This document shows positions 1-53,878 of a stretch of DNA of 53,878 nt, in pieces. A program made the position numbers and the translations under genes. The notes below the pieces were generated by a model that saw only the letters and a list, made by a program, of their open reading frames with translations, did not search any database and was not told where the DNA came from. Where the stretch lies: contig REBP01000085.1 of NCBI GenBank assembly GCA_007692665.1, positions 1 through 53,878 of the forward strand. Reading direction: 5' to 3'. The first letter of the stretch is position 1, and each line of letters starts with the position of its first letter. Origin of the DNA: Gemmatimonadales bacterium. GTDB taxonomy: Bacteria > Gemmatimonadota > Gemmatimonadetes > Longimicrobiales > Gaopeijiaceae.

Positions 1-1307
1 GCGGCCGACCCCTGGAGGGCCCGCTCGTGCGGAAGGGCCCACTCGTGCGGAAGGGTGAGCCGGAGCAGCGGGATGTCGGATCGGGACGTTTCCAGCGCAT
101 CCGACCCTTCCGACGCATCCGACCTTTCCGACCTTTCATGTGAAACGTGGGGAGGTGGGATGCGGAGGAGGGCTGCCTGCTCCCGCGCGAACGCCCGGGA
201 GGTGAGGAGCCTGGCGGAGGCCTCTTCACTGCCATCGACCACGCGGCTCCTCCCCGTGATGGCCTGTTCCATGGTCTGCCCCAGGAGGGCCGCCCAACGG
301 GCGCCGGCGAGGGGGTCGGCGTGGCCCGCGGCGGCGCCGGCGTGCCCGGGTGCACCCTCGGGCGTGGCTGCCTCCAGCGTCTGGAGCGCCTGGATCACCG
401 CGTGGCCCGATGCCGGACGGAAGTTCGACAGGATGCGGTGGCCCCGGTACTCGCCGGCCACCGGCAGGGCCGGAAGCGCCTCGTAGCCTGCGAGTTCGTC
501 GCGGGTGACGAAGGCGCCCCGCCGCCGCATGTCGGCGTCGATGGAGTCCGCCACCCACCCCCGGTAGAAGACGTCCACCCCCTCGTCGGCCATGGCCTGG
601 AGCGTCCGGGCGAGCTCGGGCTGGCGGAACCGGGTGCCGGCCGGCCAGGGGGAACCGTCGGCCCGGAGGTAGGTGCCGGGAGCCGACTCGGGGGAGTGGA
701 GCCGGAGGTCTTCGGCAGCTCCAGCGAACCGCTCGGCCTCCGGTTCGGGAAGGTCGAAGCCCACGGAGGCAAGACGGATGGCCGGCGCCATGAGACGGGC
801 CATGGGCCAGCTCCCGTGCTCGGCATGCAGACGGGCCAGGGCGGCGGGCACACCGGGGATCGCGACCCGGTCATAGCCCACCGGCGCCACGTTCTCCCGG
901 TAGCTCCGGGGGACCTGGTTCAGCCCATCGATCCCCGAAACCGCTCCATCGGCGGTTCGCACCAGGATGGAAGAGCGCCCCCCGATCCCCGACATGCTCG
1001 GCTCGGTCACCGCCAGCGCCCACGCTGCCGCCACGGCGGCATCGGCGGCGTTGCCGCCCTCGGCCAGCACCCGGGCCCCGACTTCGGACGCCCACACCGA
1101 GGCGGTGGCGACGGCACCGTTTGCCGATCGCACAAGCTGGGCGGCGGGATCGGTCACCGCCGCCTCGGCACCGACCGGGGTCGCGACCTCTCCCCGATCA
1201 GGGGCGCCCGCCGTACACCCGGCCGCCAGCACCAGGGCCAGGAAACCGGGGAACAGGCCACGAAGGACCGGCGATCTCCGGAAGGGGGCAGCGTGGGATG
1301 GACGCAT
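1..1307 (-). CDS. ggt: gamma-glutamyltransferase, N-terminal part (runs off left edge)
   Basis: Reading leftwards from an ATG at 1307 gives about 435 codons with no stop before the window edge. The start has AGGAG seven bases upstream. The first 32 residues form a lipoprotein signal ending in LVLAAGC. The rest follows the gamma-glutamyltransferase large subunit: ASEVGARVLAEGGNAADAAV, then EPSMSGIGG, then VAIPGVPAALARLHAEHGSW, then LARTLQAMADEGVDVFYRGW and a SGHAVIQALQTLE segment. The family cleaves gamma-glutamyl bonds, for example in glutathione, and self-processes at a Thr that lies beyond the edge. The stretch just before the edge (about 45-140) is a Ser/Asp/Glu-rich low-complexity insert close to where the cleavage site should be. 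Being a predicted lipoprotein it would act in the envelope. Family assignment is firm; activity cannot be judged without the catalytic half. Confidence 0.9.
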   Translation of the reverse strand, partial: MRPSHAAPFRRSPVLRGLFPGFLALVLAAGCTAGAPDRGEVATPVGAEAAVTDPAAQLVRSANGAVATASVWASEVGARVLAEGGNAADAAVAAAWALAVTEPSMSGIGGRSSILVRTADGAVSGIDGLNQVPRSYRENVAPVGYDRVAIPGVPAALARLHAEHGSWPMARLMAPAIRLASVGFDLPEPEAERFAGAAEDLRLHSPESAPGTYLRADGSPWPAGTRFRQPELARTLQAMADEGVDVFYRGWVADSIDADMRRRGAFVTRDELAGYEALPALPVAGEYRGHRILSNFRPASGHAVIQALQTLEAATPEGAPGHAGAAAGHADPLAGARWAALLGQTMEQAITGRSRVVDGSEEASARLLTSRAFAREQAALLRIPPPHVSHERSERSDASEGSDALETSRSDIPLLRLTLPHEWALPHERALQGSA

Positions 1308-1388
1308 GGATACACTCCTGTGTACAACGCACGCCGGAACGTGCAGCTTGGGGACCCTGGACCGAGGGGGGTGACATCGGGGTGAGAG

Positions 1389-3281
1389 GTGCGAATCTTT
1401 GTCCTCGGGCCCCCGGTCGCAACCCGACACCTCCGGAGCCGCCCCCACCCCGCCCCCCCAGCCCCTCCCCCCGTGCCCGCTCCAGCGCTCCATGTCTGGC
1501 CCCTTCAGGGGATCCCGCCCCTCCCTCTTCCGCCCCGGGAGGCCCGTCGCCCCTGGCAGGGGGTGGGGGCGGTGACCGGCGGCGGCCTGGTGGCGAGGGT
1601 CACGGTCGACGGTGGACTGCGGGAGGTATCGCGAGAAGGCCGGCGCGGCCGCCCCCGTGCGCTCGCTCTCCCGCCAGTCTTCGGCCACGGAAGCTTCGCC
1701 GGGCCGGCCGACTCCGGACCCGATGCCTTCCTCGTGCCCGGCGGGTGGTCCCGGCCCCTGTCGGAGGGGGAGGAGGAGGAGCGGGGTGTCGTCCTCGACG
1801 CCTTCCCGGTCATCGTGGTCCAGCGCCTGACTTCCGGCGCCTCCCCGACCGTCCTCTCCACCCATCTCCTCGCCCCTGAGGACGTTTCCGCGGAAACGCG
1901 TCGGCGGATCCCGGCCGCCCTCCCGGCCCGGGTCCTCCGGCGCCACGCCCGGGGCGAAGAGGAGGCCGGGCTGGATCTCGGCGACGCGCCGGGGATGGGC
2001 GCAGTCGCCGCGGCGCTGCGAGCCCTCGATGACGCATCGCTTGCGGATCCGGCGGATCCGGGGGATGCGGGGGGCCACCCGGATCCCCTGGGCGATGCGG
2101 AGGACGGATCCCGACTCCCGGCCGTTGTCGCGGGGGCCACGGGGAGTGGGCTCCTCTACCTCGGGGCCACTCAGCTCGTGGAGGTGGCGCTGGGGGCGCT
2201 GGCCGGGGGCCGCTGGCAGCTGGCCGCCCGGATCGTGGATGCAGTCCTGGCAGCCGAGGACGGCCAGGCGAGCCCCGCCGCCCGCCTCCTCCTGGCCACG
2301 CGCTGGGCCGCCTGGACCGGCGAGGTGGAACGGCTTCGCCCCCACGGTGAGGCTCTGGACGCGGCGGCGCGGAGCCTCGTGCCCGCAGGGGTCGTGCCCG
2401 CGGAGCTCGCCCTGCCAGGGGGTGCCCCTGGCATCGATCCGCAGGGGACCGACGACGCCGCCGGGGCCGCCGGGGCCGCCGACCCCGACCTTCCCGCCTC
2501 CTTCCCGTCGACGTCCGCCCTCCTCTCGGACTTCGCCGACGCGGTGGAGCCCCTCGGCGACCGGACCTGGGTTGCGGAACTCCGCCAGCTGGCGCGTCTT
2601 GCCGAGGCGGCACGGGAACGCCGCGGGGCCGCATCCGGGGCCGAGCCCGGGGCCGCATCCGGGGCCGCATCCGGGGCCGAGCCCGGGGCCGTCCCGGCTG
2701 CCCCGGACGTGCGTCCCGTGCGCGGGGTTCGCCTGCCGGTCATCGGCAGCGCCTCCGACCCCGCGGCGCCGGAGACTGTCGACGGACCGGCCCCCCGGCC
2801 CGCATCGGCCCACCTCCCTCCGGTCCGGGCCTTCGCATCCCCCCATCACCCGTCGGTGGCGCCCCGGCGCACCGTTCACGCGGCCCGGCTTGTCCGAAGT
2901 GCGGTGGAGGGGCTGTGCGGCGTGCGCCCCGACGCCGCCTGGGGACGGGTCACGCTGGCCCCGGACCTCCGTGGGCTCCCCGCCGACGATGACGGGGTCC
3001 GGCACCTCGTGGTCCGGGGGATCCGGGTGGGCGACGTGCGCATCGACCTCGCCTGTCGCGTTTCGCGCATGGGCGGTACCTTGCGCGTTTCCCAGGTCGC
3101 CGGGCGCGTGCCCGTGAACGTGGTTTTCGAGCCCTGCCTCCCCATGGGGGCGGTGGAGAGCGTGCGCCTGGGCGACGAATCGGCCGACGTTGAAATCGAA
3201 GTGCTGGAGGACGGAGTTCGACTCCGCTTCCAGTTTCCCCTGGACCCGGAACGGAGAGTGAGCGTTGACGGAGCCCCGTGA
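1389..3281 (+). CDS. uncharacterised protein with glycosidase-like C-terminus
   Basis: A 630-aa reading frame from a GTG; the first 60 residues are Pro/Arg-rich and doubtful, so a start nearer 1570 (GTG before GGGLVARV) is possible. The middle (about residues 245-320) is helical and resembles the alpha/alpha-barrel of six-hairpin glycosidases. The last 130 residues (LVRSAVEGLCGVRPDAAWGR, then HLVVRGIRVGDVRIDL) look like the C-terminal beta domain found after such barrels in glycogen-debranching and GH65/GH78-type enzymes. I cannot find the usual catalytic acid motifs, so I do not assign an activity. An Ala/Gly/Pro repeat sits around residues 413-435. The stop lies inside the start of the antiporter gene, so the two are probably co-translated. 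It is divergent from ggt. Confidence 0.6.
   Translation: MRIFVLGPPVATRHLRSRPHPAPPAPPPVPAPALHVWPLQGIPPLPLPPREARRPWQGVGAVTGGGLVARVTVDGGLREVSREGRRGRPRALALPPVFGHGSFAGPADSGPDAFLVPGGWSRPLSEGEEEERGVVLDAFPVIVVQRLTSGASPTVLSTHLLAPEDVSAETRRRIPAALPARVLRRHARGEEEAGLDLGDAPGMGAVAAALRALDDASLADPADPGDAGGHPDPLGDAEDGSRLPAVVAGATGSGLLYLGATQLVEVALGALAGGRWQLAARIVDAVLAAEDGQASPAARLLLATRWAAWTGEVERLRPHGEALDAAARSLVPAGVVPAELALPGGAPGIDPQGTDDAAGAAGAADPDLPASFPSTSALLSDFADAVEPLGDRTWVAELRQLARLAEAARERRGAASGAEPGAASGAASGAEPGAVPAAPDVRPVRGVRLPVIGSASDPAAPETVDGPAPRPASAHLPPVRAFASPHHPSVAPRRTVHAARLVRSAVEGLCGVRPDAAWGRVTLAPDLRGLPADDDGVRHLVVRGIRVGDVRIDLACRVSRMGGTLRVSQVAGRVPVNVVFEPCLPMGAVESVRLGDESADVEIEVLEDGVRLRFQFPLDPERRVSVDGAP
2625..2690 (+). 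repeat. 12-bp tandem repeat inside coding sequence
   Basis: Five in-frame units alternate between GGGGCCGCATCC and GGGGCCGAGCCC, followed by a partial sixth, encoding an Ala-Ser-Gly/Ala-Glu-Pro-Gly linker. The 12-bp period keeps the frame, so copy number could vary by slippage without breaking the gene. Confidence 0.8.
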
Positions 3282-5025
3282 GCCAAGGAAGGATGCCGAG
3301 CAGCGCGTCGGGCGGGATGCCCGCGAGATCGAACGACGTGGAGAGCGTCTCATCAGCTCGGACCACGACAGTCCCGTCCAGCCCGGCCCCATGGGCGAGC
3401 GACGGGCGGGTCGCCCGGGAGGTCCCCGGACTCCCGACGAAGGCGGGTCGGGTCCCGGTGATCCCCCCGATTCGCCCACCCCGCTCTGGAGGAAATGGGC
3501 CCCCTTCCTCCTGACGGGGCTGGCCATTCTCGTGGCCATGACGCTGACCCCCGAGCTCGACCGCGCCGTGGGCGAGGGGGGGCACTTCGGGTTCGCGTCG
3601 CTCCTTCCGGCGCTCACCACGCTGGTGCTCGTCTTCTTCACCCGCGACGTCGTGAGCTCCCTGTTCCTGGGGATCGTGGTGGCAGGGTTCGTGGTCTCGG
3701 ATGTGAACATCATCCAGGGCTTCCTGATCCCCTCCATCGGGTCGTCGTCCTTCGCGGTGATCCTCCTGGTGTACCTGTGGGCGCTGGGCGGGCTCATCGG
3801 GATCTGGACGCGGACCGGCGGGGCGCGGACCTTCGCCCGGTGGGCGGCAGCGAAAGTGGTGCGGGGCCCGAAATCCGCCAAGGTCTTCGCCTGGCTCATG
3901 GGGGTGACCTTCCACCAGGGCGGCACGATCTCGACGGTGCTGGCCGGCACCACCGTGAAGGCGGTGACCGACGAACAGCGGGTGTCGCACGAGGAACTCA
4001 CGTACATCGTGGACTCCACCGCCTCGCCGGTGGCCACCGTGATCCCCCTGAACGCCTGGCCCCTCTACGTGGCGGGGCTCCTGGTGGGGACGATCCCCAT
4101 CTTCGCCACCGAACAGGAGGTGGTCTCGTTCTTCTTCCGCTCGATCCCCTTCAACTTCTACGGGATCTTCGCGGTCATCATGACGCTCCTCTTCGCGCTG
4201 GAACTCCTCCCCTGGGAGGGGAAGCGCATGCGGAAGGCGCGGAAGCGCTCCCGCGAGACGGGGCTCCTGGACCGGCCCGACTCCGAGCCGCTGGCCGCCG
4301 CCGAACTCTCCCGCATGAAGATCCCCGCCGGGTACCGCCCGGGTCTGGAGGACTTCATGATTCCCCTCCTGGTCCTGGTGGGGGTGGCCATGACCGGCGT
4401 CATCGGGCCCCTGATCCCGGCCATCCAGCAGGGGAACCTCGAGATCTTCCTGTCGGGGATCTCCGTGCCCATCGCCGAGGCCTTCGGGCTGGCGGTGCTG
4501 GCGGCCATGCTCCTCGCCATCGTGAAGGGAATGGAGCTGAAGGAGGTCATCGACGGCTTCGTGGACGGGTGCAAGGGGGTGACCATCGGCGCCATCATCC
4601 TGGCGCTGGCCGTGACGCTGGGAACGGTGTCGCGGGAGCTGGGCACCGCCAATTTCGTCGTGGAGACCACCGCCGAACTCGTGAACCCGGTATTCCTGCC
4701 GGCCCTCTTCATGCTGATCTGCATGGTGGTGGCCTTCTCCATCGGGTCCTCGTGGGGCACGTACGCCGTCGTCTTCCCGCTGGCCATGCCCCTGGCGTAT
4801 GCCATCAACCCGGATCCCTTCTACCTCTCGCTGGCCTTCGGGGCGGTGCTGGGCGGGGCGGTGTTCGGAGACCAGTGCTCACCGATTTCCGACACGACGA
4901 TCCTGGCGTCGCTGGCCTGCGGGTGCGACGTCATGGACCACGTCCTGACGCAGCTGCCGCTGGCGGTGGCGGCGGCGGCGGTGGGCGCCACGCTCTCGAC
5001 GCTGCTGGCCATGACCGTGATGTAG
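3265..5025 (+). CDS. nhaC: NhaC-family Na+/H+ antiporter
   Basis: 586 aa if read from TTG at 3265, which has GGAGAG upstream and overlaps the previous gene by 17 bases. An ATG at 3391 is an alternative that removes most of a hydrophilic tail of about 70 residues. About eleven hydrophobic segments follow from residue 75. Family marks are the internal SIGSSWGTYAVVFPLAMP stretch and GAVFGDQCSPISDTT near the C-terminus, typical of NhaC-type antiporters of the ion transporter superfamily. FHQGGTISTVLAG around residue 215 is the matching motif in the first half. Expected role: exchange of sodium for protons, or a related ion or organic-acid exchange, in the inner membrane. Substrate is not decided by sequence. 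Confidence 0.85.
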   Translation: MTEPREPRKDAEQRVGRDAREIERRGERLISSDHDSPVQPGPMGERRAGRPGGPRTPDEGGSGPGDPPDSPTPLWRKWAPFLLTGLAILVAMTLTPELDRAVGEGGHFGFASLLPALTTLVLVFFTRDVVSSLFLGIVVAGFVVSDVNIIQGFLIPSIGSSSFAVILLVYLWALGGLIGIWTRTGGARTFARWAAAKVVRGPKSAKVFAWLMGVTFHQGGTISTVLAGTTVKAVTDEQRVSHEELTYIVDSTASPVATVIPLNAWPLYVAGLLVGTIPIFATEQEVVSFFFRSIPFNFYGIFAVIMTLLFALELLPWEGKRMRKARKRSRETGLLDRPDSEPLAAAELSRMKIPAGYRPGLEDFMIPLLVLVGVAMTGVIGPLIPAIQQGNLEIFLSGISVPIAEAFGLAVLAAMLLAIVKGMELKEVIDGFVDGCKGVTIGAIILALAVTLGTVSRELGTANFVVETTAELVNPVFLPALFMLICMVVAFSIGSSWGTYAVVFPLAMPLAYAINPDPFYLSLAFGAVLGGAVFGDQCSPISDTTILASLACGCDVMDHVLTQLPLAVAAAAVGATLSTLLAMTVM

Positions 5026-5049
5026 GGCGGGCAGGCGGCGGCTTCGGAT

Positions 5050-7170
5050 TCAGCGCTCGTCCAGGAGGCGGCACCCTTCCATCAGGAGCGACTCCAGCGA
5101 GTCATGAATGGTGGCCGGCGGGAAGTCGGACTCGGGGTGCACGGTGAACTCCCCGTCCTCCTCCCAGGCGATGATCCGGTAGATCGCTTCCGGGCCGGTG
5201 CGGGAGCCGGCCACGGCGTGGACCGGCCGACCCCGCTCGAGGTAGAGCACGGCCTCCTCTCCGTCCGTGGGGCGAGCCAGTTCCACCCGGACCGACTTGA
5301 GGCCGTGCCCCAGGGCCTGGGCCAGATCCAGGAAGGAAAAGGCCTCGAAGGTGGCGGAGAAGTCCCCGCCCCGGGCCCGGAACGCCGAACGGACCCGGGA
5401 CCGCGAAGCGATGGCCCGCGAAACCCTTGCCGCCACCAGGTCGAAGTCGTGGGGCGGGCTGAACACGTCGTCGAACCCCACGTCCAGGAGACCCAGGGTG
5501 ACCGCAGGGTCGGCGGAGTCGGTGACCACGTAGAGGAGCAGGGCCGCGTCCAGCTTGGCGACCCGGGCAAAGTGGTCCACGTGCCCTGGCACGGCGGCCT
5601 GGTCGACGAGGATTGCCGCCGGGGGCCGTCGCTCCGCCATGGCCTGGGCGTCCATGAGGTCGCGGGTGACCACCGGCCGAAGCTCGGCGCGGGCCAGCCG
5701 CGAGCCCAGTTCGACCACGCGCTCTCCTCCCACCAGGAGGACCTGGGCCACCTCGCCGACATCGCCCGACGCCCGCCGATCCTCGATGACCCGGAGGAAC
5801 TTCTCCACCAGATCCAGCGAGGCGAGGCGGGTTGCCGCCTGCCTCAGCACCGTCCGCATCTGGAGGGCGGCGTCGCCCTCGGTGGACTCGCCGGCGGGGG
5901 CGAGAATGTGGTGGAACCAGACCAGCGAGAGGATCTGTGCCGCGCGTACCACCTCGGGGTTCACCCGTCCCGGCGGCTCCGGCGTCCGGGCGCCGAGAAA
6001 GAGCGCAAGCGCCGCATCGAGGACTCCCTCCACGGGCCACGGGAAGCGGAGGCGGACCGCCAGCTCGCGTGACGCCGGGAACCCCTCGAAGGGACCCCGG
6101 ACTCCCGACGCCCCCGGCACCGCCCCGGGTGGGCGGGGGGGGACCAGGAGGTGGATCGCCAGGTGGAGCCCGTCGGATACCACGACCGGGAGCCCCTCGA
6201 TGCGGGCAAGCGCCTCGGCATCCCTCGCCAGGAGGCCGTAGGGGGGTGGCGTCTCCCGGTCCCGGGTGCGGGTATCGGCGAGGGCCTCGACCATGGCGCG
6301 AAGCGAGCGGATCAGTTCGCGATACGGGACCGGGTTCGCCAGCAGCGCCTCGCTCACCGATGGGAAGACGCCGACCTGTCGGGGGAGGGCGGGAAGCTTC
6401 CCGCCGCGCGCCCACATCCGGAAGGACTCGTCGCGCTCCGCATCCACGAGGACCGCCTCGAAGTCGCCGCCCCGGAGCGCCGCTGCCACCTCGTCGAACC
6501 CATCGGCCACCACGAGGTCCCACCCCTCCCGGGCAAAGATCGCCGGCAGGAAGCTGCGCCGCTGAGCCCCCGGCGTGACCATGAGGACCCTGCGGCGGGT
6601 GGTTTCCGATTCCTTCAGGCCCCCTTCCGCCTCCCCTCCCTCCGCGTCCCCGCCGGGTGGGGCGAAGAGCTCCGGAAGGTGGACACCGCCCTCGGAGGTG
6701 GCAGTGCGGTCATCTGCAGACCCGAGGAGCGCCGCCCGGACCCTTCGCATCTCATCGTCGGGAACGAGCACGAGCTCCATCTCCGACGCGGCAAAGGCCT
6801 CCCTCAGGGCGTCCAGGGAGTCCGAATCGGCGGGATCGTTCAGTCCGACCCTGAGCCTTCCCGCGTCGGCATCCCATGCCAGGGGGATCATGAGTCCGCC
6901 GTGGCGCCCCGCGGGGGGAATCCGCTCCACCAGGTCCGCGGGCACGTCGGTGGCAGCAAGGTGCTGCCAGGGGAGGCCGAACTGCCGGCTCAGGGCCTCC
7001 ATGAGCTGGCGCCGGCTCAGGTACCCGAGTTCGACCAGGTTCTCTCCCAGCCGCCCCCCGTGGGAGCGCTGGCGCTTGAGGGCGGTCCGGACCTCGGAGT
7101 CGGTGGCGTATCCCAGGTCATGGAGGACCTGGTCGAGGCGGACCGTGGCGGCCCGTTTCCCCCCGTTCAT
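5050..7170 (-). CDS. MshEN/T2SSE-N, double receiver-like, PATAN-domain protein
   Basis: 706 aa from ATG at 7170, which overlaps the pilT stop as ATGA. Residues 11-34 and 40-63 are two 24-residue motifs separated by five residues; the second starts RLGENLVELGYLSRRQ and ends EALSRQ. This 24-5-24 layout is the known c-di-GMP-binding MshEN pattern; in motif 1 the Gly of RLG is Asp. Residues 75-150 continue as a type II secretion ATPase N-terminal domain, but no ATPase follows. Instead there are a receiver-like domain (about 187-275, EAVLVDAERDE), a helical region, a second receiver-like domain (about 455-580, AAILVDQAAVPG) and a C-terminal PATAN/DUF4388 domain (about 595-700). Likely a cytoplasmic adaptor coupling c-di-GMP and phospho-signals to the pilus motor next door. 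The domains are seen; the role is inferred. Confidence 0.8.
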   Translation of the reverse strand: MNGGKRAATVRLDQVLHDLGYATDSEVRTALKRQRSHGGRLGENLVELGYLSRRQLMEALSRQFGLPWQHLAATDVPADLVERIPPAGRHGGLMIPLAWDADAGRLRVGLNDPADSDSLDALREAFAASEMELVLVPDDEMRRVRAALLGSADDRTATSEGGVHLPELFAPPGGDAEGGEAEGGLKESETTRRRVLMVTPGAQRRSFLPAIFAREGWDLVVADGFDEVAAALRGGDFEAVLVDAERDESFRMWARGGKLPALPRQVGVFPSVSEALLANPVPYRELIRSLRAMVEALADTRTRDRETPPPYGLLARDAEALARIEGLPVVVSDGLHLAIHLLVPPRPPGAVPGASGVRGPFEGFPASRELAVRLRFPWPVEGVLDAALALFLGARTPEPPGRVNPEVVRAAQILSLVWFHHILAPAGESTEGDAALQMRTVLRQAATRLASLDLVEKFLRVIEDRRASGDVGEVAQVLLVGGERVVELGSRLARAELRPVVTRDLMDAQAMAERRPPAAILVDQAAVPGHVDHFARVAKLDAALLLYVVTDSADPAVTLGLLDVGFDDVFSPPHDFDLVAARVSRAIASRSRVRSAFRARGGDFSATFEAFSFLDLAQALGHGLKSVRVELARPTDGEEAVLYLERGRPVHAVAGSRTGPEAIYRIIAWEEDGEFTVHPESDFPPATIHDSLESLLMEGCRLLDER

Positions 7171-8216
7171 GCCCCGAATCGACCGGCTCCGCCCCCGGCG
7201 GCGGCAAGGAAGGGCTGGGGCTCGGCGGCGAAGCGCGCGGCCTCGGCCGGCTCGACGATGCCCTGCTCCACCAGCTCCTTCAGGTGCTGGTCCATCAGGT
7301 TCATGCCGTCGCGGCGACCGGTCGTGATGACGTTGTTCACCTGGTGGTTCTTCCCCTCGCGAATGAGGTTCCGCACCGCACCGGTGGCCACCAGGATCTC
7401 GAGGGCCGCGACCCGCCCGGGACCGTCGGCCCGGCGGAGGAGCTGCTGCGAACACACGCCGAGCAGGACCTCCGAGAGCCCGAGTCGCACCGCGGACTGC
7501 TGTTCGGCGGGGAAGGCGTCGGAAATGCGACTGATGGTCTGGGCTGCCGAGCGGGTGTGCAGGGTCCCGAGAACGAGGAGCCCGAGCTCGGCGGCGGTAA
7601 GCGCCAGCGAGATGGTTTCCAGGTCCCGCATCTCCCCCACCAGGATCACGTTCGGGTCCTCGCGCAGGGCGCCCCGGAGGGCGTCGGCGAAGCTCCGGGA
7701 GTGCTCCCCGATCTGGCGCTGGTTGATGAGGCACTGCTTGTTCGTGTGGATGAACTCGAGCGGGTCCTCGAGGGTGATGATGTGGTACTTCATCTGCTCG
7801 TTGAGGTAGTCCACCATGGCGGCCAGCGTCGTGGACTTGCCCGAGTTCGTGGGGCCCGTGACCAGGAAGAGGCCGGAGCGCTGCTGGAGCAGGGTCTTCA
7901 GGATCGGGGGAAACCCGAGGGAATCCAGGCTCGGGACCTCGTGGGGGATGATCCGGATGGCGGCGGCCATCCCCGGGAACTTCTTGTACACGTTGATGCG
8001 GAAGCGGGCCACCCCCTCGAGGGTGTACGCGCAGTCCAGCTCTCCGGCCGATTCGAAAAGCGCCACCTGGGTGTCGCTCAGGAGCTCGTACACGAGCAGG
8101 CGCACCTCGTCGCCGGTGAGCGGCCGATGGCGGGCCTTCTCCAGCACGCCGTTGATGCGGAGCATGGGGACGCACCCCGTGCTCAGATGGAGGTCCGAGG
8201 CCCCCGCCTGCTGCAT
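7167..8216 (-). CDS. pilT: PilT-type twitching motility ATPase
   Basis: 349 aa. GASDLHLS opens the N-terminal domain; Walker A is GPTNSGKST (Asn where most PilT have Gly), the Asp box is IITLEDPLEFIH, Walker B region is ILVGEMRDLETI, and the His box is LGTLHTRSA. PilT hexamers drive type IV pilus retraction at the inner membrane base. The ATG at 8216 leaves the N-terminus a few residues short of typical PilT. In-frame codons upstream read LARVDAFLEI, which looks like the missing helix but offers only a CTG as start, so the true start is uncertain. The stop overlaps the start of the next gene by four bases, and a 77-aa gene lies 99 bases upstream on the same strand. No pilus structural genes are in the window. 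Confidence 0.92.
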   Translation of the reverse strand: MQQAGASDLHLSTGCVPMLRINGVLEKARHRPLTGDEVRLLVYELLSDTQVALFESAGELDCAYTLEGVARFRINVYKKFPGMAAAIRIIPHEVPSLDSLGFPPILKTLLQQRSGLFLVTGPTNSGKSTTLAAMVDYLNEQMKYHIITLEDPLEFIHTNKQCLINQRQIGEHSRSFADALRGALREDPNVILVGEMRDLETISLALTAAELGLLVLGTLHTRSAAQTISRISDAFPAEQQSAVRLGLSEVLLGVCSQQLLRRADGPGRVAALEILVATGAVRNLIREGKNHQVNNVITTGRRDGMNLMDQHLKELVEQGIVEPAEAARFAAEPQPFLAAAGGGAGRFGA

Positions 8217-8315
8217 GATCTCGAGGAATGCGTCGACTCTGGCCAGCGACCGAGTTCCCGGTTGCCCGCGCGGGATGCGTGGCGGGGAGGCCCCCCGGGG
8301 AGGAGAGCCTCGAGG

Positions 8316-8549
8316 CTACTTCTTGCGGCGCGACTTCCTGGCGCGGGAAGCCGCGACCGTTTCGGCGTCGAGGAAGCCCTTGGCCACCAGCAGGTCCTGG
8401 AGGCGGTATCCCCGGTCAGGTACCGGGGTGCGGCTCACCTCCCGCGCCAGTTCGATGCGCTCGGCTTCGTCGATCTGGTCAAGCAATGCGATGGGGGCGC
8501 CGTAGCGAAGCAGGATTCGCTTGGCATCCACCGCGACGGAATCTTCCAC
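8316..8549 (-). CDS. small protein with one MshEN-like half motif
   Basis: 77 aa from GTG at 8549, with GGGAGGG about five bases upstream, so translation is well supported. I recognise no named family. Residues 49-72 (RLQDLLVAKGFL, then ETVAASRARK) fit the spacing of one 24-residue MshEN half motif (RLGxxLxxxGxxxxxxLxxAL), with Gln for Gly. Residues 10-40 are helical (KRILLRYGAPIALLDQID). The tail is a Lys/Arg cluster. It is first in the apparent operon with pilT and the MshEN/PATAN protein, so a role in pilus-motor control is a reasonable guess and no more. Confidence 0.6.
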   Translation of the reverse strand: MEDSVAVDAKRILLRYGAPIALLDQIDEAERIELAREVSRTPVPDRGYRLQDLLVAKGFLDAETVAASRARKSRRKK

Positions 8550-8602
8550 TATACCCTCCCGGGTCCGGGCTGGAACGGGTTCGGCTACGGAAGCGGACGT
8601 TC

Positions 8603-8624
8603 GTCACAGCGAAAACGTGTCACA
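8603..8624. promoter_or_regulatory. possible regulator site, spaced GTCACA repeats
   Basis: In the divergent gap between the pilT operon and the DtxR-like gene, GTCACA occurs at 8603-8608 and 8619-8624, 16 bp apart, in a locally A+T-richer stretch (8610-8640). Read on the other strand each half is TGTGAC. This could be an operator, but nothing ties it to a particular regulator. Confidence 0.25.
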
Positions 8625-8770
8625 AACCCTGAATTTAGCGGGGAACTGAATCCTTGGAAACATCTGGCGGCAGAGGGTGGCCGAACCGTCGCCTCGACCC
8701 CCGATGCCGCTCCCGATACATTCTGCGGGTCCGGATCCGATTCCGGCCCGTCTCCCACCTCGGCCCTGCC

Positions 8771-9493
8771 ATGACCCCCGACCCCCCGGCCCTCTCCCGA
8801 TCGGTTGAAGACTACCTGAAGGCGATCTACTCGCTGACGGAGCGAGGGGAGTCCGCCTCGACCAGCAACATCGCCCAGGCCCTCGATGTCCAGCCCGCGT
8901 CGGTGAGCGGCATGGTGAAGCGCCTCGCCGAATCCGGCTGGGTGGAGCACCTCCCCTACCGGGGCGTGACCCTCACCCCCGACGGGACGCTCCAGGCCCT
9001 TCGCATCGTGCGCCGCCACCGGGTGCTCGAGACCTACCTGGCCCGACGCCTCGGGTACTCGTGGGACGACGTGCACGCCGAGGCCGAGCGGCTCGAGCAT
9101 GCGGCCTCCGACGACCTCATCGATCGCATGGCCGATGCCCTGGAGCACCCCCAGCACGATCCCCATGGGGCGCCCATTCCCACCCGGAGCGGCGAGATCG
9201 AGGTTCGCCACCAGGGGGTCCTGGCCGATGCGGAGCCCGGCAGCCGGGTCTGGATTCTCTCCGTCCGCGACGATGACCCCGAACGACTCCGGACGCTGGC
9301 GGCCCGGGGGCTTCTCCCCGGCGTGTGCCTCGCCGTCGAGGGCCGCCCCGTGGCAGGGGGACCCCTCTCCGTACGGGTGGGCGGCCCCGACGGCGAGCCC
9401 CAGACCCTGGGGCCCCACCTGGCGAGCCAGATCTGGATCGCCCCGGTCGAGCCGGTCGAGCGGGACGGGGAAGAAGACGAGGTGGACCCGTGA
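8771..9493 (+). CDS. DtxR/MntR-family metal-dependent regulator
   Basis: 240 aa from ATG at 8771; the frame is open further upstream but only this start gives the usual short N-terminus. Residues 8-75 form the winged helix (SVEDYLKAIYSL, then NIAQALDVQPASVSGMVKRL). The metal-binding and dimerisation helices follow (RRHRVLETYL, DDVHAEAERLEHAASDDL), then an SH3/FeoA-like end. Length and the DPHGAPIP segment resemble DtxR/IdeR, but ligand positions look MntR-like: Asp in VEDY, and Glu in AEAERLEH where DtxR has Cys102. The residue matching MntR Glu11 is Lys. Metal preference (Fe or Mn) is therefore open. The stop overlaps the uridine kinase start as GTGA, an unusual partner. Confidence 0.88.
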   Translation: MTPDPPALSRSVEDYLKAIYSLTERGESASTSNIAQALDVQPASVSGMVKRLAESGWVEHLPYRGVTLTPDGTLQALRIVRRHRVLETYLARRLGYSWDDVHAEAERLEHAASDDLIDRMADALEHPQHDPHGAPIPTRSGEIEVRHQGVLADAEPGSRVWILSVRDDDPERLRTLAARGLLPGVCLAVEGRPVAGGPLSVRVGGPDGEPQTLGPHLASQIWIAPVEPVERDGEEDEVDP

Positions 9494-10131
9494 GCGCCGA
9501 CGGGGGCACGCGCCGGCCCGTCATCGTGGGCGTGGCCGGGGGGAGCGGTTCGGGAAAGACCACGGTGGTCCGGGAGATCCTGCACCGCCTGCGGCCGGAC
9601 CGGGTGGGGGTGGTGCACCACGATGCGTACTACCGGGACTTTGCCCACCTCCCCCCCGACACCCGGGCGACCATCAACTTCGATCACCCGGAGTCGCTGG
9701 AGACGGAGCTCCTCGAGTCCCACCTGCAGGCGCTCCTCCGCGGGGAATCCATCGAGGCGCCCGTCTACGATTTCACGACACACACCCGGTCCGCGGAAAC
9801 GATCAGGGTTGGACCCACCGACGTCATCATCGTCGATGGCATCCTCGTCCTGGCCGAGGCGCGGCTCCGGCAGCTCATGGACATCCGGATCTTCGTGGAC
9901 ACCGATGCCGACCTGCGCTTCGTCCGTCGGCTGAGCCGCGACATGGGCGAGCGTGGCCGCACGCTCGACTCGGTGATCCGCCAGTACCTGGAATCGGTCC
10001 GCCCCATGCACCTGGATTTCGTGGAACCCTCGAAGCGGTGGGCCGACGTGATCATCCCGGAAGGGGGAGAAAACCGCGTCGCCATCGACATGGTGGTGAC
10101 GAAGCTCGCCTCGGTCCTTCAGCCCGGCTGA
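9490..10131 (+). CDS. udk: uridine kinase
   Basis: 213 aa from GTG at 9490, overlapping the regulator stop by four bases. Walker A is GGSGSGKTT at about residues 17-25. HHDAYYRD and INFDHPESLETELL follow the uridine kinase pattern, with YDFTTHTR for substrate binding, VIIVDGILVL as Walker B and an RDMGERGRTLDSV lid. The enzyme phosphorylates uridine and cytidine to UMP and CMP in pyrimidine salvage, in the cytoplasm. Length is that of the family. The last 13 bases overlap the end of the convergent lipoprotein gene. Translational coupling with a metal regulator is odd and has no obvious metabolic reason. Confidence 0.92.
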   Translation: MSADGGTRRPVIVGVAGGSGSGKTTVVREILHRLRPDRVGVVHHDAYYRDFAHLPPDTRATINFDHPESLETELLESHLQALLRGESIEAPVYDFTTHTRSAETIRVGPTDVIIVDGILVLAEARLRQLMDIRIFVDTDADLRFVRRLSRDMGERGRTLDSVIRQYLESVRPMHLDFVEPSKRWADVIIPEGGENRVAIDMVVTKLASVLQPG

Positions 10132-11069
10132 GCGCAGGGCGGGACCCCCGGCTGCTCGCCCGACGTGAAGCTGAAGCTCCGGTTCACGATCCCGCCGACG
10201 ACCCCCGTCCCGTCCCCGAAGAGCGAGGGAATCCGCACCGTCCCCGACGGGTTGAAGTTCCCGCCGCGGTTCCAGTTCACGGCGTTTCGACCCTGGGCGC
10301 TCACGACGATGACGCCCTGCACCACCGAGGCCGCCGGGAGCCCCCGCTGCAGCGCCACCAGGACATCTCCGTCGGCCGAGAACCGGTTGAAGATGCCGAA
10401 CTGCGACGGGAACACGATGTCCGTGTCCGCTTCGGAGATGGAGAGCCCCTGGAGCGTGAGCGGATTGGTGGGGACGACGATTCCCTCCGGTTCGAATGCC
10501 GCATCCAGCCCGAAGACCGCCGCCTCCGGCACGTAGGCCCGGGCGCCGGCCGAGGGGGTCCACCGGATCCGCAGAAGTTCGTTGGGGCGGAGTCGACACC
10601 GCGGGACCCCCTGCGCAGGTACCACCAGTTCGAAGTCTCCGGGGAGGGTGACGGTTCCTTCCAGCCTCTTTCCACCCTCGAGTTCGATGGTCACCAGGTA
10701 CCGCCCCCCGGGTCGGAGTTCGAAGACGGCCGCAGCGTCCAGGGCGAGGCACTGCGCATCCAGTTCCAGCGGCACCAGCCCCTCGATGCACACCGGGAGG
10801 GGCACGGGAGAGAAGCGTCCCTCCTGCCCCCCGTCCAGGTCCCGGACCCGCACCTCCGCGTCCAGGAGCGACACCCCGTTCTCGCCGGGTGTCTGGTGGA
10901 GAAGGGCGACGGCGTCGGATTCGCCGTCGTGCACCCGCAGGTAGACCTCCGCCACGATCCGGGACTCCGGCTGTTCCACGGTGATCTGGGCGATCTCGCA
11001 GCCGGAGGCCAGGGCGGTGATCACGGCAAGGCACAGCGCGGGAAGGGCCCTTCGGCTGACGCGGGACAT
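10119..11069 (-). CDS. lipoprotein partner of TonB receptor
   Basis: 316 aa from ATG at 11069, whose ATGA overlaps the receptor stop. The signal peptide ends in a lipobox, ITALASGC. The mature part starts with a beta-rich domain (residues 25-130: VAEVYLRVHDGESDAVALL, then AEVRVRDLDGG) and ends with RSFSFTSGEQPGVPPC. The layout resembles the DUF4249-type lipoproteins encoded after SusC/CirA-like receptors in Bacteroidota, but the match is by architecture only. It probably sits in the outer membrane as the substrate-binding or surface partner of the receptor. Substrate unknown. Confidence 0.75.
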   Translation of the reverse strand: MSRVSRRALPALCLAVITALASGCEIAQITVEQPESRIVAEVYLRVHDGESDAVALLHQTPGENGVSLLDAEVRVRDLDGGQEGRFSPVPLPVCIEGLVPLELDAQCLALDAAAVFELRPGGRYLVTIELEGGKRLEGTVTLPGDFELVVPAQGVPRCRLRPNELLRIRWTPSAGARAYVPEAAVFGLDAAFEPEGIVVPTNPLTLQGLSISEADTDIVFPSQFGIFNRFSADGDVLVALQRGLPAASVVQGVIVVSAQGRNAVNWNRGGNFNPSGTVRIPSLFGDGTGVVGGIVNRSFSFTSGEQPGVPPCAQPG

Positions 11070-13573
11070 CAGAAGGAAATCTCCACGCCGATGGTGGGGA
11101 GAAGGGGAAACATCGTGAGGCCGGAACGAGTCGCCGGAATTGCGGCAAGATCGTAGAAGTAGAAGAGCACGTTGGACTGGTTGTAGGCGTTCAGGATGTT
11201 CAGATACGGGGTCACCTGGCCCCAGCTCCGCTCGAAGCTCCGTCGGGCAGACAGGTCCAGGCGGTGATAGACGGGGTACCGCTCGGCATTCCTGGGGCCG
11301 AGGAGCACCGCATACGGGCCCTCGCCGTCCTCCTCCTCGCCCGGCTCCGCCTGGGCGGTCCACCGGACCCGCCCCTCCGTTGTCTGCCGAGGCGCGAAGA
11401 ACGGGTAGGCTGCCTCGGGCCGCGTGTAGGGAAGACCGGAGCCGACATGCCAGCGAAGGCCCCCCTCCCAACCCCGGCCCAGGGGGAACCGGAGGACCAG
11501 GTCCGCGTCCAGCCGCCGGTCGAAGAGAGGTGCGTAGGTCACCTCCTCCCGGGGGTCTGCCCCGGAAAAGACGTCGGGGAAGGTTCGGTCCGCCCGGAGA
11601 AGCGAGACCGAAAGGCTCCCCTGGATGCGACCGGTGCGCCGCTCCACGAGGCCATCTGCGCCCACGGCCCGTCCCCGCCCGGCCAGGTAGACGTCGCCGG
11701 GGTCGTTCGGATCGTTCACCGGATTCTGGGTGAGGACGCCCTCGAAGTTCCTGACGAAGGCGTCGGCGGAAAGGCTCCATCCATCCGCGGGAAACATCTC
11801 CATCCCCACCTGGAGCTGGTCGGAAACGACATGGGGAATGCGCTCCGCGGACGTGACCCAGAAGTCGATGCCCAGCGGCAGCTCCTCGTCGCGAACCGAG
11901 TGGACGAACTGGGTATAGCGGCCCACCGAGGCCTTGAGCGCCAGGTCGCCGTCGGCGAGGAAGCGCCGGACCGCCAGGCGGGGTGCCGGCTCCACGATGC
12001 TCGCGCCGCCCCCTTCCCACCCCTCGAGCCGGATCCCGGCGTCCACGCTCCAGGCCCCGGGGCGTCTCCAGGTTCCCTGGACCCACGCCGCCGTGTTCCA
12101 CCCCTGGGCCCCATCCTCCCCGAAAATGGTTCCCCCGGTCTCGGCGAAGTTGTCCCAGCTGTAGCGATCGGCGGCGACGCCCGCCGCCAGTTCCACCCCG
12201 CCCCCCACCGGATGGCTCGCCTCGGCCGCCAGGGTGACCTGGTCGATGCGGCTGCTGAAGGACGAGTCGTCGAAGTCGTCGAAGCGGAGTTCGGTGTCGA
12301 AGCGGGTCACGCCCGCCCGGGCCTCGAGCTGGCCCCCGCCCTCCAACCCACGGAGCCACCGGGTACCTGCCATCCGGTTTCCCCACTGCCAGTAGATTCG
12401 GAGGGGGAAGTCCTGGACTTCGAGCCGCCCCAGGTCCAGGACGTCGTCGCCGCTGTAGCCGGTAAGGGTCCAGCGCGAGCCGCCCGGGGTCCATGCCTCG
12501 AAGATCCCCTGGAGGTCCGTGATGTGGTAGGGAAGCTCGGTGACCGGGCGGAGCAGCTGGTCCACGTAGGAGCGGCGTGCAGAGACGCGCCACCTGGCCG
12601 ACTGGAGCCCCAGCCCGTCGCTGATCCCCCCGGGGAGACTTCCGGACACCGTGGCCCGGGCCGCCAGGAGCGACACGCCCGCGATCACCTCCGTGTCGCC
12701 GGACCCGGGGTCGGATTCCACCCGGAGCACGGAGGAGACGCGCCCACCGTAGCGCGCCGGGAATCCCCCGGAGGCGAGTTCCACACGGTCCACCATGTCG
12801 GCGTTGAAGACCGAGAAGATGCCGCCCAGGTGGAAGGGGTTGAAGATGGGAAAGCCGTCGAGGAGGATCAGGTTCTGGTCCGAGGATCCGCCGCGGACAT
12901 GGAAGGCGGCACTGAAATCCGTGGGGGCCATGACGCCCGGGAGGATCTCGAGGGCCCGGACGGGGTCCGCCTCCGCCAGCCCGGGGAGGCTCCGGATGTC
13001 GGCGCCGGAGAGTTCCCGCACGGTGATCCCCGTTTCGGTGTCGAAGCGCGCCCGGGCCCTGCTCCGTTCCCCCGCCACGTCCACGCCCCGAAGCGCAATG
13101 GCCTGCCCGGCCAGCGTGATGTCGGCCTGGGTCCGGCCCTCCGCCGGTACGCGGACCCTCGCCTCCGCCGTTTCGAAGCCGATGCGAAGGAAACGCACGG
13201 TGACCTCCCCCGGGGGGAGGGGCTGCACCCGGTAGTACCCGGTCTGGTCGGTGGTCGTGGTCCGAAGCACCGCGTCCCCGGCCGCATCGAGAACCACCAC
13301 GGAGACGGCCCGGAGGGGGACGCCCTCGGCGTCGCGGACCCGCCCCTCGATGCCCCCGGATTCCGGCGCTTCGGTGGGCCCTGCGGACTGAACCCGGTCG
13401 AAGGCGGAGGCCGGGGCAGCCGGCGTGGCCGCGGCAGCCTCCGAGGGGAACGGAGCGCCCTGGAGGCACGCGATGAGCGCCACGGACACGAATCCCGCCA
13501 GCCGGAGAAGCGTGGCGGGACGAATCGTGACGGAACGAACGGGGCGGGGCGAACAGGTCGGGCTCGTGCGCAT
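11069..13573 (-). CDS. TonB-dependent receptor with carboxypeptidase-like N-domain
   Basis: About 834 aa from ATG at 13573; an ATG at 13609 would add 12 residues, but 13573 precedes a plausible signal (LLRLAGFVSVALIACL) and has AGGGG upstream. Next comes a carboxypeptidase regulatory-like fold (GGIEGRVRDAEGVPL, then TTDQTGYYRVQPLPPGEVTV). The plug follows (ADPVRALEILPGV, FHVRGGSSDQNLILLDGFP, GGIFSVFNADMVDRVELASG, RYGGRVSSVL), then a beta-barrel ending in the aromatic VEISF. Outer-membrane import driven by TonB; substrate unknown. It is coupled to the downstream lipoprotein gene by overlap and divergent from the deacetylase gene, leaving only 44 bases between starts. Confidence 0.9.
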   Translation of the reverse strand: MRTSPTCSPRPVRSVTIRPATLLRLAGFVSVALIACLQGAPFPSEAAAATPAAPASAFDRVQSAGPTEAPESGGIEGRVRDAEGVPLRAVSVVVLDAAGDAVLRTTTTDQTGYYRVQPLPPGEVTVRFLRIGFETAEARVRVPAEGRTQADITLAGQAIALRGVDVAGERSRARARFDTETGITVRELSGADIRSLPGLAEADPVRALEILPGVMAPTDFSAAFHVRGGSSDQNLILLDGFPIFNPFHLGGIFSVFNADMVDRVELASGGFPARYGGRVSSVLRVESDPGSGDTEVIAGVSLLAARATVSGSLPGGISDGLGLQSARWRVSARRSYVDQLLRPVTELPYHITDLQGIFEAWTPGGSRWTLTGYSGDDVLDLGRLEVQDFPLRIYWQWGNRMAGTRWLRGLEGGGQLEARAGVTRFDTELRFDDFDDSSFSSRIDQVTLAAEASHPVGGGVELAAGVAADRYSWDNFAETGGTIFGEDGAQGWNTAAWVQGTWRRPGAWSVDAGIRLEGWEGGGASIVEPAPRLAVRRFLADGDLALKASVGRYTQFVHSVRDEELPLGIDFWVTSAERIPHVVSDQLQVGMEMFPADGWSLSADAFVRNFEGVLTQNPVNDPNDPGDVYLAGRGRAVGADGLVERRTGRIQGSLSVSLLRADRTFPDVFSGADPREEVTYAPLFDRRLDADLVLRFPLGRGWEGGLRWHVGSGLPYTRPEAAYPFFAPRQTTEGRVRWTAQAEPGEEEDGEGPYAVLLGPRNAERYPVYHRLDLSARRSFERSWGQVTPYLNILNAYNQSNVLFYFYDLAAIPATRSGLTMFPLLPTIGVEISF

Positions 13574-13617
13574 CGCGACTGGAACCCCTGCCCCCCCGGC
13601 AGGGTCCATCCGACGCC

Positions 13618-14511
13618 ATGAAGATCTTCTACTGTGACACCTTCGTCCTCCCCCTCCCGGAGGGCCACCGCTTTCCCATGGCCAAGTACCGTCTCCTGCG
13701 GGAGCGGGTCGCCGCCGAGGGGCTTGGAACCCTCACCCTCCCGCAGGCCGCAGGTGACGCCGCGCTGCTCCGGGTTCACGACGCAGGGTACGTGGAGCGC
13801 GTGGTTTCGGGAACGCTGGCCCCCGAGGAGGTCCGACGCATCGGCTTCCCCTGGTCACCGGGGCTCGTGGAGCGCTCCCGGAGGTCCGTGGGCGGAACCA
13901 TCGGTGCCGCCCGGGCGGCCCTCGATGCCGGGGCTTCGGCGAACCTCGCCGGCGGGACGCACCACGCCTTCGCGGACCGGGGCGAGGGGTTCTGCGTGTT
14001 CAACGACGTGGCGGTGGCGATCCGGGCGCTCCAGGCCACCGGGAGGATCCGCCGGGCCGCGGTGCTGGACCTCGACGTGCACCAGGGAAACGGCACCGCC
14101 GCCCTCTTCCGCAGCGATGCCGAGGTCTTCACCGCCTCGGTGCACGGGGATCGGAACTTCCCCTTCCGCAAGGAGCCGGGGGACCTGGACCTTCCCCTTC
14201 CCGACGGCGCCGGCGACGACATGTTCCTGGCGGCGGTGACCGTGGCGGCGCGGGAGGTCTTGGAGCGGGGTCGTCCCGACATCGTGTTCTACGTGGCCGG
14301 CGCCGATGCCTTCGCCGGGGACCGCCTGGGGCGTCTCTGCGTGAGCCGGGAGGGGCTGGCGGAGCGGGATGCCCTGGTGGTGGAGAGCCTCCGGCGTTCC
14401 GGGGTCCCCCTCGCCGTGGTCATGGGCGGCGGATACGCCCACGACGTCCTCGACACGGTGGAGATTCACCTTCACTCCGTCCGTGCGGCGAGTCGCCTGG
14501 CGAGGGCCTGA
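13618..14511 (+). CDS. histone deacetylase-family (acetylpolyamine/lysine) deacetylase
   Basis: 297 aa. GGTHHAFADRGEGFCVFND carries the His-His pair of the charge relay; LDLDVHQGNGTA gives the Asp and His zinc ligands; VAGADAFAGDRLGRL supplies the third zinc ligand Asp. GGGYAHD near the end is the transition-state region. Bacterial members of this arginase-deacetylase fold remove acetyl groups from lysines, polyamines or small molecules in the cytoplasm. This compact form without insertions is common in bacteria, and its substrate is generally unknown. It is convergent with the dehydratase gene 24 bases away; no terminator is obvious between them. Confidence 0.9.
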   Translation: MKIFYCDTFVLPLPEGHRFPMAKYRLLRERVAAEGLGTLTLPQAAGDAALLRVHDAGYVERVVSGTLAPEEVRRIGFPWSPGLVERSRRSVGGTIGAARAALDAGASANLAGGTHHAFADRGEGFCVFNDVAVAIRALQATGRIRRAAVLDLDVHQGNGTAALFRSDAEVFTASVHGDRNFPFRKEPGDLDLPLPDGAGDDMFLAAVTVAAREVLERGRPDIVFYVAGADAFAGDRLGRLCVSREGLAERDALVVESLRRSGVPLAVVMGGGYAHDVLDTVEIHLHSVRAASRLARA

Positions 14512-14535
14512 ACGCCTGGAGGGGGCCGGGGAAAC

Positions 14536-15783
14536 TCAGCCCCGGGGCGCGTTCTTCGGACGCCGCTGCGGCACCGCCATCTCCTCCACCTGCACCCCCG
14601 TCCCCCGCATCTTCACGAGGAGTTCGTCCACGTGCTCCCGCCCCCGGGTCTCCAGGTGCATGACGATCTCCACGTCGCCCACCGAGATGTCGGCGAACTC
14701 CCGCTGGTGCGCGACCTCGAGAACGTTGGCGCCGGCGCCGGCCACCAGCGCCGTGAGGCGGGCCAGGCTCCCGGGCCGGTCCCGGACGGTGACCCGGAGC
14801 CGGGCCAGGCGCCCGTCGTCCACGAGCCCCCGGTCGATGATGCGCGAGATCATGTTCACGTCGATGTTTCCGCCACAGAGCACGGCCACGACCTTCTCGC
14901 CCGGCAGGACCCGGACCTTCCCCGACAGGAGCGCGGCCAGCGGCGACGCGCCCGCCCCCTCGACCACGGTCTTCTCGCGCTCGAGGAGGAGGAGGATCGC
15001 CCGGGCAATGTCCTCCTCGCCCACCACGACGATGTCCTCCACGTGCTCCTCGATGATGGGAAAGGTCCGGTCCCCGAGGCGCTTCACCGCGATGCCGTCG
15101 GCCAGCGTCTCCGAGGTCTCGACCTCGACGATCGTCCCGGCCTGGCGCGACAGCCAGGCGGAGGGCGCCGCCTCCACCTCCACGCCGACGAAGCGGACCC
15201 CCGGCTTGAGGGCCCGGAGCGCAATGGCCGTGCCGGAGATGATGCCGCCACCCCCGATGGGGACGATGACGACGTCCACGTCGGGCACCTGTTCGGCGAG
15301 CTCGAGCCCGAGGGTGCCCTGCCCCGCGATGACCAGGTCGTCATCGTAGGCGTGGATCATGACGAGCTCGCGCTCGACCTGGAGGCGCTTCGATTCCTCG
15401 ATGGCCTCCGAGAACCTCTGCCCGTGGAGGATCACCTGGGCCCCGTGACGGCGTGTGTTCTGTACCTTCACGAGGGGCGTGGTCTCGGGCATGACCACGG
15501 TGGCGGGCACCCCGAGACGGCGAGCGTGGTAGGCCACCGCCTGCGCGTGGTTCCCCGCGCTGGCCGTGATGACCCCCCGGGTCCGCTCCTCGTCCGACAG
15601 GTGGAGGAGCCGGTTCAGCGCGCCCCGCTCCTTGAACGATCCGGTCCGGTGCAGGTTCTCGAACTTGAAGAAGAGATCCGCATCCACCAGGTCGTCGAAG
15701 ACGAGGGATCGGGTGCAGGGCGTGAGGACGATCTCGTCCCGCACCCGCTCGCGGGCTGCCTGGATGTCGGCGAGGGTCGGCAT
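14536..15783 (-). CDS. ilvA: threonine ammonia-lyase with ACT domain
   Basis: 415 aa from ATG at 15783. The PLP lysine is in GSFKERGALNRL; SAGNHAQAVAYHARRLG, the glycine-rich phosphate loop PIGGGGIISG, and LCGGNIDVN are as in serine/threonine dehydratases. Residues about 325-405 form one ACT domain (RLRVTVRDRPGSLARL). The enzyme turns threonine into 2-oxobutanoate and ammonia, feeding isoleucine synthesis or degradation. One ACT domain and this length fit the shorter IlvA/TdcB class found in many non-enteric bacteria, so biosynthetic versus catabolic use is unclear. A lipoprotein gene lies 34 bases upstream; the gap contains GGTCGGGG and GCGGTCA repeats. Confidence 0.92.
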   Translation of the reverse strand: MPTLADIQAARERVRDEIVLTPCTRSLVFDDLVDADLFFKFENLHRTGSFKERGALNRLLHLSDEERTRGVITASAGNHAQAVAYHARRLGVPATVVMPETTPLVKVQNTRRHGAQVILHGQRFSEAIEESKRLQVERELVMIHAYDDDLVIAGQGTLGLELAEQVPDVDVVIVPIGGGGIISGTAIALRALKPGVRFVGVEVEAAPSAWLSRQAGTIVEVETSETLADGIAVKRLGDRTFPIIEEHVEDIVVVGEEDIARAILLLLEREKTVVEGAGASPLAALLSGKVRVLPGEKVVAVLCGGNIDVNMISRIIDRGLVDDGRLARLRVTVRDRPGSLARLTALVAGAGANVLEVAHQREFADISVGDVEIVMHLETRGREHVDELLVKMRGTGVQVEEMAVPQRRPKNAPRG

Positions 15784-15817
15784 GGAGATCCGGGGGTCGG
15801 GGGTCGGGGGTCAGCGG

Positions 15818-16414
15818 TCAGCGGTCAGGTAGCGGGGTCGAAGCCGGTGCGACGGACCGGTGCATGTGCACGATGCGCCACCCCTCGGGCGAAGGCCGCA
15901 GGAACGCCGACTCCATGGCCACGCCCACCGTATCGGGGGCCGCCTCCGGCTCGCCGGCACGCATGAGGAGGAGGAGGCGGGTCGTGAGCAGGGCCGACTC
16001 ATCCACCCAGCGGAGGTCCGACTCGAGGACCTCGAAGGTCAGCCCCGCGGCGTGGCGGCGCCGGAGTTCCAGGAGGTGCTCGCCCCGGGTGGCGGGGAGG
16101 TCCGAAACCCGCTCGCCGGACTGGGCGACGAGATCGTCCATGAGGAGCGCCCGGTTGTCCAGGAGCTGAAGCGCCAGCGACACGTCGCCGACCCGCGTGG
16201 CCTCCCGGAAGACCTCCATGGTCACCCGCACGGACTCGGACGGGTCGGTGGTGACGGGGGGCGGGTCGAGGGGAGATCCACCGAGCACGTCGACGGTGTC
16301 CGTTTCGGCCAGCGCATCGGGGTCGGCGCGGCGCTCCAGCGTACAGCCCGCAAGCGTGGTGGATGTGAGGAGGGCCGAGGCCGCGAGCGCTCCGGCAAGC
16401 CGGGGGAAGATCAC
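15818..16414 (-). CDS. NTF2-like (SnoaL/DUF4440-type) lipoprotein
   Basis: 198 aa from GTG at 16414, overlapping the previous stop as GTGA. The frame is open further upstream, but this start gives a clean lipoprotein signal with lipobox TTLAGC. The mature region from residue 60 (SVRVTMEVFREATRVGDVSL, then MESAFLRPSPEGWRIVHMH) has the alpha-plus-beta cone pattern of SnoaL/DUF4440 proteins with the usual C-terminal trp-arg-ile strand. These often act as small-molecule isomerases or binding proteins; no catalytic pair is recognisable. Predicted membrane-anchored in the periplasm. Same strand and tight spacing suggest an operon with the upstream 148-aa gene and possibly with ilvA downstream. Confidence 0.75.
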   Translation of the reverse strand: MIFPRLAGALAASALLTSTTLAGCTLERRADPDALAETDTVDVLGGSPLDPPPVTTDPSESVRVTMEVFREATRVGDVSLALQLLDNRALLMDDLVAQSGERVSDLPATRGEHLLELRRRHAAGLTFEVLESDLRWVDESALLTTRLLLLMRAGEPEAAPDTVGVAMESAFLRPSPEGWRIVHMHRSVAPASTPLPDR

Positions 16415-16857
16415 CCCCCCCGCTCCCGGTAGACAGCTACCCGGAGGGGCGGCTCCACCCTCCAGTGGAAGTGGAAACGGTTCACGCCGTCCACGACGAC
16501 GTCCTTCCGCCGCTCCCGCGTCTTGGGCCAGTCCACCCCGGAGGCGCTCTCGATGACCAGGACCTCGCCCGGCGAGAGCTCGGCCAGGCATCGGTCCAGC
16601 CCCTCCTCGAGTCGGTCCAGCAGGGCCGCCTCCGCCTCTCCCTGCACCGGCCCGTCGGTGACGGCCTCCAGCTCGATCTCCTTCACCCGCTCCATGCGGG
16701 CGTCGAAGGCCTCCGCCGGCTCCACTTCCTCTCGTCCGGCGCGGAAGGCGATCTCGTTCATCGCCCGGTAGTCGAAGTTCGGGACGACGGGGAACACCCG
16801 GGTCCCCTGTCGTCGCAGGAGGCGTCTGCCGGTGGCGTTCGCGGCTTCGTCGGTCAT
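16411..16857 (-). CDS. hypothetical protein
   Basis: 148 aa from ATG at 16857; I recognise no family. It is charged and cytoplasmic, with a helical middle (EAFDARMERVKEIELE, then LLDRLEEGLDRCLAEL) and a beta-like end (VNRFHFHWRVEPPLRVAVY). FPVVPNFDYRAMNEIAFRAG near the N-terminus may be a conserved segment. It begins 10 bases after the DEAD-box helicase gene and overlaps the lipoprotein start by four bases, so it is probably translated as part of that operon. Confidence 0.6.
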   Translation of the reverse strand: MTDEAANATGRRLLRRQGTRVFPVVPNFDYRAMNEIAFRAGREEVEPAEAFDARMERVKEIELEAVTDGPVQGEAEAALLDRLEEGLDRCLAELSPGEVLVIESASGVDWPKTRERRKDVVVDGVNRFHFHWRVEPPLRVAVYRERGG

Positions 16858-16867
16858 GGCTTCGATC

Positions 16868-18127
16868 TCAGTTGCCCGGGTTCAGGAGCGCGTCCAGCTC
16901 CTCGTCGGTCAGTTCCGACGCGGACTTGGTCCCCATCCCCCCGCCGGAGCGGGAGTGCTTCTTCTTCACCGGGCCGCCGGCCGAAGCCGAGCTCCCGGAA
17001 TAGTCGAACTCGGGCAGGCTCGCCCGCCGCTCCAGCGTGCGCCCCAGCCGCAGCTCGATGGAGCGGAGGAAGCCCAGGTCCGACGAGGTGACGAAGGTCA
17101 CCGCGTGCCCTGCGGCGCCGGCCCGCCCCGTGCGGCCGATCCGGTGCACGTAGTCCTCGGGATCCATGGGGACGTCGTAGTTCACCACGTGGGAGATCCC
17201 CTCCACGTCGAGTCCGCGCTGTGCCACGTCGGTGGCCACCAGGATGCGGATGTCCCCCTTGGTGAAGCGGTCGAGGGCGCGGACCCGGTGCTCCATGCGC
17301 CGGTCCGAGTGCATCGCATCCACCCCGATCCCCTCGCGCTCGAGGCGCGTCTTGAGGGCGTCGGCCCCGGCCTTGGTCCGGGTGAAGACCAGCACCTGGT
17401 CCCACCCCGGCTCCTCGAGAAGGTGCGACAGCAGCTCGGGCTTGCGCTCGGGCTTCACGGTGTAGACCGCCTCGGTGATCCCGGCGGCGGTGGTCCCTTC
17501 GGGGGTGGCCTCGACCCAGATCGCGTCCCGGGTGATGCGGAGGGCCAGGGCATGCACGCCGTTCGGCATGGTGGCCGAGAAGAGCATGGTCTGGCGTCCG
17601 CGCGGGGACCGGCGGAGCACGTCCTCGATCTGGGGCCGGAAGCCCATGTCCAGCATGCGGTCGGCCTCGTCCAGGACCAGGACCTTCAGGTTCGACAGGT
17701 CCACGTTGCCGCGCTCCAGGTGGTCGTTGAACCGGCCCGGCGTGGCGGCGAGGATCTCGTAGCCCTGGGCCAGCGCCTCGTTCTGGGGCCCGTAGCCCAC
17801 GCCGCCCACGATGTCGGCGGTGCGGACCGAGGTGCCCCGGGTGAGGTTCGCCGAGTCCTCGGCCACCTGCTGGGCGAGTTCCCGGGTGGGGCAGAGCACG
17901 AGGACCTGGAGCCCTCCGCCCGCCTCCACCTTCTCGAGGGAAGGGATCATGAAGGCGCCGGTCTTGCCGGTGCCCGTCTGGGCGATCCCCACCACGTCCT
18001 GGCCCTTGAGAGCCGCCGGGATGGCGCGGGCCTGGATGGGTGTCGGGAGGGTCCAGCCCTCGCCCTCGATTGCTGCAAGTCTGGCCTCGGAAAGGCCGAG
18101 TTCACTGAACGTGCGTGCGTCCTCCAA
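16868..18127 (-). CDS. DEAD-box RNA helicase
   Basis: 419 aa from TTG at 18127, with AGGAG about ten bases upstream. All helicase motifs are present: Q motif (FSELGLSEARLAAI with PTPIQ), AQTGTGKT (residues 49-56), PTRELA, GG, TPGR, DEAD (152-155), SAT (183-185), ARGLD as QRGLD, and HRIGRTGR. The tail after about residue 375 is short, Ser/Gly-rich and then acidic (ELTDEELDALLNPG). This matches the RhlE-like group that remodels RNA in ribosome assembly or mRNA decay. It contrasts with the degenerate helicase-like gene at 22567, which lacks most of these motifs. Confidence 0.93.
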   Translation of the reverse strand: MEDARTFSELGLSEARLAAIEGEGWTLPTPIQARAIPAALKGQDVVGIAQTGTGKTGAFMIPSLEKVEAGGGLQVLVLCPTRELAQQVAEDSANLTRGTSVRTADIVGGVGYGPQNEALAQGYEILAATPGRFNDHLERGNVDLSNLKVLVLDEADRMLDMGFRPQIEDVLRRSPRGRQTMLFSATMPNGVHALALRITRDAIWVEATPEGTTAAGITEAVYTVKPERKPELLSHLLEEPGWDQVLVFTRTKAGADALKTRLEREGIGVDAMHSDRRMEHRVRALDRFTKGDIRILVATDVAQRGLDVEGISHVVNYDVPMDPEDYVHRIGRTGRAGAAGHAVTFVTSSDLGFLRSIELRLGRTLERRASLPEFDYSGSSASAGGPVKKKHSRSGGGMGTKSASELTDEELDALLNPGN

Positions 18128-18319
18128 AACCGGTTCGCTCCTCGCGTGGGGGTAAACGGATCATGGCGATCCGTGGTAACGGGTGGCTGCGGGTGCCAGC
18201 GGGGCTCCCTTGCGCCCGTCCGGCGAGGAGACCCAGAATCTTTTCCATCCCGTTCAATTTAGCTTCCAAGCGGAGTTCCGCATACCACCGCCCGACCTTG
18301 AACCCCGACACACCCTGCC

Positions 18320-18838
18320 ATGACCGATTCGAGATCGCACCCGGACCACCCCATCGAGTCCATCCTGTTCGTCTGCCTCGGCAACATCTGCCGCTCCCCG
18401 CTGGCCGAGGGCGTCCTCCGGCACCGCGCCCGGGAACGGGGGCTCGAGGGCGAGCTCCGCATCGACTCCGCCGGCACCGGGTCCTGGCACGTGGGGAATC
18501 CGCCGGACCCTCGCTCGGCGGAGGTGGCGGCCCGGCACGGCATCCGTCTCGAGAGCCGGGCCCGCCAGGTTGCACCGGGGGATGCGGAGGCCTTCGACCT
18601 GATCCTGGCCATGGACCGGTCGAACCTCCGGGACCTGGCCGACCTCCTGGACGCCGGGGGGGGGCGGGGCAGACAGGCCGAGGTGCGCCTCTTCCGGGAC
18701 TACGATCCCGAGGCCGACAGCCCGGCCGACGTCCCCGATCCGTACTACGGCGCCGGCGACGGCTTCGAGGTCGTGCAGGCCATGGTCGAGCGCACCTGCG
18801 AGGCGATCCTGGACGAGGTGGAGCGTCGCCGGGGGTAG
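18320..18838 (+). CDS. low-molecular-weight protein-tyrosine phosphatase
   Basis: 172 aa from ATG at 18320. The phosphate loop VCLGNICRSP sits near the N-terminus with nucleophile Cys19 and Arg25; the general-acid Asp is in VPDPYYG. IDSAGTGSWHVG and LILAMDRSNLRDL are further family segments. Bacterial members dephosphorylate tyrosine kinases of exopolysaccharide export or arsenate-like oxyanions; this sequence looks like the phosphatase type, and no kinase partner is nearby. The 192-bp gap upstream, shared with the divergent helicase gene, has an A+T-rich pocket (about 18236-18275) that likely holds promoters. Confidence 0.9.
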   Translation: MTDSRSHPDHPIESILFVCLGNICRSPLAEGVLRHRARERGLEGELRIDSAGTGSWHVGNPPDPRSAEVAARHGIRLESRARQVAPGDAEAFDLILAMDRSNLRDLADLLDAGGGRGRQAEVRLFRDYDPEADSPADVPDPYYGAGDGFEVVQAMVERTCEAILDEVERRRG

Positions 18839-18939
18839 TGGGGGTGATGCGCGCCGGCGGGTCCACGGCCACGGGGCACGCTTCTTGTGACATGCCGGGT
18901 CGAACCCCGCGCAACACACCTCGATCCACCGGGCCTGGC

Positions 18940-20148
18940 ATGGCGAACGATACCCCTCACGAATCCCCGCAGCAGCAGTCCGGCGGGCCCCCCTCGACGG
19001 AGGCGCTCCAGGCCGAGAAGATGCGGGCCATGGGCACCTTCGCCGCCCACATCGCCCACGACTTCAACAACGTGCTCACGGCGATCCTGGGCCAGGTCGG
19101 CCTTCTCGGCGAGGCGCTGGCCGAGGGGGATCTTGCGCAGGCCAGCGGCGATCTCGGAAACGTCGAGGCTGCGGCCCGGCGAGGTGCCGAACTCGTCGGA
19201 AAGCTGATGGGATTCAGCCGAATGCAGCCGCTGGAGAGAGTGCCGCTTTCTGCGGGGGATCTGGTGGAGAACGCGGCTCCCTTCCTCCGGGTGCTCCTTC
19301 CTCCCCGTGTCGAGGTCGTGACCCGCGTCACCGAGGACTGCTGGATCGATGCGGACCCGGTGTTCGTGGAGCACATGCTGATGAACCTGGCCTCGAATGC
19401 CCGCGACGCCATGCCGGAGGGCGGGCAGATCCGCATCGAGGCGGGCGTGGTGAACCTCACGGAGTCCGAATGCCGGGCGCAGGGGTGGGGCACCCCGGGG
19501 CACTTCGCGGTCATCCGGGTCGACGACACCGGTCCGGGAATCCCCGCCGAGCTCGTGTCGAAGGTGCTCGATCCGTTCTTCACGACGAAGCCCGTCGGCG
19601 AGGGCACCGGCCTCGGGCTCTCCATGGTCTACGGGTTGATGAAGCAGCACGGAGGCTGGATCCACATCGATCGCACGCCGGAGGGAGGTGCCCGGTTCGA
19701 CCTTCTCTTTCCCAGGACCGAGCGACCCGCGGGCGAGGCCGGGGAGGAGCCTTCCGCCGAATTCCCCCGGGGGTCCGGTTGCATCGTCGTTGCGGAGGAC
19801 GACGCGATGACCCGGGCGGCACTCGCCCGCGTCCTGAAGCGCAGCGGGTACACGGTGCGCACCGCGTCCGACGGTCTGGAGGCCCTGGCGATCCTGCAGC
19901 ACTGGCCCGAGGTGGACCTGCTCGTCACCGACATCGCCATGCCCCGCCTCGGCGGCGTGGCCCTCGGAAAGGTGCTCGAGAAACAGGGACTGAGGGTGCC
20001 GATCCTCTTCACGTCGGGGCTGGGTCGGGAACACGCGGAGGTTGCCCAGGGGCTCCCCGCCGACGCCCTGTTCCTGGCCAAGCCGTGGACGGTGGCGGAG
20101 ATCCTCGCCCGGGTCGGGGAGGTCATGACCGGCGCACGGGGGTCGTAG
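18940..20148 (+). CDS. sensorless hybrid histidine kinase with C-terminal receiver
   Basis: 402 aa from ATG at 18940 (an in-frame ATG at 18892 is possible). There is no transmembrane or PAS/GAF domain: after a Gln/Ser-rich start the H box appears at once (FAAHIAHDFNNVLTAI). N box NLASNARDAMPEG, G1 VDDTGPGIP, F box LDPFFTTK and G2 GTGLGLSMVYGLMKQHGG are intact. A receiver follows (VVAEDDAMTRAALARVLKRS, LLVTDIAMPRLGG with the phospho-Asp, FLAKPW). A soluble kinase with its own receiver usually takes its signal from a partner protein. Neighbours give no clear clue. Confidence 0.88.
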   Translation: MANDTPHESPQQQSGGPPSTEALQAEKMRAMGTFAAHIAHDFNNVLTAILGQVGLLGEALAEGDLAQASGDLGNVEAAARRGAELVGKLMGFSRMQPLERVPLSAGDLVENAAPFLRVLLPPRVEVVTRVTEDCWIDADPVFVEHMLMNLASNARDAMPEGGQIRIEAGVVNLTESECRAQGWGTPGHFAVIRVDDTGPGIPAELVSKVLDPFFTTKPVGEGTGLGLSMVYGLMKQHGGWIHIDRTPEGGARFDLLFPRTERPAGEAGEEPSAEFPRGSGCIVVAEDDAMTRAALARVLKRSGYTVRTASDGLEALAILQHWPEVDLLVTDIAMPRLGGVALGKVLEKQGLRVPILFTSGLGREHAEVAQGLPADALFLAKPWTVAEILARVGEVMTGARGS

Positions 20149-20191
20149 GCACCCCGCCTCGGGCGGTTCCGCGATCACCGGGGGGCGATGG

Positions 20192-20230
20192 TCACCGCGC
20201 GGAGATCACCGCGCGGAGATCACCGCGCGG
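20192..20230. repeat. 14-bp tandem direct repeat at gene end
   Basis: The unit TCACCGCGCGGAGA occurs at 20192-20205 and 20206-20219, and a third partial copy (TCACCGCGCGG) covers 20220-20230. The third copy supplies the TGA stop of the minus-strand aminotransferase gene. It may be slippage or a 3' regulatory element; no hairpin is evident. Confidence 0.85.
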
Positions 20231-21410
20231 CGAGCCGTCGCACCGCCTCCTCGAGCACCTCGTCGGAGGACGCAAAGCTCAGGCGTGCATACCGGTCGTC
20301 GCCGAACGCGGCGCCGGGAACCATGGCCACGCCCGTCTCCTCGAGCACCCGGGAGCACCACGCGCCGGAATCGGGAACCGCCTCGGTGAACTCCCCGTCC
20401 ACCCTGACGAAGAGGTAGAAGGCGCCCCCGGGGACCAGGACCGGGAGCTGCGGGAGCTTCTCGCGGAAGAGGCGGACGACGAGGTCCCTGCGCCGGCGGA
20501 AGGCGGCGACCATGTCGCGGATGTCGGCGGCGGCGCGTTCGGTCCGGGTCAGCGCCGCCAGGGCCGCCACCTGCGACGGCGTGGCGGCGTTCGAGGTCGT
20601 GTGGCTCTGGAGCGCGGAGAGCTTGCGGGCGATCTCCGGGGCGGAGACGGAGTAGCCGATCCGCCATCCCGTCATGGCAAACGCCTTCGATACCCCGTCC
20701 ACGAGGACCCAGGAACCCACCGACTCCGGCTCCAGGTCGAGGATGCCCGGTGCGTCCTCACCCTCCGCATCCCCGAAGTGGATCTTCCGGTAGATCTCGT
20801 CACTGATCAGGTGGACATCGTTGTCCCGGGCCCACCGGGTCACCTCGCCCAGTTCCTCGAGGGAGTAGACGGTTCCCGTGGGGTTCGAGGGCGAGCAGAG
20901 GATGAGCCCGCGGGTGCGGGGCGTCCGCACCGCATCCAGGTCGGAGGCCGTGAGCCGGAAACCCCGGTCCGCCGCCCCCGAGACGAAGACAGGGGTGGCC
21001 TGGGCGAGTTCCACGATCTCCGGGTAGCTCGTCCAGTACGGAGTGGCCACCAGGACCTCGTCGCCGGGGCCGAAGAGGGCGAAGCAGGCGTTGAAGAGGG
21101 CCTGCTTGGCCCCGGAGGTGACCACCACCGATTCGGCGGTGAGATCCCACCCCGCCGGAATTCCGGTGCCCAGCGACGCTGCCACGGCCTTTCGGAGCTC
21201 CGGCAGTCCGGGAGCGGGCGTGTAGCGGGTCCGTCCCTCCCGGATCCCCTCGATGGCGGCCTCGGAGATCCAGTCGGGCGTCGGGAAATCGGGCTCGCCG
21301 GCGCTCAGGTCCAGGATGTCCCGCCCCTCGGCACGCAGCTTTTTCGCCAGCGTGCTCACGGCGATGGTGGCGGACGGGCGCAGGTTGGCGATGTTGGGAC
21401 TGAAGGTCAT
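20220..21410 (-). CDS. class I/II PLP aminotransferase (aspartate-type)
   Basis: 396 aa from ATG at 21410; the frame stays open upstream, but MTFSPNIANLRPSATIAVST is the usual opening of this family. LSAGEPDFPTP, YTPAPGLPELRKAVA, SGAKQALFNA, CSPSNPTGTVYS, ISDEIYRKI and the PLP lysine in DGVSKAFAMTGWRIGY mark aspartate aminotransferase subgroup I-gamma or a related enzyme. Expected reaction: aspartate plus 2-oxoglutarate to oxaloacetate plus glutamate, possibly also prephenate or aromatic substrates. It stands alone on the minus strand with a 163-bp divergent gap to the DsbA-like operon. Confidence 0.9.
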   Translation of the reverse strand: MTFSPNIANLRPSATIAVSTLAKKLRAEGRDILDLSAGEPDFPTPDWISEAAIEGIREGRTRYTPAPGLPELRKAVAASLGTGIPAGWDLTAESVVVTSGAKQALFNACFALFGPGDEVLVATPYWTSYPEIVELAQATPVFVSGAADRGFRLTASDLDAVRTPRTRGLILCSPSNPTGTVYSLEELGEVTRWARDNDVHLISDEIYRKIHFGDAEGEDAPGILDLEPESVGSWVLVDGVSKAFAMTGWRIGYSVSAPEIARKLSALQSHTTSNAATPSQVAALAALTRTERAAADIRDMVAAFRRRRDLVVRLFREKLPQLPVLVPGGAFYLFVRVDGEFTEAVPDSGAWCSRVLEETGVAMVPGAAFGDDRYARLSFASSDEVLEEAVRRLAAR

Positions 21411-21573
21411 GGCAGGCGGACCGGAAGGCGGGACACGGGGGGTTTGGGAGGCGCAATATGTGTCCGGGGGGCGTGCTGCAGCAAGGCGGTGGTGGGAGCA
21501 CGCCGGCGGGTTTCGCCGGGGGAGTTGATCCGCCACCCCATCAGACGGCATCTTTCAGGTCTGTACCTCGTTC

Positions 21574-22251
21574 ATGGGAGGCCCGTTGTCCCCCCCGCTG
21601 GTGGATATCGCATTCGACTACGTGGACCCCGGATCCTGGATGGTCCTCCTTCGGCTGGACGCGGGGGTCCCCGGGGTCGAACTGGACCCTTCCCGGATCC
21701 GCTGGCGTCCCCTGGAATTCCGCACCCCGGAAGAGGCGCCGCTGGACGCGGGGGATGCGGCGTGGCGAGCGCTGCACGAGGGTCTTCGGACCGAGGTCGA
21801 GGCGATGGGGCTTTCCCTTCGCATGCCGACCCGCGTGCCGCGGACCCGGAAGGCCCACGAACTGGCCTTCCACGCCCGGGAGCGGGACCGGTTCGCCGCG
21901 GTTCACCGGGCCCTCTTTCGAGCGCATTTCTCGGAGGGGCTGGACCTGGGACGGGTGGACGTGCTCAGCCGGGTTGCCGAGAACGCCGGCCTCGACCCGG
22001 CCGAGGCGCGGACGGTGCTCGGGGTCGACCGGTTCCGCGATGCCGTGGTCGCCGAGCGGACCGCACTGCTCGAGGCGGGGGTTCGCGGGGTTCCGACCGT
22101 GTGGTCAGGTGCGGAGGTTCAGCAGGTCGAGGAGGCTCGCGTGGAGGGCTACCACGGAGCGCAGTCATTTGCCGAGGCCCTCGGATCCGTTCTCCGGATC
22201 CGGGAGCATGACGGGGGTCGGAACGCCGACCCGACAACCCGGGAGATCTGA
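21574..22251 (+). CDS. DsbA/FrnE-type thioredoxin-fold protein lacking CxxC
   Basis: 225 aa. The start (DIAFDYVDPGSWMVLLRL) matches the DSBA/2-hydroxychromene-2-carboxylate isomerase group, in which a FxDxxCPWC-like segment holds the redox site; here both cysteines are absent (DYVDPGSW). HELAFHARERDRFAAVHRAL, then AHFSEGLDLG and VRGVPT with the cis-Pro complete the fold. Without cysteines it is probably not an oxidoreductase; glutathione-S-transferase-kappa-like or isomerase functions exist in the family. No signal peptide is seen, so cytoplasmic. It begins an operon with the 108-aa gene two bases downstream. Confidence 0.75.
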   Translation: MGGPLSPPLVDIAFDYVDPGSWMVLLRLDAGVPGVELDPSRIRWRPLEFRTPEEAPLDAGDAAWRALHEGLRTEVEAMGLSLRMPTRVPRTRKAHELAFHARERDRFAAVHRALFRAHFSEGLDLGRVDVLSRVAENAGLDPAEARTVLGVDRFRDAVVAERTALLEAGVRGVPTVWSGAEVQQVEEARVEGYHGAQSFAEALGSVLRIREHDGGRNADPTTREI

Positions 22252-22253
22252 AG

Positions 22254-22580
22254 ATGGCAGGATATGTTCGCAAGACGGCGCTTTCGCCGGCGGAGGTGCT
22301 GGCCCTGGCTTCCGAGGTGCTGCCGGAACGGATCGGGCTGACCCGGTCCAGGAGTTCGGCGCACTCGGCCACCTGGTCCGGAGAAGAGGGGACGGTGGTT
22401 CTGAGTGCCCACGGGCATGCCCTCTACACCGAGGTCATCGCGCAGACGGATCGGCTTCGCACGTCGCGCATGGATTACGAGATCCAGAAGTTCCTCAATC
22501 GCCTCCCGTACGAGCCCTACGACAGCGGCGGACCCGGGAAGGGCGATCCCTACAACGTGGTGAGTCATGGCAAGCTTTGA
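22254..22580 (+). CDS. hypothetical protein in helicase-like operon
   Basis: 108 aa from ATG at 22254, two bases after the preceding stop, and overlapping the next gene by 14 bases. I do not recognise a family. The first half is helical (SPAEVLALASEVLPERIGL), followed by a beta-like segment (GTVVLSAHGHALYTEVI) and a basic helix (RMDYEIQKFLNRLPYEPYD). It has no signal peptide or membrane segment. The tight coupling makes it a likely partner of the degenerate helicase encoded next. Confidence 0.65.
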   Translation: MAGYVRKTALSPAEVLALASEVLPERIGLTRSRSSAHSATWSGEEGTVVLSAHGHALYTEVIAQTDRLRTSRMDYEIQKFLNRLPYEPYDSGGPGKGDPYNVVSHGKL

Positions 22581-24276
22581 AGATCTCGGGCTCCGGCCCG
22601 AGCTGGTGGAGGCACTTGCAGCCGAGGGAATCGAGACGCCGACCGCGCTGCAGCAGGAGGCGATTCCCGTTCTCCGGAAGGGCAACGCGGCGCTCGTTCG
22701 GGGCGGGCCCGGCGCCGGCGTACTCGTGGCGTGGAGCGCTCCGCTCCTCGACCGGCTCGATCCGGTTCCGGGTGGACCGGTGGTCGTCGCGCTGGCGCCC
22801 ACGGAGCAGGTGGCCCTCGACCTGGCCCGGTCGCTGGGTCGGCTGGCGGCGGCGGCGGGGCACCGGGTCGCGGCACTCGGGGGACCCTTCGCGCTCCCCG
22901 GACATGCCGATGTGCTCGTGGCGACGCCGGCGGCCCTCGGGGCTGCCCTCTCCGCCGGGGAGATCTCCCTCGACGGTGTGCAGGCCGTGGTCCTCGCCGG
23001 CGGCAGCGCCCTGCTGGGCGACGCCGCAAGTGTCGAAGTGACGGGGAAGTTCCTCGACCGCCTGGATGCCGACGCCGTGCAGTTCATCGTCGTGGCGGAC
23101 CCGGTCACGCCCGCCGTGCGTGCCTTCGTGGATGCGAAGCTGTCCCGGGCCATCTTCCTGCCCAGCGACGCCGGGAGCATCGGGGACACCGGGACCGCTC
23201 CCATCCAGCGAGGCACGCTGAGGGTGAGGACGCTGGAGGGCGACGAGATGCTGGAGCTCCCCCGCCTCGTGGGAGACCTTCTCGAGGAGGGGCACCACCA
23301 CCTTCTCCTCTTCTTCCGGAGCGAGGATCGGGCGGCGGACCTGGGTGACCTCCTGACCCTTCACGGCTTCGCTGCGGGCGAACCCGGAGACCCGGAAGTC
23401 CCGATCTGGCTCGCCACCCACGGCATGGATGCGCGTCGTGCCATCGCGGACGCCACACCGGCAGGGGGAAGCGTGGGCATCCTCTCGGTGGACGCACCCT
23501 CCGACGCCGACGAGCTGGACCGGCGGCACGGAAGCGGAAGCGGTGACGGCGTGATCCTGGCGCGGGCCCGGGAAATGGCCCATCTCCGGCGGATCACCCG
23601 TGAGGCGGGGTACGCGATCAACCAGTTCCCGGTACCCGCCGGCGAGGAATCCCCGGCAACGCGGTTCGCCAGTTCGCTGGCGGAGACCCTCGAGGGCGAG
23701 GATCTGGACCCCTACCATCTTCTCGTGGCCGAGGCCGTCGAGCGGTGGGGGGCCACCCAGGTGGCCGCGGCGCTGGCCCTCCTGCTTCGGCGCGGAGGGC
23801 GGGTGCCGGGCGCTGCCGCGGGAGGGTCGGCCGCGCCCGGCGTCCCCCCCGCCTTCGTTCGGCTCTTCCTCTCGGTGGGGAGCGTCGACGGGATCGGACC
23901 AGGTGAACTCCTTGGTGCCATCACCGGAGAGACCGGCCTCAAGGGCGAGCGCGTCGGCCGAATCGACGTGCGGGACACGTTCTCGCGGGTGGAGGTGGAC
24001 GAGGCCGTGGCCGCCGACATCATCAAGGCCATGAACGGGATCTCCATCCGCGGCCGGAGCGTTCGGGCCGACTACGACCGGCAGGCAGGCCGCGGCGGGG
24101 CCTCCGACGGTCCGCCTCCCTCCGGCGGGAGCCGGGGAGGGCCACCCTCCCGGGGAGGCCAGGGGGGTGCGGGGCGCGGGGGTCCGTCCCGGGGTGGCCC
24201 AGGCGCCGGACGTTCGGGACCGAGCCGATCCGGCCCCGGGGGCGCCGGGCGAGGCAAGCCTCCGTCGCGGGGGTAG
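22567..24276 (+). CDS. catalytically degenerate DEAD-box-like protein with DbpA RNA-binding domain
   Basis: 569 aa. Residues 3-40 match the DEAD-box Q-motif region (FEDLGLRPELVEALAAEGIE, PTALQQEAIPVL). Where Walker A should stand there is RGGPGAGV (about 45-52) with no GKT, and motif II is LAGG (about 143-146) instead of DEAD; PTRELA has become PTEQVA and SAT is lost. Residues about 440-520 (FVRLFLSVGSVDGIGPGELL, then VEVDEAVAADIIKAMNG) form a DbpA-type RNA-binding domain. The last 45 residues are Arg/Gly/Pro/Ser-rich, RGG-like. ATP-driven unwinding looks impossible, so an RNA-binding or ribosome-assembly scaffold is the likeliest role. The frame is intact and uniform in codon use, which argues against a pseudogene. 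Confidence 0.8.
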   Translation: MASFEDLGLRPELVEALAAEGIETPTALQQEAIPVLRKGNAALVRGGPGAGVLVAWSAPLLDRLDPVPGGPVVVALAPTEQVALDLARSLGRLAAAAGHRVAALGGPFALPGHADVLVATPAALGAALSAGEISLDGVQAVVLAGGSALLGDAASVEVTGKFLDRLDADAVQFIVVADPVTPAVRAFVDAKLSRAIFLPSDAGSIGDTGTAPIQRGTLRVRTLEGDEMLELPRLVGDLLEEGHHHLLLFFRSEDRAADLGDLLTLHGFAAGEPGDPEVPIWLATHGMDARRAIADATPAGGSVGILSVDAPSDADELDRRHGSGSGDGVILARAREMAHLRRITREAGYAINQFPVPAGEESPATRFASSLAETLEGEDLDPYHLLVAEAVERWGATQVAAALALLLRRGGRVPGAAAGGSAAPGVPPAFVRLFLSVGSVDGIGPGELLGAITGETGLKGERVGRIDVRDTFSRVEVDEAVAADIIKAMNGISIRGRSVRADYDRQAGRGGASDGPPPSGGSRGGPPSRGGQGGAGRGGPSRGGPGAGRSGPSRSGPGGAGRGKPPSRG

Positions 24277-24311
24277 ACGGGGCAGCGTTTCGGCCCCGGT
24301 CCGGAAACAGG

Positions 24312-24344
24312 AAGGGCCACGCTCCCCGGGGGGGCGTGGCCCTT
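24312..24344. terminator. hairpin between convergent genes
   Basis: AAGGGCCACGC (24312-24322) pairs perfectly with GCGTGGCCCTT (24334-24344) around an 11-base loop. It lies 35 bases after the helicase-like gene and 26 bases after the HU stop on the other strand, so it can end both transcripts. There is no long U-tract. Confidence 0.75.
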
Positions 24345-24370
24345 CGCTCATTCGATGCCGGGATTCGAAC

Positions 24371-24655
24371 TTACTGGACGGCGTCCTTCAGCCCCTTCCC
24401 GGAGCGGAACCCGGGGGTCTTCGAGGCCTTGATCTGGATGGTCTCGCCGGTGCGGGGGTTGCGACCCGTCCGGGCCTTGCGGCTCTTCGTTTCGAAGGTG
24501 CCGAAGCCGGTGATCTGGACCTTGTCTCCCTTCTTCAGGGATGAGGCAATGATTCCGCTATCGGTGCCGAAGAGGGCATCGATCGCCTTGCCTGCGTCCG
24601 TCTTGGACATGCCGGTTTCGCTGGCGAGGGCATCCACGAGCTCAGATTTGTTCAT
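24371..24655 (-). CDS. hup: HU-family DNA-binding protein
   Basis: 94 aa. The start is set at ATG 24655, because AAGGAG lies eight bases upstream; a GTG nine bases earlier overlaps that ribosome site and is unlikely. MNKSELVDALA, then GDKVQITGFGTFE, the GRNPRTGE arm with its Pro and KASKTPGFRSGKGLKD are classic HU/IHF. It is a dimeric nucleoid protein that bends DNA without much sequence preference. The arm and length fit HU rather than IHF. Its own promoter candidate lies about 165 bases upstream. Confidence 0.95.
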   Translation of the reverse strand: MNKSELVDALASETGMSKTDAGKAIDALFGTDSGIIASSLKKGDKVQITGFGTFETKSRKARTGRNPRTGETIQIKASKTPGFRSGKGLKDAVQ

Positions 24656-24664
24656 CAGGCTCAC

Positions 24665-25350
24665 TCCTTAACAAGTGATGGTGTGGGTTCGGGCGGCCCC
24701 CCTACTGCCGACCGGCCGGAACCGGGAGGGGCGTGTCGGATCGAAGCGCGCATCCGGCGGCGCCGAGGTCCTTCCGGCCTCGCAGAGGGTTTCCACGGTG
24801 CATGCCGAAAGCCGAATGAAGGGTACAGGTCCCCCGGAACAACGTCAAGTCGTGGAAGCGGCGAAAAGCCGCACCATTGCTGGCTTCTCTCGTGCCCGGC
24901 GGGCCAGGCGCACGGTGCCCGCGGAATTCCCGCCCTCGGTCGCCACGGCCCGCATTCCCGCCGATTCGTCTTACCAACTCGAACTGCAGGAGAGAGTTGC
25001 ACCGTTGGGCTCACCACCCCTCGGCGCGGTGGAATCCCGGGCTGGATCGACCGGGAGGCCGGAGGGCACCGAGATCACCAGCGAACGTGGAGTCCGGGGC
25101 CGCCTGGAGGGCGACGACCGGCTTTCGAGACCTCCGCCGACCGGCCCGCCCATGGCCTCGCCCCGCGATCGGCCTCTGGTCTGAAGCGTGAACTTCTGCC
25201 CCCCCGACGGCGCGATCAGGAGCGGGAGCCCGTTCTGACCGGTTCTGAGCACCAGGAACGGGTCAGGACGGGGACCTCCGGCCCCCTGCCGAACCGCGGA
25301 TCCGGCAACCCCGTCGGATCCACCCCCGACTCCGAACATCGGAGGTAGTC
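24665..25350. other. 686-bp intergenic region, no gene seen
   Basis: The gap lies between the divergent HU and small-protein genes. Open frames here are short on support: none has a ribosome site or a recognisable product, and they overlap each other on both strands. It holds the HU promoter candidate, a small GCGGC-GAAAA-GCCGC hairpin (24858-24872) and, at the right end, the ribosome site of the next gene. I see no tRNA or other RNA gene. Confidence 0.5.
24820..24848 (-). promoter_or_regulatory. candidate sigma-70-type promoter for HU
   Basis: On the minus strand TTGACG (24848-24843) is followed after exactly 17 bases by TACCCT (24825-24820). Transcription would start near 24813, leaving a 5' leader of about 158 bases before the HU start. 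Confidence 0.4.
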
Positions 25351-25647
25351 ATGAAGCTCATGCCCTGGACCCTTGCCGCGCTGCTCCTCGCGGGCGGGCT
25401 CTCCCTCACCAGCCCGGTTGCCCCCCTCGAAGCGCAGGACTCCGGGTGCGAGGCCGCGACCATCGAGGGGGATCGCCGCTCCTGCACGGCCACGGAGGAG
25501 ATGGGGAGGTGCCTGACCGATGCCCTGGATTCCCGGCGAGCCTGCCTGCAGGACTTCGACGGATGGCTGCTCGAACGGGCATGTGACGCCCTGTTCGTCT
25601 GGGACGCTGCCGCCTGCGTGGCAAAGGCTGTCGTCAAGCCGTTCTGA
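25351..25647 (+). CDS. small secreted six-cysteine protein
   Basis: 98 aa from ATG at 25351 with GGAGG seven bases upstream, a strong ribosome site. Residues 1-29 are a signal peptide (MKLMPWTLAALLLAGG, cleavage probably after LEA). The mature 69 residues contain six cysteines at about 33, 45, 53, 65, 78 and 88, spaced so that three disulfides are possible, and no recognised family motif. It is followed 26 bases later by a strong terminator, so it is probably a single-gene transcript. Likely periplasmic or exported; function unknown. Confidence 0.7.
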   Translation: MKLMPWTLAALLLAGGLSLTSPVAPLEAQDSGCEAATIEGDRRSCTATEEMGRCLTDALDSRRACLQDFDGWLLERACDALFVWDAAACVAKAVVKPF

Positions 25648-25673
25648 TCCCCCGGAAGGCGGCGGGCACGACG

Positions 25674-25704
25674 AACCCCCGGAAGCGAAGGCTTCCGGGG
25701 GTTT
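25674..25704 (+). terminator. intrinsic terminator after six-cysteine gene
   Basis: AACCCCCGGAAGC (25674-25686) pairs with GCTTCCGGGGGTT (25691-25703) around a GAAG loop, followed by T residues. Thirteen perfect pairs with a tetraloop make it one of the clearest hairpins in the window. Confidence 0.88.
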
Positions 25705-25838
25705 CGCGTGTGGAAATCGTCCCGGAATCCGTCCCCGATTCCCATGGTTCCCCCCCGCCTCCTCCCCTCTCTTTCGGAGCCGTCCCCGGGCCGGGACCTC
25801 ACCATCCGCAACTCGTGCTTCACCGCCAGGAGGCTTTC

Positions 25839-26969
25839 GTGTCGAACTTTCCAGCTTCCAGTCCCAGCCGGGCTCCCCGGCCCCGGATCCTCGTGCCGGG
25901 AATCCTCGTCGTCCTGATCGTCGCCTTGGCCGGATTCGGATGGATGCTCCTGAGACCGGGCCCGGAGGGAGCGCGGCCCGATCGTCTCGTGGAGGCATCG
26001 GAGCTGGCGCCTCCCACGCCCCTGCCTCCTCTCGTCTCCGGGATCCTGCACGCAGGAGATGCGCGGCGAGTTCCCGAAGGATGGTGGGTCCTGGACCGCC
26101 GCGCCCGACTCGTGCACTTCCTCGACACGAATCTCCGGCTCGTCGGAAGCTTCGGTGGATACGGCGACGCACCCGGAGAATTCCGGATGCCGGCGGCCCT
26201 GGGGTTCCGGGGGGATTCGCTGGTCGTTCTCGATGGCGGAGAGGTCCCCGTGCTTCACCTGTTCGGGCCGGACGCCGGCCTCGTCAGGAAGGAATCGGTT
26301 CACGTGGTCGGGTGTGACACGTTCCTCGCAACGGGGATTCTCGACGCGCCCATCGAGCCGCTTCACCTGCTCGGCACCTGCACCCGTCTGCTCCCGGCCC
26401 CGGCGTCCGGGTCTGTCGTGGTCCGGGTGGAGGACGGCGGGATCGGGCACCTGGCGAGGGGCCAGCTGCAGGTCATGAATCGAGGATTTCCGGGTGCCGA
26501 AACGGCAGTGGGCGCGGGCCAGGGGGAAACCACCTGGGTCGGGAATTCCTCGAGCCCCTGCCTTGACCGGATCGGTGTGCAGCATGACCCGACCGGGGTG
26601 CCGTCCCTGTGCATGGCCGAGTGGGTCGGGGTCAGGTTTTCCGTCGACGAACTATCGGCTCGAATGGGCCGGAGCCCGGGGGCCGCCCGCCTCGCCGAGA
26701 TCCTGGGTCCCATGGAGTGGCTTCCGGTCATGGATCGGGTCTTCCCGCATCCGGAAGGGGTGGTCCTCCGCCGTCTGTCGGGGCTGAATGTCCGGGAACT
26801 CGTGCACCTCCGGCCGGACGGCTCCACCACACTCCTGTGGAGCGGGCTTCCCGAATCCAGCTGGGTGGGCGGCGACCAGGTGCTCGTTGCATGGGAGGGC
26901 ACGGAGGGCATGCACCTGGAGATTCGCCAGCTCCACGGCGAGGCCCAGGCCCTCGCCTCCGCGCGGTAG
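25839..26969 (+). CDS. membrane-anchored six-bladed beta-propeller protein
   Basis: 376 aa. The start is GTG at 25839, because AGGAGG lies five bases upstream and the hydrophobic anchor follows directly (ILVPGILVVLIVALAGFG, about residues 19-36). The frame is open upstream, but that stretch overlaps the terminator region and is low in coding character. The rest is a 6-bladed propeller or NHL-like repeat protein: LDRRARLVHFLDTNLRLVGS, then FGGYGDAPGEFRMPAALGFR and DSLVVLDGG. Four cysteines lie in the extracytoplasmic part. Propellers of this kind often bind ligands or act as scaffolds; no active site is visible. The next gene follows within nine bases. Confidence 0.7.
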   Translation: MSNFPASSPSRAPRPRILVPGILVVLIVALAGFGWMLLRPGPEGARPDRLVEASELAPPTPLPPLVSGILHAGDARRVPEGWWVLDRRARLVHFLDTNLRLVGSFGGYGDAPGEFRMPAALGFRGDSLVVLDGGEVPVLHLFGPDAGLVRKESVHVVGCDTFLATGILDAPIEPLHLLGTCTRLLPAPASGSVVVRVEDGGIGHLARGQLQVMNRGFPGAETAVGAGQGETTWVGNSSSPCLDRIGVQHDPTGVPSLCMAEWVGVRFSVDELSARMGRSPGAARLAEILGPMEWLPVMDRVFPHPEGVVLRRLSGLNVRELVHLRPDGSTTLLWSGLPESSWVGGDQVLVAWEGTEGMHLEIRQLHGEAQALASAR

Positions 26970-26977
26970 CCGACCTG

Positions 26978-27631
26978 TTGGACTGGGTGGAGGTCGGTCG
27001 AGGGGCCCTCCCCGCCGTGGTCGCTTTCGGAACGGCGCTCCTGGTCCTGCGCCGTCGCCTCCCGAAGGAGGAGGAGCGCCGCGGAACCGTGCCGCCCCGG
27101 AGGCGTGCGGTCGGGCCGGTTCGCGAGGTGGGGGCCGCACTGGTCGGAGGGGCCGCTGCGGGAGCCGCTGCCGGGTCGCTGGTTGCCCTGGCGCTGGGCC
27201 AGAACCCGTTGGCCGGGGCCCGCATCCTCTTTCTCCTGGCCTCCCTGATCTACCTTCTCGCCCTGGCCGCCTGTCTCTCGAGCTGGCGGTTCCCGCTCCC
27301 CGAGGTGGTCGCATTCCTGCTGTTCGTCCCGGCGCTCCCTCTCCAGCTGCTCGTGCATGCCGGGGTGCTTACCACCCCCGGGGGCATGGGAGGGTACGTC
27401 CTTCCCCCGGCCTCGTTCATGGTGGACCTTCCCGCCTGGGCCACCCTGTGGGGTGCCCGGGCCGGGTGGAATCCCCTCGAATGGTCGGGGGGACTGGCGG
27501 TCCCGGGGTTCCGCAGGGGCGCCCTCGTGTGGGGCCTTCACGTGGGGCTCCTGCTCGGGCTGGCAAGCTGGGGCCGCCACCGGCGGGGGCTACCGGATCG
27601 GGCACCCGGCCTCCGTCAGACGGGGAAGTAG
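26978..27631 (+). CDS. hypothetical integral membrane protein
   Basis: About 217 aa if started at TTG 26978, the first sensible start after the propeller gene; GTG 26987 is also possible and no ribosome site decides. Five hydrophobic segments are visible: ALPAVVAFGTALLVL, LVGGAAAGAAAGSLVALAL, ILFLLASLIYLLALAACL, EVVAFLLFVPALPLQLLVHA and LVWGLHVGLLLGLASWG. I recognise no family. It probably forms an operon with the propeller protein. Its last 16 bases overlap the end of the convergent sigma-54 activator gene. Confidence 0.55.
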   Translation: MDWVEVGRGALPAVVAFGTALLVLRRRLPKEEERRGTVPPRRRAVGPVREVGAALVGGAAAGAAAGSLVALALGQNPLAGARILFLLASLIYLLALAACLSSWRFPLPEVVAFLLFVPALPLQLLVHAGVLTTPGGMGGYVLPPASFMVDLPAWATLWGARAGWNPLEWSGGLAVPGFRRGALVWGLHVGLLLGLASWGRHRRGLPDRAPGLRQTGK

Positions 27632-28722
27632 CGGCGAATCCTGTCGCGGAGGGTGTTTCTCGACATCCCGAGGAGCCGGGCGGCTTTGGTCCGGTTCCCA
27701 TGGCACTGCTCGAGCACCTCCCTGATCCGCTCCCGCTCCTCCGCCGAAGTCCCGAAGCTCGAGTACCGACACGCCGTCGGCTCGCCCCCCGGTCCGGGTT
27801 CGGCATCGGAACCGCCACGCGGCCTCGCACCCGGTTCAGCCCGGGGGTGCGGCGGCGGTTCAGTCGGTGGCTCGGGTGGCGTCTCGCGCGGCGTCGCAGA
27901 CGGCGTCGCAGACGGCGTCGCAGACGGCGTTTCAGGGGGCCGACGCTCCGGCACCACGTCCTCGAGGTCCGCCCGGCGAAGCACGTCGGTCTGGCCGGTG
28001 AGGATCAGGGCCGCCTCCAGAAGGTGCGCGAGTTCGCGGATGTTGCCGGGCCAGGGCCGGGTTTCCAGGAAGGACCATGCGTCGGGAGCGAGTCCGGGGA
28101 GGGGGAGACCATGGCGCGCCGCGAGCTTTCGCAGGTACGTGCGAACGAGGAGCGGGAGGTCTTCCCGTCGTTCCCGGAGGGGTGGGAGGTGGGCCCGGAC
28201 CACGGCGATCCGGTGGAAGAGGTCGGGCCGGAATCCGCCCTCCGCGATGGCCGCCTCGAGATCCCTGGACGTGGCCGAGAGAAGCCTGACGTCGACGCGT
28301 TCGACCGAATCCCCTCCGACAAGTCGCACTTCGCCGTCGTCCAGCGCAGTGAGGAGCTTGGACTGTCCCGCCAGGCTCATGTCCCCGATCTCGTCGAGGA
28401 AAAGGGATCCGCCGTCAGCCTGCAGCATCAGCCCGACGCGCCTCGACACCGCTCCGGTGAAGGCTCCCCTTTCGTGACCGAAGAACTCGGATTCGAAGAG
28501 TGTCTCCGGAATCCCGGAGCAGTTGACCTTGACCAGCCGGGCCGCCGACCTTTGACTCAGGGCGTGGACAACGCGGGCCGCGGTGGTCTTTCCGGTCCCT
28601 GTCTCTCCCGTGATCAGCACCGAAACCGAGGTTCCTGCGATCCGTTCGACGCGCATGCGAAACCGCACCATGGCGGGCGAGGTTCCGGCAAGTTCGCGGG
28701 TCAGGAGGGCAGATCGGGTCAT
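27616..28722 (-). CDS. sigma-54-dependent activator without sensor domain
   Basis: 368 aa. The AAA+ domain begins almost at the N-terminus: Walker A GETGTGKT, the sigma-54-contacting GAFTGA loop, Walker B GGSLFLDEIGD, the RPDLFHRIAV and RPWPGNIRELAHLLEAA segments. There is no receiver, GAF or PAS domain. Residues about 257-315 are a Pro/Thr/Glu-rich linker built partly on a 12-bp repeat. A Fis-type helix-turn-helix closes the protein (GNRTKAARLLGMSRNTLRDR). Such PspF-like activators are controlled by a partner protein or by expression level. It starts 33 bases from the divergent zinc-ribbon/RimK group, which it may control, though no consensus sigma-54 promoter is visible in that gap. Confidence 0.9.
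   Translation of the reverse strand: MTRSALLTRELAGTSPAMVRFRMRVERIAGTSVSVLITGETGTGKTTAARVVHALSQRSAARLVKVNCSGIPETLFESEFFGHERGAFTGAVSRRVGLMLQADGGSLFLDEIGDMSLAGQSKLLTALDDGEVRLVGGDSVERVDVRLLSATSRDLEAAIAEGGFRPDLFHRIAVVRAHLPPLRERREDLPLLVRTYLRKLAARHGLPLPGLAPDAWSFLETRPWPGNIRELAHLLEAALILTGQTDVLRRADLEDVVPERRPPETPSATPSATPSATPRETPPEPPTEPPPHPRAEPGARPRGGSDAEPGPGGEPTACRYSSFGTSAEERERIREVLEQCHGNRTKAARLLGMSRNTLRDRIRRYFPV
27893..27928 (-). repeat. 12-bp tandem repeat in activator linker
   Basis: Three exact copies of GTCGCAGACGGC on the plus strand encode, on the minus strand, the repeated Ala-Thr-Pro-Ser of the linker between AAA+ and DNA-binding domains. The period keeps the frame. Confidence 0.85.
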
Positions 28723-28755
28723 TCTTCAGCTTCACCAGGTCATCCGGGCGATTCC

Positions 28756-29487
28756 ATGGCAGAGACGGCGAACGACCCTCCGCGGCACGAGGGATTCCGG
28801 CGTGAAGAGGCCGCCCGGGTCCGGGAATCCTGGCGAACGGGAGAGGCGCCTGTCTGCCCGCGCTGCGGGATCGTGCTCGATCCGTCCCCCGTCCGACCCC
28901 GAAGCGACGTGTCCTACGTGCGGGATCGGGTCATGCTCGTCTGCCGTTCGTGCGGGGGCTCGGCGGCGGTGGAGCGACGGGACCGGAAACCTCCTTCACC
29001 CGCCCTGCCCGTCGTGGGGTGGAGGGAGTGGGTGTCGCTGGCGGACCACGCGGCGATTTCGTTGAAGGCCAAGGTCGACACCGGCGCGCGGACATCGGCC
29101 CTCCACGTGGAGGAGCTCGAGAACGTGCAGCGGGACGGGCAGCCGTGGCTCCGGTTCCTCGTCCTCCCACGCCAGCGGTCCCGTTCCTCCGCCTTCAGGG
29201 TAGAGGCTCCACTGGTGGACGAACGCGCGGTCAGGTCGTCCAGCGGAGCGTCGGAGGAGCGACCCGTGGTCAGCCTCCGGATCGGGCTGGGCCCGGTGAC
29301 GTTTCCTGCCGAGGTGACGCTGACCCGCCGTGACCAGATGGGGTTCCGGATGCTCCTTGGCCGGACCGCGCTTCGAGACCGGTTCCTCGTCAACCCTGCC
29401 ACCTCCTACCTCCAGCCCAACCCCCATCCCCCGGGAGAACCTCCTCGCCGGAAGTCTCCTTCCAACCCGCCCTCCTCCAGGAAATGA
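28756..29487 (+). CDS. zinc-ribbon plus RimB-like retropepsin (ATP-dependent zinc protease family)
   Basis: 243 aa from ATG at 28756; an open frame upstream is the antisense of the activator gene. Residues about 34-75 form a zinc ribbon with two CxxC pairs (VCPRCG and CRSCGG). Residues 85-220 match the retropepsin-like family annotated as ATP-dependent zinc protease (RimB-like): GWREWVSLADH, the active Asp in KAKVDTGARTSALHV, and MGFRMLLGRTALRDRFLV. Related proteases stand beside RimK glutamate ligases and trim the added residues. The N-terminal ribbon is an extra part compared with the plain family. No good ribosome site is seen. rimK begins four bases downstream. Confidence 0.8.
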   Translation: MAETANDPPRHEGFRREEAARVRESWRTGEAPVCPRCGIVLDPSPVRPRSDVSYVRDRVMLVCRSCGGSAAVERRDRKPPSPALPVVGWREWVSLADHAAISLKAKVDTGARTSALHVEELENVQRDGQPWLRFLVLPRQRSRSSAFRVEAPLVDERAVRSSSGASEERPVVSLRIGLGPVTFPAEVTLTRRDQMGFRMLLGRTALRDRFLVNPATSYLQPNPHPPGEPPRRKSPSNPPSSRK

Positions 29488-29490
29488 TGC

Positions 29491-30420
29491 ATGCGAATCG
29501 GAATCCTCTCCCGCAAGGCCTCTCTCTATTCGACCCGGCGCCTGGTAGAGGCCGGCGAGGAAAGAAACCACGACATGCGGGTGATCAACTATCTCCGCTG
29601 CTACATGGACATCTCTCATCCCGGCCCCAGCGTGGTCTACCATGACCTCGTGTCCGACCGGCACGCCATCGAGGAAACCCTCGAGTTCGATGCCGTGGTT
29701 CCCCGCATCGGTGCGTCCTACACCTTCTATGGAACGGCCCTGGTCCGACAGTTCGAGATGATGGGGGTCTTCGCAGCCAACGACTCCCAGGGGATCACAC
29801 GGTCCAGGGACAAGCTCCGCGCCCAGCAACTGCTCTCCCGCTCCGGCGTGGATCTTCCCGCCACCACCTTTGCCCACGATGCCCGGCACTCGAAGGGCCT
29901 CATCGACCGGGTCGGGGGCACGCCCCTCATCGTGAAGCTGCTGGAGGGAACCCAGGGCGTGGGTGTCGTGCTGGCCGAGACCCGGAAGGCCGCCGAAAGC
30001 GTCATCGGAGCCTTCCGCCAGCTGGATGCGAACATCCTGGTCCAGGAATTCATCAAGGAGGCCGGCGGTGACGACCTGCGAGCCATCGTCATCGGGGGGA
30101 AGGTCGTCGCTGCCATGGAGCGGCATGCCGCTCCCGGCGAGTTCCGGGCCAACCTGCATCGGGGTGGATCCGCCGAGGCCGCGAAGCTCACGCCGAAGGA
30201 GCGGAAGACCGCCGTGCTGGCCGCGAAGTCCCTCGGTCTGAACGTGGCGGGGGTGGACATGCTCCGCTCGAACCGCGGGCCCCTGGTCCTGGAGGTGAAC
30301 TCCTCGCCGGGTCTCGAGGGCGTCGAGAAGGCCACGGGTGTGGACGTGGCGGGGAAGATCATCGAGTACATCGAGAACACCGCCCCGAGGGGCAACCGGC
30401 CCGACCGGGTGGGTGCGTGA
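29491..30420 (+). CDS. rimK: RimK-type ATP-grasp alpha-L-glutamate ligase
   Basis: 309 aa from ATG at 29491. [55 protein letters not shown] (ATP-grasp), [20 protein letters not shown], and [24 protein letters not shown] split over two lines of the fold are typical of RimK. The family adds glutamates to the C-terminus of ribosomal protein S6 or to other acceptors using ATP, in the cytoplasm. Full length. It lies between a retropepsin-like protease and a deacylase, a neighbourhood known for RimK homologues, and overlaps the next gene by GTGA. Confidence 0.93.
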
Positions 30421-31397
30421 GCAGTATCGAAATCGGTGGCATGGTCGTGGCCCCCGGTGAACGAGGCCGAGTCGAGCTGCCCGCAGCCCGTCTCGCCACC
30501 GGGAGTCCGCTGGGGATCCCCCTCGAGGTCGTCAACGGGCGGCGGCCCGGGCCCCGGGTCTGGCTCACGGCAGCGATTCACGGCGACGAACTGAATGGCG
30601 TGGAGATCATCCGCCAGGTCCTGGGGGAGGTCTCCCCCCGGCACATGGCGGGCTCCCTCCTCGCTGTCCCCATCGTGAACGTGCACGGCTTCATCACCGA
30701 GTCCCGCTACCTCCCGGACCGTCGTGATCTGAACCGTTCCTTCCCCGGCTCGGCCCGGGGTTCCCAGGCCGCCCGGCTGGCCCACCTCATCATCTCCGAG
30801 GTCATCGAGGGGGGCGACGTGGGGATCGACCTTCACACCGGTTCCGGCGACCGGGTCAACTTTCCCCAGCTCCGCGCCGACCTCGACGACCCGGAGACCC
30901 GGCGTCTCGCCCTCGCCTTCGGCGCTCCCCTCATGGTCCACAGCAGCATCCGCGACGGATCCCTGCGGGCAGCGGCCACCGGCATGGGCGCGCGGGTCCT
31001 GGTCTACGAGGGGGGCGAGGCGCGACGCTTCAACCGGCACGCCATCGAGATCGGGACCCAGGGCGTCCTGCGCGTCCTCCGCACCCTGGGGATGCGAGGG
31101 GGTGGGCCCACCCCGAACCCGACATCTCGCGAATCCCGGAGCACCCGCTGGGTGCGGGCCGGACGAAGCGGCCTCGTTCGCCTGGACGTGGAGCCGGGAA
31201 GCGAAGTGGAGAAGGGGCAGGCCATCGGCGTCATCAAGGACGCCTTCGGGGACCGGACGCTCCGGGTACGGGCCTCGGCGACCGGGGTCATCATCGGACA
31301 GACCCGACAGCCCAACGTGAACCGGGGGGATGCCCTCGTGCACATTGCCGAGATGATGTCGGACCCGGCGCCCCCGGCTCCCGTGCCTACTGGCTGA
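30417..31397 (+). CDS. succinylglutamate desuccinylase/aspartoacylase-family deacylase
   Basis: 326 aa from GTG at 30417, sharing GTGA with the rimK stop. Zinc ligands are seen in [14 protein letters not shown] (His, Glu) and [16 protein letters not shown] (His); [15 protein letters not shown] holds the likely catalytic Glu. The final 90 residues are a beta-rich domain that looks like a biotinyl-lipoyl-type fold ([20 protein letters not shown]). The M14-related family removes acyl or amino-acyl groups from amino acids. Next to RimK it may act on glutamyl conjugates. The stop overlaps the convergent amidase gene by 11 bases. Confidence 0.88.
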
Positions 31398-33159
31398 GGT
31401 CCGCGACCTGCTCCAGTCCGAGGCGGCCGCGCCCACCGGGTGCGCGGGTCCGCCCGGAGTCCGGCGCCGCGGGGTCCGGGGGGCGCCTCAGGTGGTGATC
31501 CGAGCGAGCCTGCCAGAGCGCCGCCAGGGAAAGCAGCCGCTCCTCGCCGAAGGGTGGCGCCCCGACGAGAACCCCCTCCGGAAGGGGTCCATCGAAACCG
31601 CCACCCCCTTCCCCGGCCTCGCGGAACCCGATGGGAAAGGTGACCAGGGGAAGCCCGATCATGTCGAAGGGAACGTGGTTGGCCTGGACCACCGCATCGC
31701 ACTGCTGAAACACGTGGTCCAGGGCCAGGCGAAGGAGCGCCAGTCGCCCCCGCTGCGCCTTCACGTACTCGTCGCCGGACAGGAGAAGTCCCTGGATCCA
31801 GGATGACAGCGTCACCCCGAAGAGCCGGACGTCCTCCCGCAGCCAGGGGAGAAACGGCTCGCTTCGCTCCGGGAGCCTCCCTGCGTTGAAGATTCCCGAA
31901 GAGAGCTCCGCCCACCCGGGCGGCGGGGGGACTTCGACCACCTCGACGCCCCCTTCCTCCATGGATGCGAGGAACCGTCGTCTGCGCTCCCCCTGCGGCC
32001 CGCCGGCCCCTGCCCACTCCGGGGGAACGCCGAGTCGGGTCGGCCACCGGATCATCGCCTCGCCAGCCCCGTCCCCCTGCCCTGATCCCGGCACCGGGAT
32101 CGCCGCGGTGAGGTAGTCCGGGACCGGGGGAAGGCCCAGGGTCCGGGGGTCCGCGGGGTCGGGGCCGGCCATGACCTGGAGCATGAGCGCCGCATCCCGG
32201 GCGTCCCGGGCAATGGGCCCCGGGTGATCCCGGGTATAGGTCAGGGGAATCACCCCCCGCAGCGAGACACGTCCCATCGTGGGCTTGAGCCCGGTCAGTC
32301 CCTGGCTGGCGGCCGGAACCGTGATGGACCCGCCCGTCTGGGTCCCCACGGACGTCGTCACCATGCGGGCTGCAACGCCGGTGGCCGACCCGCTGGACGA
32401 CCCGCCGGGGCTGATCCGGGGGTCCCCCGGCGCCCAGGCGTTGAGGGTGGTGATCTCGCCGTCGGGGGTCAGGGCCCGGGTGGTCGCCAGCGGTCCCATC
32501 TGCGTCTTGCCCACCAGGACCGAACCGGCTCCCCGGAGCCGGGTCAGCAGCGTCGCATCGAAGGGAGGAAGGAAGTCCCGGAACATGTGGGCGTTCGCCG
32601 TGGTGCGAATTCCCGCAGTGTAGACGTTGTCCTTGAGGGCGAGCGGGATCCCGTGGAGGAGCCCCGGAGCCTTCCCGCCAGGCAGGCTCTCGCGCCGGTC
32701 CCGGTCGAGGGCATCATCGAGAGCGGCGGCGGTGGCGAGGGCCTCGGCCTCGGTCACCGTGTTGAACGCAAGGTAGACCGCGTCGAGCTTCCGGATCCGC
32801 TCCAGGCAGGCTGCAACGAGGTCTGCGGCACGGAGGGAGCCGTCGCGGATCCGCACCCCCGCCTCCCACGCGGTGAGTTCCCCGGGTGGACGCGCGAGGG
32901 CTCCGCCGGCTGAGGCCGCCCGCCGGGCGTCGGCCCAGAAGGCCTCGGCGGCGGCGGCCCTGCCCGGCGACAGGGGGGGATCCGGGACCGGAACTCCCGC
33001 CGGCGACGAGGGAAGCGGGCCTCCTGCAGAGAGCGGCTCGGGAGGCCAGTGGACCCCTGCTGCAGCCGCTGCGGTCAGCGCCCCCATGCGGTGGAGGAAG
33101 GCCCGCCGGTCGACCCGGGCATCCTGGGGTCCGTCGGGGGGCGCGGCCTCACTCGCCAT
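31387..33159 (-). CDS. Tat-exported amidase (amidase signature family)
   Basis: 590 aa from ATG at 33159. A Tat signal is present (RRAFLHRMGALTAAAAAG, twin Arg at 18-19). The Ser-Ser-Lys triad is readable: Lys in GIPLALKDNVYTAG, Ser in SPGGSSSGSATGVAA and Ser in TQTGGSITVPAASQG. VPFDMIGLPLVTFPIG is the usual C-terminal core. These enzymes hydrolyse amide bonds of small molecules; the substrate cannot be told, and export implies an extracytoplasmic substrate. The first 11 bases overlap the upstream 111-aa gene, so the two are probably coupled. Confidence 0.92.
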   Translation of the reverse strand: MASEAAPPDGPQDARVDRRAFLHRMGALTAAAAAGVHWPPEPLSAGGPLPSSPAGVPVPDPPLSPGRAAAAEAFWADARRAASAGGALARPPGELTAWEAGVRIRDGSLRAADLVAACLERIRKLDAVYLAFNTVTEAEALATAAALDDALDRDRRESLPGGKAPGLLHGIPLALKDNVYTAGIRTTANAHMFRDFLPPFDATLLTRLRGAGSVLVGKTQMGPLATTRALTPDGEITTLNAWAPGDPRISPGGSSSGSATGVAARMVTTSVGTQTGGSITVPAASQGLTGLKPTMGRVSLRGVIPLTYTRDHPGPIARDARDAALMLQVMAGPDPADPRTLGLPPVPDYLTAAIPVPGSGQGDGAGEAMIRWPTRLGVPPEWAGAGGPQGERRRRFLASMEEGGVEVVEVPPPPGWAELSSGIFNAGRLPERSEPFLPWLREDVRLFGVTLSSWIQGLLLSGDEYVKAQRGRLALLRLALDHVFQQCDAVVQANHVPFDMIGLPLVTFPIGFREAGEGGGGFDGPLPEGVLVGAPPFGEERLLSLAALWQARSDHHLRRPPDPAAPDSGRTRAPGGRGRLGLEQVADLSQ

Positions 33160-33484
33160 GGTCCACCTCGCCGACCGCGGGGAACGCAGAGGGGATCGCG
33201 GGCGCCAGCATCGCGGGGTACGACATGGGGGGGAAGAGCTGGGGATCCAGCTCGTAGGCCGACAGTGCGGGGACCGTCCCCCTGAGGAATCCCCGGGCAG
33301 AACCGAAGATCCGCACCCGGTCGGCCGGTGCGTCGGGGTCGTCTTCCGGCAGCACGGAAAGGTCCACCCCGATGATCCGGAGCCTTGTTTCCACGTACCG
33401 GTCGAGTTCCTCGTCGGTGAGCTCGTGCATCGGAGATCGGGACCCCGTTCGGGGCTGGGGCGCAGGGGGCTCGGAGGAATTCAT
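33149..33484 (-). CDS. hypothetical protein coupled to amidase
   Basis: 111 aa from ATG at 33484; a later in-frame ATG (residue 19, before HELTDEELDRYVETRLR) may be the real start. I recognise no family. The segment ELTDEELDRYVETRLRIIGV is acidic and helical; the rest is Pro-rich, ending near the overlap with the amidase start. No signal peptide or membrane segment. Overlap suggests co-translation with the amidase, perhaps as a chaperone or partner. Confidence 0.5.
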   Translation of the reverse strand: MNSSEPPAPQPRTGSRSPMHELTDEELDRYVETRLRIIGVDLSVLPEDDPDAPADRVRIFGSARGFLRGTVPALSAYELDPQLFPPMSYPAMLAPAIPSAFPAVGEVDHGE

Positions 33485-33638
33485 GAATCCACTGTAGGGC
33501 GGGACGGCGGCTCCCGAAACCCCGGGGCGTTCGCTGCGTGAAGGATCCGGACGATCCGTCCGTAGTTTCCGGTGTACGAACCAGCCGGCTCCACCCCTGC
33601 CCCCTCACCGGGCCCGCACCTTCCAGGAACCTGCCGCC

Positions 33639-35090
33639 GTGAACTGCTCCAGCCACCCTGCTCCCCACCGCCGGGACGCCTCGCACCGGGTCCGTTTCCG
33701 GCCCCGACATGCGGCGGTGGCCGCGGTCCTCGCCGCAGCACTCGCAGGCCAGCCGCTCCACGCCCTGCAGCAGCCCGGCACCGACGCCCCGGCTCCCGCC
33801 TTCTCGACCGAGCTGGCACTCCAGACCTTCGATTCGGTCTGGAGCCGGGTCGCGAATGCACACTACGACCCCGACATGGGTGGCGTGGACTGGGTGGCGA
33901 TCCGCACCGAGCTCGAGCCCAGGGCTCTCGAGGCGACCTCGAACCAGGAGCTTCGTGGCGTGCTGAGCGAAATGGTGGGCCGGCTCGGGCTGTCCCACTT
34001 CGCCGTTTTCGGGCCGGATGCGGGCGCTGCGCTCGAAGGAGAAGGGGCGGGGGGTGATGCGGCGCGTTCACCCGGGGGTGGGAGTGGACTCGCGAACCCG
34101 GGGATGGAGCTGCGCCTGGTGGAAGACCGGATGATCGTGGTCCGGGTTCGCCCCGGGAGCGCGGCCGAACGGGCCGGCGTGCACCCGGGGTGGGAACTGT
34201 CCCGAATCGGGACCAGCGACCCGGCTTCCCTCCCCGACGGGATGGGCGAGGCGCTCATGGCCATGGGAACGTCGGAGGAGAGAGTCCGCGCCCTCTACCT
34301 GCCCATGCTCGCGCTGGCGGGGCTCCAGGGGGAAGAGGGAAACGCCGTGGAGGTGACCCTCGTCGACGCCGCCGGCCGGGAGCGTCGCCTGGCGCTGGAC
34401 CGGGCCCCTCCCGCCGGCGAGCTCGCGCGGTTCGGGTATCTCCCGCCCTTCCCCGTGGAGGTCCGCCACCGGCAGATCGGGCTCGAGGACGGGGGAGCTG
34501 TCGGATGGATCCACTTCACGGGCTGGTTTCCGGCGGCGATGCCCCGGATTGCCGAAGCGGTGGACCAGTACCGCGACCTCCAGGGCCTGGTCCTCGACCT
34601 GCGGGGGAACCCCGGTGGCGTGGCGGGAATGGCCATGGGGGTCGCCGGACACTTCATCGATGAGCGGGTGAGTCTCGGCGAGATGACCCATCGAGGTGGC
34701 ACCCTGCAGTTCAACGTGAGCCCCCAGCGGGTCTCGGCGGCAGGGGAGCGGGTGGACCCCTTCGCCGGCCCGGTGGCAATCCTGCTGGACCCGCTTTCGG
34801 CAAGCACGAGCGAGATCTTCGCCGCCGGGATGCAGTCTCTCGGGCGGGCGCGGATCTTCGGGGAGAACACGGCGGGCCAGGCGCTGCCGGCCGTGATCAT
34901 CTCCCTTCCGAACGGCGACCGGCTCATGCACGTGATCGCCGACTACACGGCCCCCGGAGGCGTTCGCCTCGAGGGCCGGGGGGTCGTTCCCGACGAGATG
35001 GTTCGACCGTCCCGGGACGCCCTCCTCGCCGGGGAGGACCCGGCACTCGACCGGGCCCTCCGGTGGATCGCCTCGGACCCGGGTGGCTGA
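33639..35090 (+). CDS. S41-family protease with PDZ-like domain
   Basis: 483 aa from GTG at 33639, with a signal peptide (AAVAAVLAAALAG). A PDZ-like domain spans about residues 148-195 (VRPGSAAERAGVHPGWEL), followed by the protease core: GLVLDLRGNPGGVAGMA and ILLDPLSASTSEIFAAGMQS, where Ser389 matches the nucleophile of C-terminal processing proteases. Twenty-five residues later the catalytic Lys of CtpA is a Gln (GENTAGQ, residue 414). That pattern is seen in the tricorn/IRBP-like branch, which uses a different base. Predicted periplasmic. An exported lipid-binding-like protein follows on the same strand. Confidence 0.88.
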   Translation: MNCSSHPAPHRRDASHRVRFRPRHAAVAAVLAAALAGQPLHALQQPGTDAPAPAFSTELALQTFDSVWSRVANAHYDPDMGGVDWVAIRTELEPRALEATSNQELRGVLSEMVGRLGLSHFAVFGPDAGAALEGEGAGGDAARSPGGGSGLANPGMELRLVEDRMIVVRVRPGSAAERAGVHPGWELSRIGTSDPASLPDGMGEALMAMGTSEERVRALYLPMLALAGLQGEEGNAVEVTLVDAAGRERRLALDRAPPAGELARFGYLPPFPVEVRHRQIGLEDGGAVGWIHFTGWFPAAMPRIAEAVDQYRDLQGLVLDLRGNPGGVAGMAMGVAGHFIDERVSLGEMTHRGGTLQFNVSPQRVSAAGERVDPFAGPVAILLDPLSASTSEIFAAGMQSLGRARIFGENTAGQALPAVIISLPNGDRLMHVIADYTAPGGVRLEGRGVVPDEMVRPSRDALLAGEDPALDRALRWIASDPGG

Positions 35091-35178
35091 TGCCCGGACT
35101 CCGGATCTGCCCCTGCACCATGTCCCGACAGCGGGGTCGACACCCCCGCTCCTTCACATTCTCCAAGGGAATCCCATC

Positions 35179-35940
35179 ATGACGAACCCAGCAACGCGGG
35201 CCTTCCTGGCCACCTGTACCCTCGCCGTCGCGGGGATCGCCGCGCCGATCCCCACCCTGGCCCAGGATCTCCCGGACGCGAACACGCTCATTGCGGACTA
35301 CGTGGCGGCCATCGGCGGCGCCGAGCGCTACGGCGGTCAGTCGAGCGTGGTCCGGGGAACCTTCTCCATGCCCGCCATGGGAATGGAGGGCTCGTTTGTC
35401 CTGGTCCAGCGGTATCCGGACCAGATGCGCATGGACGTCTCCCTTCCCGGAGTGGGCGAGATCCAGAGCGGGTACACGGGGGAGGTCGGGTGGTCGCTCA
35501 ACCCGATGGTTGGCGCGCAGCTCATGGACGGTGCCGAGCTCGAGCAGATGCGCGAGCAGTCCAGCGTGGCCGCGAGCCTCCGGGACCCCGCCGTGGTTCC
35601 CGGACGGGAGACGGTGGAACGGGCGGAGTTCGGGGGTGAGGCGTGCTGGAGGGTCAGGCTGACCTGGGCCTCCGGCCGGGAGAGCCATGACTGCTATTCG
35701 GTCGACACCGGGCTTCTCGTGGCCTCCGAATCCGTTCAGGCATCGCCCATGGGCGACGTGCCGTCCGTCACGCTCTTCCGCGACTACCGCGAGTTCGACG
35801 GGCGCCGCATGCCCACGCGGATGATCCAGAGCGCCATGGGGCAGGAGCAGGTCATGGTCATCGAGACCGTGGACTACGGCGAGGTATCCGACGACCAGGT
35901 GGCGCCGCCGCAGCAGATCCGGGCGCTCATCGACGGGTGA
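35179..35940 (+). CDS. exported LolA-like outer-membrane lipoprotein-sorting protein
   Basis: 253 aa from ATG at 35179, with AAGGGA nine bases upstream; the frame is open earlier but this start gives a clean signal peptide (ATRAFLATCTLAVAGIAAPI). The mature part has LolA-type beta-sheet features: LIADYVAAIGGAERYGG, then VLVQRYPDQMRMDVSLPGVG, LFRDYREFDGRRMPTRM. Such proteins in Gemmatimonadota-like genomes carry lipids or lipoproteins across the periplasm. A pair of cysteines (CWRVRLT and HDCYS) may form a disulfide. It ends before a strong terminator and is likely co-transcribed with the S41 protease. Confidence 0.7.
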   Translation: MTNPATRAFLATCTLAVAGIAAPIPTLAQDLPDANTLIADYVAAIGGAERYGGQSSVVRGTFSMPAMGMEGSFVLVQRYPDQMRMDVSLPGVGEIQSGYTGEVGWSLNPMVGAQLMDGAELEQMREQSSVAASLRDPAVVPGRETVERAEFGGEACWRVRLTWASGRESHDCYSVDTGLLVASESVQASPMGDVPSVTLFRDYREFDGRRMPTRMIQSAMGQEQVMVIETVDYGEVSDDQVAPPQQIRALIDG

Positions 35941-35982
35941 TCCGGCCATCTCCAGATCACGGGAGTTGAACGCGGGCGCAGG

Positions 35983-36020
35983 AAACGGGCCCCCGGGGAG
36001 CGATCTCCGGGGGCCCGTTT
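35983..36020 (+). terminator. strong hairpin after LolA-like gene
   Basis: AAACGGGCCCCCGG (35983-35996) pairs with CCGGGGGCCCGTTT (36007-36020) around GGAGCGATCT, in which AG/CT can extend the stem. It separates the S41/LolA-like unit from the M14 gene, whose promoter candidate begins three bases later. Confidence 0.85.
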
Positions 36021-36022
36021 CA

Positions 36023-36051
36023 TTGACACCGGGGCAGCCGCGTCGCATCCT
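36023..36051 (+). promoter_or_regulatory. candidate promoter for M14 peptidase gene
   Basis: A perfect TTGACA (36023-36028), a 17-base spacer and CATCCT (36046-36051) precede the gene. Predicted start of transcription is about 40 bases before the ATG, and the -35 abuts the upstream terminator. Confidence 0.45.
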
Positions 36052-36097
36052 CACGGATTCACACCCCAGTGTCGTCGACCGAACAAGGAGCGGGATC

Positions 36098-39073
36098 ATG
36101 CAAGCTGCGCCCCCACGGGCCCTCTCGGCTCTCCTCCCCCTGGCCCTCCTGCTGCTCCCCGCAGCGGCGCAGGCCCAGACGCAGGTGTACGAGCGGAGCA
36201 CCCAGCCCGTCAACCAGGCGTATACCGACCAGATCCTGGAATTCACCACGGAGGAGTTCTTCCTCACGCCCCTGGTCGACCACCTCCCCGCGTCGGATGT
36301 CGTTCCAACGCCGCTTGACATCCTCGGCTACATCAGCGGAACCCGGGACGTTCTCACGCACACCGAGGGCATCTACCGCTACATGCGCGCGGTGGCGGCC
36401 GCCTCTCCGCGCATCACCGTGAAGACCATCGGGACCTCCGAGGAAGGCCGGGAGATCCTCCTGGTCCTGGCCTCGGACGAGGGCACGATCGGCGACGTGG
36501 ACCGGCATGCCGAGCTCATGAAGCGGCTCTCGGACCCCCGGGTGACGTCGGAAGCCGAGGCGGCCCGCATCATCTCCGAGGTGAAACCCATGTACTGGGC
36601 CACCGGGGCCATCCACTCGTCGGAAACCGGCTCCCCGGAGATGCTCATGGAGCTCGTGTACCGGCTGGCCGTGGACGAGGGCCCCTTCATGCAGGCGATC
36701 CGGGACAACCTCATCGTCATGATCACGCCGGTGGTGGAGCCCGACGGCCGCGACAAGCAGGTGGACGTCCACATGGCCCCCCGCCTCAACCCCGACGGGC
36801 CCAATCCGAACCGGACCCTCTACTGGGGGAAGTACGTCTACCATTCCAACAACCGGGACGGAATGCAGCTGAACCTGGCGCTGTCCCGGGCCATCACCGG
36901 TACCTACCTGGCCTACCACCCGCTGGTCGTGCACGACCTCCACGAGTCGGCCTCGTACCTGTACACGTCCACGGGGCGCGGGCCGTACAACGCCTGGATC
37001 GACCCCATGGTGATCTCGGAGTGGAACCGCCTGGCGCACCGGGAGGTGCGGGACATGGGGGCCTTCGGGGTTCCCGGTGTCTACACCCACGACTTCTACG
37101 ACGGGTGGACGCCGAACTACATGTTCTGGGTGGCCCACATCCACAATTCCATCGGACGGTTCTACGAGACCCAGGCCTCGCGCAACGCCTCGGACTACAT
37201 CCTGAACACGAATGTGGACCGGGAGTGGCACCGCCCGAACACGCCGCTCCGGCAGGTGGTCTGGTCCATCCGGAACAACGTGAACCTCCAGCAGTCCGCC
37301 CTCCTCATTGCCCTCCACGAGGTCGCGACGAACCGGGAGGAGTACCTCCGGAACTACTGGATCAAGTCGGAACGCTCCGTGGCGAAGGCGCGCATGGAAG
37401 GCCCGGCCGGGTACGTCTTCCCCGCCGACGACCCCCGCGCGGGGCAGCAGGCCCGGACGCTGCAGACGCTCCAGCGTCACGGCATGGAGGTGCACCGCAC
37501 CACCGCCGCCATCACCGCCGAAGGGCAGACCTTCCCGGCCGGCAGCTACGTCGTGCGCATGGACCAGCCCTACTCCCGGGGCGCCGACATGCTGCTGGAC
37601 CGGCAGCACTACTCGCCCGACGACCCCCGGCCCTACGATGACGTGGGCTGGACCTTCGGGCCCCTGTACAACGCCCAGACCGTCCGGGTGGAGGATGTTG
37701 CCCTGCTGGACGGCGCCATGACGCTGGTGGACGGCGAGGTCCGCGCGCCGGGTGGCGTCACGTCCGACGGCGGCGCGACGGCGACGGCGTACCTGGTCCG
37801 CTACAACGCCGACAACAACCTCACCGCCTTCCGCTTCGCCCATCCGGAGCTCCGGATCCTGGCCGCCCGGGAAGCGTTCGACGCCGCCGGCCTCTCCTTC
37901 GGGCAGGGCAGCTTCATCATCCCCGCCGAGGGGAACGGCCAGGACCTGGGCCAGCTTCTTGACGCCGCAGGCCGGGAGTATGGGTTCGACGCGGTGGCGA
38001 CGGGTGCCCTGCCGCGGGTTTCGACCCACACCGTCGCGGTCCCCCGCATTGCGCTGATGCACACGTGGCTCACGTCGCAGAACGAGGGGTGGCTTCGACT
38101 CGGGCTCGACGAATACGGCGTGCCGTACGACTACGTCTCCGTGCACGAGGTCCGCGACACCCCCGACCTCCTGGACCGGTGGGACGTGATCCTCATGGGC
38201 CCGTCGGTGAACGACCCGCTCCAGATCGTGCGGGGCGTGCAGGGGAGCGAACCGATCCCGTGGCAGGCCACCGAGCACACGCCGAACATCGGCCGCCAGG
38301 CCTCCTCCCCGGATATCCGGGGGGGGCTGGAGCTGCAGGGCGTCATGAACCTCCAGCGTTTCGTGGAGGGCGGCGGGACGCTCGTGACCCTCACGAACTC
38401 CTCGACGCTTCCCATCCACTTCGGCATGGCGGGCGGGGTGTCGGTGCGCTCGACTTCGGAGCTCTGGGCCCCCGGCGGGGTGTTCCGGACCTCTCGATCC
38501 GACACCGGGAGCCCGCTGGGCTGGGGATACGGCGACGAACTCGGCGTCTACTTCAACGCCGGGCCCGTCCTGAACGACGGTCGCCAGCGTCCGGGGCCCC
38601 GCGTGGTCGCCCAGCCCGACGGAAGCACCACGACCCGGCGGTCGGGGCGTGGGGGGATCGACGAGCCCGACGTGGTCCAGGGGCGGGGCCAGGACTGGGG
38701 CCAGGCGAGCGTGGCCGCACACCGCGAGCGCATGGAAGCCGAGGGCGAGGGTGCGACCGGCGCCGGCCCCGGGGGCTTCGGTGGATTCGGCGGAGCCGGA
38801 GCACAGGGTGGGGACGTGCGGACCGTCTTCCGATTCGCATCCGAACCCACCCGGCTCCTGATCTCGGGTGGACTGGTGGGCGCCGGCGAGCTCACGGGGT
38901 CTCCCGCCCTGGTGGACGCCCGGCTTGGGGAGGGTCACGTGGTCATGTTCTCCTTCAACCCGTTCTGGCGGGGTGGGACGCAGGGTTCCTATGCCCTGGT
39001 CTTCAACGCCCTGCTGCACCACGGCAACCTGCACGCAGGTCAGCCGGTTGCGCAGGACGCGGAGGACTACTGA
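36098..39073 (+). CDS. exported M14 zinc carboxypeptidase, large
   Basis: 991 aa from ATG at 36098, with AAGGAG seven bases upstream and a signal peptide ending AAAQAQ. The M14 domain (about 60-420) has the HxxE zinc motif in GAIHSSETGSPEM (His173, Glu176), RLNPDGPN, and a third His in VVHDLHESASY (279 or 282). The remaining 500 residues hold a glutamine-amidotransferase-like or sandwich fold (WDVILMGPSVNDPL, then GGTLVTLTNSS), a Gly-rich strip and GGLVGAGELTGSPALVDARL. This long form is common in Gemmatimonadota-like genomes. It should trim C-terminal residues of peptides outside the inner membrane. The next gene follows after seven bases. Confidence 0.88.
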   Translation: MQAAPPRALSALLPLALLLLPAAAQAQTQVYERSTQPVNQAYTDQILEFTTEEFFLTPLVDHLPASDVVPTPLDILGYISGTRDVLTHTEGIYRYMRAVAAASPRITVKTIGTSEEGREILLVLASDEGTIGDVDRHAELMKRLSDPRVTSEAEAARIISEVKPMYWATGAIHSSETGSPEMLMELVYRLAVDEGPFMQAIRDNLIVMITPVVEPDGRDKQVDVHMAPRLNPDGPNPNRTLYWGKYVYHSNNRDGMQLNLALSRAITGTYLAYHPLVVHDLHESASYLYTSTGRGPYNAWIDPMVISEWNRLAHREVRDMGAFGVPGVYTHDFYDGWTPNYMFWVAHIHNSIGRFYETQASRNASDYILNTNVDREWHRPNTPLRQVVWSIRNNVNLQQSALLIALHEVATNREEYLRNYWIKSERSVAKARMEGPAGYVFPADDPRAGQQARTLQTLQRHGMEVHRTTAAITAEGQTFPAGSYVVRMDQPYSRGADMLLDRQHYSPDDPRPYDDVGWTFGPLYNAQTVRVEDVALLDGAMTLVDGEVRAPGGVTSDGGATATAYLVRYNADNNLTAFRFAHPELRILAAREAFDAAGLSFGQGSFIIPAEGNGQDLGQLLDAAGREYGFDAVATGALPRVSTHTVAVPRIALMHTWLTSQNEGWLRLGLDEYGVPYDYVSVHEVRDTPDLLDRWDVILMGPSVNDPLQIVRGVQGSEPIPWQATEHTPNIGRQASSPDIRGGLELQGVMNLQRFVEGGGTLVTLTNSSTLPIHFGMAGGVSVRSTSELWAPGGVFRTSRSDTGSPLGWGYGDELGVYFNAGPVLNDGRQRPGPRVVAQPDGSTTTRRSGRGGIDEPDVVQGRGQDWGQASVAAHRERMEAEGEGATGAGPGGFGGFGGAGAQGGDVRTVFRFASEPTRLLISGGLVGAGELTGSPALVDARLGEGHVVMFSFNPFWRGGTQGSYALVFNALLHHGNLHAGQPVAQDAEDY

Positions 39074-39080
39074 CCTCCCG

Positions 39081-40475
39081 TTGACCCCGTCGCCCGAACT
39101 CCGACCCCTCGAGCCCGCTCCAGGGCCGTCTGCCGGAGACCGACCCACCTGGTGGCGCCGGCACCTTCACCGGATCTTCGCCTTCATCGCCCGGACCTAC
39201 TACCAGGTCCGGCTTGCGGGGGGAGAAGTCCCGGGCGAAGGGCCGGTGCTCCTCGTGTCCAATCACCCGAACTCCCTGATGGACGCGCCGCTGCTCGCGC
39301 TGGCGGCAGGGCGCCCGGTGCGATTCCTGGCCGGCGCCCATCTCTTCCGGCGACGGAGCATTGCATGGGCCGTCCGGGGGTCGGGGGCGATCCCGGTATT
39401 TCGGCGATCGGAGGAGCCGGGCGAAATGGGGCGGAACACCGGATCCTTCACTGCCGTCCGGGATGCGCTTGTCGCGGGCTCGGCGGTGGGGGTCTTCCCC
39501 GAGGGTTTCACCCATTCGGAGCCGGCCCTCGCCCCCCTGAAGACGGGGGCGGCCCGCATCGCCCTGCTGACGGCTGCCGCGACCGGGGGGACCCTCCCCA
39601 TCCTTCCGGTGGGGATCACCTTTCGCGGGGGGAAGGAGCGTTTCCGGTCGGAGGCGCTCGTGCTGGTGGGGAAGCCCGTTCGATGGGCCGACCTCGCGGC
39701 AGACCCCGGGCGGCCCGAGCATGTGCGGGAGCTCACCCAGCGCATCGAGAGCGCCCTGGGCCGCGTCACGGTCAACCTCGCCGACTGGGAGGACCTCCCC
39801 CTGGTGGAGGTGGCGGAAGCGGTCCACGAGGTCGAGTTCGGGCAGGGGAAGACCCGGACCCGGAGCCAGGGGAACCCGGTTCGCTGGCTCGCCCGGATGC
39901 GCCGCACCGCCCAGGCCCTCGAGCAGGCCCGGGAGCGGGGTGATCCGAAGGTCGCGGCACTGCACCGTGACCTGGGGGCGCACGCCCGGGTCCTCGCCGC
40001 GCTGGGGCTCACCCCGCGGGACCTTCACGCCCGCCCGAGGAGTTCGGTGGCCGTCCGCTGGGCGCTGGGGAACCTCTTCTTCTTCGGGGTCGCGCTCCCG
40101 CTCGCCCTGCTGGGCACGCTGGTCTTCTGGCTCCCCTGGACCCTGGTGCAGCGGGCCGAGCCCCGCTTCCGCCTCACGCCGGACCGCCGTGCCACCTACC
40201 GGGTCCTGGCCGGATCGGTGGCCTGCGGGGTGTGGGTCATGCTCCTGGCCGCCCTCACGATGGAGTTCCGGGGGTGGCGCCCCGCCATGGCCCTGCTCAT
40301 CATTCTTCCCCTGACGGGCTTTCTCACCCTTCGGATCCGGACGCGGTGGCGCACCGCCGTGGCCGATCTGCGGAGATTCCTCTTTCTCCGGGCGCGTCAT
40401 GACGTGCGATCGGGCCTCCTCGCAGCCCAGCGCGAGCTCGCCGTGTCGATCCGGGAGCTCCAGAACCGGATCTGA
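39081..40475 (+). CDS. 1-acylglycerol-3-phosphate acyltransferase-like protein
   Basis: 464 aa from TTG at 39081, seven bases after the M14 stop; no strong ribosome site, and translation may be coupled. LLVSNHPNSLMDAPLLAL is the acyltransferase His/Asp motif in its five-spacer form (H-x5-D) of the glycerol-3-phosphate acyltransferase-like clade. VFPEGFTHSEPALAPLKTGA is the FPEG block. Near the C-terminus two hydrophobic stretches (LFFFGVALPLALLGTLVFWL and VACGVWVMLLAALTM) anchor it in the inner membrane. Expected role: acyl transfer to a glycerol-phosphate lipid. It sits between two exported peptidases without an evident link. Confidence 0.85.
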   Translation: MTPSPELRPLEPAPGPSAGDRPTWWRRHLHRIFAFIARTYYQVRLAGGEVPGEGPVLLVSNHPNSLMDAPLLALAAGRPVRFLAGAHLFRRRSIAWAVRGSGAIPVFRRSEEPGEMGRNTGSFTAVRDALVAGSAVGVFPEGFTHSEPALAPLKTGAARIALLTAAATGGTLPILPVGITFRGGKERFRSEALVLVGKPVRWADLAADPGRPEHVRELTQRIESALGRVTVNLADWEDLPLVEVAEAVHEVEFGQGKTRTRSQGNPVRWLARMRRTAQALEQARERGDPKVAALHRDLGAHARVLAALGLTPRDLHARPRSSVAVRWALGNLFFFGVALPLALLGTLVFWLPWTLVQRAEPRFRLTPDRRATYRVLAGSVACGVWVMLLAALTMEFRGWRPAMALLIILPLTGFLTLRIRTRWRTAVADLRRFLFLRARHDVRSGLLAAQRELAVSIRELQNRI

Positions 40476-40483
40476 TCGCCGCC

Positions 40484-40507
40484 TCGCCCCCTCGCCCCCT
40501 CGCCCCC
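40484..40507. repeat. 8-bp tandem repeat TCGCCCCC
   Basis: Three exact copies (40484-40491, 40492-40499, 40500-40507) lie between the acyltransferase stop and the next start. They could be slippage-prone and shift spacing to the downstream start, but they lie outside the ribosome site. Confidence 0.8.
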
Positions 40508-40530
40508 CAACCCGAAGTGGAGTACGGACC

Positions 40531-42177
40531 GTGCCCATCCCCCTCTCACGCTGCCCCCACCTCCTGGCCGCAGGCCTTCTCGGCCTCGCGATCCTCCTCC
40601 TTCCGGCGTGCCAGGGCGAGGCACCGGTCTCCGGAGGCGCCGCGCTCCCGGACGGACAGGCCGCGGCGGCCGAACTCCCGGCGCGGACACCGCTGGAGGA
40701 GTCGGACTTCCAGGCGCTGACGCCCCACGACCAGGTCGTTTCCTTCCTGGAGGCGCTGGACCGGGGAAGCCCCCGCGTGACGCTCCGGGACATGGGGACG
40801 TCGGTGGCCGGACGCCGCCTTCCGTACCTGGAGGTGAGCCTGGGGACCTTCGGCGAGCCCCGGGAGGACCGGCTGATCCTGTTCATCTACGCGCAGCAGC
40901 ACGGAAACGAACCGTCCGGGAAGGAAGGCGCCCTGGCGCTGGCCCTCGAACTCGCCCGCGGCGACCACGACGGGCTGCTCGGGGAGGTGGACGTGATCCT
41001 CGTGCCCCAGGTGAACCCGGACGGGGGAGAGGTGCACCGGCGGACGAACGACAACGGCGTGGACCTGAACCGGAGCCACCTGGCGCTGGACGGGCCCGAG
41101 GTCGTGGCCCTTCGCGAGCTCTTCCACCGGTGGGAGCCGGAGGTCGCCGTGGACGTGCACGAGTACTACCCGTGGAGCGGGGCGTGGCTCTCCGAGGGCT
41201 GGCTCCGCCTCTGGGACGTCCAGATCGGCCTCCCCACGAACCTCAACACCCATCCGGGGATCCGGGCCCTCGCCGAAGAGGAGGGCCTCACCCGCATTGT
41301 CGGGGCGCTCGAGGACCGGGGGTTCACCGGTCACAACTATGTCGTCGGTTCGCCGGAGCTCCTTCGGTGGTCCACCACCAACCCCAACGACGGGCGACAG
41401 AGCCTTGCGCTCCTCCACACCCTGTCCTTCATCTTCGAGGGGAAACGGTCGGAGCCGCTGGCAGCCGACATGCAGCGGAGGTCCGAGGCACAGCGCGTCG
41501 CCCAGGAGACGCTTCTCCGTTTCACGGCCGAACGGGCGACGGAGATCCGCCGCGTGGTCCACGGGGCCCGGGAGGAGGCTCGCCGGGGAGAGATCGGGCG
41601 CGTGGTCCTGACGATGGGGCGCGAACGTGGGGATGGCCCCCTCGAGATCCCGGTGGAGTCGGTGACACGAAGGGACGGGCGCGAAGCCTCCGCCTCCGGA
41701 CCGCCGGAGGATGCGTGGGTCGTCGGGGACACCGTCACCGCCGTGGTGGAAAACTGGTTCCCGGCCGTGGTCGAACGCACGTCGACCTCCCTCCCGGCCG
41801 CGTACCTGGTTCCCGCCTCGGAGGCCGGAATCCTGGAGCTCCTGCGCGGTCACCACGTGGAACTCGAGGTGGTCGGTCGTGACGTGGAGCTCGGCGTCGA
41901 GACCCTCACCATCGCCGGATTCCGGCAGGAGATCCTCGAGGGCGAGCAGGACATCGCCCGGGTGACCTCGAGGAGCGGTCGCCACCGAACCGGGGACGGG
42001 GACGTGCTGGTTCGGACGGACCAGCTTCGCGGGGTCCTGGCCGCCGTGCTGCTGGAGCCCGGTTCCATGCACGGGGCCCTCACCCAGCCGGCATTCCGTC
42101 ACCTTGCGGCAGAGGGTCCCTACCCGGTCCTGCGGGTGCCGACGCTGGACGGCGTGGCCCTGGCCGGGATTCCCTGA
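40531..42177 (+). CDS. M14-family zinc carboxypeptidase lipoprotein
   Basis: 548 aa from GTG at 40531, chosen because it opens directly on a lipoprotein signal with lipobox ILLLPAC; the frame is open upstream across the acyltransferase end. The M14 motifs are HGNEPSGKEGAL (His124, Glu127), VNPDGGEVHRR, DLNRSHLAL and VDVHEYYPWSG (His210). EGKRSEPL may hold the catalytic Glu. The C-terminal third is an extra domain (VPASEAGILELLRGHHVELE). A lipid-anchored exopeptidase on the periplasmic face is expected. With the 991-aa enzyme it makes two M14 peptidases in six kilobases. Confidence 0.88.
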   Translation: MPIPLSRCPHLLAAGLLGLAILLLPACQGEAPVSGGAALPDGQAAAAELPARTPLEESDFQALTPHDQVVSFLEALDRGSPRVTLRDMGTSVAGRRLPYLEVSLGTFGEPREDRLILFIYAQQHGNEPSGKEGALALALELARGDHDGLLGEVDVILVPQVNPDGGEVHRRTNDNGVDLNRSHLALDGPEVVALRELFHRWEPEVAVDVHEYYPWSGAWLSEGWLRLWDVQIGLPTNLNTHPGIRALAEEEGLTRIVGALEDRGFTGHNYVVGSPELLRWSTTNPNDGRQSLALLHTLSFIFEGKRSEPLAADMQRRSEAQRVAQETLLRFTAERATEIRRVVHGAREEARRGEIGRVVLTMGRERGDGPLEIPVESVTRRDGREASASGPPEDAWVVGDTVTAVVENWFPAVVERTSTSLPAAYLVPASEAGILELLRGHHVELEVVGRDVELGVETLTIAGFRQEILEGEQDIARVTSRSGRHRTGDGDVLVRTDQLRGVLAAVLLEPGSMHGALTQPAFRHLAAEGPYPVLRVPTLDGVALAGIP

Positions 42178-42186
42178 CGAAAGAAG

Positions 42187-42218
42187 GGAGGGGGCCCATG
42201 TCCAGGGCCACCCTCCCG
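42187..42218. terminator. bidirectional hairpin between M14 and S9 genes
   Basis: GGGAGGGGGCCC (42187-42198) pairs with GGGCCACCCTCCC (42206-42218) with one bulged base and a seven-base loop. AAAGAA lies just before it, giving a short U-run for the minus-strand transcript. Confidence 0.75.
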
Positions 42219-42269
42219 TCTCACGTCCACCGCCCGCGCCGGCCATGCAGGCCGCCGGCGGAGCGGGGG

Positions 42270-44918
42270 TCAGCGTCCCCCGCCTGCGGGCCTCTCTGGG
42301 TTCCGGTCCCCGTCCGCGTCGTCGTCCGCCACCAGCGTCACCGGCGCGGGCGGGGTCGTGACATCGGCATCCTTCACGTAGTGGTCGAGCCACGCCACCC
42401 ACCGCGCCCACATGTCGAGGAGGGTCTCGCGGGCGACCTGCCCATGGTCCTCGTAGGGGTACATGTAGAGCGCCGCCGTCTTGCCGAGCCCGTTCAGCGC
42501 GTGGATCAGGCGCCACGAGTTGTCCGGGAAGGTGCCCACGTTCTGGTCGTCCTCCCCGTGATAGATCAGGAGCGCACCGGAGAGCCTCTCGGCGTAGAGG
42601 AAGGGCGACATCTCGAGGTAGGTTTCGCGTGCCTCCCACAGCGGCCGGCGCTCACCCTGGAACCCGATGGGGGTCAGGAGGCGGTTCGAGTTCGGCGCCC
42701 CGGCAATGCCGGCCCGGAAGTAGGGGCTCTGCACCATCGCGTTGATGGTTCCGAAGCCACCGTACGAATGGCCGCCCAGCGCCAGTCGCTGCCGGTCGAT
42801 CCACCCCCGGGCATCGAGGGCATCGATGACGGCCAGGTGGTTCATCCGGAGGTCGGTGATGTAGTTGTCGTTCATCCGGTCCGAGGGTCCCACGATGGGG
42901 TGGTCCGGCTGCACCACCGCGTAGCCCGCCGCCGTCAGGATCTCCATGGAGCGCGCGCCCACGGTGGGGAAGCGGTTCCGGTTCCAGGTCCTCAGCGTGC
43001 GGTCGTACGCTTCCTGGGTCGCGTATTCGCGGGGGTAGAACCAGAACATGGCCGGAAGCCTCGTTCCCTCCACGTAGCCGGGCGGGAGGGTGACGTCGAC
43101 CTTGAAGCTGAACCCGTCGGCCCGGGTCACCGTGAGCCGCTCCCGCCGCGCCGCGGTGATCTCCGGATGGTGGTCCTGGTTCCGGGTCATCTGCGTCCGC
43201 TGGCCTGTGGTCCGGTCGAGCAGCCAGGAATCGGGCACCGTGGTCGGGGTCTCTCTCGCAATCATGATGCGGTTCAGGTCATCATCCAGCACGGCGGTGA
43301 CCCGCTCGAAGGCATCTGCGGCGGACTCGAAGATCCGCTCCTTCTCGCCGGTACGGATCGCCACCCGGTCCACGAAGGGACGGGGAGCGTCCTCGTCCGG
43401 GTTCTCGAAGAGCCGCGTGCCCGAGAGGTACACGTGGTCGCCGTCCGTGGACACGCGAACCACCGGGGCCCCCATGGCGTTCGACGTGGTCAGCAGGCTC
43501 CCCGGAGCTTCGAGGAATTCTTCCGTGTCTGCCTCGCTGATCACGTACCGCGTGTCGGGATCATCCAGGTGGACCGCGTAGACCCGGTCGGTGGAGCGGA
43601 CCCTTTCGGCGAGGAAGAGCCAGCGCATGTCCGCGGAGTACTGGACGCTCCGGATCTCGGTCTCGCTCTCGTAGACCACGACCTGGTCGTCGTCGCCGAA
43701 GGGCGGGAGCCAGTGCATGACGCGGTCCTTGCGTGCGTTGTTGTTCCCGCCCTGGTTGCCCTGGGTCCGCGCCGGAGCCGCGGCGGAATCGCCGGCGACG
43801 TCGGTGGTATCCGCATCGGGCCGCTCCGGTGCCGGTTCCCGCTGGAGGAAGGAGAGCCCCTGCCCGTCGGGACGCCAGGTCAGCGAGCGACGTGCGTTGC
43901 CGTTGTTGCCGTTGTCGCCCCCACCCTGGCCCTGGACACCCAGGCGCAGGTCGCGGCTCGCGACCTCGTGGAGCTGGGTGGCGGACAGGTCGATGATCTC
44001 TTCGCGGTCCGCGAACTGGGAGGCGGGAACGATGTACGAGAAGGGCTTGCTGGTGGTCCGGATCCGGAGCATGTCACCGGCAGGCGATGCGTCCAGGGAT
44101 TCGTACATGGCCGGTTCGCCGATCTTCTCCACACGGCGGTTCGAAACCTCGATGCGCACGAGCTGGCCCGTGGTGTAGTACTCGAACAGCGCCTGGTCGT
44201 GCGGATCCTTCAGGAGACTCGGGTAGGTCCGCAGGCGGTTCTCGTCCGAGGATGCGACGCGAACCAGGGGCGTCGCCGGCTGCGCCGGTCGGACGGGTTC
44301 CGCTCCCCGGTTGTCCGGGAGCACCACGGCGAAGATGTACCGGGAGTCACCCGACCACTCCACCGAAGTCACGCGGGTCGCCAGGAGGGGCGAGCGAGTC
44401 ACCTGCCGGGCGCGGCCGTTCGAGACGTCGGCGACGTGAACGTGGGTCTCGGAACTGGTGTGGACCAGGAAGGCCACCTGCGACCCGTCGGGCGACCACC
44501 GGCTCCCCGACACCCTGGCTCCCGCCGGGACCTGGATCGACCGGCTTTCACCCGTGGAGGCATCGATGAGCTCGAGCCCCATGAGGGCCCCGGTCGTGAA
44601 ACCCCGGGTGCGGTTCGCCGCCGGATCCAGGGCGACCCCCCCGAGCCTGTGGTAGGGGGTGGCGAGCTGCGCCAGCGAGGGCATGCCCTCGCTCTCGGAA
44701 TTCAGGAAGAAGCGCGCGTTCGGGCTCAGGTCCGAGAGAATGACGTTCTCGTGCCGGTTCGAGGCCACGAGTGCGGCGACCTCGTCGGGCGGAGTGAGAT
44801 ACCCCTCCGCCAGGATCGCCTGGGACTGGGCGGCAGCGCCCGCTGGTGCCGTGGCCAGGAGGGCGCCGGCGAGCAGCGCCCACCGGAGCCCTGCGACGCG
44901 TCGGACGTCGAAGGTCAT
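42270..44918 (-). CDS. exported S9 prolyl oligopeptidase-family peptidase
   Basis: 882 aa from ATG at 44918, with AGGAG eight bases upstream and a signal peptide ending AGAAAQ. The first 600 residues form a beta-propeller (SRWSPDGSQVAFLVHTSSET, VEWSGDSRYIFAVVL, RRSLTWRPDGQGLSFLQRE). The hydrolase follows: nucleophile in LGGHSYGGFGTINAM, Asp in LIYHGEDDQNVGTFPDN, His in PYEDHGQVARE. The ADNA-like insert around residues 385-420 is Asn/Gly-rich. The family cleaves short peptides after proline or other residues; export suggests peptide scavenging. It follows the AbgT transporter on the same strand after 100 bases. Confidence 0.92.
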   Translation of the reverse strand: MTFDVRRVAGLRWALLAGALLATAPAGAAAQSQAILAEGYLTPPDEVAALVASNRHENVILSDLSPNARFFLNSESEGMPSLAQLATPYHRLGGVALDPAANRTRGFTTGALMGLELIDASTGESRSIQVPAGARVSGSRWSPDGSQVAFLVHTSSETHVHVADVSNGRARQVTRSPLLATRVTSVEWSGDSRYIFAVVLPDNRGAEPVRPAQPATPLVRVASSDENRLRTYPSLLKDPHDQALFEYYTTGQLVRIEVSNRRVEKIGEPAMYESLDASPAGDMLRIRTTSKPFSYIVPASQFADREEIIDLSATQLHEVASRDLRLGVQGQGGGDNGNNGNARRSLTWRPDGQGLSFLQREPAPERPDADTTDVAGDSAAAPARTQGNQGGNNNARKDRVMHWLPPFGDDDQVVVYESETEIRSVQYSADMRWLFLAERVRSTDRVYAVHLDDPDTRYVISEADTEEFLEAPGSLLTTSNAMGAPVVRVSTDGDHVYLSGTRLFENPDEDAPRPFVDRVAIRTGEKERIFESAADAFERVTAVLDDDLNRIMIARETPTTVPDSWLLDRTTGQRTQMTRNQDHHPEITAARRERLTVTRADGFSFKVDVTLPPGYVEGTRLPAMFWFYPREYATQEAYDRTLRTWNRNRFPTVGARSMEILTAAGYAVVQPDHPIVGPSDRMNDNYITDLRMNHLAVIDALDARGWIDRQRLALGGHSYGGFGTINAMVQSPYFRAGIAGAPNSNRLLTPIGFQGERRPLWEARETYLEMSPFLYAERLSGALLIYHGEDDQNVGTFPDNSWRLIHALNGLGKTAALYMYPYEDHGQVARETLLDMWARWVAWLDHYVKDADVTTPPAPVTLVADDDADGDRNPERPAGGGR

Positions 44919-45018
44919 GTCTGTAACTCCTGCAGGAGGACGGGTGTCGGTCCGACGAACTTAGGCCGCGCTCCCGCCCCCGGGCAAGATTGTCATGAAA
45001 CCGTCAGCCCCGGTGGGC

Positions 45019-46557
45019 TCAGGGGATGTACTCCATGGGGGCCCCCGGCCCGAGGGGCAGGCCGAAGAACATCCAGAGCAGGAGCGTGGGGATGGCCGTG
45101 AAGGCGAACACCACGGAGTAGGGGAGCATGGCCGAGATGAGGGTGCCCAGGCCGATGTCCTTCTCGTACTTCTGGGCGAAGATGATGACGAGCGGATAGT
45201 AGGGGAGGAGCGGGGTCAGCACGTTCGTGAAGGAATCGCCGATGCGGTACGCCGCCTGCGTGAGTTCGGGGGAGTAGCCCAGGAACATGAGCATCGGCAC
45301 GAAGACCGGGGCCATGATCGCCCACTTCGCCGAAGCCGACCCGATGAACAGGTTGATGAACCCCGACACCAGGATGAACGCCACGATGAGGCCGTAGCCG
45401 GTGAAGTTCGCGGCCTGGAGCCCGTTGGCCCCGCTGATGGCCACGATGAGCCCGAGATTCGACCAGTTGAAGAAGGCGATGAAGTGGGCCGCCACGAAGG
45501 CCAGCACGATGTACGCACCCATGGAGGACATGGTCTCGGACGTCATGGAGGCCACCTCCTTGTCGCTCCTGATCTTGCCGGTGACCAGGCCGAAGACCAG
45601 GCCGGGGAGGAAGAAGACGAAGAGCATGAGGGCGACGATGGACGAGAGGAGGGGTGCGATCTCGCCCTCGGGCCCCCGGAGCACCCCGTTCTCCGGGATC
45701 GACCACCACGCGATGATCCCCAGCGTGACGAGGACCGTGAGCGCCGCGGCGATGAGCCCCTTTCGCTCCCGCGCGGTGAGGTCCTCCTGCTCCTCCACCT
45801 CGAGTCCTCCGGTGTAGGCGCCGAGCCGCGGTTCCAGGAACTTCTCGGTCACCAGCGTGCCCCCGAGCGTGAAGACCGGAACCAGCGCGGCCATCAGCCA
45901 CCAGTTCGCCGTGGGATCGACGCGGTAGGTCGGATCGACGAACTGGGCGGCGGGCTCGGTGAACCCGGCCAGGAGGGGATCGAGGGCCGTGAGGATCAGG
46001 TTGGAACTGAACCCCGCCGACACCCCGGCGAAGGCCGCGGCGAGCCCGGCGATGGGGTGACGACCCATGCCGTGAAAGATGACCGCGCCGAGCGGAATCA
46101 GGACCACGTACCCGGCGTCCACCGCCAGCGAGGACATGAGCCCGCCGAACACGATGGCCGTGGTCACGAGCCACCCCGGCACCGAGCGGACGAAGCCCTT
46201 GAGCGCCGTCTCGATGAGGCCGGTCCGCTCAGCCACGCCGATTCCGATCATCACGACGAGGACGAGCCCCAGCGGGGGGAAGTCGGTGAAGGTCCGCGGC
46301 ATCTCGATGAGGATGCGCTGGATGCTCTCGGCGTCCAGGAGGTTGATGGCACGGATCTCCTCGAGGCTCTGCGGATGCACGGCGGACAGCCCGAGGAACG
46401 AGGCGACCCACGAGACGACGAGAACGATCCCCATGAAGATGACGAAGAGCGTGATGGGATCGGGGAGCCTGTTCCCCGTTCGCTCGACCATGTTCAGGGC
46501 TCGGTCCGCGAGGCCGGACAGGCCGGATCGGGGCGTCGTGGAAGACCGTGGGTTCAC
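45019..46557 (-). CDS. AbgT-family transporter
   Basis: 512 aa from GTG at 46557, with GGAGG seven bases upstream. It has about a dozen hydrophobic segments and AbgT-family marks: NRLPDPITLFVIFMGIVLV, LSSLAVDAGYVVLIPLGA split by the family's loop, AAFAGVSAGFSSNLILTALD, FNWSNLGLIVAISGANGL and INLFIGSASAKWAIMAPVFV. Known members import p-aminobenzoyl-glutamate or export sulfonamides. In this context, upstream of an exported peptidase, uptake of dipeptide-like aminobenzoyl or acyl-glutamate conjugates is a possible use. Full length. The direction of transport is not decided by sequence. Confidence 0.92.
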   Translation of the reverse strand: MNPRSSTTPRSGLSGLADRALNMVERTGNRLPDPITLFVIFMGIVLVVSWVASFLGLSAVHPQSLEEIRAINLLDAESIQRILIEMPRTFTDFPPLGLVLVVMIGIGVAERTGLIETALKGFVRSVPGWLVTTAIVFGGLMSSLAVDAGYVVLIPLGAVIFHGMGRHPIAGLAAAFAGVSAGFSSNLILTALDPLLAGFTEPAAQFVDPTYRVDPTANWWLMAALVPVFTLGGTLVTEKFLEPRLGAYTGGLEVEEQEDLTARERKGLIAAALTVLVTLGIIAWWSIPENGVLRGPEGEIAPLLSSIVALMLFVFFLPGLVFGLVTGKIRSDKEVASMTSETMSSMGAYIVLAFVAAHFIAFFNWSNLGLIVAISGANGLQAANFTGYGLIVAFILVSGFINLFIGSASAKWAIMAPVFVPMLMFLGYSPELTQAAYRIGDSFTNVLTPLLPYYPLVIIFAQKYEKDIGLGTLISAMLPYSVVFAFTAIPTLLLWMFFGLPLGPGAPMEYIP

Positions 46558-46755
46558 GCTGTTTCCTCCAGGGGAATGGCTTGAAACCGAGGGCGGCCCG
46601 TCCCCGGGAATGCGAGGCGACTCCTCGGTCGGGGGCGGGGGGGATCCTGGTGCCGCCTCCCCCGGACCGAATTCCGGAAAGAGTTAACACCCCCGGCAGC
46701 GCGGCAAAAGGCAGGGCCGTCCCGGGGGCTGGGAGATAGGCCCCGATGTCCGCAC

Positions 46756-46784
46756 TGGACGGAGTGCCACACGCTCCCTATTTT
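46756..46784 (+). promoter_or_regulatory. candidate promoter for TPR gene
   Basis: TGGACG (46756-46761), a 17-base spacer and TATTTT (46779-46784) lie about 37 bases before the chosen ATG. Both boxes match four of six consensus bases. Confidence 0.4.
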
Positions 46785-46820
46785 TGACCCAGAATGTATT
46801 ACTCATCCCAAGGAGGCAGA

Positions 46821-48140
46821 ATGGGCGTCACGCGGGCGACACGGAATCCGAAGAAGTCTCGAAGGCACTGGCGCATTCCCCCGCCCCCCCTCAGGGATGG
46901 TGACGCCCCCGGCCCGGAGGGTCTTCTCGTGCTCCACGACCTCGATGGCGATTTCGGCGTGGTGGTGTGGAAGATGCTTCGTTCCGTGCTGCTCTGGGCC
47001 GAGACCAGTCCTTCGGACCGGGGATCGCTTTTCAGCCCGGACGCCGGACAGCGCAGGCGCGCCGAACTCCTGGCTGCGACGCACGGAGAGAATCATCCTC
47101 TCCTGGAGCCCATGGAGTCGCTGCTGCGGATGATGGATCCGGACACGATTCCCGACCCCGATGAGGTGGGCGTGGCCTGCCTGCGCATCGCCGGATGGGC
47201 CGACGAGAACGAATTCCCCCGGACAGCCATCGAGTTTCGGCAGGCTGCGGCGCTGAGCTGCCCCTCCAACCCGCGGTTCGCCCTCTCCGTCATGCGGACG
47301 GCCCGGGACCTCGCCCAGTATTCCAGGGCCGAGGCATGGTTTCACCGGAGTGTCGGGCTCGCCCGCCAGTGCCGGGACTGGGACACCTACGTGCGGGCCT
47401 ACCTTGCGCATGGAACGATGATGCGCCGGCGCGGTGCGCTCCCGGCCGCACGCCGGAGCTACCTGAAGGCGCTCCGGAGAGCCACGCGGCAGGGGCTCTC
47501 CGAGGTCCGCTCCATGACGCTGCACGATCTCTTCGTGCTCGAGGAGTACGCCTCGAACCGCGATGCCGCCGATCGGTACGCCGGGCTCGCCGCCGACTCC
47601 TACGGGCCGGGGCACCGCAGCCTTCCCACCCTCGCACACGACGTCGCGGTGGCATGGCTCCAGCAGGGATATTTCGAGAACTCGCTCAAGGTGCTCCGGA
47701 GCGTGTTTCCCCACCTCCCCGAAGCCTACCGCCCGGTTGCGCTGGGTTCCCTCGCGAGGTCATCGGCCGGGGTCGGCGACACGCCGGGATTCTCACGTGC
47801 ACGACGCGACCTCTCCCGCATCCCGCCGGGACCCGGCGTCGCGGAAGCGTGGATCGAGGTCGCAAGAGGGTCGCTCCTCCTCGGCAACCGGGCTGAAGCC
47901 CGGGACGCGGTTCGGCGCGGGGAAGACCTGGCGCGGACTCGCATGGAGGGTCAGATCCGATTCATGGCCCAGTCCATCTTCGATGCAATCGAAGCCGAGG
48001 AGGCCGCAGCTCTCCGGCAGGTGCCGGAGCCCTCGGAAGGTGGCGCCGCCACGGATCGTTCGCGCCTGGCGGACCGGCTCGTGGTGCTGCTCGAGCCGCT
48101 GTCCTCCGGGGAGAGGGCACACTCGGCGGCACGACGCTGA
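46821..48140 (+). CDS. TPR-repeat protein of unknown function
   Basis: 439 aa from ATG at 46821, because AAGGAGG lies just upstream; an earlier in-frame ATG at 46794 lacks a site. The N-terminal 40 residues are basic and Pro-rich. Then comes a distinctive segment (LLVLHDLDGDFGVVVWKMLR, SVLLWAE) before several helical TPR-like units (AIEFRQAAALSCPSNPRFAL, RAEAWFHRSVGLARQCRDW, SYLKALRRATRQGLSEVRS). No signal peptide or HTH is visible, so it is probably a cytoplasmic scaffold or peptide-sensing protein. It is convergent with a 57-aa lipoprotein and precedes an AraC/kinase pair. I recall similar TPR proteins next to short peptides in Gemmatimonadota, but cannot verify it here. Confidence 0.65.
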   Translation: MGVTRATRNPKKSRRHWRIPPPPLRDGDAPGPEGLLVLHDLDGDFGVVVWKMLRSVLLWAETSPSDRGSLFSPDAGQRRRAELLAATHGENHPLLEPMESLLRMMDPDTIPDPDEVGVACLRIAGWADENEFPRTAIEFRQAAALSCPSNPRFALSVMRTARDLAQYSRAEAWFHRSVGLARQCRDWDTYVRAYLAHGTMMRRRGALPAARRSYLKALRRATRQGLSEVRSMTLHDLFVLEEYASNRDAADRYAGLAADSYGPGHRSLPTLAHDVAVAWLQQGYFENSLKVLRSVFPHLPEAYRPVALGSLARSSAGVGDTPGFSRARRDLSRIPPGPGVAEAWIEVARGSLLLGNRAEARDAVRRGEDLARTRMEGQIRFMAQSIFDAIEAEEAAALRQVPEPSEGGAATDRSRLADRLVVLLEPLSSGERAHSAARR

Positions 48141-48191
48141 TCGCGCCGGCCGCCGAATGCGTTCCTTCCCCGCCAGTCCGTCAGAGCCGCT

Positions 48192-48365
48192 TCAGGACCC
48201 GGAGCCGATGTATCCACCCCGGCAGTTCGTCGCGCCTTCGGTCATGACACAGGCCTCGCCGTCGCTGGCGAGGGCGTCCTGGATTTCCGGGGCGGTGGGG
48301 GAGGACCCGCAGGCGGGGAGGAGCGCGAGGACGAAGAGGAGGGCGAGTGCGCGGACGGATTTCAT
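48192..48365 (-). CDS. 57-aa lipoprotein
   Basis: 57 aa from ATG at 48365, with GAGGT seven bases upstream; a longer frame to 48455 starts with an implausible N-terminus. MKSVRALALLFVLALLPAC is a lipoprotein signal with lipobox LLPAC. The mature peptide of 39 residues has two more cysteines (EACVMTEG and TNCRGG) that could form a disulfide loop, and ends RGGYIGSGS. No family is recognised. Being this small, exported and next to a TPR protein and a divergent AraC-type regulator, it is a candidate signal peptide or surface marker; this is inference. Confidence 0.65.
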   Translation of the reverse strand: MKSVRALALLFVLALLPACGSSPTAPEIQDALASDGEACVMTEGATNCRGGYIGSGS

Positions 48366-48455
48366 GATGGATACCTCGGGGTTGGGCAGGACGAGAAGAC
48401 CACTGGCAGGGAACTCTACAATTCTGGCACCCTCCGAACGATAGCACGCACTCAT

Positions 48456-48485
48456 ATTCCGTCACATACGATACGGATTCCGTCA
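48456..48485. promoter_or_regulatory. two 9-bp direct repeats, 21 bp apart, in divergent promoter
   Basis: ATTCCGTCA occurs at 48456-48464 and 48477-48485. Start-to-start spacing is 21 bp, two DNA turns, the geometry used by AraC-family regulators binding direct repeats. Between them lies CATACGATACGG, with TACGAT as a possible -10. The second copy ends four bases before the regulator's ATG, so binding there could repress its own gene. Confidence 0.55.
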
Positions 48486-48489
48486 AACT

Positions 48490-49311
48490 ATGCAGCACAC
48501 ACCACGACCGCTCCTGATTCTCCACCCGGATCCCGTGCTCAGCGAGCGGGTCCGACGCGCAGCGCAGGACAGGTTTCACACCGTCAAGGTGGGCAGCTGG
48601 GAGGAGCTGCGGCTGGGGGTGGCGGAGGCTCCTCCGGCCGCCGTCGTCGTGGTGGATCCCTATTTCGGGGGGAAGGGAAACGGGGGGGGTCCGTCCAGCC
48701 ATCTGCGTGAGCTCCTGACGTCCTACCCTTCCGCCACGGTGGTCGCCGGGCTCGATTCGCTGCCCGTTCGCCACCGCGACCTGTGGCAGCTCGGAGAGTG
48801 GGGGATCGCCGAGATCATCCAGACCGAGGAGGACGTGACCCTCCAGGCCGTGCGGCGCCGACTGCTGTCGGCCAGGGCTCAGCCCCTGCGGCGGCTCCTC
48901 AGTCACGACGACTCGGTGCACCTCACCGGTCGCGCCCGCTCCATCGTCGAGGCCGCCGTGGAGACCGTCCTGGTGGGGGGGCTCCCGCGGGACCTGGCAA
49001 GGTCCCTGGGGTTCTCCCCTTCCACCCTCCTGAGATGGTGCGAACGCTCGCAGCTTCCGAATCCACGGCGGCTCGTTCTCTGGATGCGGGTTCTCTTCGC
49101 CTCGGCCCTCCTGGACGATCCCGGTCACACGGTCTTCAGCGTCGGCATCGCCTGCGGATACTCGGGTGACCAGGCACTCCGCCGGGCGATCCGGGCGGTC
49201 CTCCCCCACACGCCGTCCGAATTGCGCGAAGCGGGTGCGTTTGAAACCGCCTCGCGGGAGTTCTATCGGGAACTGCAGGAACTCCGGGATCAGAATGCGG
49301 ACAAGCGATAG
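48490..49311 (+). CDS. AraC-type HTH regulator with receiver-like N-terminus
   Basis: 273 aa from ATG at 48490, with a very short or absent leader. Residues 8-115 look like a receiver fold (LLILHPDPVLSERVRRAAQD, then AAVVVVDPYFGGKG, with an Asp at the phospho-site position), but the acidic pocket is not clear, so it may be a degenerate receiver. From residue 140 to 250 there are two helix-turn-helix units as in AraC (GLPRDLARSLGFSPSTLLRW, then HTVFSVGIACGYSGDQALRR). A soluble kinase-receiver protein is encoded next, so the pair probably forms one phosphorelay. Direct repeats upstream may be its operator. Confidence 0.8.
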   Translation: MQHTPRPLLILHPDPVLSERVRRAAQDRFHTVKVGSWEELRLGVAEAPPAAVVVVDPYFGGKGNGGGPSSHLRELLTSYPSATVVAGLDSLPVRHRDLWQLGEWGIAEIIQTEEDVTLQAVRRRLLSARAQPLRRLLSHDDSVHLTGRARSIVEAAVETVLVGGLPRDLARSLGFSPSTLLRWCERSQLPNPRRLVLWMRVLFASALLDDPGHTVFSVGIACGYSGDQALRRAIRAVLPHTPSELREAGAFETASREFYRELQELRDQNADKR

Positions 49312-49366
49312 TCCCCCCCGCGGGCCGGGCGGTCGACCAGTCCCGGCCGGGCATCGTGGTCGGGAC

Positions 49367-50515
49367 ATGGAGCGTTTCGGCCGGATCTCCGTGGAACTGC
49401 TCCACGACATGGGCAGCGTGCTGGCCCTCCTCTCCGCTCGCATCGACGTGGTTCAGAACGAGGCGCGGCTGGGCCGGCACACCGGGACGGAGCTGGCGGC
49501 CGTCCAGTCAGACGCCGATGAACTCCGCCGCATGGTCGTCGAGGTCCTGGACGAACTCCGGGGCACCCATCCGGCCCACGGCCCGGGCTTCGACATCCGG
49601 GCCGAACTCGAGCGGACCATCGACCGGTGGTACCTGAGCGGGACGGGGACGCCCCTCCGGCTCCGCTGCACGCTGCCCCCGGAGGCCCGCGTGGCGGGAC
49701 CCCGGACGATCTTCACCCGGGCGGCGGCAAACCTGCTCCGGAACGCCGGCCGCCATGCCCGATCCCGGGTCGTTGTCTCGCTCGCCCCCTCCGCAGACGG
49801 GACGGGGGCCGTGCTGACGGTGGAAGACGACGGACCGGGAATTCCGGACGGCTTCAGGGACCGCCTCTTCCAGCCCTTCGAAAGCATGACACCGGGGGGC
49901 CACGGGCTGGGACTCTCGTTCTCGATGTGGGCCACGGAGCGCCTCGGTGGGGCACTTCGTTGCGAAGGTCCCTCGACGGAGCTGGGAGGCGCCTGCTTCC
50001 GGATGCACCTCCCGCTCCTCGAAACGCATCGCAGCGTGGACATCCGGCGGAGCTGGCACGGGGGAACCGACCCCGACCCCCGGCAGGCGCGCCGCGACTC
50101 CATCGCCCGGCCCCTCTCCACCCGCACCCTCCGGGTGGCCGTGGTGGACGACGACCGGGCCGTCGGGGACGTGTTTGCTCGCCGCCTCTCGCGAAGCGGG
50201 TTCGAGGCCAGGAGCGTTCCGGTGCTGCCGAGCCACACCCTCGATTCCGTCGCCGCCCTGGTTCTCGGTGCGGCGGACCGCCCCGACGTGGTCCTCGTCG
50301 ACCTCAACCTCGGGATCGGATCCGGGCTGGACCTCGCCACCGCCATCGAATCGGGCGCCCGCGCCTCGGGGCTTCCGTCGCCCTTCATCGTCATGATGAC
50401 GGGGGGCGAGCGGATCTCCGCCGCCACCGGTTTCCGCTCGGTCCACAAGCTGGACGCGTGGGACGAGATCTGCGGGGTGCTCAACGGGAATCCGCCGGAC
50501 TCGCTGCACCGGTAG
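49367..50515 (+). CDS. soluble hybrid histidine kinase with receiver
   Basis: 382 aa from ATG at 49367; an ATG at 49295, overlapping the end of the upstream gene, would add 24 residues. No transmembrane or sensor domain. The likely phospho-His is in VELLHDMGSVLALLSARID; N box AANLLRNAGRHA, G1 VEDDGPGIPDG, F box LFQPFESM and G2 GGHGLGLSFSMWATERLGG are present. The C-terminal receiver reads VAVVDDDRAVGDVFARRLSR, VVLVDLNLGIGSGLDLA (phospho-Asp) and IVMMTGG, but the conserved Lys is in VHKLDAW. It most likely controls the AraC-type protein encoded just upstream. Confidence 0.85.
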   Translation: MERFGRISVELLHDMGSVLALLSARIDVVQNEARLGRHTGTELAAVQSDADELRRMVVEVLDELRGTHPAHGPGFDIRAELERTIDRWYLSGTGTPLRLRCTLPPEARVAGPRTIFTRAAANLLRNAGRHARSRVVVSLAPSADGTGAVLTVEDDGPGIPDGFRDRLFQPFESMTPGGHGLGLSFSMWATERLGGALRCEGPSTELGGACFRMHLPLLETHRSVDIRRSWHGGTDPDPRQARRDSIARPLSTRTLRVAVVDDDRAVGDVFARRLSRSGFEARSVPVLPSHTLDSVAALVLGAADRPDVVLVDLNLGIGSGLDLATAIESGARASGLPSPFIVMMTGGERISAATGFRSVHKLDAWDEICGVLNGNPPDSLHR

Positions 50516-50645
50516 TCCCCCCCCTCCGTGCGGGGCGACACCGCGGACGGAGGGACGCGGTTGACAGCGGCCGGGAAGCCACCGACCCTTTCCCGGAGAC
50601 GCTGCCCTCATCCGGGGGCCGCCCGCCCCCAGCCCGGACCGGAAC

Positions 50646-51551
50646 GTGGACCCCTTCGTTCACAACATCGACCCCTTCATCTTCCGTATCGGAGATGGCT
50701 TCGGGGTTCGCTGGTACTCCATTCCCTACATGCTGGGGATGCTCTTCGTCTACCTGTCGCTCCGCAAGGCCGCCGCCCAGCGGAGGATCGCCGGGCTCAC
50801 CGAGGAGAATTCGGAGAGCTTCGTCATCATGGCCATCGCCCTCGCGCTCGTGGGGGCGAGATTCTTCCACGTGTTCGTGTTCGAGTTCGACCGGTACGGG
50901 TTCGATCCGGTGGCGTGGGTCGCCGTCTGGCGGGGCGGGCTCGCCTTCCACGGAGGGCTCCTGGGCGTGGTCCTGGCCGTGTACATCTTCGGCCGACAGC
51001 ACGGGATCCGGATGTACGACCTGACCGACCGGATCGCGGCACCGGTGGCCGTCGCCCTGGGATTCGGGCGCATCGCCAACTTCATCAACGCCGAAATGTA
51101 CGGGACCCTCTACGACGGCCCGTTCTGCGTGGACTACTCGCAGAGCCAGTACATGGGTGCGCCGCCGGAGGGGTGTCGTCATCCCGTCCAGCTCTATGAA
51201 TCCGCGAAAAATTTCGTGCTGGCGGGCATCCTGCTGGGGATGCGGGAGAAGCTTCGTCCCCGGCCCGGGGTCGTGACCTGGACCTTCATCGGGGGCTACG
51301 GCGTCATCCGGTTCTTCCTCATGTTCGTCCGGGAGGAGCGGATCGTCGCTGCCGGCCTCACCCTCGCACAGTTCTTCTCGGCCGGCATGGCCATCCTCGG
51401 CGCGGTCATGCTGGTGGTGGTCATGACCACGGAGCCTCCCCGGGAACGGACCACGCCCGGGGTGGACGGACCGGTGCAGGATCCCGGGGCCGGCGAGTCG
51501 GGGGGGGCCGCGCGGCGCAGGGAACGGCGCCAGAGGCGGGGGGGACGGTGA
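50646..51551 (+). CDS. lgt: prolipoprotein diacylglyceryl transferase
   Basis: 301 aa from GTG at 50646. The Lgt signature GRIANFINAEMYG is present, as are FHGGLLGVVLAVY and PVQLYESAKN. Seven hydrophobic segments are expected in the inner membrane. The enzyme moves diacylglycerol from phosphatidylglycerol onto the lipobox Cys of prolipoproteins, the first lipoprotein-maturation step. This fits the several lipoproteins in the window. The last 45 residues are a charged, Arg-rich tail not usual in the family. The stop overlaps the pncA start as GTGA. Confidence 0.94.
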   Translation: MDPFVHNIDPFIFRIGDGFGVRWYSIPYMLGMLFVYLSLRKAAAQRRIAGLTEENSESFVIMAIALALVGARFFHVFVFEFDRYGFDPVAWVAVWRGGLAFHGGLLGVVLAVYIFGRQHGIRMYDLTDRIAAPVAVALGFGRIANFINAEMYGTLYDGPFCVDYSQSQYMGAPPEGCRHPVQLYESAKNFVLAGILLGMREKLRPRPGVVTWTFIGGYGVIRFFLMFVREERIVAAGLTLAQFFSAGMAILGAVMLVVVMTTEPPRERTTPGVDGPVQDPGAGESGGAARRRERRQRRGGR

Positions 51552-52231
51552 CCGACGCCGGCGGCGTCCAGGACCGAGGGGTGGGGGGGAGCGGGGGCGA
51601 AGACGAACGGACGGCGCTCATCATCGTGGACGTCCAGCCGGATTTCCTTCCCGGCGGCGCCCTCGGTGTGGCGGAGGGGGACCAGATCCTGCCCGGAATC
51701 CGGCGCCTCATGACGTCGGGGCGGTTTCCGATCCAGGTGGCAACCCAGGACTGGCATCCTCCGGACCATGGCTCCTTCGCGTCCCGGCATCCCGGAAGAA
51801 ACCCCCTCGACGTCATCGAACTCCATGGTGAACCGCAGGTTCTGTGGCCGGATCACTGCGTGCAGGGCACGCCGGGTGCGGAGCTCGCGCCGGGACTTCC
51901 GTGGGAGCGCGTCTCCGCAGTGATCCGGAAGGGAACGGATCCCCGGGTCGACTCCTACTCCGGATTCCGGAACAACATCGGGCCTTCCGGAGAGCGCCCC
52001 CCCACCGGGCTCGGAGGATGGCTTCGGGAGCAGAATGTGGCCCACGTCGTGATCTGCGGGCTCGCCCGGGACTTCTGCGTGCGGTGGACGGCGGAAGATG
52101 CGGTCGGGGCGGGATTCCACGTGACGCTCCGCTGGGACCTCACCCGCTCGGTCGATCCGGCGGGGGACGAGGCCCTCCGGGAGCACCTGGAGGACCAGAA
52201 CATCTGGATTGCGGGTCATCAGGCGTCCTGA
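51548..52231 (+). CDS. pncA: nicotinamidase/pyrazinamidase
   Basis: 227 aa from GTG at 51548, overlapping lgt by four bases; the first 20 residues are Gly/Asp-rich. Catalytic Asp28 is in IIVDVQPDF, the metal-binding histidines in QDWHPPDHGSFAS, Lys in IRKGTD and nucleophile Cys in GLARDFCVRWTAEDA. WPDHCVQGTPGAEL is also typical. It hydrolyses nicotinamide to nicotinate in NAD salvage, in the cytoplasm. Full length for the family. The permease gene follows closely on the same strand. Confidence 0.93.
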   Translation: MTDAGGVQDRGVGGSGGEDERTALIIVDVQPDFLPGGALGVAEGDQILPGIRRLMTSGRFPIQVATQDWHPPDHGSFASRHPGRNPLDVIELHGEPQVLWPDHCVQGTPGAELAPGLPWERVSAVIRKGTDPRVDSYSGFRNNIGPSGERPPTGLGGWLREQNVAHVVICGLARDFCVRWTAEDAVGAGFHVTLRWDLTRSVDPAGDEALREHLEDQNIWIAGHQAS

Positions 52232-52259
52232 CGACGGGGGCCCGGACGGGGCCCCGGAC

Positions 52260-53633
52260 GTGAGCCCCCGACTCGTCCGGGGCATCGGGCTTCCCGGGGC
52301 CGTCTTCATGGGCCTCGGCTCGATCATGGGGACCGGCCTCTTTGTCTCCCTCGGCATTGCCACCGGGGTCGTGGGGAACGCGGTGATTCTCGCCCTTCCC
52401 CTGGCTGCCGTTCTCGCGCTGCTGAACGGGCTGTCCTCGGCCCAGCTCGCGGCAGCCCATCCGGTGAGCGGTGGGACCTATGCCTACGGATACAGGTTCC
52501 TCTCGCCCGGGTTCGGATTCGCGGCGGGAACGATGTTCCTCCTGGCCAAGAGCGCGTCGGCAGCCACGGCGGCGCTGGGATTCGCCGGCTACCTCCTCCT
52601 GGGCCTCGGCGTGGAAGACGGCCGCCTTCTGCGGACCCTCCTCGCAGCCCTCGGGGTTCTCGCCCTCACCGCGGTGGCCGGCGGCGGGATCGTGCGATCC
52701 AACCGGCTGAATCTCGCGGTCGTGGGCGTCACACTCGCCGTCGTCGTCGTCTTCATCGTGGCCGCGGCGGCCCGGGGGGCCGGCTGGGTCCTGGACGCGG
52801 GGATGGGCATGGAGTTCGGAGCCGGCGTCGTTGCGGGGGTGGAGTCGGCAGGCCGCTGGATGGGCGAGGGGGTCTCGGAGGCGGGCGCCGGGACGATCCT
52901 CCACGCCACCGCCCTCCTCTTCGTGGCCTACACCGGGTACGGACGCATCGCGACCCTCGGAGAGGAGGTCCGGGACCCGGGCCGGACGATCCCCCGGGCG
53001 ATCTGGCTGACCCTCGGCATCGTGGCGGTTCTCTACATGGGCGTGACCATGGTCGCCCTTCTGACGCTGGGGGCCGAGGGGTTCGCCAGGGAGACCGCGC
53101 TCACCGCCGCGCCCCTCCAGGCGGTGGCCGGCGCCCTCGGGATCCCGGGACTCGCCCTGGGAGTCTCCGCCGCCGCGGTGACGGCCATGCTGGGCGTGCT
53201 CCTGAACCTCGTGCTGGGCCTCTCCCGCGTCGCCCTCGCCATGGGGCGCCAGGGAGACCTCCCGGCCCGGCTGGGGACGGTGCACGCAGCCTCGGGGAGC
53301 CCCCGCCTGGCCGTCTGGGTCACCGGGGGGGTGATCCTTGCCCTGGTGCTCGTGGGCGACGTGCGGACGACGTGGACGTTTTCGGCCTTTACCGTGCTCC
53401 TCTACTACGGGATCACGAACCTGGCGGCGCTTCGGCTCCCGGCGGAACTGCGGATGTACCCCCGCTGGGTTCCGGCTGCCGGATTCGGTGCGTGCCTCCT
53501 CCTGGCCTTCCACGTTCCTCCGGCCATGTGGATCGCGGGGCTGGGCCTCCTGGCCCTCGGGTTCGCCGGGCGGTGGATGGGCCGCCGGGGCCGAGGCGGC
53601 GGTTCGCCGGCGGGCGATCCCGGGGGGGGCTGA
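52260..53633 (+). CDS. APC-family amino-acid permease
   Basis: 457 aa from GTG at 52260; a TTG at 52209 inside pncA is also in frame and would add 17 residues, but neither has a strong ribosome site. About twelve hydrophobic segments are present. GLGSIMGTGLFVSLGIATG is the first-helix motif, AYGYRFLSPGFGFAAGTMFL and AYTGYGRIATLGEEVRDPGR (helix 6-7 region) fit the APC/cationic or general amino-acid permease class. Substrate unknown. Being in tandem with pncA suggests co-transcription but no shared pathway is clear. Confidence 0.88.
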   Translation: MSPRLVRGIGLPGAVFMGLGSIMGTGLFVSLGIATGVVGNAVILALPLAAVLALLNGLSSAQLAAAHPVSGGTYAYGYRFLSPGFGFAAGTMFLLAKSASAATAALGFAGYLLLGLGVEDGRLLRTLLAALGVLALTAVAGGGIVRSNRLNLAVVGVTLAVVVVFIVAAAARGAGWVLDAGMGMEFGAGVVAGVESAGRWMGEGVSEAGAGTILHATALLFVAYTGYGRIATLGEEVRDPGRTIPRAIWLTLGIVAVLYMGVTMVALLTLGAEGFARETALTAAPLQAVAGALGIPGLALGVSAAAVTAMLGVLLNLVLGLSRVALAMGRQGDLPARLGTVHAASGSPRLAVWVTGGVILALVLVGDVRTTWTFSAFTVLLYYGITNLAALRLPAELRMYPRWVPAAGFGACLLLAFHVPPAMWIAGLGLLALGFAGRWMGRRGRGGGSPAGDPGGG

Positions 53634-53645
53634 TCCCGGGGCCCC

Positions 53646-53674
53646 TTAACCCCCGGGGCGCGGGGCGATAGATT
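53646..53674 (+). promoter_or_regulatory. candidate promoter for ettA
   Basis: TTAACC (53646-53651), a 17-base spacer and TAGATT (53669-53674) lie about 150 bases before the ATG. The stretch is the most A+T-rich part of the gap after the permease gene. Confidence 0.4.
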
Positions 53675-53824
53675 CCCGGGGCGCCGGACACGGCCCTTCG
53701 CGTCGGTTCGACCCCCTGCTGCGGGGTCGCCGCGGCGCCCGCGCCCGCCCGGTTGCCAGGCGCCGCCACGGCAGCCACCCCCGCATCCAGAGCCCACAGC
53801 TCCCCACAGCCCCAAGCCCCGATC

Positions 53825-53878
53825 ATGAGCGGACCCCAGTACATCTACGTCATGAAGGACCTCCGGAAGGTCGTTCCC
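53825..53878 (+). CDS. ettA: EttA-type ABC-F translation factor, N-terminus only
   Basis: ATG at 53825 opens 18 codons before the window ends: MSGPQYIYVMKDLRKVVP. This is the characteristic start of the energy-dependent translational throttle protein (E. coli begins MAQFVYTMHRVGKVVP). EttA binds the ribosomal E site and controls translation in response to the ATP/ADP ratio. The rest lies outside the window. The assignment rests on the short, distinctive YxMxxLxKVVP start. Confidence 0.75.
   Translation, partial: MSGPQYIYVMKDLRKVVP

Follow-up and report, generated by a model that had tools for sequence, protein, structure and literature searches.

A PilT paralogue and its MshEN–PATAN adaptor as a candidate module for control of type IV pilus retraction

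In a window of 53,878 nucleotides (the whole stretch of DNA analyzed) from a Gemmatimonadales bacterium, we found the gene of a second, distinct PilT followed directly by the gene of a 706-residue adaptor protein. With moderate confidence we read the pair as a two-gene module for type IV pilus retraction control, in which a PilT has its own dedicated adaptor that would dock through a PATAN domain, sense a nucleotide through an MshEN domain and use its middle part as a scaffold. On the best reading, PATAN docking would let the cytoplasmic adaptor tune the second PilT, and the gate would be either a cyclic dinucleotide or the docking itself.

Results

The adaptor gene (5050..7170, minus strand) lies immediately downstream of the pilT paralogue (7167..8246, minus strand). 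Its ATG overlaps the pilT stop codon by 4 nt (ATGA, 7167-7170), in agreement with the translational coupling proposed in an initial annotation of this DNA. Looking across genomes, we found pilT directly upstream of the adaptor gene at 25 distinct loci, spread over at least three phyla and several outer gene contexts; the distance between the two genes ranges from −8 to +29 bp. The PilT clade concerned was present in 15 of the 378 genomes scanned, and the adaptor gene adjoined it in all 15. Among 298 Gemmatimonadota genomes, this PilT (counted at ≥75% identity, the next best being 55%) and the adaptor occurred in the same six genomes, and all nine genomes with this PilT in a set of 80 from Krumholzibacteriota also had the adaptor. 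These data establish a near-strict pairing of the adaptor with one PilT clade across phyla. Chance adjacency of the two genes is rejected by the distinct loci together with the co-occurrence in genomes, and the conservation of the pair supports the earlier proposal that a stand-alone MshEN/PATAN adaptor is tied to the retraction motor. A close homologue, L125 (= L184, genome G433), is flanked by nadA- and mutY-like genes, with no adjoining pilT and no such PilT in its genome at the threshold used; an adjacent pilT is absent from Zixibacteria-type homologues, too.

The domain order of the adaptor is MshEN, pseudo-receiver, degenerate HD-GYP, pseudo-receiver and PATAN (DUF4388). The usual carrier of MshEN is an extension or secretion ATPase (PilB/GspE); a Pfam search of the 706-residue adaptor found no T2SSE ATPase domain, as the initial annotation had stated. 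That annotation overlooked the degenerate HD-GYP fold between the receivers (residues 283-470).

A pair of 24-residue MshEN motifs (motif I, RLDQVLHDLGYATDSEVRTALKRQ; motif II, RLGENLVELGYLSRRQLMEALSRQ) with a 5-residue linker occupies residues 11-63 of the adaptor (6982..7140, minus strand), where it had been predicted, and scores far above chance (NCBIfam c-di-GMP_motif NF053729, E=1.5e-13, 50.3 bits, cut-off 38). The domain extends beyond the motifs and is complete at residues 11-151: the C-terminal subdomain (residues 64-151; 6718..6981, minus strand) matches Pfam MshEN (PF05157, E=2.7e-8, 34.1 bits, cut-off 23.1). A structural match was obtained by Foldseek, with MshE (5htl_B), and sequence matches in the PDB were PilF (E=5e-22) and MshE (E=1e-12).

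Whilst both motifs, the linker and the C-terminal subdomain are present, the glycine found at position 3 of both motifs in MshE (Gly11 and Gly40) is kept only in motif II, where Gly42 is conserved in 27/27 homologues. Motif I reads RLD instead of RLG. The residue that corresponds to the essential Gly11 in MshE is Asp13 (7132..7134, minus strand), which is invariant in the family (28/28 members) and occurs in none of 31 other MshEN domains, which have 30 Gly and one Ser when L092-L097 are counted with the adaptor family. The remaining motif positions are largely kept in the 27 homologues, with Arg11, Gln34 and Leu60 conserved in all of them and Gln63 in 26. In Vibrio cholerae MshE, substitutions of Gly11 abolish c-di-GMP binding (PMC5013675). 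Because motif I has an invariant Asp where MshE needs Gly, c-di-GMP binding by the adaptor, as judged from its sequence, is uncertain.

The same substitution is an argument for a competing explanation, in which the adaptor MshEN no longer binds a nucleotide and the protein is a ligand-free docking scaffold. The best PDB sequence match of the domain, the GSPII-A domain of PilF, does not bind c-di-GMP, and the receivers and HD-GYP domain described below are degenerate as well, giving the protein a scaffold-like appearance. However, the Arg at motif position 1, the Leu cluster and the Gln at position 24 are almost all conserved in both motifs, and it is not obvious why selection would retain such residues if there were no ligand. 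We consider this explanation possible but less probable than a nucleotide-sensing adaptor.

At the other end of the protein, the PATAN domain (residues 604-706; 5053..5361, minus strand) terminates in a conserved LMEGCRLLDE sequence. Pfam PF14332 (DUF4388) matches residues 607-706 (E=1.2e-14, 54.8 bits, cut-off 25), bearing out the PATAN end proposed earlier, and a PATAN match was present in 27/27 homologues. Cyanobacterial PATAN regulators bind PilB1 or PilC (PMC12288463, PMC7690835), and contact of PATAN with the pilus motor (PilB/PilC) is established only in these cyanobacterial members (PMC12288463).

The linked PilT has the P-loop GPTNSGKS and matches the PilT/PilU family over its full length (TIGR01420, E=1.5e-132, 442 bits, cut-off 319.1), with the Walker A and B, Asp box and AIRNLIRE-like regions all present in the alignment. 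Its start is probably the CTG at 8246, as read from the sequence, since the first ATG (8216) misses 10 residues with which the orthologues begin. The adaptor-linked PilTs form a single clade (SH-aLRT 97) in which the usual Gly of the P-loop is replaced by Asn (GP[TSA]NSGK[ST]); this Asn occurs in 25/25 linked PilTs and in 0/38 readable other PilTs. The linked PilT is always an extra paralogue alongside other PilTs and lies outside pil operons. These features, with the changed P-loop, would also suit a PilT-like ATPase with a job other than retraction, which the adaptor would then regulate. The full-length family match with its complete set of aligned motor regions argues against such a job, as does the presence in the adaptor of PATAN and MshEN, both typical of pilus regulation, and we regard this explanation as unlikely.

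The two receiver-like domains recognized in the initial annotation are supported by the AlphaFold2 model, albeit unequally. Pseudo-receiver 2 (residues 473-598; 5377..5754, minus strand) matches the KdpE receiver (Z=17.9 over 119 residues, rmsd 1.7). Support for the fold of pseudo-receiver 1 (residues 192-282; 6325..6597, minus strand) is weaker and comes from the two-receiver structure of PleD, which aligns over adaptor residues 192-602 but with a high rmsd, and from Pfam Response_reg matches in 15/27 homologues. The structural match list for the full adaptor model was filled by pseudo-receiver 2 and says little on the other domains. The phospho-acceptor position is Asp in pseudo-receiver 1 of 3/27 homologues and in pseudo-receiver 2 of 5/27, and no conserved Lys is visible after the last receiver strand in the 27-homologue alignment. 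Because neither receiver has conserved phosphorylation residues, the phosphorylation control suggested earlier is unlikely.

Between the receivers lies an all-helical, degenerate HD-GYP-like domain (residues 283-470; 5761..6324, minus strand; pLDDT 88.2 for the domain model). HD-GYP structures took ranks 1-4 among its structural matches at Z 11.6-12.4, a range that helical bundles also reach; Pfam HD matches in 5/27 homologues support the assignment. The window protein lacks the catalytic HD and HHE/GYP residues of HD-GYP phosphodiesterases: its HD site reads His340-Leu341, and it has no GYP motif; the HD residues are kept only in Zixibacteria/FCB-type homologues. The adaptor has thus lost both phosphorylation and HD-GYP catalytic residues, and on these residues we rejected a normal phospho-regulated receiver or an active phosphodiesterase. 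An ordinary response regulator with HD-GYP phosphodiesterase output, beside pilT by accident, is accordingly very improbable: the receiver and HD-GYP folds exist, but the residues for either activity do not, and linkage to a single PilT clade is much too regular for that.

The initial annotation placed a third gene at the head of the operon, encoding a 77-residue mini-protein (8316..8549, minus strand) whose residues 49-72 were taken for half of an MshEN pair, with c-di-GMP and phosphorylation controlling retraction. The gene is on the same strand as pilT, 69-99 bp upstream. In relatives, however, it is a conserved Gemmatimonadota small-protein gene with a DtxR-type regulator on one side and an antiporter on the other: pilT was found in 0/20 sampled mini-protein neighbourhoods and a DtxR-type regulator in 14 of the 18 with called genes. 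In the window, this neighbour is a DtxR/MntR-type metal regulator (8771..9493, plus strand; Pfam Fe_dep_repr_C, E=8e-30), which is context and not part of the module. The mini-protein occurs elsewhere without pilT and belongs to an unrelated, older neighbourhood. Similarity to the MshEN profile is weak (hhalign, 29% probability over 24 columns): Gln51 replaces Gly and Arg69 replaces Leu of the motif, position 3 is Gly in none of 30 orthologues, and most of these stop soon after the GYL motif and so have no motif-like C-terminal half. Contradicted by synteny and by the orthologue alignment, and with receivers that lack Asp, the three-gene model is the least probable of all and was rejected.

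Discussion

We propose that coupled translation yields a distinct PilT, kept alongside the ordinary one, and a soluble adaptor dedicated to it. By analogy with the cyanobacterial regulators acting on PilB1 and PilC, the PATAN end would dock on the pilus motor; the MshEN end would be the sensor of a cyclic dinucleotide, for which c-di-GMP, bound with altered affinity, is the likeliest candidate; and the part between, with the receivers and HD-GYP, would pass the signal as a scaffold, being neither phospho-switch nor phosphodiesterase. As a net outcome, shifts in nucleotide level would cause this PilT to be recruited, activated or restrained at the base of the pilus.

This mechanism draws on the pairing at 25 loci and across genomes, the single PilT clade with its P-loop Asn, the full MshEN domain and the PATAN domain of every homologue. 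The genome encodes diguanylate cyclase domains (seven GGDEF matches), PATAN proteins bind PilB1 and PilC, and c-di-GMP affects pilus retraction in V. cholerae (PMC7096442). Against it stand Asp13 in place of an essential Gly in every member, the PilF GSPII-A domain, which does not bind c-di-GMP, as best sequence match in the PDB, and the homologues without an adjacent pilT (L125 and the Zixibacteria type). PATAN docking has, to our knowledge, been reported for PilB1 and PilC and not for PilT, which also counts against it.

A more speculative idea, to which we give little credence, is that the invariant Gly-to-Asp change has re-tuned the MshEN site to another nucleotide (e.g., 3',3'-cGAMP or c-di-AMP), serving the whole PilT clade with the changed P-loop. 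If true, retraction would receive a second-messenger signal of its own, distinct from the c-di-GMP signal that reaches the extension motor.

Most of what is known about how second messengers control type IV pili concerns extension (MshE/PilB, FimX-PilZ), and whether c-di-GMP can act on PilT without involving the extension motor has been named as an open question (PMC7096442). In the several phyla that keep the pair together, a dedicated regulator under signal control probably governs pilus retraction. As a test case the module is compact and its parts are genetically linked: one PilT clade, one adaptor and one candidate ligand domain, in which an essential residue has clearly been replaced in nature. 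It also provides a likely role for unannotated DUF4388 proteins of several phyla.

The architecture, described as unfamiliar in the initial annotation, has precedents in part. MshEN outside ATPases was already known: Wang et al. (2016; PMC5013675) listed fusions to REC and HD-GYP, such as Bdellovibrio Bd2402, which like the adaptor combine these domain types in one signalling protein. In the literature searched, we found no description of the exact five-domain order with PATAN and strict pilT linkage, and no paper on MshEN with DUF4388 or on DUF4388 with type IV pili. Like V. cholerae MshE (Wang et al., 2016; PMC5013675), the adaptor has the complete two-subdomain MshEN fold and both 24-residue motifs with their 5-residue linker, and Foldseek matched it to 5htl, a complex with c-di-GMP; it differs in having no ATPase in the chain, an invariant Asp for the motif-I Gly, and a position beside a retraction ATPase, whereas the domain of MshE sits on an extension ATPase. 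The Synechocystis PATAN-REC regulators PixE, PixG and LsiR (PMC7690835, PMC12288463) are likewise soluble type IV pilus regulators with PATAN and a receiver, but they are under phosphorylation or light control and have PilB1/PilC as binding partners, whereas the adaptor has a C-terminal PATAN, degenerate receivers, an added MshEN and PilT as the linked motor. Among PilT/PilU retraction ATPases (TIGR01420), the linked PilT is a full-length member with all motor motifs, set apart by its own clade, its P-loop and its dedicated downstream adaptor. Finally, FimX-PilZ control of PilB (PMC5595344, PMC8389850) resembles the proposed mechanism in that an adaptor linked to c-di-GMP acts in trans on a pilus motor, and FimX, like the adaptor, has degenerate enzyme domains; the domains are unrelated, however, and FimX-PilZ acts on extension, whereas the proposed partner of the adaptor described here is a dedicated PilT.

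A conserved gene pair of an extra PilT and a 706-residue adaptor

On the minus strand of the window, the gene for the 706-aa protein, here called the adaptor (5050-7170), overlaps the pilT gene upstream of it by an ATGA at 7167-7170, in line with the proposed coupling of the two genes. Counted from its first ATG, pilT occupies 7167-8216. Aligned orthologues start ten codons before this ATG, with (M)ARxDAFLxI, and the corresponding window codon is a CTG (8244-8246). Because the ten residues before the first ATG match the orthologue N-termini, this alternative CTG seems to be the start codon, placing the 5' end of pilT at 8246.

Homologues of the adaptor, searched for genome-wide, occur in Gemmatimonadota, Krumholzibacteriota, Zixibacteria, Calditrichota and other bacteria, and also in records titled Deltaproteobacteria that the tree tool labels Myxococcota. 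The homologues at least 31% identical have pilT directly upstream (gaps of -8 to +29 bp), with a single exception (L125/L184, from genome G433), and the pairs are set in several outer gene contexts. Among 298 Gemmatimonadota genomes, six have this PilT at 75% identity or above (the best match below that reaches 55%); the full-length adaptor is found in exactly these six and adjoins the PilT in every one. The PilT clade (at least 459 bits; next 409) occurs in nine of 80 Krumholzibacteriota genomes, all nine of which carry the adaptor; a tenth genome with the adaptor, G433, has no clade PilT at the threshold used. In a tree of 68 PilT sequences the 25 linked PilTs form one clade (SH-aLRT 97), and their P-loop reads GP[TSA]NSGK[ST] in 25/25, compared with GPTGSGK[ST] in all 38 readable other PilTs. 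Further PilTs are present in each of the five adaptor-bearing genomes searched whole; the linked PilT is therefore an extra motor.

The mini-protein belongs to another neighbourhood

The initial annotation made a 77-aa protein (8316-8549, minus strand) the first gene of the pilT operon and assigned it a single MshEN half, and neither proposal survived. The protein is small, unannotated and well conserved in Gemmatimonadota, occurs in 42 of 59 relatives, and has its conserved core in the first ~62 residues (DSVAVDAKRILLRYGAPIA...). Most orthologues stop shortly past a GYL motif and hence miss the second half of the proposed half-motif; the Gly and second Leu of the MshEN motif are absent, and comparison with the MshEN profile gave a probability of 29% over 24 columns. 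GTG is the start codon of many orthologues, and a tail rich in Lys and Arg is present in some.

We rejected a three-gene operon because no pilT was found near the mini-protein in 20 sampled neighbourhoods of relatives, and a DtxR-type regulator adjoins it or lies at most two genes off in 14 of the 18 with called genes. Several neighbourhoods have an NhaC-like antiporter on the opposite side. The window keeps this DtxR, mini-protein, antiporter order, except that the pilT-adaptor pair has been inserted between mini-protein and antiporter.

Domain architecture of the adaptor

The adaptor had been described as an MshEN motif pair without an ATPase, two receiver-like domains and a PATAN end, a description that our searches uphold. 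NCBIfam c-di-GMP_motif matches residues 12-63 (E=1.5e-13), Pfam MshEN residues 64-151 and Pfam DUF4388 (PATAN) residues 607-706; no ATPase domain was found in the protein. By sequence, its closest PDB relatives are GSPII domains of PilF from Thermus, at E=4.8e-22, and MshE, at E=1.4e-12. An AlphaFold2 model built with 27 homologues (mean pLDDT 81.6, with a low pTM of 0.42 that makes the relative placement of domains unreliable) begins with MshEN and ends with PATAN; between them lie a receiver-like fold, then an all-helical domain and then another receiver fold. With this model Foldseek retrieved the c-di-GMP complex of MshE (5htl_B) at a TM by target of 0.74, and residues 473-591 were matched to KdpE by VIA-align (Z=17.9, rmsd 1.7).

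Modelled alone, the helical domain (residues 280-472) reached a pLDDT of 88.2 and a pTM of 0.87. Its top four structural matches are HD-GYP phosphodiesterases (Z 11.6-12.4, scores that helical bundles can reach by chance), and Pfam HD and TIGR HDIG were matched independently in 5/27 homologues, at residues 302-348, inside the helical region, in the one shown in detail. From these matches, the full order is MshEN, pseudo-REC, HD-GYP-like, pseudo-REC, PATAN.

Lost and altered residues

Control by phosphorylation, as initially proposed, is disfavoured: the receiver Asp site holds Asp in 3/27 (first receiver) and 5/27 (second receiver) homologues, and no Lys is conserved in the receivers across the 27. 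The window protein has His340-Leu341 at the HD site and no GYP, and thus misses the HD-GYP catalytic residues; in Zixibacteria/FCB-type homologues HD is kept and HHE/GYP is not recognisable. These HD-retaining Zixibacteria-type homologues (L140-L161) are not flanked by pilT and lie in a housekeeping neighbourhood of glyS-, recO-, selD- and recA-like genes.

The Arg, Leu cluster and Gln of the MshEN motifs are kept at nearly all positions. The sole exception is motif-I position 3, which is Gly in MshE and Asp in 28/28 family members; 31 other MshEN domains from Gemmatimonadota loci have 30 Gly, one Ser and no Asp there. In MshE, mutation of Gly11 abolished binding, and variants G11L and G40I gained no thermal stability from the ligand (PMC5013675); the same authors state that perfect motif conservation may be unnecessary (PMC5013675). 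Given the invariant Asp at the Gly11 position and this leniency, c-di-GMP binding is a candidate property only, and we regard the adaptor as a putative rather than demonstrated c-di-GMP receptor.

MshEN proteins beside ordinary PilTs

More divergent Myxococcota adaptors (about 24-30% identity) adjoin ordinary GPTGSGK PilTs; several of them (among L195, L206, L208, L209, L213-L215 and L218) lie directly downstream of PilT. In Gemmatimonadota the gene preceding the ordinary PilT encodes a different MshEN protein, 417 aa long and without P-loop or ATPase; in the source genome it lies 63 bp upstream of PilT (contig C172, L089:7946-9199 and 9263-10345). Gemmatimonadota loci yielded 18 related sequences, with no P-loop in those printed, and the C-terminal half of the 417-aa protein had no Pfam match. 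The pairing of PilT with MshEN proteins may thus have more than one origin. A 542-aa protein of the source genome (contig C6, L170:355-1983, minus strand) combines the two domain types in a different order, with an N-terminal PATAN, paired MshEN-like RLGxxL motifs and TPR repeats.

Proposed role and relation to known systems

In Synechocystis, PilB1 and PilC are bound by PATAN regulators (PMC12288463, PMC7690835). Retraction of the V. cholerae MSHA pilus is affected by c-di-GMP, and the study left open an effect that does not depend on MshE (PMC7096442). Seven GGDEF matches in the source genome suggest that the organism plausibly makes c-di-GMP. The most economical reading is a PATAN-docked, MshEN-gated adaptor of PilT, in which the docking, the ligand and the direction of the effect are all inferred: the adaptor would dock via PATAN at the pilus base and carry its PilT or set PilT activity, a nucleotide at MshEN would gate it, and its middle would serve as a scaffold.

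MshEN fusions to REC or HD-GYP have already been listed (Wang et al., 2016; PMC5013675), and our search of non-subscription literature found no description of the five-domain protein or its pilT linkage. The PATAN domain is common to the adaptor and the known PATAN pilus regulators, and we class the adaptor as a variant among known pilus-motor regulators.
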